DNA of 39,308 nucleotides, from positions 1-39,308 of the IMG/VR virus record IMGVR_UViG_3300044609_000630, one strand, 5' to 3'. Below are positions 1-39,308 of this stretch, in pieces (positions within the stretch are counted from its first letter, which is position 1; each line of letters starts with the position of its first letter). The notes under the pieces were generated by a model. It was not told where the DNA came from. It searched no databases and saw nothing but the letters and a program-made list of their open reading frames with translations. A program made the position numbers and the translations under genes. The DNA comes from a virus.

Positions 1-127
1 CCAAAAGCTAGAAGACTTCATCAGGTTTATCGAGGGTATCGGCTGGTTTGTGTCCGATGACTCGGGGGTTCAATGCTCCGCCGACCAGACGCACATGAAT
101 GTGCATGGTAATTTCTGCCATCACTGC
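1..127. repeat. Terminal direct repeat (assembly overlap of a circular genome)
   Basis: Bases 1-127 are identical to 39182-39308. An exact 127-base overlap is what a de Bruijn assembler run at k=127 leaves at the ends of a circular or circularly permuted contig. The gene that begins at 39174 continues in frame at base 2. I read this as proof of a closed genome rather than a biological terminal repeat. Confidence 0.93.
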
Positions 128-214
128 GGGGCTCCGACCGAGCAAAGCACAAAGAGGGACGCGGTTTATCGTGACCTGCGGGCAATAATCAAGTACGTGA
201 AGGGGCATTTCTGA
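1..214 (+). CDS. Small zinc-ribbon-like protein, 3' part (gene starts at 39174)
   Basis: This is the C-terminal part of a 73-residue protein whose ATG lies at 39174, across the circular junction. Joined, it reads MSDQKLEDF... and contains one Cys near residue 28 and a CHHCG knuckle near residues 42-46, so it could hold a zinc ion. No known function is recognised. Its TGA (212-214) overlaps the ATG of the next gene (214), which implies translational coupling. It belongs to the end of the rightward early operon. Confidence 0.85.
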   Translation, partial: QKLEDFIRFIEGIGWFVSDDSGVQCSADQTHMNVHGNFCHHCGAPTEQSTKRDAVYRDLRAIIKYVKGHF

Positions 215-417
215 TGCAACGCACAATAACCTGTGTCCGCAAGGACGACCCCGCCCGGGAATGCGTGTCATGCGTATACCGGGAGCTTAATCAGACCGGC
301 ATGAAGGGTTCGCCGCTGCATCCGACTCTGACGAAGAGCGGGCATTGCAAGACGGCAACGGCGATGGTTTTCAAGCCTGTCAGCAACACGGACCGTTCCA
401 ATTCTGGTATTGACTAG
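214..417 (+). CDS. Small Cys-containing protein, last gene of the rightward early operon
   Basis: A 67-residue protein starting MQRTITCVRK. The start ATG overlaps the TGA of the upstream gene, which fixes the start. It has an ECVSC pair near residues 16-20 plus two other Cys, so metal binding is possible. No family is recognised. Its TAG stop (415-417) lies inside a sigma70-like promoter pattern (410-438), and no gene follows on this strand until the late operon. Confidence 0.7.
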   Translation: MQRTITCVRKDDPARECVSCVYRELNQTGMKGSPLHPTLTKSGHCKTATAMVFKPVSNTDRSNSGID

Positions 418-438
418 GAAGTGAGTCAGGCGTAAGTT
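410..438 (+). promoter_or_regulatory. Candidate promoter ahead of folded RNA region 1
   Basis: TTGACT at 410-415 and TAAGTT at 433-438 are separated by 17 bp. It would start transcription near 445 and feed the gene-free region ending in the terminator at 872-894. A caveat is that one predicted stem of that region (436-444 with 483-490) would lose its 5' arm, so the RNA may instead be cut from the longer early transcript. Confidence 0.45.
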
Positions 439-753
439 GTAGTCATCGCTCATGGTCAGACCGCCCATGCTGCGGGTCTCCCGACTAAACAAGGTCTTCA
501 ATCCCCGAGGCCGTGCCACCGGCCCCAACGTTTAACCGGCCCTAGTGGCCGTAGCAATGCCAGCCCGTGATACTGAGAGACATGCGCTCCGGCAATACGG
601 TTCCGGGAGGCCGCGAGGTTTCCCGGGTAATATTCGAGCAATACCCCGGCGGCGTGGATAGACACGCGGTGATCCATGGCTAGCCTAGAGCCTACCGACA
701 AGCTAGCCGACACAGTAGGAAGCCGGTAACCAGCCCGGCCCGGGGTTCCAAAC

Positions 754-825
754 AATGCGGTAGTTTCAATGGTAGAACATTGCCCATTTGGGTATATAGA
801 GTCGGTTCGATTCCGGCCCGGCCTG
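754..825 (+). other. Degenerate tRNA-like element
   Basis: A T-arm is clear (GTCGG, loop TTCGATT, CCGGC; 801-817), as is a D-arm with the invariant-type loop AATGGTA (763-778). Only three acceptor pairs next to the body survive (758-760 with 818-820). The anticodon arm is shortened to a CC/GG stem with a 6-nt loop, so no anticodon can be assigned. There is no CCA. It is either a decayed tRNA or a tRNA mimic inside the larger folded RNA. Confidence 0.45.
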
Positions 826-871
826 CGCGGGCAAGCGCCTAGCCTTCGGGGTAGTCGCTCGGCACTGCAGG

Positions 872-894
872 AGCCCGCTTCGGCGGGCTTTTTG
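872..894 (+). terminator. Intrinsic terminator, rightward
   Basis: A 7-bp GC-rich stem (AGCCCGC/GCGGGCT) with a TTCG tetraloop is followed by a T run. It ends the rightward early transcript and folded RNA region 1, before the leftward genes that converge on it. Confidence 0.93.
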
Positions 895-904
895 TTGGGC
901 AGAG

Positions 905-925
905 AAAACCCCCGACTAGCGGGGG
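905..925 (-). terminator. Intrinsic terminator, leftward
   Basis: Read on the minus strand, CCCCCG and CGGGGG flank a CTAGT loop, followed by TTTT (905-908). The TAG stop of the last leftward gene is inside the loop. It faces the rightward terminator at 872-894, so the two insulate converging transcripts. Confidence 0.9.
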
Positions 926-1077
926 CTGTGCTTGAGGGCGTATTCGATGGCGGCTCGCTCGGAGCCATGGGCGGCGATCAGTTCGGCTAGCCGCTTGATC
1001 GCTTCGGGGCACTGGAGGGCCGAGGTAAGCCTACGGCCCTTTGCCCGGTGCTTGGCGACTCGGGCTGTTGAGTTCAT
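916..1077 (-). CDS. 53-aa ribbon-helix-helix-like candidate regulator
   Basis: A 53-residue ORF, MNSTARVAKHRAKGRRL... ending EYALKHSPR. The ATG overlaps the TGA of the upstream gene (ATGA at 1074-1077). The basic N-terminus followed by a strand-like stretch and two helices (PEAIKRLAELIAAHGSERAA) resembles small Arc/CopG-type phage proteins, so DNA binding is a reasonable inference but unproven. Its stop lies in the terminator loop. As the third gene of a compact leftward operon next to the late promoter region, it is a candidate regulator of this phage. Confidence 0.72.
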   Translation of the reverse strand: MNSTARVAKHRAKGRRLTSALQCPEAIKRLAELIAAHGSERAAIEYALKHSPR

Positions 1078-1268
1078 GCCTCACCAATGTAGGTCAGGAC
1101 TTCGCCGTTACGCAGATTGAAATCAATGCGCTCCTTGTCCTTGATGGCGGCGAGTCTGGCGATGTCGTCTCCAGTCAATTCCTTGGTGCACTGCTTGATC
1201 CCTCTGATCGTTCCTGAGACAAGAACGGTGCCGGCATATTTTCCGTCGTAATACTTTCTGACTTTCAT
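1074..1268 (-). CDS. Small protein of unknown function, leftward operon near the late promoter
   Basis: A 64-residue protein starting MKVRKYYDGKYAGTV with a strong AGGAGGAGAGGAAG ribosome-binding site just upstream. It is predicted soluble, with beta-rich and then charged segments. No family is recognised. It has its own promoter (1317-1345) and is coupled to the 53-residue gene downstream by an ATGA overlap. Confidence 0.75.
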   Translation of the reverse strand: MKVRKYYDGKYAGTVLVSGTIRGIKQCTKELTGDDIARLAAIKDKERIDFNLRNGEVLTYIGEA

Positions 1269-1316
1269 CTTCCTCTCCTCCTCAGTGGCTAGGCGTTGTG
1301 CCCTGCCGATGTGTGT

Positions 1317-1345
1317 AGATTACTAGCGTTGCCGGAAACAGTCAA
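1317..1345 (-). promoter_or_regulatory. Leftward promoter with palindromic spacer
   Basis: Reading leftward, TTGACT (1345-1340) and TAATCT (1322-1317) are 17 bp apart. Plus-strand 1328-1339, GTTGCCGGAAAC, fills the spacer next to the -35 and is one base from a perfect palindrome found in the neighbouring promoter. The box TGACCGTTCGTCGG (plus strand 1346-1359) abuts the -35. This is a likely regulated promoter for the genes at 1268-916. Confidence 0.72.
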
Positions 1346-1365
1346 TGACCGTTCGTCGGCTTATG

Positions 1366-1569
1366 TCAATCGGGTGGGAGTAGATTCTGTTCGACCCACC
1401 GTTTGGCGGAATCTGCGCGCTTGATGCTGGTAGGGACGCATCCCACACCGCGCCTACTCTTGGTTTCAGTGATCGTGAAATTCCATCCCTCAAAGCGAAG
1501 GGTATAGCCGTTGCGCGTCCGGACTGCAATGTGACCAAGGTCTGCGGCGGTATAGGACTTGCGGGCCAT
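1366..1569 (-). CDS. Small basic protein, first gene of the leftward operon at the late control region
   Basis: A 67-residue protein starting MARKSYTAADLGHIAVR, with a GGAG site 8 nt before the ATG. It is moderately basic (K/R-rich centre ETKSRRGVG) and contains one Cys. No family is recognised. Its promoter (1597-1625) lies back to back with the late promoter, a position typical of small regulators, but that role is only inferred from place. Confidence 0.75.
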   Translation of the reverse strand: MARKSYTAADLGHIAVRTRNGYTLRFEGWNFTITETKSRRGVGCVPTSIKRADSAKRWVEQNLLPPD

Positions 1570-1596
1570 GTCTACGTCTCCGTGGTTGATGGGTAA

Positions 1597-1625
1597 ATCC
1601 TACGTGTTTCCGGAAACGTTGTAAA
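1597..1625 (-). promoter_or_regulatory. Leftward promoter with perfect 12-bp palindrome in the spacer
   Basis: Reading leftward, TTTACA (1625-1620) and TAGGAT (1602-1597) are separated by 17 bp. The spacer carries GTTTCCGGAAAC (1606-1617), a perfect palindrome and likely operator. The site lies 18 bp from the rightward late promoter, so a bound protein could affect both. Confidence 0.7.
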
Positions 1626-1626
1626 G

Positions 1627-1639
1627 TACCGTTCGTCGG
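1627..1639 (+). promoter_or_regulatory. Conserved upstream box of the late promoter
   Basis: TACCGTTCGTCGG lies 4 nt upstream of the late -35. A second partial copy, GTTCGTCGGCC, sits at 1650-1660 inside the spacer. The same sequence precedes promoters at 23429-23434, 27526-27531 and 34053-34058, so it is a candidate activator or repressor site. Confidence 0.6.
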
Positions 1640-1643
1640 GACG

Positions 1644-1672
1644 TTGACAGTTCGTCGGCCTTGTGGTACTCT
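1644..1672 (+). promoter_or_regulatory. Rightward late promoter
   Basis: TTGACA (1644-1649) and TACTCT (1667-1672) have a 17-bp spacer. It is the only good promoter I see ahead of the 20-kb lysis, packaging and structure operon. Transcription would start near 1680, directly before two stem-loops. Confidence 0.75.
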
Positions 1673-1687
1673 CCGCGAAACAGGTTT

Positions 1688-1749
1688 GCCGGCCTTCGCC
1701 GGCCTCCCCGGGCGTAACGGTCCCTCCTCCCTGCCTTGCGCCCGGGGAG
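1688..1749 (+). promoter_or_regulatory. Two adjacent stem-loops in the late leader RNA
   Basis: Hairpin 1 is GCCGGC-CTTC-GCCGGC (1688-1703). Hairpin 2 has an 11-bp perfect stem, 1704-1714 with 1739-1749, and a pyrimidine-rich loop containing CCCTCCTCCC. They abut each other at the start of the late transcript and have no T run, so they are not terminators. The arrangement recalls the put antitermination RNA of phage HK022; RNA stabilisation or control of endolysin translation are alternatives. Confidence 0.6.
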
Positions 1750-1767
1750 ATTCTATAGGGGGTGTTT

Positions 1768-2277
1768 GTGTGGCCTAAGCAGTCAGAGTGCCGAGAGTTC
1801 TACGGCAACCCGGTAAACAAGCGCGATCCGTCCAAAGTAGCGCCCCAATGGGAGGCGCAAAACCTTGTTGTGGTTCCGGCTCCGTGGCGCATGGTCACAA
1901 GCTGGAAGGACGAGAAGGGCATCAGGCGTCCGGTCAAGGGCGTCCGAGTGCATCGCAAGTGTGCGGAGAGCTTGGCGCGTGTGTTTTCCGCCATCTGGCA
2001 GGCTGCAGGACAGGATCAGGCGCAGATTGAGCAATGGGGCTGCCATCTTCTAGGCGGCGGCTTCACGTATCGCGCTAAGCGTGGCGGGTCGTCTCTCTCA
2101 ATGCACGCTTACGGCTGCGCAATCGACCTAGACCCTGACCGCAATCGCATGGGTGACACGACCCCGAACATTGCAAACATCCGTGAGGTCAGGCTTGCAT
2201 TCGATGCCGAGGGCTGGGAGTGGGGCGGAGACTGGTCAAACCCTGATGGCATGCACTGGCAGGCAGCGAGGACGTAA
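1768..2277 (+). CDS. Endolysin, peptidase M15 / D-Ala-D-Ala carboxypeptidase-like
   Basis: A 169-residue enzyme expected to cut peptide cross-links in the host cell wall at lysis. The VanY/M15 metal site is visible: SMHAYGCAIDLDP (the His and Asp of the SxHxxGxAxD motif) and, near the C-terminus, WGGDWSNPDGMHWQ (catalytic Asp/metal His). I choose the GTG at 1768 because AGGGGG (1757-1762) is 5 nt upstream; the in-frame GTG at 1762 overlaps that site. There is no signal peptide, so release should need a holin, probably one of the next small membrane proteins. It is the first gene of the late operon. Confidence 0.92.
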   Translation: MWPKQSECREFYGNPVNKRDPSKVAPQWEAQNLVVVPAPWRMVTSWKDEKGIRRPVKGVRVHRKCAESLARVFSAIWQAAGQDQAQIEQWGCHLLGGGFTYRAKRGGSSLSMHAYGCAIDLDPDRNRMGDTTPNIANIREVRLAFDAEGWEWGGDWSNPDGMHWQAART

Positions 2278-2594
2278 TGGAAACGGCGCATGTAGCCCTT
2301 GGCCTGTCAATCGTGATGCCCGTGGCGATGTTCCTGCTGACGTTCCTGTTCAGCCGAGGCGACAAGGGTGCGGAGAAGCTGGGGGAGCTGTCCTTGCAGA
2401 TCGCCAACCTGCGGACTGAGCTAGCGCAAGGGCGCTTAGACTTGTTCAAGGAGCTGGACACCCGATTCGTGACTCGTGCCGAGTACATGAACAAGGTGGA
2501 GATAATCGAGTTTGCCAAGGCGCTTACTCTGGAGACCCACAAGAGGCTCCATCCTGACGCAGCAATTCACCAGCCCGGAGGGGGTAGAGGGTGA
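2277..2594 (+). CDS. Small membrane protein, lysis cassette (possible holin or i-spanin)
   Basis: A 105-residue protein with an N-terminal membrane segment (about residues 8-26, VALGLSIVMPVAMFLLTFL) followed by a long charged, helical and probably coiled-coil tail. This topology fits an inner-membrane spanin or a holin-associated protein; no Rz-type signature is certain. Its ATG overlaps the last base of the endolysin stop, and its own stop overlaps the next GTG. Confidence 0.8.
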   Translation: METAHVALGLSIVMPVAMFLLTFLFSRGDKGAEKLGELSLQIANLRTELAQGRLDLFKELDTRFVTRAEYMNKVEIIEFAKALTLETHKRLHPDAAIHQPGGGRG

Positions 2595-2890
2595 GCAACG
2601 AGAGAGAGACGCTAGAGGCTCTTTTGGCCAAGGCCGAGGAGCTGACAAAGCAAGGCTCGGCGCAGACAGTGATACAGGCAATGCTGCCTCCGCCGACAGA
2701 CGGCGAGCGAGCCGTCCACCGAGTCGAGAAGTATTTTGTTGCGATGGTTGTGCTGAATGTGTGCATGGGCGGGGCGCTGGTCCTGAATTGGATCACCGAC
2801 ACTAACCAAACCCATGTCATTAACGCCATCTACATGATGGCCCCGGGTCTGCAAAAGCAGATCGAATCGAAAGAGGATAACGCCCCATGA
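2591..2890 (+). CDS. Single-pass membrane protein, lysis cassette
   Basis: A 99-residue protein starting at GTG (GTGA overlap with the upstream stop). A soluble helical N-terminus is followed by one strong membrane segment (about residues 50-68, VAMVVLNVCMGGALVLNWI). It lies between the endolysin and other small membrane proteins, so a holin or antiholin role is plausible by context only. Confidence 0.8.
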   Translation: MSNERETLEALLAKAEELTKQGSAQTVIQAMLPPPTDGERAVHRVEKYFVAMVVLNVCMGGALVLNWITDTNQTHVINAIYMMAPGLQKQIESKEDNAP

Positions 2891-3141
2891 GTAGCCCCAC
2901 CCCGATTATCACCCCTCCCCCGAAGAAGAGCGGCAACAAGGTAGCCCGCTGGCTCAGGACCCGCACCGGTCAGACGGTTATTGGCGTCCTTGCTGGCGCG
3001 GTGGCCCTCAAGGTTCCCGGCGGTCAGGAGGTCGTTCAGGCTGTTCTCGGCAGTAACGCCCCGAGCGACCCGGGCAGCTTTGCCAACGGCATGAGCATTG
3101 CGGCTATCCTTGCGGGCATTGCTCGGGCCCGGAGTGCGTAA
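2887..3141 (+). CDS. Small hydrophobic protein, candidate holin
   Basis: An 84-residue protein. A basic proline-containing N-terminus is followed by a hydrophobic segment (QTVIGVLAGAVALKV), a polar loop, and a second apolar helix at the C-terminus (GMSIAAILAGIARARSA). Two short membrane segments, small size and position after the endolysin fit a class II holin, though similar gene products in other phages are unassigned. ATGA-type coupling links it to the gene before it and TAATG to the one after. Confidence 0.78.
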   Translation: MSSPTPIITPPPKKSGNKVARWLRTRTGQTVIGVLAGAVALKVPGGQEVVQAVLGSNAPSDPGSFANGMSIAAILAGIARARSA

Positions 3142-3242
3142 TGACCCGCAGGGAGCTAGTAACGCTGATTTGCGCGATCCTTACCGGGGTCGTGCTTGCG
3201 TGCTGGCTATCCGTGCATGACCAGTTTTCGAGGATTGGCTGA
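3141..3242 (+). CDS. 33-aa membrane microprotein, lysis cassette
   Basis: MTRRELVTLICAILTGVVLACWLSVHDQF... has 33 residues, with one membrane segment (about 7-24). The ATG sits in the TAATG overlap with the upstream stop and its TGA overlaps the next ATG (TGATG), so it fills exactly the gap between two genes. VVLAC is only a weak lipobox, and it lacks the proline-rich tail of Rz1-type spanins. Holin partner or spanin roles are guesses. Confidence 0.72.
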   Translation: MTRRELVTLICAILTGVVLACWLSVHDQFSRIG

Positions 3243-3877
3243 TGGCTGACGTAACCAAAAACCCAATTCAGCCCCAAGGTAGCGGCTTCGGCCGCTTCAT
3301 GCGTGAGTTCGTAGACCGGGCGTTCCTGAGTAATCGCGGGTACGACTACAGGACCGGCCAATGGGACAGGCGCGGCGTTCGTCAGGGCCTAATCCAAACG
3401 GGCGCGGGCTTACTGATGCCGGGTGCTGGAACGCTTACTGGTGTTGGCATGAGCCTGTATGACCGGTATCGGATGGACAACAACCGCCGCAACGTGCCGA
3501 GCCCGAATCTGAGTAAGCCGATGGGCAACACGTTCACCCCCGGCGTTCGCCCTGCAGGCACAAGCGGGCTTGCCGGCCTGACCGGCTTTGGCGCTGGCGC
3601 TTATGGCGGGGCGACTGCTGCACCTCAATCTGGGCCCATGCCTATCAGCCTCGTCCAGCTCACTCCGCAAGGCAACATGCAGACGACCAATCCGGGCATT
3701 ACGACGCAGGGCATGAATCTCAATGCGTTCAGTGGCCGGGGCGGCCCGATTGGATTCTCTGGCGGCTACACCCCGAGCGGCGCAAGCAGGATCGAGGGGG
3801 AGGCCGCTCAGGACATGTGGCGCGGGATGCAAATGGGCCAGTTCGGCAACCGTCAATTCCACAACTACCAGAACTGA
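3242..3877 (+). CDS. Gly-rich protein, probable virion or lysis-associated component
   Basis: A 211-residue protein with a basic N-terminus containing RGYDYRTGQWDRRGVRQG, an apolar segment (GLIQTGAGLLMPGAGTLTGVGMSLY, about residues 50-72) and a long Gly/Ala/Pro/Gln-rich C-terminus. Low-complexity Gly/Gln composition like that of the ejection proteins at 14.9-19.4 kb suggests a minor virion protein, but no family is recognised. It sits between the lysis genes and the packaging genes. Confidence 0.78.
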   Translation: MADVTKNPIQPQGSGFGRFMREFVDRAFLSNRGYDYRTGQWDRRGVRQGLIQTGAGLLMPGAGTLTGVGMSLYDRYRMDNNRRNVPSPNLSKPMGNTFTPGVRPAGTSGLAGLTGFGAGAYGGATAAPQSGPMPISLVQLTPQGNMQTTNPGITTQGMNLNAFSGRGGPIGFSGGYTPSGASRIEGEAAQDMWRGMQMGQFGNRQFHNYQN

Positions 3878-3878
3878 T

Positions 3879-4130
3879 ATGCTGCTTAAGGAAATCCGAG
3901 CGACCAACGGCGAGACCATTAAGGTCGTGAATGACTGGTCGGGCGATTGCGAGCAGAGGGGGGCGACAGTCCTAACTAGCTCGTGGGATCAGCCTTACAC
4001 CTCATCTAGCCTCGCCGGCAATGTGGCGACTGCTGTCATCGCGCCTCAGTGGGATTACACCATCCGCAACACCGTAACCCTGTCGAACGGGGAAACGCTG
4101 ATTGCGGACAGGCTGGTTTGGGTGGCCTGA
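3879..4130 (+). CDS. Small beta-rich protein upstream of terminase
   Basis: An 83-residue protein starting MLLKEIRATNGETIKV at the ATG of 3879, one base past the previous stop. The frame is open farther upstream, but that would overlap the preceding gene by over 150 nt. The sequence alternates polar and apolar residues and ends in NGETLIADRLVWVA, suggesting a small beta-sandwich. Function is unknown. Its TGA overlaps the ATG of the terminase small subunit. Confidence 0.75.
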   Translation: MLLKEIRATNGETIKVVNDWSGDCEQRGATVLTSSWDQPYTSSSLAGNVATAVIAPQWDYTIRNTVTLSNGETLIADRLVWVA

Positions 4131-4570
4131 TGTGCAGGAAGCTAGAGTATTGCCAGAACACCGCAGACACCATCTGCGAAATGATCGCAGAGGGCCATTC
4201 GCTTCGTGCCATTTGCCGTGAGCGCAACGACATGCCCGCAATGTCTACTGTTTTCAAGTGGTTGAACTTGGTGCCTGCCTTCGCGGAGCAATATGCGCGC
4301 GCGAGGGAGGAGCAAGCCGAAGCGATGGCCGATGAAATGGTCGCCATTGCCGACGAGGCGGAGGTGACGGCCAAGCATCAGGGCGAAGATGTGGTTTTGG
4401 CGTTGGACGCGACGGCAATTGCCCGTAATCGTCTGAGGGTCGATGCCCGCAAGTGGGTGGCTAGTAAGCTCAAGCCCAAGAAGTATGGAGACCGGGTGTC
4501 TCAGGAGATTAGCGGCCCGGAGGGCGCGCCATTGACAGTGAGCGTTAATCTTGTCCGACCTGCAGATTGA
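4130..4570 (+). CDS. terS: Terminase small subunit
   Basis: A 146-residue DNA-recognition subunit of the packaging motor. Its N-terminal helix-turn-helix (about residues 18-45, including SLRAICRERNDMPAMSTVFKWL) would bind the packaging site. A central helical stretch (AREEQAEAMADEMVAIADEA) would oligomerise, and a C-terminal RLRVDARKWVASKLKPKKYG block is typical of this terminase small subunit group. The start ATG overlaps the preceding TGA. It overlaps the large-subunit gene by 20 nt, the usual terS-terL order. Confidence 0.9.
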   Translation: MCRKLEYCQNTADTICEMIAEGHSLRAICRERNDMPAMSTVFKWLNLVPAFAEQYARAREEQAEAMADEMVAIADEAEVTAKHQGEDVVLALDATAIARNRLRVDARKWVASKLKPKKYGDRVSQEISGPEGAPLTVSVNLVRPAD

Positions 4571-5816
4571 CATTCCCGAGAAGCTGGGGTTTCTGTTTGA
4601 GCCCCATCGATACAAGGTCGCTTATGGCGGCCGTGGTGGCGGGAAGTCTTGGGCATTTGCGGATGCCCTGCTGATTCAGGGTCTAGAAAAGCCCTTGCGT
4701 ATTGGCTGCTTTCGAGAGATTCAGAAGTCCATCAAGGATTCGGTCCATAAGCTGCTGGCCGACCGGATCAAAAAGCACGGTCTCGGCAAGTTCTACGAGG
4801 TGCAGCAGACGGTCATTAAAGGCGCAAACGGCACGGAAATCCTGTTTGCTGGCCTGCAGGATCATACGGTTGACTCGATCAAGTCGTACGAGGGTATTGA
4901 CCGGGCTTGGGTTGAAGAGGGCCAGACGGTCAGTAAACGAAGCTGGGATATTCTGGTTCCGACGATCCGAAAGGACGGTTCTGAGATTTGGATTAGTTTT
5001 AATCCTGAGCTGGACACTGACGAGACGTGGACGCGGTTTGTTGCGAGCCCGCCGACTGATTCTGTCGTGGTGTCGGTGAATTACAAGGACAATCCTTGGT
5101 TCCCGTCTGTTCTGGAGCAGGAGCGGCAGGACGCTCAGGCCAAGATGCCGAAGGCGGATTATGAGAACATCTGGGAGGGCAAATGTCGCCCGGCCGTGTC
5201 TGGCGCGATCTATGCCGACGAGGTGGCAAAGGCTCAGGAGGATGGCCGGTTTAACCTTGTGCCGTACGATCCGACGCTGAAAGCGCATGTCGTGTTTGAC
5301 TTGGGCTGGAACGACAAGATGTCTATCGGTATCGTCCAGCGCCATGCGTCGAGTATGCGGATCGTCAAGTACATTGAAGATGACCACAAGACGCTCGACT
5401 GGTATTCAATGCGCTTGCGCGAGCTTGATTACAACTGGGGCAAGGTCTTCCTGCCTCATGACGGCGCGCACGGTGACTACAAGACAGGCAAGAGTGCTAA
5501 GCAGTGGTTGGAGGGCTTGGGCTGGAAAGTCGAAATGTGCCCAAACCAGCCGGTTGAAACTGGCATCAAGAATGCCCGCATGGCGTTCGGCCAGTTGTTC
5601 ATCGACAAAACAAACTGTGCGCGTCTGATAGAATGCCTAAAGCGGTACAGGCGAACGATCCCAAGCACGACGGGCGAGGCTGGTGGCCCCCTGCATGACG
5701 AGTGGTCGCACGGTGCGGATATGTTCCGGTATGCGGCCCTGTGCGCGCCTCAGATGACAAATGACGCAGATGACGTGGATTGGGCGTCTATCAAACAAGT
5801 TTCCGAGTGGGGTTAA
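4551..5816 (+). CDS. terL: Terminase large subunit (ATPase/nuclease)
   Basis: A 421-residue motor of DNA packaging. Walker A GGRGGGKS is at residues 26-33, the acidic Walker B region (DRAWVEE) at about 117-123, and the coupling motif SFNP at 149-152. The RNase H-like nuclease acids appear as VVFDLGW (D250), PHDGAH (D304) and EWSHGADMFRY near 395. It is PBSX/Terminase_3-like. The start is TTG at 4551, inside terS; no better in-frame start with a ribosome-binding site follows, so coupling to terS is likely. Headful packaging is expected from the P22-like context and fits the circularly permuted assembly. Confidence 0.96.
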   Translation: MSDLQIDIPEKLGFLFEPHRYKVAYGGRGGGKSWAFADALLIQGLEKPLRIGCFREIQKSIKDSVHKLLADRIKKHGLGKFYEVQQTVIKGANGTEILFAGLQDHTVDSIKSYEGIDRAWVEEGQTVSKRSWDILVPTIRKDGSEIWISFNPELDTDETWTRFVASPPTDSVVVSVNYKDNPWFPSVLEQERQDAQAKMPKADYENIWEGKCRPAVSGAIYADEVAKAQEDGRFNLVPYDPTLKAHVVFDLGWNDKMSIGIVQRHASSMRIVKYIEDDHKTLDWYSMRLRELDYNWGKVFLPHDGAHGDYKTGKSAKQWLEGLGWKVEMCPNQPVETGIKNARMAFGQLFIDKTNCARLIECLKRYRRTIPSTTGEAGGPLHDEWSHGADMFRYAALCAPQMTNDADDVDWASIKQVSEWG

Positions 5817-5817
5817 C

Positions 5818-8049
5818 GTGGCCGATAAGAAGCAGCGCACCAAGTCCGACCCGATGGCCGAAATGCGCCGTCGCTATGATTTGTGCGTGGACGCCGACCG
5901 AGATAACCGCGACCTCGCCCGAGAGGACTGGGAGTTCGTCAACGTCGTGGGCGCTCAGTGGGACGACGAGCATAAGCGCAAGCGCGGCAAGCGGCCGTGT
6001 TACGAGTTCCCGATTCTGCGGTCTCATGTAAGGCAGGTGCTTAATGGGATGAGGCAGGCCCGGCCTTCGATTAAGGTTCGCCCCGTCGAGAATGGCGACA
6101 TGAAGGGCGCGGAGCTTCGTCAGGGGCTGATCCGCAACGTCGAGCAGACGAGTAATGCTTATGACGCCTATGACGCCGGTTTTGAGACGCTGGTGCCTTG
6201 TGGGTTTGGCGCATGGCTGGTGACTACCCGTTATTCGTCTGACGATGCGTGGGATCAGGACATCGCCGTAGAGCGTATTGATGATCCGCTGAATTCGGTG
6301 TGGCTGGACCCTGATAACTTCGATGACCCGGAGTTCGGGTTCATCGAGCGGACTTACAGCGAAGACGCATTCAAGCGGAAGTACCCGAAAGCCGAGGCTG
6401 TCAGTTTCGAGTCGGCGGCCAATACAGACTATTCGTCGTGGTTCGGTCAGGATTCTGTGCGCGTGGTGGCTTATTACCGCAAGGTTCCGCACACAAAGAC
6501 CATTGTTCTGCTTTCCGATGGCCGCTCGGTAGATGCGGAGGAAATCAAGGACACGATGGACGAACTGGCCGAGCAGGGCATTACGGTCGTCCGTGAGCGT
6601 CAGTGCAAGGGCCACAAAGTCATCATGTCGATTTGCTCTGGCGTGGAGGAGATTGACGGCCCGTATGAGATAGTTTTCCACCGCGTCCCGATTGTCGGCG
6701 TCTGGGCGAATCGGGCCAAGTTCAAAGGTCGCTGGACGTGGTGCGGCATGGTCCGTTTCAGCCGAGACCCGCAGAAGCTGCTGAATTACAATCTGACCAC
6801 TGCGCAGGAATCCATCGCCAAGGTTCCGAAGTCCCCTTATCTGGTAACCCCTGCAATGATGCAGGGCAAGGGCGTAGCAGAGGCCTGGGCGCGCGCTGCA
6901 GCAGAAGACCCGTACATGCTGCCGTACACACCAGACAATAACGCACCCGGCGGTCGTCCGATTCGTGAGGCCCCGCCTGACGTACCTGCGGCGTTCCTGC
7001 AGTTGTCGCAAATCAGCGTTGACATGCTCAAGGCGTCGGACGGTATCTATGACGCCAGCGTGGGAGCCCAGTCGAATGAGACCAGCGGTCGTGCGATTGT
7101 TGCCCGTCAGCGCGAAGGCGATACCGCTACGTTTGATTTTCAAGACTCGCTAGCCAAGGGGATTCAAGTCACAGGCGACTTGATCCTGCGCGCGCTCCCC
7201 AAGGTTTACGACACGGCCCGGACCATGCGCGTCATCGGCAAGGACGGAACCGAGAGGCTGGAACAGCTTTACCAAGAAGTCCCCGACCGTCAGACCGGCC
7301 GCATCATCAAGGTCAACGACCTTTCTGCGGGCAAGTACGACGTGACCGTGAAGACCGGGCCTAGCTACGACACAATGCGGATGGAGTTTGTTGACGCGCT
7401 GTCGAATCTGGGCAGCAATAACCCGATGATCGCGCAGGCTGTGCCTGACTTGATCGTCAAGGCGCTGGACTTCCCGGGTGCTGAGGAGGCCGCAGAACGC
7501 CTCAGAATGCTTTTGCCGCCGCAGGTTCAGCAGCAGATGGCGCAGGGCAAGGAAATGCCGCCGGAGGCCATGCAGGCGATGGAGCAGGCGCAGATGATGA
7601 TGGAGCAGGCGCAACAGCAGATGCAGGCGATGGAGCAGGCATTCGCTCAGGTCGAGCAGGACAAGCAGGCGACTGAGGCCGAAAAGCGGCAGATTCAGGC
7701 CGACAAGCAGCTAATGGACGCCAATTTCCGGAGGATGCAGGCGGAATTGAAGGCCGCGCAGCTTGAGGCGTCGGCCAGCATCCAATCGCAGGCCATGGCC
7801 GTCGACGAGAGGGGCGAAGAAGTTGAGGGCGAGGCTGAGCGCGTCGAGACTGAAAGCGCCGCTCTTATGGCCGCACAGGCGCTTATTGAACAGGCGGGGC
7901 AATTGCTTGCTCAACAGGCCGCGATGATGGAGCAGATGAACATGATGGTATCGACAGCGACGCAGCCGAGGGGTGCGATGCGGGTAGTTCGCGATGAAAT
8001 GGGGCGCGTGATCGGCGCTGAGCCTGTGGGGGTGATTGATGGCGCTTGA
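5818..8049 (+). CDS. Portal protein, P22 gp1-like
   Basis: A 743-residue protein forming the dodecameric ring at the packaging vertex. The N-terminal half has the P22-portal pattern (LAREDWEFVNVVGAQWDDE, KRPCYEFPILRSHVRQV, RPSIKVRPVE). A long Met/Gln/Glu-rich coiled coil occupies about residues 590-680, consistent with the helical barrel extension of P22-type portals. The GTG at 5818 is chosen because GGGG is 5 nt upstream; the frame is open 19 codons further, but within terL. It sits directly after terL. Confidence 0.95.
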   Translation: MADKKQRTKSDPMAEMRRRYDLCVDADRDNRDLAREDWEFVNVVGAQWDDEHKRKRGKRPCYEFPILRSHVRQVLNGMRQARPSIKVRPVENGDMKGAELRQGLIRNVEQTSNAYDAYDAGFETLVPCGFGAWLVTTRYSSDDAWDQDIAVERIDDPLNSVWLDPDNFDDPEFGFIERTYSEDAFKRKYPKAEAVSFESAANTDYSSWFGQDSVRVVAYYRKVPHTKTIVLLSDGRSVDAEEIKDTMDELAEQGITVVRERQCKGHKVIMSICSGVEEIDGPYEIVFHRVPIVGVWANRAKFKGRWTWCGMVRFSRDPQKLLNYNLTTAQESIAKVPKSPYLVTPAMMQGKGVAEAWARAAAEDPYMLPYTPDNNAPGGRPIREAPPDVPAAFLQLSQISVDMLKASDGIYDASVGAQSNETSGRAIVARQREGDTATFDFQDSLAKGIQVTGDLILRALPKVYDTARTMRVIGKDGTERLEQLYQEVPDRQTGRIIKVNDLSAGKYDVTVKTGPSYDTMRMEFVDALSNLGSNNPMIAQAVPDLIVKALDFPGAEEAAERLRMLLPPQVQQQMAQGKEMPPEAMQAMEQAQMMMEQAQQQMQAMEQAFAQVEQDKQATEAEKRQIQADKQLMDANFRRMQAELKAAQLEASASIQSQAMAVDERGEEVEGEAERVETESAALMAAQALIEQAGQLLAQQAAMMEQMNMMVSTATQPRGAMRVVRDEMGRVIGAEPVGVIDGA

Positions 8050-8449
8050 TTCGCTTACTGCCAAGGCCAACGTCGGCGCAGGGACGGATTCGCTAGCTGG
8101 CCGTACTACTGCGCAAGGGTTCGTCGGCGCTGTAATGCTGACGGACAACGCAGGCACAGAGATTAGCTCGGGGAATCAGCTTCCGGTTCGTCTTCTTGGT
8201 GTTATTGAGTCGCCGATCATCACGTTAACGACATCTTCGGGGTCGACAACTGCCGGAGCTTACAGCGTTTCGGTGGCGAATCTTGGCGCGGCGGCTGGCA
8301 CGTTTGGGGGTGCTTCGCTGCCTGCGGGTCTTTCGGTCAATTTGACTCCGAACCCGGGCAACAGCATTGCATCTGTTGCGTATGACGCTACGGGGACGCA
8401 GTTTTACATCGTGGAAATGACAATCGGCGGCGCCGGGGGTGGTTCGTGA
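8039..8449 (+). CDS. Structural protein after portal (decoration or minor head protein-like)
   Basis: A 136-residue protein with Thr/Ser/Gly/Ala-rich, beta-type sequence (MALDSLTAKANVGAGTD..., GNQLPVRLLGVIESP). It overlaps the portal end by 11 nt and is followed by a longer protein of the same style. Head-surface or minor virion protein is inferred from position and composition. Its stop overlaps the next GTG. Confidence 0.75.
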   Translation: MALDSLTAKANVGAGTDSLAGRTTAQGFVGAVMLTDNAGTEISSGNQLPVRLLGVIESPIITLTTSSGSTTAGAYSVSVANLGAAAGTFGGASLPAGLSVNLTPNPGNSIASVAYDATGTQFYIVEMTIGGAGGGS

Positions 8450-9384
8450 CCAGTGTTTCATATCGAGCGGTTGGCGGGGCGACTGAAAGCACGCTTTCGG
8501 CGATCAGCAGCAAGACCCCCGCAGTGGGGCAAGCGGCAATGTCGGCGTCTCGGCCGGTCGCTATCGCTTCCGATCAGTCAGCGGTCCCTGTCACTCTCCC
8601 AAACATGACGGTTGCGAACTATTCGCAGGCTGGCGTCATTGTCATCAATACGGACCTTTTGGTTATTGACTGCCAAGGTCTTGAGGGCGTTTCGATCCAG
8701 TGTACGAGCATGGGCACGACGGGCGTGGTGACCCCCGCTTGGTCAAACGACGGCACGACGTATGTAAACGCAACGATTCTCACTCAGGCGGGCGCAACGG
8801 CGACGACGTTCAATGCTGCTGGGCTTTGGACAACTCCCGTATTAGCCCGATATCTGAGGCTTCGCCTGACTACGGCAACGACTGCAGGAACTACCACGCT
8901 TGCGGTTCGCGGCGCTAGCCATGCGTCTAATTACCCGGCAGCAGCCCAGCCCATCAGCGGCGCGGTAACGATCAGCGGTTCCCCTAACCTTGGCGCATCC
9001 ACTAGCCTGATTGGCGACGTTGGCGGCCAGTACAGGGCTAATGCCACGGGCGCAGCGACCGTTAGCCATATTGTGTCTGCGGCTACAACCAATGCGGCCA
9101 ACATCAAAGCATCGGCCGGCCGCCTGATAGGCTGGAATTTCGCAAATACAACGGCCTCTTGGCAGTACGTCAAGCTACACAATTCAGCGTCCGCTCCGAC
9201 TGCGGGTGCAGGCGTTGTGATGACTATCGGCATTCCGCCCAACGGCGTAAGCATAAGTTCGTCTGGGTTTGGCGGTTTGGCCTTTTCGGCGGGGATCGGC
9301 AGAACCATTGTGACTGGCGCGGCAGATACCGACGCAACGGCGACAAACCTGAATGCGGTTGTCGGCGATCTCTATTACGCATAA
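8446..9384 (+). CDS. Putative virion surface protein, beta-sandwich (head fiber-like)
   Basis: A 312-residue protein starting at GTG (GTGA overlap). It contains the stretch SRPVAIASDQSAVPVTLP, common in phage surface or fiber proteins, then a galactose-binding-like beta-sandwich (GVSIQCTSMGTTGVVTPAWS, ARYLRLRLTT) and a C-terminal domain mentioning NTTASWQYVKLHNSASAPTAG. Carbohydrate binding on the capsid or tail surface is plausible but unproven. Confidence 0.8.
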   Translation: MTSVSYRAVGGATESTLSAISSKTPAVGQAAMSASRPVAIASDQSAVPVTLPNMTVANYSQAGVIVINTDLLVIDCQGLEGVSIQCTSMGTTGVVTPAWSNDGTTYVNATILTQAGATATTFNAAGLWTTPVLARYLRLRLTTATTAGTTTLAVRGASHASNYPAAAQPISGAVTISGSPNLGASTSLIGDVGGQYRANATGAATVSHIVSAATTNAANIKASAGRLIGWNFANTTASWQYVKLHNSASAPTAGAGVVMTIGIPPNGVSISSSGFGGLAFSAGIGRTIVTGAADTDATATNLNAVVGDLYYA

Positions 9385-9394
9385 GGGGACATAT

Positions 9395-9661
9395 ATGCCC
9401 AAGATTGCAGACATTTTCATGATTACCCGTGCTGAGGATGGCACCCCTAACGGGTCGATGTCCAAGGACGGGACGACCGAAGACGACGGCGTTACGGTCC
9501 AGCTAGGCATTGGCTACCTGCCCGGTCTCGCTGAGGCTGCCGCGCTTGGCGACGTGACTGTGACGGTCCTGACGACAACTCAGGCGCAGTTCGTGCCTAC
9601 GGCAGCCGTCGCGGTGCCTGATGTCGAGGCCGGGACCCAGTTGGTGACGTTTACGCTGTGA
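9395..9661 (+). CDS. Small structural-region protein
   Basis: An 88-residue protein starting MPKIADIFMITRAEDGTP, with AGGGGA 6 nt before the ATG, which settles the start. It ends in alternating beta-type sequence (DVEAGTQLVTFTL). A single small beta domain is likely. No family is recognised; it lies between surface protein and scaffold genes, so a virion decoration role is possible. Its TGA overlaps the next GTG. Confidence 0.78.
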   Translation: MPKIADIFMITRAEDGTPNGSMSKDGTTEDDGVTVQLGIGYLPGLAEAAALGDVTVTVLTTTQAQFVPTAAVAVPDVEAGTQLVTFTL

Positions 9662-10047
9662 TTGTCCTGTGGCTAGCTGCTGGCCTGCTTGGCGCTCAGG
9701 AGCAGCCCGCCGAGCCCGCCTACTATGGTGGCGGATTTGGGACAATACGGCGACGGAAACGTGATATAGTCGAGGAAATAGAACAGCTAGCAGAACCGCA
9801 GGTAATCGAAGTCCTGCAGGAATTGCCCGAGGATGACCGGGCGGGGTATCTGGAAAGGCTTGACAGGCTGATTGATATGCAGGTCAAGCCTGTGATGATG
9901 GATCAGCGTTCTATCGCATTGGCGGCACAGATGGCGGTCAATGCGTTGCTCTCCGAGCTAGAGGCGGAATTTGATCGATACATGCAACGTCTGGAATTTG
10001 AGAGGGACGAAGATGACGCGATCACAATTCTGTTTCTTGCCGCATAA
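9658..10047 (+). CDS. Small protein with apolar N-terminus, before scaffold
   Basis: A 129-residue protein starting at GTG. An apolar N-terminus (MIVLWLAAGLLGA) could be a membrane segment or signal. It is followed by YYGGGFGTIRRRKRD and an acidic helical remainder (VEEIEQLAEPQVIEVLQELPEDDRAGYLERL...). Function is unknown. The GTGA overlap supports the start, and position before scaffold and coat suggests an assembly role. Confidence 0.75.
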   Translation: MIVLWLAAGLLGAQEQPAEPAYYGGGFGTIRRRKRDIVEEIEQLAEPQVIEVLQELPEDDRAGYLERLDRLIDMQVKPVMMDQRSIALAAQMAVNALLSELEAEFDRYMQRLEFERDEDDAITILFLAA

Positions 10048-10091
10048 GCCGACCGGGCGGACCCCGGGCTATTCGTCAGAGGTAAGACGCA

Positions 10092-10886
10092 ATGAGTGGT
10101 GAAGAGGCCGCCCAGACGGGCGCAGAGGTCGCAGCAGCGCCGGCAACCCCGGCCCCGCAAAGCTCGCAGCCGACCGGCGAGCAGGAAACGCAGCAGCAGG
10201 AAGGACTGCCCCGTGACGAAAACGGGAAGTTTATTCCGCGCGAGCGTTTCAATGAGGTTTATGGCAAGCACAAGCAGGCGGAGCGTGAAAACGCCTACCT
10301 GCGGCAACAGTTGGCCCAGTTTCAGCAGCAGCCGCAACAGCCTGCCCAGCAGCAGGCGCAAAACATCCCCGACCCCGGCGAATACGACTGGGATTTGCAG
10401 AAGTGGGGTAGCACTCTCAGCGAGCAGGTCGCAAAGACTGCTTATGAGCAAGCCCGGCAGCAGTTTGAACAGCAGCAGCGTTACCAGTATGAACAGCAGA
10501 TTCTGCAGCAGTTTGAGTCACGTGAGGCCGAGTATGCGCAAGCAAACCCGACTTACTACGACAATGTTGCAGCGTTGCAGCAGGCGATTGGGTTTGACCC
10601 CCATATCGGCGAGGCTTTGGCCTTGTCCGACCATGGTCCGGCCGTTCTCGATTACCTCGCGCAGCATCTCGACGAGGCGGACCGTATTTCTAGGCTGCCC
10701 GCGCACCTCGCTGCGGTTCAACTGGGACGCATTGAAGCCAAAGTGTCTAGCCCTAAGCCCAAACCCGTCACGCAGGCCCCGATGCCGCCCCCGGCACTTG
10801 GCGGCGGTTCTCAACCAAACGAGCTATCCGACAAGACCACCATTGATGAATGGATGGCAAAGCGGAACGCTAAGCGTAAAGGATAA
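10092..10886 (+). CDS. Scaffolding protein
   Basis: A 264-residue, Gln/Ala-rich and mostly helical protein. It has a flexible N-terminus, coiled coil (about 60-150, with repeated QQQ tracts), and a Pro-rich linker (PKPKPVTQAPMPPPALGGG) before a basic C-terminal tip (DEWMAKRNAKRKG). A basic C-terminus that binds coat protein, and position directly before the coat gene, are as in P22-type scaffolds. An equally long ORF in another frame (10096-10890) is a shadow of this gene. Confidence 0.85.
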   Translation: MSGEEAAQTGAEVAAAPATPAPQSSQPTGEQETQQQEGLPRDENGKFIPRERFNEVYGKHKQAERENAYLRQQLAQFQQQPQQPAQQQAQNIPDPGEYDWDLQKWGSTLSEQVAKTAYEQARQQFEQQQRYQYEQQILQQFESREAEYAQANPTYYDNVAALQQAIGFDPHIGEALALSDHGPAVLDYLAQHLDEADRISRLPAHLAAVQLGRIEAKVSSPKPKPVTQAPMPPPALGGGSQPNELSDKTTIDEWMAKRNAKRKG

Positions 10887-10891
10887 TTGAA

Positions 10892-12085
10892 ATGCCCAAC
10901 ACTCTTCTTACTCCCACCGCAGTGACCCGAGAGGCGCTGCGAATTCTGCATCAGAAGCTGAACTTTGTCGGGAACATCACCCGCGATTACGACGACTCGT
11001 ATGCAAAGTCTGGCGCAAAGATCGGTGACAGCCTCAAGGTCCGCCTGCCGAATCAGTACACCGTTCGCTCTGGCGTCACCCTTTCGACTCAGGACACTAC
11101 CGAGCAGAGCGTTACGTTGCAGGTTGCAAACCGCAAGGGCGTTGACCTGAATTTCACGACCAATGACCTGACTCTAAGCCTCGACGATTTCAGCACGCGC
11201 ATTCTTGACCCTGCCATGGCCGTTCTAGCCGCAGCTATTGAAAGCGATGTGATTTCCAATGTTTACAAGGATGTTTATCAGTCCGTCTGGAATGGGGGCT
11301 CCGCTGCGACTTATAACAAGTCACTTGATTGCCGCGTGAAACTTCAAAACGCACTCGCTCCGGCAAATAATCGAACCATGCTGCTCGATCCGCTGTCGAT
11401 GGCGGATGTCATCAAGGACACAAAGACGCTGTTTCAGGATGACGCAAGCATTGCAAAGCAGTACCGTGAAGGCATGATCGGCCGAGCCGCTGGCTTCGAT
11501 TGGGGCGAAAATACCCTGATGCCGAGCCATACGCGCGGCGCTGGCAATACGTCGTATGTGGTCAACACTTCTACCGGGATTACGAGCGGAACCGCCACTA
11601 TTACCGTCGCTACCGGAACCGGCACTATCCTGAAGGGTGATGTCTTTACTGTGGCCGATGTGTTCGAGGTCCACCCTGAAACCAAGGTCAACACCGGTCG
11701 CCTGCAGCAGTTCGTCTGCACTGCGGATTATGCAGGTGGTGGTGGTGCGGTTTCGGTGTCGCCGACGCCGATTACTTCCGGCGCGCTGCAGAACGTCACT
11801 ATTGTCGGCGCGGGCGCGGGCAAGGCCGTGGTTATCTTTGGCACCGCATCCACCGCAGTGCAGACGGCGCTCGCTTTCCAGAAGGGCGCTTTTGCATTCG
11901 CCACGGTTGACCTCGTGATGCCTGATGGCGTGGACTGGAAGTCCCGTGAAGTCTATGACGGCATTTCTATGCGAATTATTCGTCAGTACGATATCAATAA
12001 CGACCAGTTCCCTTGCCGTCTCGATGTCCAGTATGGGTACAAGACCCTGCGCTCGCAGTTGGCTTGCCGCTATCACAACAACTAA
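10892..12085 (+). CDS. Major capsid (coat) protein, P22 gp5-like
   Basis: A 397-residue shell subunit, close to P22 coat length. The N-terminal TPTAVTREALRILHQKLNF and DSYAKSGAKIGDSLKVRLP, and a Gly/Thr-rich insertion-like segment in the middle (about 215-305), fit the P22 coat fold. The C-terminus reads CRLDVQYGYKTLRSQLACRY. AAGGA lies 9 nt upstream of the ATG. It follows scaffold and is followed by a strong hairpin (12093-12116). Confidence 0.95.
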   Translation: MPNTLLTPTAVTREALRILHQKLNFVGNITRDYDDSYAKSGAKIGDSLKVRLPNQYTVRSGVTLSTQDTTEQSVTLQVANRKGVDLNFTTNDLTLSLDDFSTRILDPAMAVLAAAIESDVISNVYKDVYQSVWNGGSAATYNKSLDCRVKLQNALAPANNRTMLLDPLSMADVIKDTKTLFQDDASIAKQYREGMIGRAAGFDWGENTLMPSHTRGAGNTSYVVNTSTGITSGTATITVATGTGTILKGDVFTVADVFEVHPETKVNTGRLQQFVCTADYAGGGGAVSVSPTPITSGALQNVTIVGAGAGKAVVIFGTASTAVQTALAFQKGAFAFATVDLVMPDGVDWKSREVYDGISMRIIRQYDINNDQFPCRLDVQYGYKTLRSQLACRYHNN

Positions 12086-12092
12086 GCAAAGC

Positions 12093-12116
12093 GGGGCGGA
12101 GCTTCGGCTCCGCCCC
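12093..12116 (+). other. Strong hairpin after the coat gene, no T run
   Basis: A perfect 10-bp GC-rich stem (GGGGCGGAGC/GCTCCGCCCC) with a TTCG tetraloop begins 8 nt after the coat stop. What follows is TTGGGGG, so it is a poor terminator. It may protect the 3' end of coat mRNA or partly reduce downstream expression. Confidence 0.8.
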
Positions 12117-12127
12117 TTGGGGGCTGT

Positions 12128-12508
12128 ATGCTCGCAAGTGACATCACAAATCGAGCTTTGCAGATTATCGGGGTTTTGGCCTCTGGCGAGGTCGCCGGGG
12201 CGAGCGATGCTGCGGATGCTCTGCAGGCATTGAGGGATGTGCTTGCGGAGCTCAGGGATGAAGGGGTGAATATTCCTGATTACACGGTCGCGAGCCTGTC
12301 CACGACGATGACGGTCGATCCGGCGGACAAGGCCGGCTTGTCGTATCTGGTTGCCATGCGAATCGGCGAAACGTACGGGTGGGAGCCTTCCGCCCTGACG
12401 GCCAAGAACGCTACAGACGCAATTCATCGGCTCAGGACGCGATATTTCCAGATCCGTCCTGCGGATTACTCGCATATGCCGGGGAATTTCTACGACGATG
12501 AACGTTGA
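12128..12508 (+). CDS. Head-completion / tail accessory factor, P22 gp4-like
   Basis: A 126-residue helical protein starting MLASDITNRALQIIGVLASGE, with ALQALRDVLAELRDEGV typical of the gp4 family. P22 gp4 binds beneath the portal ring and helps close the filled head. It overlaps the next gene by 11 nt, in the same order as P22 (coat, gp4, gp10). Confidence 0.9.
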   Translation: MLASDITNRALQIIGVLASGEVAGASDAADALQALRDVLAELRDEGVNIPDYTVASLSTTMTVDPADKAGLSYLVAMRIGETYGWEPSALTAKNATDAIHRLRTRYFQIRPADYSHMPGNFYDDER

Positions 12509-13898
12509 CTTTCTCGGCCCTGCATACAAATCCCAGTCCTTGCCGCTGTCGTGTCAGACGGTGGTGAACATGGTATTTGAGCCTGCAGCGCCGGGGCAAC
12601 AGGGCGGCATGCTGATTGAGCGGGCCGGGCTGGTTTCGTGGATAACCATCGGCGCTGGCCCGCTTCGCGGTGGCCGCGTCTTGAAGGGCTACGGCTGGGT
12701 TGTGTCAGGCAACACGCTTTACCGCGTGGCGACTGACGGAACCCTGACGAGCATTGGCACGGTTCCGGGTTCTGGGTGGGTGTCAATCGAGGAAAACGAG
12801 ACACAGGTCATCGTTGCGCATTCGGCCGGCTGGCATGTTCACAATCCGGTGTCGATGACGTGGAATTCGGTTCCCGACTCTCCGACGACGGCGCAAACGA
12901 CGTACATGGCCGGACGTGTTTATTTCCCGCTTGAGAATGGCACCTATGGCTGGACGGAGCTTAATACGGCTTCGTCGATTGATGCATTGAACTTCGCATC
13001 TGCCGAGTTCCGGCCTGATCAGACGCGCGCGGTGTGGTCGGATAACGGGCAGTTACTGATTTTCGGCGACAAGACGCTTGAGTTCGCTCAGTTGACCGCA
13101 GACCCGGAAGCCCCCGTGGTCCGGTCGTCGGTTGTCGAGTTTGGCATTAGCGCGATCCGTTCGATTGCTGCTGATGACAATTCTGTTTTCTTCTTGGGTC
13201 AGAACGAAAATGGCGACCCGCGCGTTTATCGCATTCAGGGATTCAGCCCGGTCGGGATTTCGGATTACGCCATCGATCAGGCGCTAGCGAGTTACGGCGA
13301 TTTGTCTGGTGCCTACGGGTTTTGCTGGGCAATGGACGGGCATGCCTACTACTTGCTGACGGTTCCGGGTCAGGCGTCATGGGTGTATGATATTTCAACG
13401 CAGCGGTGGCAGCAGTTCGCATACCGCAACGCGCTGAGCGGCGAACTAGAAGCGTATTTGGGCCTTTTCCATTTGAAACTCGGGGCAAGTCACTACGTCG
13501 GATCGAGGTCCGATGCGACGCTCTATCGGATGGACAAGGCGTCCCACAAGGACGGGAATGATCCTATTTACGTCGAGCGCACGATTGTCCCTATCGAAAA
13601 CGGCGGCAAGAACGTAGCGCATGACCGATTTGAGCTATTCGCGGAAATGGGCGTGGGCCTTGATGGCGGGGTGTTCGGCTCCGATCCGAAAGTCGTTCTA
13701 ACGTGGTCGGATGATCGTGGGCGCTCTTTCACTGGTTACGCAGAATTGCCGCTAGGGAAGATCGGCGAATACAACAGGCGGGCGGTAAAGCATCGTCTGG
13801 GTATGTCCCGTCATCGGGTGTATCGGATTTACTGCTCCGATCCCGTCAAGCGGGTTTTCTATGGTGCTGATCTTGAACTGAGGCCACTGGCACGATGA
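12498..13898 (+). CDS. Packaged-DNA stabilisation protein, P22 gp10-like
   Basis: A 466-residue tail-hub protein that closes the head after gp4 addition. The beta-propeller-like sequence contains the family stretch GDPRVYRIQGFSPVGISDYA and, later, WVYDISTQRWQQFAYR. Length matches P22 gp10 (about 470). It starts inside the gp4-like gene and ends with an ATGA overlap to the next gene. Confidence 0.93.
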   Translation: MNVDFLGPAYKSQSLPLSCQTVVNMVFEPAAPGQQGGMLIERAGLVSWITIGAGPLRGGRVLKGYGWVVSGNTLYRVATDGTLTSIGTVPGSGWVSIEENETQVIVAHSAGWHVHNPVSMTWNSVPDSPTTAQTTYMAGRVYFPLENGTYGWTELNTASSIDALNFASAEFRPDQTRAVWSDNGQLLIFGDKTLEFAQLTADPEAPVVRSSVVEFGISAIRSIAADDNSVFFLGQNENGDPRVYRIQGFSPVGISDYAIDQALASYGDLSGAYGFCWAMDGHAYYLLTVPGQASWVYDISTQRWQQFAYRNALSGELEAYLGLFHLKLGASHYVGSRSDATLYRMDKASHKDGNDPIYVERTIVPIENGGKNVAHDRFELFAEMGVGLDGGVFGSDPKVVLTWSDDRGRSFTGYAELPLGKIGEYNRRAVKHRLGMSRHRVYRIYCSDPVKRVFYGADLELRPLAR

Positions 13899-14482
13899 GC
13901 GGCGCGACCCCTTCGACCAAGCGTGACATGCTGAACGTGATTTCAGTTAATGCCATGCGCTTGCACACCGGATACCCGGGAACGACTGGTGCCAATGAGT
14001 TGACCGGCGGTACTCCGGCATATGCACCTAAGTCCTGTTCGTTTGCCACGTCATCGGCTGGCGAGGCGCGCACGCTGTCGGCCCCTGTGGTGTTCGATGT
14101 TCCAGCCAGTACGATCCTATGGGCGACGCTTTGGGAAGGCTCTACGATGCGTTTCCTCGCGCCTACGGCTGGCGATCCAAAGGAATTCTCGTCTGACCTG
14201 AGCGCGAACACGATCAAGGTTCCGGCACATGGCTACGTGAATACGGATCGGATCGTGTTCTTTTCGTCTTCTCCGCCGACTCCGCTGGTGGCCGGGACGA
14301 TTTACTACGTGGTGAATGCGAATTCCGATGATTTCCAAGTTTCGGCGACATCTGGCGGTTCGGCCATCAACCTGACGGCGGATGCGGCCAGTGACTGCCA
14401 AGTGAGCAAGATTGTTCCTCGCGTGTATGCGGCGCAGGATACGCATACGGTCTCGTCTTATAGCTTCGGGCTGCCGTTCTAA
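13895..14482 (+). CDS. Tail or head-completion region structural protein
   Basis: A 195-residue protein. Its C-terminal half (about 100-165) has a segment seen in many phage virion proteins: HGYVNTDRIVFF, PLVAGTIYYVV, DDFQVSATSGGSAI. The N-terminus is a second beta-rich domain. The ATGA overlap fixes the start. It probably replaces a P22 tail-adaptor component, but the exact role is unknown. Confidence 0.82.
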   Translation: MSGATPSTKRDMLNVISVNAMRLHTGYPGTTGANELTGGTPAYAPKSCSFATSSAGEARTLSAPVVFDVPASTILWATLWEGSTMRFLAPTAGDPKEFSSDLSANTIKVPAHGYVNTDRIVFFSSSPPTPLVAGTIYYVVNANSDDFQVSATSGGSAINLTADAASDCQVSKIVPRVYAAQDTHTVSSYSFGLPF

Positions 14483-14859
14483 TGGCCTCCGATACCTACG
14501 CAGCCAAAGCGGGAATTGCGGCTAGCGTCGGGTCATCGCCGTGGGCGACCGCTCAGGCGAAGAAAAAGGACATTCCGTGGCTTCCTCCGCCGAATACGCC
14601 GCTTTACCCCGGAGGCCCGCCGCTGGGGCGGACTTACTGGCTGTTCCTCCGCGAGATTGCGTTGCGATTGGATGGGATTTATGGAAAGTCGATTGCAGAG
14701 ATTAACGGAAGCGTTGTTTCGATTCAGGACGCTGTGAATCTGGTTCAGGTGGTTGCACAAGAGGCGCAGGCGTCAGCCATTGCGAACTCGAATGCAATCG
14801 ATGTTATTAAAGACGTGGCCGAGGGCAACAGCCTGACCGGCTGGGAAAACATCCCGTGA
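14482..14859 (+). CDS. Small structural-operon protein
   Basis: A 125-residue protein with a Pro-rich stretch (IPWLPPPNTPLYPGGPP, about 31-47), an Arg/Leu helix (WLFLREIALRLDGIYG) and a C-terminal helical, coiled-coil-like region (IQDAVNLVQVVAQEAQASAIANSNAI). Function is unknown. TAATG overlap with the upstream stop. It sits directly before the ejection-protein genes. Confidence 0.78.
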   Translation: MASDTYAAKAGIAASVGSSPWATAQAKKKDIPWLPPPNTPLYPGGPPLGRTYWLFLREIALRLDGIYGKSIAEINGSVVSIQDAVNLVQVVAQEAQASAIANSNAIDVIKDVAEGNSLTGWENIP

Positions 14860-14868
14860 GGTGTGAAT

Positions 14869-15792
14869 ATGTCGACTGATTGGGGCTCACTGATTGGCGC
14901 TGCGGTGTCGGCGTATGGCGCATACTCTGGCAGTAAGGCATCCAAGGACGCTGGGAAACAGGCTCAGCAGGGCGCACAGGCGTCCAATGACCTGATGAAG
15001 TGGATGTATGAGCAGGACCAGAAGCGACAGCAGCCGTTCTATCAGACCGGCGTTGCTGCGGATTCTAGGCTTGCTCAGCTTCTTGGTCTCGGCGGCGGGC
15101 AGACTGCAGGCGGACAGTTCAACGCGAACTACTACGACGTGGCGCAGGACGGCACTCCGATTGCTCGGGCTGACCTGTATGCGAATAACCCGCAGTACCG
15201 AGCGGCATGGGACAACCTGCTTAAACAGCATCAGGGCCAGTGGAAGACTGGTTATCACTCCGGGTCGGATCGGAACTGGATTCAGGGCAATCTGCAAAAC
15301 ACGCTCGGTCAGATGCAGCAGCCGCAGGCCCCTCAGATGTCGCAGCAGGCGGCGTTTGACGCGTTCCGGAACACTCCCGGTTATCAGTTCGGCCTAGATG
15401 AAGGGCGGCGCACTCTGGAAGCCTCTGCGGCTGCGTCTGGCGGATTGAACAGCGGAAAGACGCTGCGCGCGCTGACGCGGTACTCGCGCGATTACTCGGA
15501 CCAGCAGGGTTACCGTCCATACGTCTCCGACCTGATGCAGTTGTCAGGTCGCGGGCAGGCTCAGGCGGGACAAATGGGGCAGCAGGGCATGCAGTATGCG
15601 GGGCAGATGGGCGCTAACCTGCAGAATGCGGCACAGGCTCGCGCACAGTCCACTTACGCATCAAATCAGGCGATGCAACAGGGCCTGAGTAATATGGCCG
15701 GGTTCTTTGGGAACTGGTACGGCTCGCGCAATACGGGCTCCAGCGGCTCGCCGACTGGCGCATCTGCTTTCGGTTACGGCTACGGGTGGTAA
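14869..15792 (+). CDS. DNA-ejection (internal virion) protein 1, P22 gp7-position
   Basis: A 307-residue Gln/Gly/Ala-rich protein. The N-terminus has an apolar Gly/Ala helix (GSLIGAAVSAYGAYSGSKA). The centre has the conserved pattern FRNTPGYQFGLDEGRRTLEA followed by GGLNSGKTLRALTRY, seen in phage DNA-transfer proteins. The ATG at 14869 is chosen because GAGGTG is 5 nt upstream; a GTG two codons earlier overlaps that site. It is the first of three ejection genes, as in P22 (7, 20, 16). Confidence 0.85.
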   Translation: MSTDWGSLIGAAVSAYGAYSGSKASKDAGKQAQQGAQASNDLMKWMYEQDQKRQQPFYQTGVAADSRLAQLLGLGGGQTAGGQFNANYYDVAQDGTPIARADLYANNPQYRAAWDNLLKQHQGQWKTGYHSGSDRNWIQGNLQNTLGQMQQPQAPQMSQQAAFDAFRNTPGYQFGLDEGRRTLEASAAASGGLNSGKTLRALTRYSRDYSDQQGYRPYVSDLMQLSGRGQAQAGQMGQQGMQYAGQMGANLQNAAQARAQSTYASNQAMQQGLSNMAGFFGNWYGSRNTGSSGSPTGASAFGYGYGW

Positions 15793-15795
15793 CTT

Positions 15796-17178
15796 ATGGC
15801 TGAGATTTTTGACACGTACGCTCGCGGGCTTCAAATGGGCGAGCAGACCAAGCGCCGCAAGACGTTGGGCCAGTATTTCCAAGGCGCAACGCAAGGCGAC
15901 GCTAATGCGCTTTCGCAGGTGTATCAGGTCGATCCGGAAGCCGGCATGCAGGCGCAGCAGTACGGGCAGGCGCAGCGCAAGCAGCAGCAGGACATGGATA
16001 CGCAGGAGATTCTGAGGGCTGCACGTTTCTACACGCAAACCAAGTCCCCGCAGGCGTGGTCTTACATTCATTCCAAGGTTTCCGCCGATCCTCGTTTTCA
16101 GGGCCTCCCCGCGCAGATCGACACCCCAGAGAATCAGCAGGGCTCGATTGAGTTTGCTAACGCGCTGATTAACTCGATGGGCGGCTCTGGCATGGAAACG
16201 CCGACGGGGGTTCGCCAGTTTGAGATGATGGCAAAAGCTGCAGGGTTGAAGCCCGGGACGCCGGAGTATCAGCGGGCCGCGTCGGTTGGCCTCGGAATTG
16301 AGGGTCGCGCGTCGTCTGCTGGCATTGGGTTTGACACGATCACGGGTGCCGATGGCCGACAGCGTGTCGTCAGGCAGAACCCGAGGACTGGCGGCGTCGA
16401 GGTTTTCGATGAGTCGTCCAACAGCTTTGTCCCACTTGGCGGAATGGCTGGCGGCGGCGCTGCGGCACCTACTCGCGCCACAATGGAAGGCGACATCGCG
16501 CTAGCCAATCAAATGATTGCGTCAGGCATCCCTGCTGAGCAGGTGGATGCGTTCCTGATGAGTCGAGGCCAAGCAGCGCCGCAGATGCCGACAGCGAATC
16601 CGGCGCTTGGCGTTGGTCGATCCAAGGAAGAGGAAGCGGCGGCAGTCACGGCGGCTCAAGAGGCGGCAAAGCTGCAGTTTGCACCGCAGTTCGCGCAGGT
16701 TGACGTTAACACTGCGGCGGCCAAGAGGCTAGCGGAAAGTCAGGCGGAGCGGCAAGCGTCGCGCGAGAAGCGCGCCAGTGATTCCGCTGACATGCTGGAC
16801 GTGTTGACTGAGGCCGAGGCGTTAATTCCGCAGGCGACTGGTAGTCGTGCCGGTTCAGCAGTAGACACGGCTGCCGGCATCTTTGGTTACACCCCGGAAG
16901 GCGCAAAGGCGGCGGCTCAGCTTGATATTCTTGCGGCAAAGCTGGTCGCTCAGGTGCCGCGCTTTGAAGGCCCGCAGTCGAACATTGATGTTCTGATGTA
17001 CCAGCAGGCTGCCGGCGACCTTGCGAATCGCAACAAGACGCGAGGCGAGCGACTGGCGGCCCTGCAACAAATGCGCAGGCTAGCGGAGAAGTATGCAGGC
17101 GTTACGTCACCTCAGCGCCCCAGCGCCCCGAAGCCTAACGACGACGCCCGTCGCCGCGCCCTTCTGGACAAATACTAA
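15796..17178 (+). CDS. DNA-ejection protein 2, P22 gp20-position
   Basis: A 460-residue, helical, Ala/Gln-rich protein packaged in the head and injected with DNA. The C-terminal region AQVPRFEGPQSNIDVLMYQQ and GDLANRNKTRGERLAAL is characteristic of phage DNA-transfer proteins. Coiled-coil propensity is high at about 280-330. It overlaps the next gene by one base (TAATG). Confidence 0.85.
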   Translation: MAEIFDTYARGLQMGEQTKRRKTLGQYFQGATQGDANALSQVYQVDPEAGMQAQQYGQAQRKQQQDMDTQEILRAARFYTQTKSPQAWSYIHSKVSADPRFQGLPAQIDTPENQQGSIEFANALINSMGGSGMETPTGVRQFEMMAKAAGLKPGTPEYQRAASVGLGIEGRASSAGIGFDTITGADGRQRVVRQNPRTGGVEVFDESSNSFVPLGGMAGGGAAAPTRATMEGDIALANQMIASGIPAEQVDAFLMSRGQAAPQMPTANPALGVGRSKEEEAAAVTAAQEAAKLQFAPQFAQVDVNTAAAKRLAESQAERQASREKRASDSADMLDVLTEAEALIPQATGSRAGSAVDTAAGIFGYTPEGAKAAAQLDILAAKLVAQVPRFEGPQSNIDVLMYQQAAGDLANRNKTRGERLAALQQMRRLAEKYAGVTSPQRPSAPKPNDDARRRALLDKY

Positions 17179-19439
17179 TGGCCGACTACACAGAAGACCA
17201 GTTGTTCGCGAAACTTGAGCGAGCGGACGCTGCGGGCGATGCCGAGGCGGCAAAGGTAATCGCGGACGAGATTCGCAGGATTCGTAGTGCAAAGCCTGAC
17301 TTCTCCAACGTCACGACCAAGGTCACGCAGGGCCGTGGCGCGTCTATTGCTGCGCCGAAGCAAGCGGCAAAGCCAAAGAGCCGGATTCCCGGGCTTGTGG
17401 GCCGGTCAATGTCTCAGGGGGCCGCCGGACTGATTGATGCATTGGCCGGAGGGGCTCAGGCACTGAATCCGACGCTTGGCGGCGCGGTCAGGCTTGCGGG
17501 CACGCTCACCGGAATCACGAGGCCCGGCGACATGCAGGGGCCGCGTATTCCTTCGCGCGACATCCTGTCTATGGCTCTGGATCAGCAGGGCGTGGCAAGG
17601 CCGCAGACGGCCGGAGAACGTATCGCTAGCGACGTGGGAGAGGCTGCCACGGGCACGCTGCTGACGATGGGGGCCGGCGGGCTGGCTAATGCTCCGATGC
17701 TCACGCGCGGGCCTGTCGTGCAGATGCTTGGCGCGCTTACTGGCTCTGGTGCCATGTCCGGAGCTAGGGAGGCGGGTGCGCCTATGCCCGTTCAAGTGGC
17801 TGCCGGCCTAGCTGGTGGCGTTGCTCCGTCCATGGCGGCGGCTGGTGGGCGCAATACGCTTGCCCGTCTTACTGGTCCTCGCGGCTCGGAGCGCCGCATG
17901 GGGCAAAGGCTGCTTGAGCAGTCAGGCGGTCCGGTTCAGGTGCAGGAATCGCAGGTCCCGGGCGTTCGTCGTACGCTTGATGAGGCAACGGATAATCAGG
18001 GGATTATGGCTTATGGTCGGAACCTGCGACGCCTGTACCCGCAGGAATTTGCCGACCAAGATATGGCAAACAATGCGGCGCGATATCGGACGCTTGAGGG
18101 TATTGCAGGCGATGAAGATGCTATGGAGGCGGCTCTCGCCGCTCGAAGCGCGGCGTCCGCACCGCTTTATCGAGAGGCAGGAGAGGCTATCGTCCCGGTA
18201 ACGGATGATCTTAAGTCGATCATGTCTCGCGTCCCCAACAACGTCATGAACTCGGCAAAAAGGCTTGCCAAAATCGAGGGCAGGCCATGGCAGGAGCCGC
18301 CTACGGGGCCGAGCAATGGCAGCGCAAATGTTCAACAGCAAATCAGAGAGTCTCTGGAGCGGGCAGTCCGCGACGACCCTTATTCAAGTTACGGGCTGAG
18401 GGTTATCCCGGATGATAGCAAGAGCGTGGCGGGAGATACGCTGCCGCCAAGCTATCGATGGGATGATGGAATTAATACTGGAGAGGCGCTCCCGGGGACT
18501 TCTACGCTCGGAGTGAGACGAGACCTATCCGATGTGGAAAAAATGCTTGCTCAGCTGGGCAGAGCTGGCTATCAGGGGCGTCGGGTCGGCATTGTCAGGG
18601 GCGAGCCTGTCGGTGCTGGTGATGACGCTTACGAGCAACTACTCAAGGACGCGCAGCTTGTTTCATTGCTAGACAGAGCGCCGCAAAAGCAGTCGCAGGC
18701 GGGAATTATGTCTGGACAGCAGTTGCATTACATCAAGCTTGCTATTGATAACGCCCTGAGCGGGCAGGGTGGCGGCGCTCTCGGCAACGTCGAGCGGGCG
18801 CTATTAATGCAGGTGAAGGATGATCTCGTAGACAACGTCTCCGGCGTCATCCCCGCTTATGCGGACGCCATGGGCGCTTACAGCGGCGCTTCTGTGCCTA
18901 TCAGCCGGATGGATATTGGCCGGCGCTTGCTCGAAAAGACAGACTCATCCCGAGTTGACCCATCTGGCGTGCCTATCCTATCGCCATTCCAGTACGCCAA
19001 GACCACGCGCAACCTTGATCGCGTGGCTCAAGAGTCCACGGGCTTTAGAAAGGCTCAGGCCGCCAACATCCTGAGTCCGGAAGACATCCGGAACATTTCG
19101 GCGATTGGCGACGACATGCAGCGCATCATGCGCAGGCAATCGAACCCAGCGCAGCCGGGGTCTGCGACCATGGAAGCGACAGAAATGCTAAAGCAGACGG
19201 CGGCGCAAGGTGCAATGAGGGCGGTCGGCGCAGACGTTCCTGTAATAAGGGGGCTTGCGAATTATTTTAGCGCCCGCCGAGAAAACAAAGACCTTCAAAC
19301 CTTGTTCGAGCTTTACCGTAATCCGCAGCGTGCGCAGCAGGTAATGAATCAATTGAGCAAGAAAGACCGCGCGAAGCTAAACGCAACTCTGTCCATGCTG
19401 GCCGTGGGCATCCAAGCAAATAACCAAGAGGGACAGTGA
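17178..19439 (+). CDS. DNA-ejection protein 3, P22 gp16-position
   Basis: A 753-residue internal virion protein. It has a charged helical N-terminus, then Gly/Ala-rich apolar stretches (about 75-215) that could insert in membrane, and a long helical C-terminal half. Size and position match P22 gp16, which is needed for DNA to cross the inner membrane. No enzymatic (transglycosylase) motif was seen. It is followed directly by the tailspike gene. Confidence 0.83.
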   Translation: MADYTEDQLFAKLERADAAGDAEAAKVIADEIRRIRSAKPDFSNVTTKVTQGRGASIAAPKQAAKPKSRIPGLVGRSMSQGAAGLIDALAGGAQALNPTLGGAVRLAGTLTGITRPGDMQGPRIPSRDILSMALDQQGVARPQTAGERIASDVGEAATGTLLTMGAGGLANAPMLTRGPVVQMLGALTGSGAMSGAREAGAPMPVQVAAGLAGGVAPSMAAAGGRNTLARLTGPRGSERRMGQRLLEQSGGPVQVQESQVPGVRRTLDEATDNQGIMAYGRNLRRLYPQEFADQDMANNAARYRTLEGIAGDEDAMEAALAARSAASAPLYREAGEAIVPVTDDLKSIMSRVPNNVMNSAKRLAKIEGRPWQEPPTGPSNGSANVQQQIRESLERAVRDDPYSSYGLRVIPDDSKSVAGDTLPPSYRWDDGINTGEALPGTSTLGVRRDLSDVEKMLAQLGRAGYQGRRVGIVRGEPVGAGDDAYEQLLKDAQLVSLLDRAPQKQSQAGIMSGQQLHYIKLAIDNALSGQGGGALGNVERALLMQVKDDLVDNVSGVIPAYADAMGAYSGASVPISRMDIGRRLLEKTDSSRVDPSGVPILSPFQYAKTTRNLDRVAQESTGFRKAQAANILSPEDIRNISAIGDDMQRIMRRQSNPAQPGSATMEATEMLKQTAAQGAMRAVGADVPVIRGLANYFSARRENKDLQTLFELYRNPQRAQQVMNQLSKKDRAKLNATLSMLAVGIQANNQEGQ

Positions 19440-21289
19440 TGGCAGTGATTCCTAGCCCGGTCGGGCGTCTCAAGTTCTTTGACACCGATGGCGTGACTCC
19501 GTTGGCTGGTGGGTTTGTCTACACCTACGCCACGGGCACGCTTACCCCGACTGCGACTTACTCAAACCTTGCGGGCACGTCTGCAAACACTAACCCGATT
19601 GTTCTGGACGCAAACGGCGAGGCCACGGTCTACCTGACGGCGGGGCAGGTCTACGACTGGGTAGTGACGCGCTCCGATGGCTCGCCCGTGCAGAATCGCG
19701 CAGGCATCTACATTGACGACGAAGGCGCGCTCAGAGACGACCTTGCGCTCAATTCCGGCGCGTCATTGGTCGGATTCCTGCAGGCCGGAACCGGCGCTGT
19801 TGCAAGGACCGCTCAGGACAAGATGCGCGAAACCGTGAGCGTCAAGGACTTCGGCGCTGTCGCTGATGGCGTGACAAACAATACCGCAGCGTTTCAGGAG
19901 GCCGCAACCTACCTGCAGACGAGGCGCGGGGGCACGATTTTCGTGCCTAACGGGCATTACAAAGTCTTTACCACGGTTAGCCTAGACCGGAGCGCAAATT
20001 CAGCGCTTGGCCGTGTTTCGATTGTTGGCGAGTCCGAATATGGAACGTGGATCGAGTACACGGGTTCTGGCGTGTGTTTCGATGTCAAGAACAACGACAA
20101 CCCGGTAGGCGAGCAGGCGGCATCGTATCAGGTCATCGGCAATATGCTGCTGACTGGGCAGGCATCTACAGGGACTGGGCTTTCGTTCAATCTTGCTTCG
20201 TTCCTTGATGTGAATAATATCAATATCCAAGGCTTCCAGTATGCCATCGACGGAATCGACGTAGATCAATCGATTTTCCATCGCGTCAAAGCGCGTTTCA
20301 ACGCGCGAGGAATCCGGCTGCGGAAGAATTCAAGCCCCGGCACGTCCAGCACGCAGCCGAACAATATCCTGTTTTCGTCGTGCAACCTGTCGAACAATAA
20401 CGAGTATGCCGGCCATTTCATCGGCGGATCATGTATTACTTTCGCTGCTGGATCGGTCGAGAACAACGGCGCAGTCGGTGCGGCAGGCTTTGGCTTGCAG
20501 TTCGAGGACTGCGGATATGAGGGCGGCATCGGCGCCAACCTCAGTGGCGTCTATTTCGAGAGCAATAACGGCATTGCGGACCTGATCCTTGACGGCCATT
20601 CGGGCTCATCGCTTACGTCGGCCGTTCACAATCTGTCTGGCGTCTCGTTCAATCGCGTTTCTACTACCAGCGTTTCGACCAACTGCATCAAGGCTGATTT
20701 CGGCGCATCCGGGGCGCATGGCGCACAAAAGCTGGTCATGAGCGGCGTTGTGTTCAAAAGCTACGGATCGTACACGCCGAATGCTTCCCGCAAGTACGTG
20801 GCATTTACTGACGCTGCCGCGAGCAAAGACAATTTTTACGATGTCGGGTGCATGTACGAGGACAGCGTGGAAGTCCCGACGTTTATTCAAAACCTCAACA
20901 AACGATATGCCAAGCTCACCAAAGCGGCAAATCAGACGCTAACGACCGGCGTAACTGCGACTTGGGTCGTAGACACCAATTCTTCTAATTACTCTTGGTC
21001 GCCGTCGATTTCGTCTGGTGTCATCACGATTGACGAGGCGGGATTTTACGCAGTCGATGCGTTCATCGTTTTTAGCTCGGCGGCTGCAGGCACGAAAAAG
21101 GTGCTGTTTTACCGGAATTCGACCCTGATCGGATACGGGGAGGGATCTCAAGATGCCGTGACGGCAGCGACAACCGAACGGTTTTCGGCCGGTGATACTT
21201 TCGATGTCCGCGTCGTGCAGTCTACGGGCGGAAACCTTGATATCGTCGCGTCTTTGTCAAAGGCAGGGATTGTGAAGCTGTTTGACTAA
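19439..21289 (+). CDS. Tailspike with pectate-lyase-type beta helix
   Basis: A 616-residue receptor-binding protein. An N-terminal virion-attachment domain (about 1-110) has the common phage fiber pattern RLKFFDTDGVTPLAGGFVYT and ANGEATVYLTAGQVYDW. A beta-helix begins with VSVKDFGAVADGVTNNTAAF (about residue 132). A C-terminal TNF/C1q-like trimer domain (about 495-616) contains GFYAVDAFIVFSS. The ATG at 19439 follows GAGGGA by 5 nt. Surface polysaccharide is the likely substrate. The stop overlaps that of the convergent leftward gene. Confidence 0.92.
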   Translation: MAVIPSPVGRLKFFDTDGVTPLAGGFVYTYATGTLTPTATYSNLAGTSANTNPIVLDANGEATVYLTAGQVYDWVVTRSDGSPVQNRAGIYIDDEGALRDDLALNSGASLVGFLQAGTGAVARTAQDKMRETVSVKDFGAVADGVTNNTAAFQEAATYLQTRRGGTIFVPNGHYKVFTTVSLDRSANSALGRVSIVGESEYGTWIEYTGSGVCFDVKNNDNPVGEQAASYQVIGNMLLTGQASTGTGLSFNLASFLDVNNINIQGFQYAIDGIDVDQSIFHRVKARFNARGIRLRKNSSPGTSSTQPNNILFSSCNLSNNNEYAGHFIGGSCITFAAGSVENNGAVGAAGFGLQFEDCGYEGGIGANLSGVYFESNNGIADLILDGHSGSSLTSAVHNLSGVSFNRVSTTSVSTNCIKADFGASGAHGAQKLVMSGVVFKSYGSYTPNASRKYVAFTDAAASKDNFYDVGCMYEDSVEVPTFIQNLNKRYAKLTKAANQTLTTGVTATWVVDTNSSNYSWSPSISSGVITIDEAGFYAVDAFIVFSSAAAGTKKVLFYRNSTLIGYGEGSQDAVTAATTERFSAGDTFDVRVVQSTGGNLDIVASLSKAGIVKLFD

Positions 21290-21498
21290 TTGGGACGGCC
21301 ATGCGGCCGGCTAGATGCCTCTTCCAGCGCATCCGCCATCCTTTCTTGATCGTCCTCTGACATCCCGTCAGGCGTCATGATGTCGAACCCTCCAAAGCCG
21401 TCGTCTTCAACGCGGCAGTTTCGGAGGGCTTCGGCTAGATGAGGGGGGAGGAGTGCGGCGGCGATTTCGATGATGGCTAGGGTGGATTCGCGGGTCAT
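21286..21498 (-). CDS. Small acidic protein, last gene of the leftward operon
   Basis: A 70-residue protein starting MTRESTLAIIEIAAALLPP; the ATG overlaps the upstream TGA (ATGA, 21495-21498), so the longer open frame is not used. It ends in an acidic helix (DDQERMADALEEASS). Function is unknown. Its TAG overlaps the tailspike TAA from the other strand, and no terminator separates the two operons. Confidence 0.72.
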   Translation of the reverse strand: MTRESTLAIIEIAAALLPPHLAEALRNCRVEDDGFGGFDIMTPDGMSEDDQERMADALEEASSRPHGRPN

Positions 21499-21731
21499 GC
21501 TTCCACCCGGCAATACGCGCAAATCTTCACGCCATGGTGCCGGACGAACTCGCGAGACCCGCAGCATGGGCATTCGGTTTTAGAGAATGTCGGCGAAACG
21601 GCAGGCTTTCGAGTCTTGTGCATTTGCTCCATCAGCTCATTGCTTCGCTTGGCGTGAAGATAGAAGGCGCGCTCATTTTCTTTGGCGTACCCGTCCGCAA
21701 TTATCCCCCCGATGACGCGCCAGTCAATCAT
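21495..21731 (-). CDS. Zinc-ribbon protein
   Basis: A 78-residue protein with an N-terminal helix and a C-terminal ribbon CPCCGSREFVRHHGVKICAYC (four Cys in CxxC pairs), predicted to bind one zinc ion. Nucleic-acid or protein binding is possible; no family is assigned. AGGGGGA lies just upstream. A GTG directly before the ATG is an alternative start. Confidence 0.78.
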   Translation of the reverse strand: MIDWRVIGGIIADGYAKENERAFYLHAKRSNELMEQMHKTRKPAVSPTFSKTECPCCGSREFVRHHGVKICAYCRVEA

Positions 21732-21768
21732 CACTTCCCCCTCGCTGCAGCGAGCCAGCGCATGATAT

Positions 21769-21969
21769 TCATAGTCCGTATTTCTCCGGATGGCAAGTCA
21801 GCCATATGACATCATCCCTGCTAATGACCTTGTGTGCCGCATGTCCGCATCGCCAGTAATAGGCCGACCCTTCCGGAGACTTGAATACTCGCGCAGTCCC
21901 GCAATCGCACGAGTTCCGCCAGTGGATGTAGTCCCAGCCGAACAGCTTATTGAGCAGTCGATAAATCAC
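21769..21969 (-). CDS. Small Cys-containing protein
   Basis: A 66-residue protein starting at GTG, with GGAG 8 nt upstream, which also overlaps the stop of the preceding gene (GTGA). It is Trp/Tyr-rich, with CDCG near residues 21-24, RCGH near 41 and a lone Cys near 59, a possible treble-clef-like metal site. Function is unknown. Confidence 0.75.
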   Translation of the reverse strand: MIYRLLNKLFGWDYIHWRNSCDCGTARVFKSPEGSAYYWRCGHAAHKVISRDDVIWLTCHPEKYGL

Positions 21970-22115
21970 GTCTGACTCTCCACATACGCCACTAGCACGT
22001 CAATGGCTTGGCCTATCAGCTTTGTTGGCTGCATCTCTAGATCACTGTCCTCGCTATCAGCGCGCCGCCATTCGTTGTGGCGCTTGAGGATTTCGGCGGC
22101 TTCTTGCGGGGTCAT
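21966..22115 (-). CDS. 49-aa phage protein (EILKRHNEWRR family)
   Basis: MTPQEAAEILKRHNEWRRAD... has 49 residues and matches a small protein type common in phage early operons (helix, RHNEWRR, acidic loop, MQPTKLIGQAIDVLVAYVE). Biochemical function is unknown. The ATG overlaps the upstream TGA and its TGA overlaps the next GTG. Confidence 0.8.
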   Translation of the reverse strand: MTPQEAAEILKRHNEWRRADSEDSDLEMQPTKLIGQAIDVLVAYVESQT

Positions 22116-22288
22116 TCCTCTACCTCAAGAACATCAACGCACTGACGCCAAAGCACCGCGCCAGACGAAGTAATCGCGGCGCGAGAAAGCGTCACGCCCA
22201 ACCGAAAAGCGGCCCGGGCAATCCTGAGTTCATCCTCAGTTAGCTCGCCCATGTGCAGGCGAAATTGCGCGTCGCTTGGCATCTTCAT
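22112..22288 (-). CDS. 58-aa small protein
   Basis: MKMPSDAQFRLHMGELTEDEL..., 58 residues, mostly helical, ending QCVDVLEVEE. ATGA overlaps at both ends (22285-22288 and 22112-22115) bind it into the operon. A second ATG two codons in is an alternative start. No family is recognised. Confidence 0.75.
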   Translation of the reverse strand: MKMPSDAQFRLHMGELTEDELRIARAAFRLGVTLSRAAITSSGAVLWRQCVDVLEVEE

Positions 22289-22497
22289 TTGTCGGCCTCT
22301 AGGGTGTAGAGATAAACGTCGTTCTTCCCCATTTCATAAACTCTTGGGGCAAAAACTTCATAATCTTCCCCGTGAAGAATGTCGGCGATATTTGCAAACG
22401 CCACCGGCTCCAACCTCGCCACCGCCCGGACGATCACCATAGGATCGTGGTCCACGTCGCCGCGCAATATTGCTTTTGCGTGTTCGATGATGTTCAT
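22285..22497 (-). CDS. Small protein of unknown function
   Basis: A 70-residue protein starting MNIIEHAKAILRGDVDHDP, helical at first and then beta-type (EVFAPRVYEMGKNDVYLYTL). It overlaps its neighbours by ATGA on both sides. No recognised domain. Confidence 0.75.
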   Translation of the reverse strand: MNIIEHAKAILRGDVDHDPMVIVRAVARLEPVAFANIADILHGEDYEVFAPRVYEMGKNDVYLYTLEADK

Positions 22498-22676
22498 TCG
22501 CTCGGTTCCTTTAGCTCTTCGCGGATGGCAGCGATGAATTCTTCCTCTGCTGAATCGACGGCACAGTATTCGAGATGCAGGAAGTAGCTGCGATCATATT
22601 CGCATTTGGCCTCAGCCTTTCGCAGGATGTCGGTCGCTTCCATCAATCGTTTCAGTGCGTCAGCTACGTTGCCCAT
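22494..22676 (-). CDS. Small helical protein
   Basis: A 60-residue, strongly helical and acidic protein starting MGNVADALKRLMEATDILR, with one YC...C pair. GGAGGGA lies 5-6 nt upstream of the ATG. Function is unknown. Confidence 0.75.
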   Translation of the reverse strand: MGNVADALKRLMEATDILRKAEAKCEYDRSYFLHLEYCAVDSAEEEFIAAIREELKEPSE

Positions 22677-22722
22677 ATTACTCCCTCCTCTGTATGTGCA
22701 GCCATCTTAGCCAGTGGCGCTG

Positions 22723-23079
22723 TCATATTGTTCCGCTTCTGCCGTTGTAGGTATGGACTTCGCCGCCGTCGCCAATCGAAACAGAAGTATCCCGACCAAC
22801 TCGTGCAATGCGGTGAACAGCACGCTCTGCATTTTCCCGGTAAGCATCAAACTCCCTTTGGAGCGCAGCATGCCTTGCCCGCCACTCTGACTCAATAGAA
22901 TTGAGCCTCTCGGATGATGGCGGAGAGTAGAATGAAAGATCATAGTTTTCGTGAGCATTTTGCGCGGCTCCCGCAATGTATTCCGCCTGCTCTCCGGTCA
23001 GCATAACCCCGCATTCGCTAGCCGCTATTTCCACGGTCTCAAGCCAGTATTGGTCGTAAGGGTCTTTTTTTGCATTCAT
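22723..23079 (-). CDS. Phage protein with shared hairpin leader
   Basis: A 118-residue protein. I start at the ATG of 23079 (MNAKKDPYDQYW...), downstream of GGGGAGAA; the frame is open 10 codons farther, but those codons form a hairpin leader also found before two other genes. The conserved-looking block ENYDLSFYSPPSSERLNSIE and an Arg-rich helix follow. Function is unknown. It ends in GGEVHTYNGRSGTI. Confidence 0.78.
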   Translation of the reverse strand: MNAKKDPYDQYWLETVEIAASECGVMLTGEQAEYIAGAAQNAHENYDLSFYSPPSSERLNSIESEWRARHAALQREFDAYRENAERAVHRIARVGRDTSVSIGDGGEVHTYNGRSGTI

Positions 23080-23091
23080 GATTTTTTCTCC

Positions 23092-23105
23092 CCGGCACAT
23101 GCCGG
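23092..23105 (-). promoter_or_regulatory. Shared leader hairpin, copy 1
   Basis: CCGGCA and TGCCGG pair around a 2-4 nt loop directly before GGGGAGAA, the ribosome-binding site of the 23079 gene. A possible -10, TAATCT, with the following AGCCAC lies upstream, as in copy 3. Confidence 0.6.
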
Positions 23106-23133
23106 CCATGACTCATCCTGCCTAGTGGCTAGA

Positions 23134-23370
23134 TTATGCAGCGCGGCCAAGGACAGAAAAAAGCTCGGGCTCGCGCTGCAGGGATTGAAACAAATCGACC
23201 GCATCGCAGATTGATTGACGAAGATAGGTTGAGGTTTCGCCATTAGGATCAATCTTGACGGTTTCGATGATGTCTGCAGCCGTGCAGGCGACGCCCCGAA
23301 ACGCGGCTTCGTTAACCATCCCGGCAATGCAGGCCGCGACAATCTTGGTAGCGGATTCGTTCGTCATCAT
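23134..23370 (-). CDS. Small protein with shared hairpin leader
   Basis: A 78-residue protein starting MMTNESATKIVAACIAGMV; either Met may be used (23370 or 23367). It is helical with an apolar Ala/Ile/Val N-terminus. Function is unknown. It has its own promoter (23407-23434) and leader hairpin and so starts a sub-operon inside the leftward cluster. Confidence 0.75.
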   Translation of the reverse strand: MMTNESATKIVAACIAGMVNEAAFRGVACTAADIIETVKIDPNGETSTYLRQSICDAVDLFQSLQREPELFSVLGRAA

Positions 23371-23382
23371 TTCGTTTCTCCC

Positions 23383-23397
23383 CCGGCACCGCGCCGG
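23383..23397 (-). promoter_or_regulatory. Shared leader hairpin, copy 2
   Basis: CCGGC and GCCGG are kept while the loop changes to GCGGT, so the stem rather than the sequence is conserved. GGGGGAGAA follows, 5 nt before the ATG. Confidence 0.58.
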
Positions 23398-23406
23398 CCA
23401 TGACTA

Positions 23407-23455
23407 ATAATAGTCAGTAGCGCGCGACAATCAAGCCTTAGCCGACGAACGGTCA
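23407..23455 (-). promoter_or_regulatory. Leftward promoter with GT(N8)AC spacer palindrome and upstream box
   Basis: Reading leftward: box TGACCGTTCGTCGG (23455-23442), 7 nt, TTGATT (23434-23429), 16 bp, TATTAT (23412-23407). The spacer starts with GTCGCGCGCTAC (23428-23417), nearly palindromic. It lies at the end of the upstream gene and shares its layout with promoters at 27504-27552 and 34033-34080. Confidence 0.72.
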
Positions 23456-23712
23456 GGCCACCACGTCAGACTCGGCGTGCCGGTGTAATTGTCTTTCCGC
23501 AGGCGAGTGCCGCGCCTGATCCCGCGACATTCTCCCAGCCTACGGCCCAGCATGTGGCGATCTAGGCCCGTCTCGATGCTCAGTTCGTACGACGTGCGGC
23601 CCGGGTTCGCAAGGACCGCAGAGACGCATCTAACACGGTCCTGTGCGGCCTTGCCCTTGGACTTGGCCGCTGCGATGTGGGATGACAGGGGGTCGGTTTT
23701 GCGGGCTTTCAT
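23431..23712 (-). CDS. Putative helix-turn-helix DNA-binding protein
   Basis: A 93-residue basic protein. The stretch about 28-65 (VLANPGRTSYELSIETGLDRHMLGRRLGEC) reads as a winged helix-turn-helix, with RRGTRLRKD as a basic wing. It could regulate phage promoters; notably its stop lies in the promoter of the next gene. Target unknown. Confidence 0.78.
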   Translation of the reverse strand: MKARKTDPLSSHIAAAKSKGKAAQDRVRCVSAVLANPGRTSYELSIETGLDRHMLGRRLGECRGIRRGTRLRKDNYTGTPSLTWWPDRSSAKA

Positions 23713-23719
23713 GGGTCAC

Positions 23720-23986
23720 CTAGAAAGGCAAGTCTGAGTCGTCGAATCCGTCATTGCTTGGCGGCTGGATGCTTGGTTTCCCCTGCGGCTTCGGCTGGAC
23801 TTCCTCGCGGTCCTTCGGGTCGTTCAAATACGCCCAGCCATCCCAGCCAATCGGGACGCTCTCGATTTTCAGCATGTCGCCGTTTCTGGTGCTCATCACG
23901 ACGCCGAGCTTGTGATATCGCTTCTTTTCATTGCCCTGCGCGTCGGTGTATCGGGTAACTGCGGTAACTTCTTTGACGATTGCCAT
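23720..23986 (-). CDS. Single-stranded DNA-binding-like protein next to Bet
   Basis: An 88-residue protein with a small beta-barrel-like N-terminus (about 1-60), a Pro/Gln-rich linker and the acidic tip DDSDLPF, the hallmark of SSB tails that recruit partner proteins. It is shorter than E. coli SSB. Two bases downstream of bet, it probably works with it in annealing and replication of phage DNA. Confidence 0.82.
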   Translation of the reverse strand: MAIVKEVTAVTRYTDAQGNEKKRYHKLGVVMSTRNGDMLKIESVPIGWDGWAYLNDPKDREEVQPKPQGKPSIQPPSNDGFDDSDLPF

Positions 23987-23988
23987 GA

Positions 23989-24831
23989 TTATTCGCCTTG
24001 ATCCTGTTTCGGAAGCTTCGTCTTGATAACGTCGCGCTCATGCGTGGAAAAGATGCCGCCCTTGGTCGGGGCCAGCCACAAGTCCATCTGTGCGGCTTGC
24101 GGGATACATGCCCACGTTTCGGCGACGGTGTAAAGCTCGTCAGGGTCTTGCGACAAGTCCCAGCGGCCGATGCATTCCTTGATAAGATCGACCGAAGCGA
24201 AGTATTGCTCATAGGCGTCATCGCATCGCTGCTTTCGTTCGTCTGTAACGGTCAACAGCGGCACTTCGTTTGCGTTCTGCACGACCGTGACATCAACCAT
24301 CCGTTCCGCTTCGTCAGGCTCGACGATTCCAGCGAAACCGAACGCATAGCGGGCCGCCTGAATCGTGGCCTTGTGTCGCAGCATGCGGGCCGGCCATCGC
24401 TTCCACACGTCGGTGTTGCGCACGCATTCGGCCATGTACTCAGTGACGATTACGGGATGCGCTCGGTCCTTGCGGAACATCTTGCAGGTCACGGAAACGA
24501 GGTTGCCCTTGTCGTCCGCCGTATCGACGAACTCCATGCCGTCGAATGCAGGATGGCCGTTAATCAGCTTGAGCCATCCGTCCACACTGACCACGGGGAT
24601 AATCCCGCCGTTCGCCGGAAATGCGAAAATCTCCTTGGTGAACGGGTTTAGGCCGTGTTCTTTTGCCACAAGGCAGAACGCCGCGACCTGCTCGTCGCTA
24701 ACCTGTTTTCCGCCCATGACGGTGCTTTTCATGGTCTGGATAAAAGCCCGCTTATCCATCCCATACGTGCCGGCAAGCGATGCGATGATGCTGCCGCCGG
24801 GGTTGTCGCTGATCTGTGCAATGTTGCTCAC
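23989..24831 (-). CDS. bet: Single-strand annealing recombinase, Bet/RecT family
   Basis: A 280-residue protein that anneals complementary single strands during recombination and replication restart. Family features include GLNPFTKEIFAFPANGGIIPVVSVDGWLKLI (split here only by length), RKDRAHPVIVTEYM and RMLRHKATIQAARYAFGFAG. The start is GTG with GAGAGGG 6 nt upstream. The usual partner exonuclease (lambda Exo, YqaJ or RecE type) is not found nearby. Confidence 0.93.
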   Translation of the reverse strand: MSNIAQISDNPGGSIIASLAGTYGMDKRAFIQTMKSTVMGGKQVSDEQVAAFCLVAKEHGLNPFTKEIFAFPANGGIIPVVSVDGWLKLINGHPAFDGMEFVDTADDKGNLVSVTCKMFRKDRAHPVIVTEYMAECVRNTDVWKRWPARMLRHKATIQAARYAFGFAGIVEPDEAERMVDVTVVQNANEVPLLTVTDERKQRCDDAYEQYFASVDLIKECIGRWDLSQDPDELYTVAETWACIPQAAQMDLWLAPTKGGIFSTHERDVIKTKLPKQDQGE

Positions 24832-24917
24832 TGTCTACCCTCTCTGTCTTGAACCGTCATGCTACCTGCTGCCCGTCTCATAGGACGGGACTCTGGTCGG
24901 TTACGTCGGGGAACATG

Positions 24918-25109
24918 TCAGTCCCCGCCACCGCCACATGATCCGCTGTCAGAACTCGACGACGAGTCGCTAGAGCATCCGCTGTCGTAACTGGTGTGAT
25001 AGATGGGATTGAGCGGGCTTGTGATGCTCAGCGGGTTGAGCGGGTCGTTATCACGACGGCGGCGTTCCTCTTCTTCACGCTGGCGACGCTTACGCTGTTC
25101 TTCGTTCAT
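24918..25109 (-). CDS. Low-complexity protein (charged N-terminus, Ser/Gly C-terminus)
   Basis: A 63-residue protein. The N-terminus is almost only charged (MNEEQRKRRQREEEERRRRD), followed by NPLNPLSITSPLNPIYH and an SSDSSSSSDSGSCGGGGD tail. Similar small NP-repeat, Ser/Gly-tailed proteins occur in other phages without known function. A TTGGAGGATT site precedes the ATG. Upstream lies folded region 2, which may be its leader. Confidence 0.75.
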   Translation of the reverse strand: MNEEQRKRRQREEEERRRRDNDPLNPLSITSPLNPIYHTSYDSGCSSDSSSSSDSGSCGGGGD

Positions 25110-25138
25110 TTTGAATCCTCCAAGTGATTAGGCCGGAT

Positions 25139-25645
25139 AACAGGGGTCCGGTACTCCCCACGGAATGCATAGCCTGTCTTGCGCGGTGTACCTTCACGGC
25201 TGCGGCCGGGACTCTCCGTCAGAAATCCTGTTGTGAGAGGGTCAGGGCGTCCGCCCTTGGCCCCAGCCGCATGCGTGAAGGTGCTGGTTGAACCTTTGAG
25301 GGGTCGGACTCGGGCCGGTGCTGCATTCGACTTCTTCCGGCTTGCCTCGGGGCCGTACTTCGCCGGCCGCTGATCGGTAAAGCTCCCTCCGGGTTAGGTT
25401 CCCGGTGCTGTAGCCACGCCGCTAAACGTGTGCGCATCAGCCTGCGCATTCCGAATCCGACTTCTCAAAGGTGCCGGTTACGTCTCCGGCGCAGGGCTCT
25501 CACTGCCGTATTGCCTTGGCCTGCTGCAGCAGGGCGCAATTCCCGTCGTTGCTTTTACGTCGAACTGATCACGGGCTTCCCGACGTTGCCCGCCTTTCAC
25601 GGCGGCGGGCTGCCGTTGCACCTTTGCACGGGTGGTATATCTAAA
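25139..25645. ncRNA. Candidate large structured non-coding RNA (region 2, about 510 nt)
   Basis: No credible gene lies between 25110 and 25661. Stems: 25191-25198 with 25274-25281, continuing after a 2x2 loop as 25201-25206 with 25266-25271; inside it 25210-25216 with 25237-25243 and a hairpin at 25244-25257. A 21-bp long-range helix joins 25293-25313 to 25451-25471 with one mismatch, enclosing hairpins at 25389-25405 and 25431-25448. Another lies at 25471-25492, and more follow up to 25640. Four G-U pairs exist only in plus-sense RNA and one only in minus sense, which favours plus; but a promoter (25645-25672) and the flanking genes point leftward, so the sense is left open. No known family recognised. 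Confidence 0.55.
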
Positions 25646-25672
25646 TTCTACGCCTCTACACCTACACTTCAA
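25645..25672 (-). promoter_or_regulatory. Candidate leftward promoter ahead of folded region 2
   Basis: Reading leftward, TTGAAG (25672-25667), 16 bp and TAGAAT (25650-25645). Transcription would start near 25638, run through the whole folded region and reach the gene at 25109, bet and ssb. It overlaps the end of the upstream gene. Confidence 0.5.
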
Positions 25673-25832
25673 CGCCACGGGTGGCACTGTCCGTTTCGAT
25701 GTCGCGATAATCCGGCCTGTTCCCGTCTCGGGTTCTGGCGGACTGCTCGAAGTAGCGGAGGCGGTCAGCTTCGTCGATCATCTGGAAAGCGCGCCAGCCG
25801 GCCGGCGGCTTCACTTCGCGGTATTCGTACAT
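25662..25832 (-). CDS. Small charged protein
   Basis: A 56-residue protein, MYEYREVKPPAGWRAFQMI..., with GGAG 6 nt before the ATG at 25832. It overlaps the upstream gene by 22 nt. It is charged with no membrane segment. Function is unknown. Confidence 0.7.
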   Translation of the reverse strand: MYEYREVKPPAGWRAFQMIDEADRLRYFEQSARTRDGNRPDYRDIETDSATRGVEV

Positions 25833-26074
25833 GTGCGCTCCAGTTCGGCGATGAGTTCGTCTGCCATGTATACGGCGCATCTGGCAGTGTATTCTTGGTC
25901 GGCGTCTTTTCGCCAAGAATCAGACGATACATATGCCTGCATCGCCATCCCCGCGAACCACTCGCGCATGGTCAGGCCGCCTTCGCTGCCGACGTGCGGG
26001 TAATACTGCCCCGCGTCGCGGTCGTAGAACAACTCGGTCTTGGTGACCGGAAACGCCGGATCATTCTTGCTCAT
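25811..26074 (-). CDS. Phage protein (GLTMREWFAGMAMQA family)
   Basis: An 87-residue protein starting MSKNDPAFPVTKTELFYDRD, with the stretch GGLTMREWFAGMAMQAYVSS and a C-terminal helix YMADELIAELER. This pattern is common in phage early regions and prophages, with no assigned biochemical role. It overlaps the Cys-rich gene upstream by 14 nt. Confidence 0.82.
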   Translation of the reverse strand: MSKNDPAFPVTKTELFYDRDAGQYYPHVGSEGGLTMREWFAGMAMQAYVSSDSWRKDADQEYTARCAVYMADELIAELERTCTNTAK

Positions 26075-26234
26075 TGTCTTTGTCCTGAATGAAGAAATCG
26101 CATCGCCCTGTCTCGGAGACCGTTACGCTAAAATCATCGTACACTCGCCCCGGATGCTGGAATCGTGCGCAGTATCGCTTTTGGCCGCAATCGTTCTTGG
26201 CTGGCGAGCACCGGCAGATGTCATTAGGGAGCAT
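26061..26234 (-). CDS. 57-aa Cys-rich zinc-binding microprotein
   Basis: MLPNDICRCSPAKNDCGQKRYCARFQHPG..., 57 residues. CxC, then C and C six apart, and a final C in GRCDFFI make five Cys, a probable zinc-binding domain of a type seen in phage early operons. It starts 11 nt inside the upstream gene and ends 14 nt inside the next one. It fills what would otherwise be a 150-nt gap. Confidence 0.78.
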   Translation of the reverse strand: MLPNDICRCSPAKNDCGQKRYCARFQHPGRVYDDFSVTVSETGRCDFFIQDKDNEQE

Positions 26235-26496
26235 TGTCATAACTCATGACGTACTTTTTTGCCTCGTCTTTGCTCACGTCCACGCCATCCCAATCAAGGT
26301 GAACGGTATCGGCGTTAAGCTCGTCGATCAGTTCGCAGATGATTTCCTTTTGCCGTGGCGTGTCTTTCTGCATGATCGCACTGGCACGGCTTCCGATTGA
26401 ATTGTATTCTTCCAGAAGCTTATGCGCCCGGTCAGACGAGAAACGCCATGACTTGAGCGTTCCCCATTTCAGCGTCAGATAATCAGGCGTACTCAC
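26224..26496 (-). CDS. Phage protein of unknown function (LKWGTLK type)
   Basis: A 90-residue protein. The blocks TLKWGTLKSWRF, DTPRQKEIICELID, LDWDGVDVSKDEAKKYVMSY form a pattern found repeatedly in phage genomes. It is probably an alpha/beta fold; function is unknown. It is coupled to neighbours by overlaps. Confidence 0.82.
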   Translation of the reverse strand: MSTPDYLTLKWGTLKSWRFSSDRAHKLLEEYNSIGSRASAIMQKDTPRQKEIICELIDELNADTVHLDWDGVDVSKDEAKKYVMSYDNAP

Positions 26497-26735
26497 TCCG
26501 CACCCCCGTGATACTCGTCGAACGTATCCACAACTTTCCTAGCATTGAATTGCTCGCGGTCAAGGTCGCGGAGTATTTCAGGCGGCGCTCGGTCAGTCTG
26601 GCGAAACTGGCTCGCGAAGCTCTCGCGCAGATGATGCTCCCACGCGTCCGTCGTCCCGTTGTTTGGCCGGGACAGCCAGCGGGTAACGTCGGCCTTTGAC
26701 TTGACGCGGTTGGCAAGCTGTTGAATTGCGTTCAT
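26493..26735 (-). CDS. Small helical protein
   Basis: An 80-residue protein, MNAIQQLANRVKSKADVTRWL..., charged and helical, with two Trp-containing segments. I start at the ATG of 26735, two bases after the upstream stop; the much longer open frame would cover two other genes. Function is unknown. Confidence 0.76.
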   Translation of the reverse strand: MNAIQQLANRVKSKADVTRWLSRPNNGTTDAWEHHLRESFASQFRQTDRAPPEILRDLDREQFNARKVVDTFDEYHGGAE

Positions 26736-26737
26736 TG

Positions 26738-26920
26738 TCAGAATCCTATTCCGTAAGCTTCTGGAGTGATGCCGTAGACCGCCACACATGCGGCCTCGGC
26801 GTTGTTGTATGTCTTGTGCTGTCCGATTTGCTTGTCTGGCGTGTATTCGCCGTCGTGCGTCTCTGCCCACACGATCCGCCACTTGCCCTTGATGTTCTGG
26901 ACGTAGGGGCGCTCGGTCAT
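26738..26920 (-). CDS. Small protein (WRIVWAETHDGEYT)
   Basis: A 60-residue protein starting MTERPYVQNIKGKWRIVWAE, beta-type at the N-terminus with a helix near AEAACVAVYG. It is coupled to the upstream gene by ATGA. No family recognised. Confidence 0.75.
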   Translation of the reverse strand: MTERPYVQNIKGKWRIVWAETHDGEYTPDKQIGQHKTYNNAEAACVAVYGITPEAYGIGF

Positions 26921-27099
26921 GGCTTTTCTGCTTGCGCGTAAGATGCGTTAAACGTGCGAGTAACGTCGAACCCGCAAGGCTCAACATCAGGATCGCCGTC
27001 ATTAACTTTTCGCTTTGCTTCCGCTGCGCTATTGGCCTCCACGTAGTACGTTTGCACGCCATGGAAAGGCCTCTCCACAAGATAGGTTTTCTTGCTCAT
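26917..27099 (-). CDS. Small protein (YLVERPFHG...)
   Basis: A 60-residue protein starting MSKKTYLVERPFHGVQTYYV; beta strand, helix (SAAEAKRKVNDG) and a C-terminal strand. It resembles in layout small two-strand/one-helix proteins found in phage early operons. ATGA overlaps at both ends. Function is unknown. Confidence 0.76.
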   Translation of the reverse strand: MSKKTYLVERPFHGVQTYYVEANSAAEAKRKVNDGDPDVEPCGFDVTRTFNASYAQAEKP

Positions 27100-27479
27100 G
27101 CTTCACCTCGCAATGCCGCAAACAGGCGCACATCATTGGCCTTGCGCTCAGCGGTCAGCAGGCCGACGCGGCTGGACTGACCAAAAGCCCGCATGCGGGC
27201 GATGTCGTAGTGGTTTCGCGCGTTCATGACTCGCCATTTGTAGCCGGCCTCGCTCATGCCCGGCTCACGCTTGCCGGTCATCATCTGACGGCAGCGGCTG
27301 AGCGTAGACAGCGGATCGCCCTGCAGGAAACGGTTGTCCAGAACGTCGCGCTTCGGGCCGGTGTAGCGGTCGCCAGCGGATCGGATCGGGTAATACTCGC
27401 CGGAACATTCATTCCACACGCCCGGCCACGGCGCAAAGTCTGCCGGGTTGAAGTACAAGCATTCGATGTCGCGTGCCAT
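27096..27479 (-). CDS. Phage protein, first gene behind the 27.5-kb promoter
   Basis: A 127-residue protein starting MARDIECLYFNPADFAPWPG, aromatic-rich and then basic and helical (LSRCRQMMTGKREPGMSEAGYKWRVMNARNHYD). No family recognised. It has a dedicated promoter (27504-27552) and a GGAG site 8 nt before the ATG. Confidence 0.78.
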   Translation of the reverse strand: MARDIECLYFNPADFAPWPGVWNECSGEYYPIRSAGDRYTGPKRDVLDNRFLQGDPLSTLSRCRQMMTGKREPGMSEAGYKWRVMNARNHYDIARMRAFGQSSRVGLLTAERKANDVRLFAALRGEA

Positions 27480-27503
27480 GTCGTGTCTCCGTTGTGTGCA
27501 TCC

Positions 27504-27552
27504 ATCCTATCAAGTCGCGCGCTACGGTCAATCACTTCCCGACGAACGGTCA
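27504..27552 (-). promoter_or_regulatory. Leftward promoter with GT(N8)AC spacer palindrome and upstream box
   Basis: Reading leftward: box TGACCGTTCGTCGG (27552-27539), 7 nt, TTGACC (27531-27526), 16 bp, TAGGAT (27509-27504). GTAGCGCGCGAC (27525-27514) fills the spacer next to the -35. Box and -35 lie within the end of the upstream 47-residue gene, whose TGA is part of the -35. Confidence 0.78.
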
Positions 27553-27671
27553 AGCGCTTCTTTTGCAACGCCCACTAGGTTTGCGGGATGCGCATAGTGG
27601 TTGTCTACGATCCACTGCAGGCCCTTCCTATACGCCTCCACCTCGTCGTCCCGGGTCATCTTGTCGGTCAT
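27528..27671 (-). CDS. 47-aa small protein overlapping a promoter
   Basis: MTDKMTRDDEVEAYRKGLQW..., 47 residues, helical, ending EALDRSSGSD. The ATG overlaps the upstream TGA. Its last codons encode the upstream box and -35 of the next promoter, so sequence here is under two constraints. Function is unknown. Confidence 0.74.
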   Translation of the reverse strand: MTDKMTRDDEVEAYRKGLQWIVDNHYAHPANLVGVAKEALDRSSGSD

Positions 27672-27841
27672 GGCTGTTCCTTCGGTTCGTAGTATTTGGC
27701 TGAGGGGCCGCAGTCATCCTCGTCAACTCGCGCGTGATCTGCGCGGACATATTTTGACCTGAATGATCCGCAGCCATCCCCACCAGTATCTCGGGTAAAT
27801 CGATACTTACACCCACTGCAATCCTTGTTGTCGGTGGTCAT
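27668..27841 (-). CDS. 57-aa Cys-containing microprotein
   Basis: MTTDNKDCSGCKYRFTRDTGGDGC..., 57 residues. CxxC (8-11), C24 and C43 could bind a metal ion. It is coupled by ATGA on both sides. A clustered set of small metal-binding proteins recurs in this operon. Function is unknown. Confidence 0.76.
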   Translation of the reverse strand: MTTDNKDCSGCKYRFTRDTGGDGCGSFRSKYVRADHARVDEDDCGPSAKYYEPKEQP

Positions 27842-28032
27842 TTCGATTCCTCGATAAGGGCGCGGAAGTCATCTCCAGTGCTCCAGAAAGCTCGAAGATT
27901 ACGTTCGTTCGCCGACGGATTCAGTGCCAGCCAGTCAAGGCGGCCAACCGGTTGATGCTGAATGACGCGCCCGGCTTTCCACGCCGCCACAACCTCCTCC
28001 GCCGTCTCCAGCGGCTCCCAGCGCGCGGTCAC
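27838..28032 (-). CDS. Small protein (ETAEEVVAAWKAGR)
   Basis: A 64-residue protein starting MTARWEPLETAEEVVAAWKA; a helix-turn-strand pattern followed by WSTGDDFRALIEESK, similar in style to short proteins common in phage early regions. Function is unknown. Overlaps both neighbours by ATGA. Confidence 0.77.
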   Translation of the reverse strand: MTARWEPLETAEEVVAAWKAGRVIQHQPVGRLDWLALNPSANERNLRAFWSTGDDFRALIEESK

Positions 28033-28298
28033 TTCGCACCCCCGACCCGCGCGAGGGCTATCCGCGCATCGTCTCGCGCCAACACATCCAGCAGCTTATG
28101 GCGGTCGTTGTCGATCAGGATCGACAGGCGCGCTTCGGCTCCGATCAGCGCATCCCGCAGCGCATCCCGCTCCGCGATCAGCTCGTCCACGGCGTCGAGC
28201 GCATTACGCCCGGCGACATCGCGCCCAAAAAGAACGCGGCTTTCCATGTCAGCTACGCGCGCAGTCAGCACCGCCAGCACATCCACGGGCGCGGTCAT
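28029..28298 (-). CDS. Small coiled-coil protein
   Basis: An 89-residue protein, MTAPVDVLAVLTARVADMES..., almost fully helical with a heptad-like middle (AVDELIAERDALRDALIGAEARLSIL). It is probably a dimer. The ATG at 28298 overlaps the upstream TGA; the longer open frame is a shadow of the upstream gene. Function is unknown. Confidence 0.78.
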   Translation of the reverse strand: MTAPVDVLAVLTARVADMESRVLFGRDVAGRNALDAVDELIAERDALRDALIGAEARLSILIDNDRHKLLDVLARDDARIALARVGGAK

Positions 28299-28474
28299 GC
28301 GGCACCGACCGCAGAAGCAATCCGATCCCTCAGATCGGACGGCAGGCCGACGAACTCGACCCCGGCAAGGCTCCATTTACGGGAGTGGCATTGCTCGAAT
28401 GCGGCCATCAAGTCGGCAGTTCCGACGATGCTGTCGTACTGCTTGCGTGTCAGAAAATAGGTTGTCTTGTCCAT
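28295..28474 (-). CDS. First gene of the leftward early operon
   Basis: A 59-residue protein, MDKTTYFLTRKQYDSIVGTA.... I choose the ATG at 28474 because GGGGGAGA is about 7 nt upstream; another ATG two codons earlier is too close to that site. Its leader hairpin is shared with two other genes. Being first after the early promoter makes it a candidate early regulator or host-takeover factor, by position only. Confidence 0.75.
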   Translation of the reverse strand: MDKTTYFLTRKQYDSIVGTADLMAAFEQCHSRKWSLAGVEFVGLPSDLRDRIASAVGAA

Positions 28475-28486
28475 CTTCATTCTCCC

Positions 28487-28500
28487 CCGGCACATGCCGG
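28487..28500 (-). promoter_or_regulatory. Shared leader hairpin, copy 3
   Basis: The same CCGGCA/TGCCGG hairpin followed by GGGGGAGAA as before the genes at 23079 and 23370. The bases upstream (TAATCTAGCCAC) also match copy 1. Confidence 0.6.
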
Positions 28501-28510
28501 CCATGTGGCT

Positions 28511-28538
28511 AGATTACTCCGACCGTCTCGCCGATCAA
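28511..28538 (-). promoter_or_regulatory. Leftward early promoter
   Basis: Reading leftward, TTGATC (28538-28533), 16 bp and TAATCT (28516-28511). It lacks the palindrome and upstream box of the other leftward promoters, so it may be the first, unregulated early promoter. The rightward early operon starts about 70 bp away; a matching rightward promoter is not clear (TATCTA at about 28571 is a weak -10). Confidence 0.6.
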
Positions 28539-28608
28539 CACTATTGGTAGAACAATCCGGACCGCCTGTGTATCTAATCCGCCACCCGATCCGCGCTACC
28601 ATCACCCC

Positions 28609-28809
28609 ATGAGAATGATTCCCGCAGGCCGTCCGCCTCGAAAATGGACAGACATCGCCGTTGGCGAATCCTATTTCTGTGGATCACCTAAGTGGAGGAT
28701 CGATCGATGGATAGAGCAATTCAAGGCTGAGGGGTTTGAGTTTGTAGCGGATGCCCATGAAAAGGGCTACACGATCACATGCACGAGGAGGCCGGTAAAT
28801 GAAGCGTAA
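28609..28809 (+). CDS. First gene of the rightward early operon
   Basis: A 66-residue protein starting MRMIPAGRPPRKWTDIAVGE, with the stretch SPKWRIDRWIEQFKAEGFEF and ending TCTRRPVNEA. It is a basic alpha/beta protein; function is unknown. The Shine-Dalgarno before the ATG is weak, so the start at the third codon (ATG) is an alternative. Confidence 0.75.
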   Translation: MRMIPAGRPPRKWTDIAVGESYFCGSPKWRIDRWIEQFKAEGFEFVADAHEKGYTITCTRRPVNEA

Positions 28810-29101
28810 GCATCTTAGGTGGAAAAGGGAGCCGCGAGAAACAGGCTTGCGGGCAATTGGTGCCGCGCCCCCGGGCTGGCGTCTGCATGATGGGGAAACA
28901 GAATTTGCTTCTGTATCGCCGTTGGGCGGGGCGTGGCATAACGGCGATGTTCGCGGATGGTACTGGGTTGCCTACGAAGGCGACGGGATTGAGTGGCGCA
29001 ATACTCACGCCACCCCCTGCAGCACGCCAGAGGAAGCCAAGGCGCAAGCCAAGGCGTACATTGAAGAGTGCTTAAAGCGGAGGCAGGAAAGTGCGAGCTA
29101 A
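28799..29101 (+). CDS. Small basic/aromatic protein
   Basis: A 100-residue protein starting MKRKHLRWKREPRE, basic first, then Trp/Gly-rich (GGAWHNGDVRGWYWVAYEGD), with a C-terminal helix (EEAKAQAKAYIEECLKRRQ). The pattern is like small phage proteins of unknown role. It overlaps the upstream gene by 11 nt and the next by 11. Confidence 0.77.
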   Translation: MKRKHLRWKREPRETGLRAIGAAPPGWRLHDGETEFASVSPLGGAWHNGDVRGWYWVAYEGDGIEWRNTHATPCSTPEEAKAQAKAYIEECLKRRQESAS

Positions 29102-29417
29102 TCTACCGGATAGCATTTCCATCATCTACCTAGACGATTCCGAGGGAGGAATCACAAAATACAAGGATGTCCCGGGCCGGATTTTGCCGGGTGGGATTTT
29201 TGCGCTCACGGCATACAACAGGTATGCGCTAACCCATATTAAGACAGGGCGCATGGTCGTCAAGGTTTCCACGCTGAAAGGCGCAAAGGGGCTATCTGAT
29301 GCGCTGCAAAAGCTCCCGATCAATTGGGATTATTCCGACTGGAGCGAATGGAAAAAATGGCCTAAGGATGTCTTTGAAAAGGTGCAGGCCCTTGCTATGG
29401 AGTACCAGTACAAATGA
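29091..29417 (+). CDS. Protein of unknown function
   Basis: A 108-residue protein starting at GTG (AGGAAA upstream), MRANLPDSISIIYLDDSEGG.... It is mixed alpha/beta with a Trp-rich turn (WDYSDWSEWKKWP). No family recognised. It ends in an ATGA overlap. Confidence 0.76.
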   Translation: MRANLPDSISIIYLDDSEGGITKYKDVPGRILPGGIFALTAYNRYALTHIKTGRMVVKVSTLKGAKGLSDALQKLPINWDYSDWSEWKKWPKDVFEKVQALAMEYQYK

Positions 29418-29611
29418 GCGACTACCCCGAAGACGAGCCCAGCAAGTCCGCTAAGGACATCGCCGATGCAATCATGGCGCGGATGGGCCTACGCGTCGCG
29501 AACTGGAACAACGACATGAACCGCACCGTGGACTTTCGCGGGCACCTGATCGAATTCACGCCGGGAGGTCTCGACCGGCTCCGCAAGAAACTGGGAGGGG
29601 GTGAGAAATGA
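29414..29611 (+). CDS. Small protein of unknown function
   Basis: A 65-residue protein, MSDYPEDEPSKSAKDIADAI..., with an acidic N-terminus, a helix, and a basic C-terminal helix (LDRLRKKLGGGEK). It is coupled by ATGA to both neighbours. No family recognised. Confidence 0.76.
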   Translation: MSDYPEDEPSKSAKDIADAIMARMGLRVANWNNDMNRTVDFRGHLIEFTPGGLDRLRKKLGGGEK

Positions 29612-29922
29612 AGCCCGCACGAAGAGTCGGACAAACGCTAACGTGGGACGGAGAATATCCGGCCATTCTAAGAGATGAGGAAGGTTACAACATTGCTCAA
29701 TTCTGGCCGTCAACCCTTGATTGGCTTGACCTATTCAAAGACGCAGGCAATACCTACCACGCCACCGGCCTGACGCCGAGCGAGCTAGCGGCCCAGCGGG
29801 ATGAGTTGCTGGAGGCGCTTAGTTCCGCGATTAAAACAGCGGAGTTTGAAAATCATCCGCTCAGGCATTGGCATGAGGCTGCACGCGCCGCAATCACCAA
29901 CGCAACCAAGGGGGAGAAATGA
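29608..29922 (+). CDS. Phage protein with C-terminal LLEAL/AR.AI helix pair
   Basis: A 104-residue protein. The N-terminal half is unrecognised. The C-terminal half, ELAAQRDELLEALSSAIKT and WHEAARAAITNA, is a helical module repeated in many phage hypothetical proteins. It is coupled to neighbours by ATGA. Function is unknown. Confidence 0.8.
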   Translation: MKPARRVGQTLTWDGEYPAILRDEEGYNIAQFWPSTLDWLDLFKDAGNTYHATGLTPSELAAQRDELLEALSSAIKTAEFENHPLRHWHEAARAAITNATKGEK

Positions 29923-30176
29923 AAATCTATGTGACCAAGTATTGCCTTAATGGCGAAATTCTGGCGCTCAGTGTTCTTGAGGGCTCCGATGCTGAATGGG
30001 CGCGTGTCTTGCTGCCCGGGGGTACATGGCCGTCAACGATCAAGATGGGGCGCGATTGCTTTGCGAATGAGGCTGACGCCTTGGCGGATGCAGAGAAAAG
30101 GCGAGCCAAGAAAATCAAATCTCTCAGCAAGCAAATCTCCAAACTGCAGGAAATTATATTCAAGGTGGCCGAATGA
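29919..30176 (+). CDS. Small protein with basic coiled-coil tail
   Basis: An 85-residue protein, MKIYVTKYCLNGEILALSVL..., beta-type first and then a strongly basic helix (AEKRRAKKIKSLSKQISKLQ) that could bind nucleic acid or dimerise. ATGA overlaps. No family recognised. Confidence 0.77.
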   Translation: MKIYVTKYCLNGEILALSVLEGSDAEWARVLLPGGTWPSTIKMGRDCFANEADALADAEKRRAKKIKSLSKQISKLQEIIFKVAE

Positions 30177-30436
30177 ACCGCTATCCGTGGCCAGAAATGC
30201 AGGTCGGCGAAGTCCGAGAAATCACCAGCGACAAGCCGATTAACGTGATCCGCAGTGCTGCTAGCATGTACTCGCTCAAGCAGCAGAAGAGGGAAGGGAT
30301 TCGGCCTGTTTTCTCTGTGACTTATGTGGACCAAGAAATGTGGGCCGATGTTTATCGCATCGAACGAAAGGCCGACCGTCACGAAGAATACCGCCCGGTC
30401 GGAAAGACTGCGGCAGACGTGGAGCGCACCGAATGA
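30173..30436 (+). CDS. Small protein of unknown function
   Basis: An 87-residue protein starting MNRYPWPEMQVGEVREI; a beta-type core with a basic centre (YSLKQQKREG). The wording 'P-W-M-VGE' is common among small phage proteins of unknown role. ATGA overlaps at both ends. Confidence 0.76.
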   Translation: MNRYPWPEMQVGEVREITSDKPINVIRSAASMYSLKQQKREGIRPVFSVTYVDQEMWADVYRIERKADRHEEYRPVGKTAADVERTE

Positions 30437-30657
30437 GCTGGCAGCCGATATCTAAAGCCCCGCGCGGAGCAAAGAGATTTTTAGCGGCCGACTTTCGGAC
30501 TGGCGAAATGTGGATTGTCAATTGGCCTGTCCGGCATTACCCGGGGAGATGGGAAAAGACGCGATCCAAGCATGCGGACGGCTGGGACGGCGAAGCAACA
30601 ATCGGCGCGGAAAGAGCAACTCACTGGCAGCCGCTCCCCGCCCCTCCGGAGTCCTAG
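30433..30657 (+). CDS. DUF551-like protein
   Basis: A 74-residue protein, MSWQPISKAPRGAKRFLAAD..., ending ATHWQPLPAPPES. The opening 'W-PI-AP' and the closing 'THW-PLP-PP' are the signature of the short DUF551-type proteins carried by many phages; function unknown. It is the last gene before the regulated SLOG gene. Confidence 0.85.
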   Translation: MSWQPISKAPRGAKRFLAADFRTGEMWIVNWPVRHYPGRWEKTRSKHADGWDGEATIGAERATHWQPLPAPPES

Positions 30658-30661
30658 CCCC

Positions 30662-30690
30662 TTGCACGCGGCCCCGGTCTTGTGTAGGAT
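30662..30690 (+). promoter_or_regulatory. Candidate promoter for the replication block
   Basis: TTGCAC (30662-30667), 17 bp, TAGGAT (30685-30690). It lies in a 184-bp gap between operon genes and would make an RNA starting near 30698 that contains the whole hairpin at 30744-30837 ahead of the SLOG, replication and helicase genes. Confidence 0.55.
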
Positions 30691-30743
30691 TGGGGCTGCG
30701 CTTTGCGCCCGGTGTTGCAACCGGTGAAATAGACGTGCGGTTG

Positions 30744-30837
30744 TATCTCCAAAGGAAGGCGGGCTGTCGCCCTAACAAGGCCATCAGTGCCGCCGCCGTC
30801 GGGATTGCAACCGATAGCCCGCCCCCCTTTGGAGATA
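30744..30837 (+). promoter_or_regulatory. Long hairpin sequestering the ribosome-binding site of the SLOG gene
   Basis: Left arm 30744-30755 pairs perfectly with 30826-30837 (12 bp). After a 2x2 internal loop, 30758-30765 pairs with 30816-30823 (8 bp), then G-U and TCG/CGA follow: 24 pairs in all, with a 42-nt loop. The Shine-Dalgarno GGAG (30831-30834) of the GTG at 30842 lies inside the right arm, so folding should block translation. A TTGCAACCG repeat occurs before the hairpin (30714-30722) and in its loop (30805-30813). Confidence 0.8.
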
Positions 30838-30841
30838 TGTT

Positions 30842-31195
30842 GTGGCATCTTCCGTCATCGTCTGCGGCGGTCGCGCTTATCGCGACAAAGCCTTTCTAGA
30901 CAAGTTCCTTTCCGAATTCCTGATCATCGTTGACTTCGATATCCTGATCGAAGGCGGCGCGCTTGGTGCTGACCGGCTGGCCCGAGAGTGGGCTTTGAGT
31001 CGTGGCGTCCATGTCGCAACGGTCAATGCCATGTGGAACCGTGGCAAGGGTGCAGGGCCGGCCCGTAATCGCGCCATGTTATCACTCAGGCCCGATTATG
31101 TGATCGCCTTCCCGGGCGGCCGTGGCACTCAGAACATGATGACTCAGGCCGAGCGTGCCGGAGTTCGCGTTATCCGTGCGGGGTGGACGGAATGA
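30842..31195 (+). CDS. SLOG-domain protein, DUF2493 / YspA-like
   Basis: A 117-residue Rossmann-like protein expected to bind a nucleotide or related ligand. Features: an N-terminal strand and VCGGRAYRD (8-16), ILIEGGALGADRLAREWA (34-51), the conserved GKGAGPARNRAML (68-80) and IAFPGGRGT (88-96). The family relates to LOG/DprA-type folds; the role in phages is unsettled. The GTG start has GGAG 7 nt upstream, buried in the hairpin above. Confidence 0.9.
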   Translation: MASSVIVCGGRAYRDKAFLDKFLSEFLIIVDFDILIEGGALGADRLAREWALSRGVHVATVNAMWNRGKGAGPARNRAMLSLRPDYVIAFPGGRGTQNMMTQAERAGVRVIRAGWTE

Positions 31196-31629
31196 AGGTC
31201 AAACTTGTCAACGAAAAGCGGTATTCGACCTATGTCGGATCGTCACAGGTAGTGGCCCCAATTTCCGCGACGCTTCCATTTTTCGAGAGGGAAGGCGACG
31301 GTTATGTGCATCGAGTGAGAAGCGCCAGCATCCATTATGACAAAGCTGGTAATTACCTGCACACACTCGTTCAGTTCTGGTGCGGCGGGCATGGGCACAT
31401 CCACATGGACGGGGTTGTCAGAAAAAAGGTTGACCCGAAGCGCCGGAAGCAAAAGCGCGCTGTCCTAGTCGAAAATCCCAGCTTAGGCCGGGTGGTGTGC
31501 GCAACGTGTCAGGGTCGCGCCTTTGGGGCGGGACAGCTTGGAAGCCATAAGGTAAACGGGCAGATGTCTCGGTTTAAGCCTCACGGTGAGTTTTTCCCGT
31601 TGATGCGAAAGGGTGCGTGCAATGACTGA
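31192..31629 (+). CDS. Protein with candidate zinc site, before replication genes
   Basis: A 145-residue protein, MKVKLVNEKRYSTYVGSS.... Candidate metal ligands are CGGHGHIH (about 64-71) and VCATCQGRAFG (about 102-112), a treble-clef-like arrangement. Function is unknown, although proteins of this form sit beside replication genes in several phages. The ATG overlaps the SLOG stop; the gene overlaps the next by 8 nt. Confidence 0.8.
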   Translation: MKVKLVNEKRYSTYVGSSQVVAPISATLPFFEREGDGYVHRVRSASIHYDKAGNYLHTLVQFWCGGHGHIHMDGVVRKKVDPKRRKQKRAVLVENPSLGRVVCATCQGRAFGAGQLGSHKVNGQMSRFKPHGEFFPLMRKGACND

Positions 31630-32515
31630 CGCCCGCATGTCGATCAATCTCCCGGGCCATCCCAAGATGAAGCGTGTTATCCGCTCGCTTGGGGACTCCG
31701 GCGCATGGCACGTCATTAAGCTCTTCCTGTGGGTGGCTGGCAATCGTCCGGATGGTGACCTGTCCGGGCTGACCGCCGACGATATCGAGCTTTCGATTGA
31801 CTGGATAGGGTCGCCCGGTGCGTTTGTCTCCGAGCTTGTCGCTGTCCGCTTCCTTGACGAGACCGATACCGGATACCAAGTCCATGACTGGGAAGAACAT
31901 AACCCGTGGGCAGCCGGAACGGAGATGCGTGCAGAAAAGGCGAAGTTCAACGCTTTTTGCAAACATCACGGCCGGGAAGAGGCAGCTAGGCGCATGCCGG
32001 AATACGCAAAGCGCATGGGCATTGCATGCACTAAGGATGCTACTAGCATGCGAGCAGCAGAAACTAGCAATGCTCCGTCTCCGTCTCCGTCTCCGTCTCC
32101 GTCTCCGTCTCCGTCTCCGTCTCCGTCTCCGTCTCCGTCTTTAGAGCTAGAGTCATCTGACGATGACTCTTGTCCCCCGCCTAACGGCGAGGCACCGAAG
32201 CGGAACGATCCGATCCCCTATCAGGCGGTAGCCGATGCCTACAACGCCACGATGACGGGGTTAGCCAAGGTTCGGGACATGACGGGCAAGCGGAGGACTC
32301 GACTGCGAACCGCTTGGACAGGTCGCCGAAGGTCGCTAGCGTTCTGGCAGGCTTACTTTGCCGAGTGCCAGCGGGACAACTTCCTGAACGGGACAGGGCC
32401 TTACCGAAACGGACACGAGAACTGGCGGCCTGACTTCGATTACCTGATCCGGGAGGATGTCGTGGTCAGAACATACGAACGGGCGATTAGCCGAATGGAG
32501 CGCGAGCATGAATGA
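31622..32515 (+). CDS. Replisome organiser / helicase loader-like replication protein (O-like)
   Basis: A 297-residue protein. N-terminal winged-helix-like domain (about 1-120; MSINLPGHPKMKRVIRSLGD, YQVHDWEEHNPW), a (PS)11 linker encoded by a hexanucleotide repeat, and a C-terminal domain (about 190-297) with KRRTRLRTAW, LAFWQAYFAE and WRPDFDYLIRED, as in phage replication proteins that hand DnaB helicase to the origin. Directly before the helicase gene. Origin binding is inferred; no iterons were found. Confidence 0.86.
   Translation: MTDARMSINLPGHPKMKRVIRSLGDSGAWHVIKLFLWVAGNRPDGDLSGLTADDIELSIDWIGSPGAFVSELVAVRFLDETDTGYQVHDWEEHNPWAAGTEMRAEKAKFNAFCKHHGREEAARRMPEYAKRMGIACTKDATSMRAAETSNAPSPSPSPSPSPSPSPSPSPSPSLELESSDDDSCPPPNGEAPKRNDPIPYQAVADAYNATMTGLAKVRDMTGKRRTRLRTAWTGRRRSLAFWQAYFAECQRDNFLNGTGPYRNGHENWRPDFDYLIREDVVVRTYERAISRMEREHE
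32073..32140 (+). repeat. Hexanucleotide microsatellite (CTCCGT)11
   Basis: 68 bases of uninterrupted CTCCGT period, 11.3 copies, in frame inside the replisome-organiser gene. It encodes alternating Pro-Ser. Slippage by whole units would keep the frame and only change linker length. Confidence 0.97.
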
Positions 32516-33899
32516 CGAACTGAGAATCCCGCCGCAGTCGATTCCATCGGAACAGGCCGTGTTGGGTGGCCTGATGTTGTCGCCGGAGTCGTGGCCGCTG
32601 GTGTCGGATGTTCTGGACGAGTCTGACTTTTACCGCCGGGATCATCAATTGATCTTCCGGGCCATCATGGAAATGGCGAGCAAGGGTAAGCCGTTTGACG
32701 CGGTGACCTTGGGCGAGTGGTTTGAGGTTAACGGCCAGTCCGAAATGGTGGATGGCGGCGCTTACCTGATCGACCTCGCGTCTAACACCCCGTCCGCAGC
32801 GAACATCAAGGCTTATGCGGACATCGTGCAGGACAAGTCAACCCTGCGGAAGCTAATCGAATTGGGCAATGAGGCGCAGTCTGCCGCGTTCCAGCCTGAC
32901 GGCCGTGATGCCGGGGCCATCGTTTCAGAGATTGCCACCAAGTTCGGCGACCTGCAGCCCAAGCAGCGGGGCGGGTTCGTTACGGTCAAGCAGGCCGGGC
33001 GGGCATGGCTGGAAGCGATGCAGAGGCGTTTTGAGCAACGCGAGCGGATCACGGGTATCCCTACCCCTTATAACTCATTCAATCACGCCACGCGCGGCCT
33101 GCAGCCGTCTACGTGCTACATCATCGCGGCTCGCCCGAGCATGGGCAAATCCGTTGTCGCCAATTCGATCAGCGCATGCGCCGCCATGCGTGGGCTGAAA
33201 GTGGCGCTGTTCTCGCTGGAGGCTGCGGCAGAATCGGTTCTAGATCGCTGCGTTGCGAACATCGGAGACGTGCCCTATGACTGGATTCAGTCGCCCGGCA
33301 CATACCCCGACGACGATGACCTGATGATGTCACGGGCAACGACGGCGATGGCTCGACTGTTGGATGGTCATCTGATTATCGATGACACCCCGGCCATTAC
33401 TCGCCGACAGTTTGAGGCCAAAGCTCGCCGCCAGTACCACGAGACCGGGCTAGACTTGATTGTGGTCGATCACATCCACGATTTTGCGGTCGATCCGAAG
33501 CTGGCCCGTTTCGAGTATGGCGCGATTGTGCAGACCGGCAAGACGCTGGCGAAGGAATGGAAAATTCCCGTGGTCATGATGGCTCAGCTTAATCGAGGGC
33601 TGGAGGGGCGCACAGGATCAAAGCGCCCGCGCCTTGCAGACCTTCGCGAGTCTGGCGAGATTGAGCAAAAGGCCGACGTGATTACGTTCCTGCACCGGGA
33701 GGATTACTACGAAGCCGATACCCCAATGCGTGGCGTTCTGGAAATGATTATTGCCAAGGGGCGAGATATCGAAATCGGGACGCATTACATGCGGCATCGG
33801 TTTGACCGGATGCGGATCGAGGATTGGGAAGGTCCGTTGCCCGTCGGCGAGAAATCCAGCGGCTACAGTTTCCAAGGAAAAAGCTTGGGGGAATTCTGA
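32508..33899 (+). CDS. Replicative DNA helicase, DnaB family
   Basis: A 463-residue helicase that unwinds phage DNA 5' to 3'. N-terminal DnaB domain (SIPSEQAVLGGLMLSPESW, about 11-29), then a RecA-type ATPase: Walker A ARPSMGKS (208-215), Walker B LIVVDHIHDF (about 310-320) in place of the more usual VDYLQLM, VVMMAQLNRGLE, and the C-terminal sensor region RESGEIEQKADVITFLHRE. The ATG at 32508 overlaps the organiser gene by 8 nt. Confidence 0.95.
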   Translation: MNDELRIPPQSIPSEQAVLGGLMLSPESWPLVSDVLDESDFYRRDHQLIFRAIMEMASKGKPFDAVTLGEWFEVNGQSEMVDGGAYLIDLASNTPSAANIKAYADIVQDKSTLRKLIELGNEAQSAAFQPDGRDAGAIVSEIATKFGDLQPKQRGGFVTVKQAGRAWLEAMQRRFEQRERITGIPTPYNSFNHATRGLQPSTCYIIAARPSMGKSVVANSISACAAMRGLKVALFSLEAAAESVLDRCVANIGDVPYDWIQSPGTYPDDDDLMMSRATTAMARLLDGHLIIDDTPAITRRQFEAKARRQYHETGLDLIVVDHIHDFAVDPKLARFEYGAIVQTGKTLAKEWKIPVVMMAQLNRGLEGRTGSKRPRLADLRESGEIEQKADVITFLHREDYYEADTPMRGVLEMIIAKGRDIEIGTHYMRHRFDRMRIEDWEGPLPVGEKSSGYSFQGKSLGEF

Positions 33900-33900
33900 A

Positions 33901-34056
33901 ATGAACAGCAAAGAAAAGTTCTATCACGACATGGAAGAAATGTTCAAAGACGTGCAGATGCCTGCCGGCCACGAGTACACCATGGATCAGGCGCTAAAGG
34001 CATGGTGGGAAGACTTCAAGTCAAAGCACTTCGACCGCTCGTCGGAATCCCGTTGA
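33901..34056 (+). CDS. Small acidic helical protein after helicase
   Basis: A 51-residue protein, MNSKEKFYHDMEEMFKDVQM..., starting 1 nt after the helicase stop. It is helical and charged. Function is unknown. Its TGA (34054-34056) is part of the -35 of the next promoter and its last codons encode the upstream box. Confidence 0.74.
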   Translation: MNSKEKFYHDMEEMFKDVQMPAGHEYTMDQALKAWWEDFKSKHFDRSSESR

Positions 34057-34080
34057 CTGTAGCGCGCGACCCGGTAGGAT
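34033..34080 (+). promoter_or_regulatory. Rightward promoter with GT(N8)AC spacer palindrome and upstream box
   Basis: Box GACCGCTCGTCGG (34033-34045), 7 nt, TTGACT (34053-34058), 16 bp, TAGGAT (34075-34080). GTAGCGCGCGAC (34059-34070) follows the -35 directly. The same layout occurs on the other strand at 27504-27552 and 23407-23455. It drives the last third of the early operon. Confidence 0.78.
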
Positions 34081-34104
34081 AGGCGTACCAACTGAGGAGG
34101 GGTT

Positions 34105-34293
34105 ATGAGCATCATTGATGAGTCGACGTTTGACAAGGCCGCAGCCTATGTCTGTAAGCACGGCCAGTACATGCGCGAAGGTGTCTACGGCGTCCGTTAT
34201 CCGCAGTGCGCACCCCGGGCAATCTTCCGCGTGGATACCCATGAACTGACGGCCGAAGTCGCTAAGCGGATGGCCGAAGGCGGTGCCGCATGA
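34105..34293 (+). CDS. Small protein of unknown function
   Basis: A 62-residue protein, MSIIDESTFDKAAAYVCKHG..., with a strong GAGGAGGGG site. It has two Cys and a C-terminal helix (TAEVAKRMAEGG). First gene behind the 34.05-kb promoter. No family recognised. Confidence 0.76.
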   Translation: MSIIDESTFDKAAAYVCKHGQYMREGVYGVRYPQCAPRAIFRVDTHELTAEVAKRMAEGGAA

Positions 34294-34904
34294 AGTGGGA
34301 AGAACTCAATACCCCCGAGGCCGTCCTTGCAGCGTTCGCTGCGCGGCTGCGGGTGGAATTCACGTGTGAATCGGACGGATGGATTGTCCCGACGCAGAAG
34401 GGTCGATTCGAGCCTGCGGAAATGATGCGCATGGGCTGCCGCTACCGCGCCCTGATCGAAGAGCCCGCCGAACCGCTGGGCCGCGATGCCGAGGGTCCAT
34501 ACACCGACGCCAACCCATTCGACGGCGGGTCGCTGACGGCTATGGCTTCCGGCCGCGATGCTGAGGGCGTCGAGGGGCTGGCGGACTGCTACGGAGACGT
34601 GATGCTTGACGCGAACGGCAGGAAGTCGTGGGAGTTCGACGGCCACGGCCTGCATGCATTCGCCCGCCGCCTGCGCCCGCAGGTGGATGAGGGGATGGCG
34701 CCGGAACCTGCAGATATCGCCGTCGAGAGCTTCCCGAGCGTGCCGACTGGCGGGATGAGCGTCAGGATGCCCGCCGGGGTAAAGGTCACGCACAAGCCGA
34801 CAGGCTGCACCGTGACTGTGAGTCACTACCGCAGCCAGCACCACAACCGAGCCGCAGCAATCCGCGCCCTCACCGCCGCCCTGGGGGAGGCCGGCCATGG
34901 CTAA
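34290..34904 (+). CDS. Protein with C-terminal release-factor-like domain (GGM in place of GGQ)
   Basis: A 204-residue protein. Residues 1-70 and 71-145 are unrecognised phage-type segments (repeated GRDAEG at 64-69 and 88-93). Residues 150-200 match the class I peptide chain release factor domain: THKPTG (167-172), RSQHHNRAAAIRAL (181-194). At the place of the catalytic GGQ it has GGM (154-156), one residue closer than usual. If it enters ribosomes it should not hydrolyse peptidyl-tRNA normally. Short RF-like proteins occur in other phages; their role is unclear. Confidence 0.8.
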   Translation: MKWEELNTPEAVLAAFAARLRVEFTCESDGWIVPTQKGRFEPAEMMRMGCRYRALIEEPAEPLGRDAEGPYTDANPFDGGSLTAMASGRDAEGVEGLADCYGDVMLDANGRKSWEFDGHGLHAFARRLRPQVDEGMAPEPADIAVESFPSVPTGGMSVRMPAGVKVTHKPTGCTVTVSHYRSQHHNRAAAIRALTAALGEAGHG

Positions 34905-35286
34905 GCACCTGTGGGAAGTCGATCATCGTTACTACTGCAGCGAAGGAAACTACTTCACCGCAGAGTCTGTCGAGTCTTATTTCAAGAGTTTCGCGGAATT
35001 CATGGAAGATTCTGGCGATTCCGACATGGACTACAACCTACTATTCCGCTGGGATTGGCTTGAGCATGACGACAGCGGGAGCAACAACTTCAACGGCGAC
35101 AACTACTACAGGAACGGGAGACTTAAATTGTTCTGGATGGGCCAGCGAAAGGGCCTGTATCGATACAGCGTCGTCGAGGTGTGCCGGGCGGATGAGCCGG
35201 CTGTGATCGAGTTCTTGAGCCCAAGACTCGCCCACCTGATGTCCCTGTGGTCCCCGCTCACTGACAAGGGGGCCGACCATGGCTGA
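34897..35286 (+). CDS. Conserved phage protein (HLWEVDHRYYCSEGNYF)
   Basis: A 129-residue protein with the widespread phage pattern HLWEVDHRYYCSEGNYF, DMDYNLLFRWDW, LKLFWMGQRKGLYRYSVVEV and DEPAVIEFLSPR. Full length for its kind. Function is unknown. It starts 8 nt inside the upstream gene and overlaps the next by 8. Confidence 0.85.
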   Translation: MAKHLWEVDHRYYCSEGNYFTAESVESYFKSFAEFMEDSGDSDMDYNLLFRWDWLEHDDSGSNNFNGDNYYRNGRLKLFWMGQRKGLYRYSVVEVCRADEPAVIEFLSPRLAHLMSLWSPLTDKGADHG

Positions 35287-35701
35287 CCTGCGCGAACTCA
35301 AGACGACCGACATCCCCGAGGCGATCCGCGCCGACGTGGAAATGCTGCGAGCGCTGTGCGTGAACGATGAGGCGGCTTGGCAAGCTATATGCAACGTGAT
35401 GCGCGCCCTCGCCGCGCAGCCTGCGACGGTGCCCGAGGCCCAGGCGGGGGCGGATGACGAGACGCTCGGCGAATGGGTCGAGCGCATGTCGCAGACCATG
35501 GGCGACCACAATCGCAAGATGCTGCAGCAACTGCACAAGGCATCGTGGAATGGGCAATTCATCAGCCCCAAGGATAAGTCGCCGCCACGTGGTTACAACG
35601 GGCGCGGAGGAGACGGTGGGGGCGCGAAGCGATGGGTGGACAACGATGCCTTGGTCGATGGTCCGCCTGGCAGCACGACAACCGGCGGGGGTGACCAGTG
35701 A
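35279..35701 (+). CDS. Phage protein, helical with Gly/Pro-rich tail
   Basis: A 140-residue protein, MADLRELKTTDIPEAIRADV.... It has a helical N-terminal half with one Cys pair of isolated residues, then WVERMSQTMGDHNRKMLQQL and a flexible tail (PPRGYNGRGGDGGG). Function is unknown. Its TGA overlaps the next GTG. Confidence 0.76.
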   Translation: MADLRELKTTDIPEAIRADVEMLRALCVNDEAAWQAICNVMRALAAQPATVPEAQAGADDETLGEWVERMSQTMGDHNRKMLQQLHKASWNGQFISPKDKSPPRGYNGRGGDGGGAKRWVDNDALVDGPPGSTTTGGGDQ

Positions 35702-36513
35702 TCGACAGGACCGAACTCGAAAGGTTGGCGGATGACCTGCGCACGATGACGCTGGAAGACCTGCGAAACGGCAAGGTCGAGCGAGTGGAATGCGAACTCC
35801 GCGCCCTCGCCGCCCGCTGCGACAACAACCCAGCCGAAGAGAAGGAGGTGATGCAGTTTGACCCCGCTGAACGAAAAGCGATCGTACACCAGCCTGTAGC
35901 GAAGCCCCCGGTGTCAGAGGCCGGGGGCGACCAGCCAGCCGGGGAGCCGGTGCCGTTGCCGGAGCCGGCCTACGTGCGCACCTATTACGACTGGCCTGAT
36001 GAGCACTACTACACCGCCGACCAGCTCCGCACGTACGCCGGGGCCGTGGCCTTTGCTCGCGGCATGTCAGTCGCCGAGCAATACGACCGCGACCTGCGCA
36101 AGATGCTGGAGAGAGCCGAGACCGCCGAGCGCGAGCGGGAAGCGGACCGGAGGGATGCGGAGCGGTATCGGTGGCTGCGCGCCGCACACGGAAGCGATAT
36201 GCACGGCATGTGGCATGTACGAGGCTACGAAAACTGCGTGATCGGACAGCAGCCGGAAGAACTCGACGCCGCCATCGACGCCGCCATGGGCGACAGCAAT
36301 ACCACCGGCGCCGATGTCTCCGATACCACCGCACACCTGATCCGCATGCTGCGCGAGCGCGACGCACTCGGACGCGCCAAGTACGGAACCACGCTCGACC
36401 GCACCGACCTGACCCACGAGCAATGGCTGCAGCACATGGTAGAGGAAATGCTCGACGGCGCAGGCTATGCGCTCGCTGCTATTCGGGCCATGGGGGAAGG
36501 CAATGCAGATTAA
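35698..36513 (+). CDS. Multi-module phage protein (DAERYRWLR and KYGTTLDRTDL modules)
   Basis: A 271-residue protein starting at GTG (GTGA). Modules: an N-terminal helix (1-45); a Pro-rich linker (about 68-92); a coiled coil ending in DAERYRWLRAAH (about 130-165), a common phage segment; then RMLRERDALGRAKYGTTLDR (about 220-239) with HMVEEMLDGAGYALAAIR, like small helical proteins found alone in other phages and reminiscent of all-alpha NTP pyrophosphatases. It looks like a fusion. No activity is assigned. Confidence 0.8.
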   Translation: MIDRTELERLADDLRTMTLEDLRNGKVERVECELRALAARCDNNPAEEKEVMQFDPAERKAIVHQPVAKPPVSEAGGDQPAGEPVPLPEPAYVRTYYDWPDEHYYTADQLRTYAGAVAFARGMSVAEQYDRDLRKMLERAETAEREREADRRDAERYRWLRAAHGSDMHGMWHVRGYENCVIGQQPEELDAAIDAAMGDSNTTGADVSDTTAHLIRMLRERDALGRAKYGTTLDRTDLTHEQWLQHMVEEMLDGAGYALAAIRAMGEGNAD

Positions 36514-36703
36514 GCGCATTTACAAAATCAGCCGTTCGGCGAAGTACAGGACAACAGGCGTCCGGGTCGGAGCAATCGTGACCGACCCAATCGCCCGAAA
36601 AGCATGGGCCGACCTGATCGAGATTCACGGCGGGGCTAAGGCTGCGATTACTCACATGCTTAGGACGCACCATTTCCAGAAGTATATTGATCCGGAGTCG
36701 TGA
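36503..36703 (+). CDS. Small basic protein
   Basis: A 66-residue basic protein, MQIKRIYKISRSAKYRTTGV..., with an ITHMLRTHHFQKY end. It starts 11 nt inside the upstream gene. Charge suggests nucleic-acid binding, without a recognised fold. Confidence 0.75.
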   Translation: MQIKRIYKISRSAKYRTTGVRVGAIVTDPIARKAWADLIEIHGGAKAAITHMLRTHHFQKYIDPES

Positions 36704-36705
36704 GC

Positions 36706-36819
36706 ATGCGATGGTTCATCAAGTACGCGGCAGCCGTGGCAGTGATCGTAACCCTAGGCGTGCTGCTTGGTCGGATGTTGGCTAGCTGGATTATGGGAGG
36801 GGTGTATGGATTCTTCTGA
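36706..36819 (+). CDS. 37-aa single-pass membrane microprotein
   Basis: MRWFIKYAAAVAVIVTLGVL..., 37 residues, one membrane segment over most of its length. GGAG is 8 nt before the ATG; a GTG two codons earlier overlaps the upstream stop and is an alternative. It overlaps the next gene by 14 nt. Function is unknown. Confidence 0.68.
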   Translation: MRWFIKYAAAVAVIVTLGVLLGRMLASWIMGGVYGFF

Positions 36820-36976
36820 GGCGTTAACAGTCTTGCGAGCGATGCGAAAACAGGCTCATGAGCGGGCGGAAATGTGGGCGCGAGTCAATGAAGATGGGCG
36901 CGCTATGGAGGCTAATCAAAAGTTTGACGCACTAGGAATTGCAATTCGCGCGATTAAGGGTGACCGCCATGACTGA
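36806..36976 (+). CDS. Small helical protein
   Basis: A 56-residue protein, MDSSEALTVLRAMRKQAHER..., helical and charged, with GGGAGGGG shortly before the ATG. Similar short helical proteins with 'QKFDALGIAIRAI' ends are common in phages. Function is unknown. Confidence 0.76.
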   Translation: MDSSEALTVLRAMRKQAHERAEMWARVNEDGRAMEANQKFDALGIAIRAIKGDRHD

Positions 36977-37253
36977 CGCGCTCAAGCCTTGTGCTTTCTG
37001 TGGCAGCGATGATGTAAGTGTTGGCGGAATGCGTGACGGAGCATATGTTGCCTGTGGCCAATGCGGAGCCGAGGGGCCGTTTGCAGACTTTACCGAAACC
37101 GAAGCAGTCGCCGCATGGAACCGACGCCATGTAGCCGTAACGGATGAGATGGTGGAGCTGGCATATAGCGCGTACCTTGTGGCAAGCGGAACAAGGAAAG
37201 ACGCGATTCGCGCCGCCCTAACCGCAGCCCTGAGCGGTGACGCCGATGACTGA
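36969..37253 (+). CDS. Lar-like (restriction alleviation family) zinc-ribbon protein
   Basis: A 94-residue protein. The N-terminal 50 residues have the Lar-type pattern LKPCAFCGSDDV, VACGQCGAEGPF, and EAVAAWNRR with four Cys for zinc. Rac prophage Lar modulates type I restriction; many phage family members are unproven. The C-terminal part (VTDEMVELAYSAYL...AIRAALTAAL) is a module common in phage early proteins. ATGA overlap with the next gene. Confidence 0.85.
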   Translation: MTDALKPCAFCGSDDVSVGGMRDGAYVACGQCGAEGPFADFTETEAVAAWNRRHVAVTDEMVELAYSAYLVASGTRKDAIRAALTAALSGDADD

Positions 37254-37389
37254 CCACGACCGAGAGACCTACAGGGCCTGCGACTGGCGCTATCTGGAAA
37301 AGCTAGCTGATTGTGAGTGGCGATCCGAGGTTGTCGTTGCGGCTTTGGCTATCGCCGTGGCCGCTGCTGTCTGGTGGGTCAATGGCTGA
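37246..37389 (+). CDS. 47-aa protein with C-terminal membrane segment
   Basis: MTDHDRETYRACDWRYLEKL..., 47 residues; a polar N-terminus and a C-terminal membrane helix (VVVAALAIAVAAAVWWV, about 29-45). It overlaps both neighbours by 8 nt. Tail-anchored topology; function is unknown. Confidence 0.74.
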   Translation: MTDHDRETYRACDWRYLEKLADCEWRSEVVVAALAIAVAAAVWWVNG

Positions 37390-37825
37390 ACTCATCGTCA
37401 ACTGCAAGCAATCGCTGTCCGAGGCTCACGCGCGATTAGACGCAGCGTGGGAGCGGTCAAAGTACATCCGGGTCATCATCCGGGAGCGCAAGCGGTCGCT
37501 TAACCAGAACGATCAGGCGCACGTCTGGTACGGTCAGATTGCCGAGACGTTGCGAGAGGACACGACGCTAGGCGTGAAGTGCGAGAGTAAGCTAAACGTC
37601 GGGGTTCCGCTGTTGTGTGCATACGATCCAGACTTCCGGGAGTTCTGGCACGCATCCATGGCATGGCTGACGCATGAGCAAAAGCTAGAGGCCATGAAGT
37701 ACATTCCGGTGACTTCGGCGATGCCTGTGGACGTGGCTAGCATTTACCTTGAAAACCTCAAGCGGTATTGGCTAGGCCGTGGGATTGAGTTGAAGAGCTT
37801 AAAGGAGGAGAAAGGTGCGTCCTGA
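37382..37825 (+). CDS. ninB: NinB-like recombination protein
   Basis: A 147-residue protein. The pattern RKRSLNQNDQAHVWYGQIAE, GVPLLCAYDPDFREF, EQKLEAMKYIPVTSAM and YLENLKRYW fits the NinB (Orf) family, which helps load or replace host recombination mediators on single-stranded DNA. It lies in a nin-region-like cluster with Ref-like and VRR-NUC genes. The ATG at 37382 sits within the upstream stop overlap. Confidence 0.85.
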   Translation: MAELIVNCKQSLSEAHARLDAAWERSKYIRVIIRERKRSLNQNDQAHVWYGQIAETLREDTTLGVKCESKLNVGVPLLCAYDPDFREFWHASMAWLTHEQKLEAMKYIPVTSAMPVDVASIYLENLKRYWLGRGIELKSLKEEKGAS

Positions 37826-38171
37826 AATCCGCGATACCGCAATCCGCGAAATCGGCTGCATCATCGCCATGCGTCTAGGGCTGGGGTATGTGCCGTGCGA
37901 GAAGCATCATTTGCTTTCCACTGGCCTGCACGGTAACGGCAAGCGCCGGGGCGAGAACTTCACCGTAGGGTTCAACCCGTGGTCCCATCGCGGCCAGCCG
38001 TTCGGCGAATGGTCTAAGGAGCGGTGTCTAGAGATATTCGGCCCGTCGTATGCCAAGGCTCCGCGTGCGTTTCGGGAGCTTCACGGCAGCGACGAGGAGC
38101 TGCTAGCCTACCAAAACGAGCGGATCAGGGAATGGGCATCAACAGTCGTGGGGAGGAGCTTCGGTGTCTGA
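37815..38171 (+). CDS. Ref-like recombination nuclease (HNH-type)
   Basis: A 118-residue protein starting at GTG (AGGAG upstream). The metal-finger/HNH-type core reads CEKHHLLSTGLHGNGKRRGE then FTVGFNPWSHRGQPFGE, followed by FGPSYAKAPRAFRELHG and LLAYQNERIREWA, as in phage Ref-type RecA-dependent nucleases. It would cut recombination intermediates. It overlaps the next gene by 8 nt. Confidence 0.86.
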   Translation: MRPEIRDTAIREIGCIIAMRLGLGYVPCEKHHLLSTGLHGNGKRRGENFTVGFNPWSHRGQPFGEWSKERCLEIFGPSYAKAPRAFRELHGSDEELLAYQNERIREWASTVVGRSFGV

Positions 38172-38421
38172 GGTCATGCGTTTTTGCAAGCATCATCAAA
38201 TCATGGAGCCGGCCGAGTGGTTCCGGATTTACAAGAACGGGGTTATGCGCGGCATGTGCCGCAGGGCGGAAAGCGAGCTAGACAAGATGCGCCGAGAGGG
38301 GCGCTTGCAAAGTCGATGGGAGCGGGCGTATTCTCGAAACGATCCGCCTGATCCGCTGAACCAAGTGGCAAAGGAGTGGCGCGGCCCTGTCGATCCGCTG
38401 CCGTGGAGGGTGAGTTTATGA
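38164..38421 (+). CDS. Small basic protein downstream of Ref-like gene
   Basis: An 85-residue protein starting at GTG, MSEVMRFCKHHQIMEPAEWF..., with CKHH and a CRRAESELDKMRREGRLQSR basic helix; His/Cys could bind metal. It may act on DNA, given its place in the recombination cluster, but no family is recognised. Its stop overlaps the next ATG. Confidence 0.76.
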   Translation: MSEVMRFCKHHQIMEPAEWFRIYKNGVMRGMCRRAESELDKMRREGRLQSRWERAYSRNDPPDPLNQVAKEWRGPVDPLPWRVSL

Positions 38422-38621
38422 ATAGGTATCTGTTGTTTGCTGGTTATGATTACTACCCGTCAGGCGGGTGGAATGACTTTCGAGGAGACTTTGAAAATCT
38501 GGACGTTGCTGTCGATCAGGCGCGGCAGGGCGACAAGATGTGGGGCGCGAAGTCTCGAAGAGACTGGGATTGGTGGCATGTGATCGACATTCAAACTGGC
38601 CAGAAGGTCGCGGGCCAATGA
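38418..38621 (+). CDS. Small aromatic-rich phage protein
   Basis: A 67-residue protein, MNRYLLFAGYDYYPSGGWND..., with the pattern FAGYDYYPSGGWNDF and WWHVIDIQTG that recurs in phage genomes. A single small domain of unknown role. ATGA on both sides. Confidence 0.82.
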   Translation: MNRYLLFAGYDYYPSGGWNDFRGDFENLDVAVDQARQGDKMWGAKSRRDWDWWHVIDIQTGQKVAGQ

Positions 38622-38956
38622 AGAAGCTATTCCGCGCCGCCAAGGTCGACGCAAACCAAGGCGAGATTGTGGAGGCTCTACGCGCCAACGGCTGCGAGGT
38701 GCTGTCACTGGCCCCGATGGGTCGCGGATGTCCTGACCTGCTTGTGTGGACGCCGTACGCGCTGGGAGCGGGGCTTAGGCTCAAGACTGGCGGGCAGCAT
38801 CTGCTTTTTGAGGTAAAGGACGGGGACAAGCCGCCAAGCGCCCGGAAGCTGACGCCGGATCAGGAACGGTTCCATGCCAACTGGCCCGGTAAAATCCACA
38901 TCGTCAACAACGTCGCCGAAGCCCTGCGGGCCGCCGGCATAGAGGGGGAGAAATGA
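38618..38956 (+). CDS. VRR-NUC domain nuclease
   Basis: A 112-residue stand-alone VRR-NUC (PD-(D/E)XK-type) nuclease. The motif is visible: GCEVLSLAPMGRGCPDLLVW (catalytic Asp in CPDLLV), HLLFEVKDGDKPPSARKLTP (E-x-K) and DQERFHANW. It is likely a Holliday-junction or branched-DNA nuclease that resolves recombination and replication intermediates. Confidence 0.9.
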   Translation: MKKLFRAAKVDANQGEIVEALRANGCEVLSLAPMGRGCPDLLVWTPYALGAGLRLKTGGQHLLFEVKDGDKPPSARKLTPDQERFHANWPGKIHIVNNVAEALRAAGIEGEK

Positions 38957-39177
38957 AAGCGAAAGTAGGCGATTGGGTCATGGCAAAGGATGGCCCCGGC
39001 CTTAGAGTAGGTGTTGTCCGTTATGTCATCGGCGCTCCGTACCCGCGAAAAGAAACATATAGATGCGATGACTTCGTAGCAGACGAGGATGACATCCTAG
39101 AAATTCGAAGTCTTCCGGAGTCCAATAGGCTGCCCCTGATTCCTAACGGGATCGCCAAAGCCGAGGGGGAGTCATGA
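38953..39177 (+). CDS. Small protein of unknown function
   Basis: A 74-residue protein, MKAKVGDWVMAKDGPGLRVG..., with a beta-type N-terminus like small SH3-like barrels (VGDWV, VGVVRYVIG). It has no recognised family. ATGA overlaps both neighbours. Confidence 0.77.
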   Translation: MKAKVGDWVMAKDGPGLRVGVVRYVIGAPYPRKETYRCDDFVADEDDILEIRSLPESNRLPLIPNGIAKAEGES

Positions 39178-39308
39178 GCGACCAAAAGCTAGAAGACTTC
39201 ATCAGGTTTATCGAGGGTATCGGCTGGTTTGTGTCCGATGACTCGGGGGTTCAATGCTCCGCCGACCAGACGCACATGAATGTGCATGGTAATTTCTGCC
39301 ATCACTGC
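39174..39308 (+). CDS. Small zinc-ribbon-like protein, 5' part (continues at base 1)
   Basis: Start ATG at 39174 within the ATGA overlap. The frame is open to the end of the window and resumes at base 2, ending at 214. The whole product has 73 residues and is described in the first gene entry. Confidence 0.85.
   Translation, partial: MSDQKLEDFIRFIEGIGWFVSDDSGVQCSADQTHMNVHGNFCHHC
39182..39308. repeat. Terminal direct repeat, right copy
   Basis: Identical to bases 1-127; one copy should be removed when the circle is closed. Confidence 0.93.

Follow-up and report, generated by a model that had tools for sequence, protein, structure and literature searches.

What occupies the gene-free gap ahead of bet in this phage, and in which sense is it read? 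The stretch of DNA analysed here (the window; 39,308 nt) belongs to a phage with a P22-like portal, and the gap extends from about 25.66 to 25.11 kb, between a minus-strand open reading frame (ORF) at 25811-26074 and a 63-aa minus-strand ORF at 24918-25109, which has GGAGG before its start and a weak match to PHROG 13684. A 280-aa Bet/RecT-like single-strand annealing protein is encoded further on (23989-24831, minus strand; PHROG 252, E 1e-66), so that the gap does lie upstream of bet, as had been claimed, although the 63-aa ORF intervenes. We found that the gap is a chain of three structured minus-strand RNA modules, designated B, A and C in order of reading, which lies in the untranslated leader ahead of bet. 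The initial annotation had suggested that the gap encodes a large structured non-coding RNA and had named covariation in homologous regions as a test; covariation in the homologues found here is strong, so the core of that proposal stands. The region is structured, yet as a series of recurring modules and not as one unique RNA.

Folding energy is suggestive but does not decide the sense by itself, since the gap beats shuffled sequences on both strands (plus, 100/100 shuffles, z -2.90; minus, 98/100 shuffles, z -2.19). The minus-strand minimum-energy fold includes hairpin P2 of module A. The long-range helix first noticed in the gap is present (arms 25292-25313 with 25451-25472, 22 nt, 86% complementary). 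Its description as having one mismatch holds on the plus strand if G-U pairs are counted, but not for the minus-strand RNA, in which this helix, stem P1 of module A, has two A-C mismatches next to each other and a single U-G pair. Further hairpins in the gap were confirmed, including a second 21-nt helix (25190-25210 with 25262-25282).

The sense, previously called unresolved, can be settled as minus. The conserved sequence of the family and its covariance model (R1) match on the minus strand only, and on these grounds, together with the accepted G-U pairs, the RNA was assigned to that strand. The wobble pairs that had seemed to favor the plus strand are few, come from one helix in one sequence and are overruled by the family. 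The array is read in the direction of the operon itself, and a putative sigma-70-like promoter (TTGAAG-16 nt-TAGAAT, 25645-25672, minus strand, 9/12 consensus positions) lies just upstream of it. One such site was found against 0.3 expected in shuffles. That the gap contains a structured minus-strand RNA of the module A family is, in our judgment, nearly certain.

Module A spans 25293-25471 (minus strand) and is closed by stem P1 (25471-25452 with 25312-25293). Stem P1 is followed by GAA and the P2 hairpin UGCGCA-GGCUGA-UGCGCA (together 25431-25451), an 89-nt variable arm (25342-25430), the P4 hairpin GCCGG-(AAGAAGUCGAAUGCAGCA)-CCGGC (25314-25341), one C, and the returning strand P1'. Copies with the same order, with the P2 loop GGCUGA and the P4 loop AGAUCAGCA, are carried by more than 100 viral contigs as well as by phages P1, HK620, CUS-3 and RCS47. 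The enlarged P4 loop of the window copy marks a subtype that is found in other copies as well (e.g. L211 and L244). The scaffold of stem P1, P2, P4 and the paired loops is constant and has a cloverleaf-like four-way plan, and the arm is hypervariable, mostly 26-160 nt in length and differing in sequence between copies.

Two tests that are unbiased by the search pattern bear on the stems. The free positions of P2 are complementary in all copies (87/87), and the strands of stem P1 pair at 6.8 of 8 positions within their own copy versus 4.3 of 8 when each is matched with a strand from another copy. An alignment of 41 copies, which were picked for having the stems, contains double changes at 17 of 25 pairs and scores 0.456 for covariation, versus 0.133 when shuffled and at most 0.16 when slid. 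Because the A1 and A2 alignments were selected in the same manner, their pair counts lean towards structure; the 87-copy, swap and loop tests are exempt from this.

The loop test concerned copies whose P2 loop reads GUCGAU, which were parsed by structure only with the P4 loop ignored: P4 contained UCGAC in 7/7 of them and UCAGC in 0/7. Copies with the P2 loop GCCGAU have CGGC in P4 in part, and Cronobacter phage ENT47670 carries a compensatory swap of both loops, of the GUCGAU/UCGAC type. Since the complementarity of the two loops covaries, their sequences support a kissing contact between P2 and P4. In the window copy, GCUG of the P2 loop would pair with CAGC of the P4 loop, giving 4 bp (consensus 5-6).

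The R1 model was built from 33 sequences and matches 25305-25459 on the minus strand only, at full length (1-107/107) and with 52.5 bits, a score that is not independent because the window copy is among the 33. The window copy was recovered independently by a plain pattern match and stem rules. Matches of R1 in phage HK022 (14.8 bits) and at window positions 3563-3664 were taken as chance.

The relationship to other phages had to be traced through short motifs. A search of phages with the whole gap as DNA gave one chance-like match of 32 nt, and the gap is not conserved as DNA among the bet relatives compared. A short minus-strand hairpin motif, GCCGG...GTAACCGGCACC, was found again in two bet relatives. 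The block GAATGCGCAGGCTGATGCGC recurs in viral stretches with compensatory stem changes, and a pattern scan that left its stem positions free returned at least 120 matches. An ORF-based analysis of neighborhoods was discarded, since GC-rich loci yielded false ORFs, and literature searches for the motif strings returned unrelated papers or none.

Module B (25466-25626, minus strand) was recognized by its similarity to two viral loci, L047 and L057 (88% over 50 nt and 85% over 41 nt), and by a recurring core hairpin motif that a pattern scan located in at least 120 viral stretches. L047 and L057, which are among these stretches, have more blocks in common with the window, all in minus sense. Within module B, a conserved 5' block precedes ACG and the hairpin GCAG/CUGC (25506-25503 with 25494-25491), after which a second hairpin, GCCGG-AGACGUAA-CCGGC (25490-25473), leads to ACC. 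A 9-bp stem, CAAAGGUGC/GCACCUUUG (25626-25618 with 25474-25466), closes the module in the window. Its strand CCUUUG also belongs to stem P1 of module A, so the two stems compete. Across copies the closing stem scores 4.5 with its own strand versus 4.2 with swapped strands; it is found in some copies only and is therefore not claimed for module B in general.

Module C (25190-25282, minus strand) is a hairpin, ACCUUCACG-CAU-GCGGCUGG ... CCGGCCGC-AGC-CGUGAAGGU, with a 3x3 internal loop CAU/AGC. Elements of this type number 16 in the fetched loci, the window included, versus 1 in shuffled loci, and they show many compensatory changes, e.g. CUUCACG/CGUGAAG here and CUUGACG/CGUCAAG in L047. Elsewhere in L047, a stem of the 15-bp class takes the place of the window's module A, some 430 nt downstream from the core of module B (at 2197); it includes a T-arm hairpin, GCCGG-UUCGAAU-CCGGC, and its 3' flank is homologous to the window. 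In L006 (2498-2776 and 2831-2855), the module B core lies in a 100-nt gap directly after an HNH endonuclease gene.

Neighboring modules have P1 strands in common, and relatives gain or lose whole cassettes. Over more than 500 nt of their arrays, phages P1 and RCS47 differ by nothing but one 196-nt unit, which consists of module A plus a spacer and is itself flanked by the 16-nt repeat TTACCGTTGTGATGAA. This indicates that modules are gained and lost as units. In these phages and related Punaviruses the arrays surround tRNA-Asn and tRNA-Thr, and that of phage P1 (NC_005856, about 68.9-70.2 kb) lies downstream, on the same strand, of the annotated sigma-70, C1-controlled promoter Pban. The annotated minus-strand ORFs plp and upl of phage P1 face tandem structured RNA modules on the other strand (L309, NC_005856, 1973-2542) and may not be genes.

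Module A is located between Q/pR' and holin in HK620 and CUS-3, with a terminator downstream of it in HK620; directly upstream of bet in L003, a relative of the present phage; and in E. coli phages Bas77-80, where the Bas80 copy lies beside tRNA-Met. Klebsiella phage Madison has module A within a 3.2-kb gene-free stretch, in which module B, tRNA-Met and a match to RF02076 (L291 3835-4049) are also found. A match to abiF RNA (RF03085) lies right behind a module A copy at L232 1269-1305, and in three loci (L166 8636, L186 3536 and L204 7986) module A has boxA/boxB-like nut sites on one side and, on the other, genes whose N-like products are rich in arginine. Where tRNA genes occur within 600 nt, they are on the module's own strand (21/0 for A, 19/0 for B), which supports the assigned sense, and within 300 nt they are enriched (A, 10/110 versus 1%; B, 13/86 versus 0.5%).

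The HK620-type module is present in 108 of 5426 complete E. coli genomes, the best matches being without annotation. The exact P2 pattern was found in 0/369 sampled species genomes from the class of a Pusillimonas genome (G012) and in 0/395 from the class of Holdemania (G013). These absences are in line with a phage-borne element, and strain-specific prophages can escape such samples.

The initial annotation had also considered two such RNAs in one phage unusual, a view that no longer holds given the module arrays of phages P1, RCS47, CUS-3 and Madison. The window itself has a second structured non-coding stretch on the plus strand (557-746 and 757-895), possibly the region that the earlier reader counted as the first. 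R1 matches it weakly at 643-746 (18.4 bits, with E 0.026 in one search and 0.004 in another). Behind this match lie a tRNA-like but degenerate sequence, which includes a T arm (GTCGGTTCGATTCCGGC), and a hairpin resembling a terminator.

With regard to function, the array would be transcribed together with the operon genes, starting either at the promoter-like site (25672-25645) or further upstream. Most probably it would then work as a small RNA encoded by the phage, the role proposed for STnc100 (RF02076) and PasD. The scaffold would shield the RNA and display the variable arm, and the displayed arm would touch a specific target. We put the chance of this overall reading, a minus-strand module array acting as an STnc100-like phage sRNA scaffold with a variable arm, at about even, and hold its trans-acting component more tentatively. 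A small RNA with a variable arm is favored because a constant scaffold is combined with a hypervariable arm, because of the kinship with STnc100 and PasD, and because the settings are untranslated. The constant part is conserved far better than the arm, and this could equally mean that the scaffold itself is the functional part. Module A also adjoins ribosome-binding sites and terminators, a position that suits a role in cis.

Such a role would be that of a put/nut-like antitermination or leader element, in which nascent modules modify RNA polymerase or protect the untranslated leader against Rho, so that operons with long untranslated stretches are fully transcribed. The untranslated leaders and tRNA arrays in which modules occur agree with this, as do their positions between boxA/boxB-like sites and N-like genes, between Q/pR' and holin in HK620 and upstream of bet here, and HK022 putRNA likewise has two adjacent stem-loops (PMC9378689). 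A boxA-like TGCTCTT(T/A) lies at most 120 nt upstream in 16/110 module A copies versus a background of about 1%, but it accompanies only 1/86 module B copies, and in enteric phages the string often appears to be one strand of a neighboring module's helix. Furthermore, the core motif does not occur in HK022, where the model match is at chance level only, and put has neither the hypervariable arms nor the multi-copy arrays seen here. We consider antitermination unlikely to be the main function.

Mimicry of tRNA would explain the four-way plan and the D-like/T-like loop contact, with P4 placed immediately before P1' in the style of a T arm; the RNA would then be a processing signal, or a decoy for host enzymes or defence nucleases that act on tRNA. 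The homologous hairpin of L047 has a T-arm sequence, the spacer module of phages P1 and RCS47 includes GGGTTCGAATCCC, spacers give weak matches to tmRNA models, and the same-strand tRNA neighborhood is strong. However, the modules have no CCA end and no conserved anticodon arm, stem P1 ranges from 5 to more than 12 bp, and kissing over 4-6 base pairs is unlike tRNA. ARAGORN found no tRNA in the window, and RF00005 likewise gave no match. This reading is improbable.

Two further explanations are both highly improbable. The inverted repeats could be DNA-level cassettes for phage recombination with incidental RNA, as the one-cassette difference between direct repeats in phages P1 and RCS47 and the mosaic order of modules might suggest, but G-U pairs accepted on one strand and a fixed direction relative to tRNAs indicate RNA, and loop-loop covariation is hard to reconcile with duplex DNA. 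An assembled RNA particle of the GOLLD/ROOL kind would fit large, ornate phage RNAs near tRNAs (PMC12286853), but Rfam scans gave no GOLLD or ROOL match, and module number and order vary, unlike a fixed subunit.

Beyond the favored small-RNA reading, it is conceivable, although we think it doubtful, that the modules belong to a phage-wide class of cassette RNAs recognized so far only through members like STnc100. In such RNAs an exchangeable arm would be mounted on a cloverleaf scaffold with kissing loops; they would be arranged in arrays with genuine tRNAs and in early and late operon leaders, and would serve either as decoys resembling tRNA or as a combinatorial platform of sRNAs directed at functions of the host or of rivals.

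The modules are unannotated in the model phages P1, HK620 and CUS-3, where deletion and testing are possible at once, and their overlap with plp and upl on the opposite strand in phage P1 casts doubt on both ORFs. The R1 model allows annotation of module A. The family joins scattered prophage sRNAs (STnc100, PasD), tRNA arrays and leader RNAs, and what untranslated leaders and tRNA islands do in phages can now be tested.

Among known RNAs, module A represents a phage family absent from Rfam, in which the nearest family is STnc100. Rfam searches of the region gave nothing real at the gathering threshold or at E up to 10. RF02076 in particular did not match the window even at E 10, the score for membership being at least 47 bits, so we regard the window element as a sibling family of STnc100 and not as a member. 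By comparison, an element of phage P1 (L309 2579-2702) scores 26.9 bits with R1 (E 1e-5) and 33.4 bits, below threshold, with RF02076, and the RF02076 match in Madison is full. Expression of STnc100, a prophage RNA, has been seen by RNA-seq and on one Northern blot (PMC5331693), and a relationship between the prophage sRNAs PasD and STnc100 has been described (PMC13192938). Consensus structures compared by eye show a common plan, P1-GAAU-P2-arm-P4-C-ACC, which the window copy follows: P1 ending in GGU, GAAU, the P2 hairpin, one or more variable arms, P4, a single C and a P1' starting with ACC. Both RNAs are carried by phages or prophages. Their hairpin sequences differ, as do the loops of P2 and P4 (GGCUGA and AGAUCAGCA in module A; UGUGCG and AGGCA in STnc100). 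Kinship of plan between the two is probable.

HK022 putL and putR resemble the array in having two stem-loops side by side in an early leader, but the array is larger, modular and equipped with variable arms; direct homology was rejected, since HK022 has putL and putR and lacks the module B core motif. GOLLD and ROOL are likewise large, ornate phage RNAs near tRNAs (PMC12286853), but the window has no match to an Rfam covariance model and module arrays are variable. With tRNA, finally, the modules have in common a cloverleaf-like plan, two hairpin loops in contact and, in a relative, a T-arm-like P4, whereas they differ in the missing CCA and anticodon, the longer kissing contact and the variable length of stem P1.
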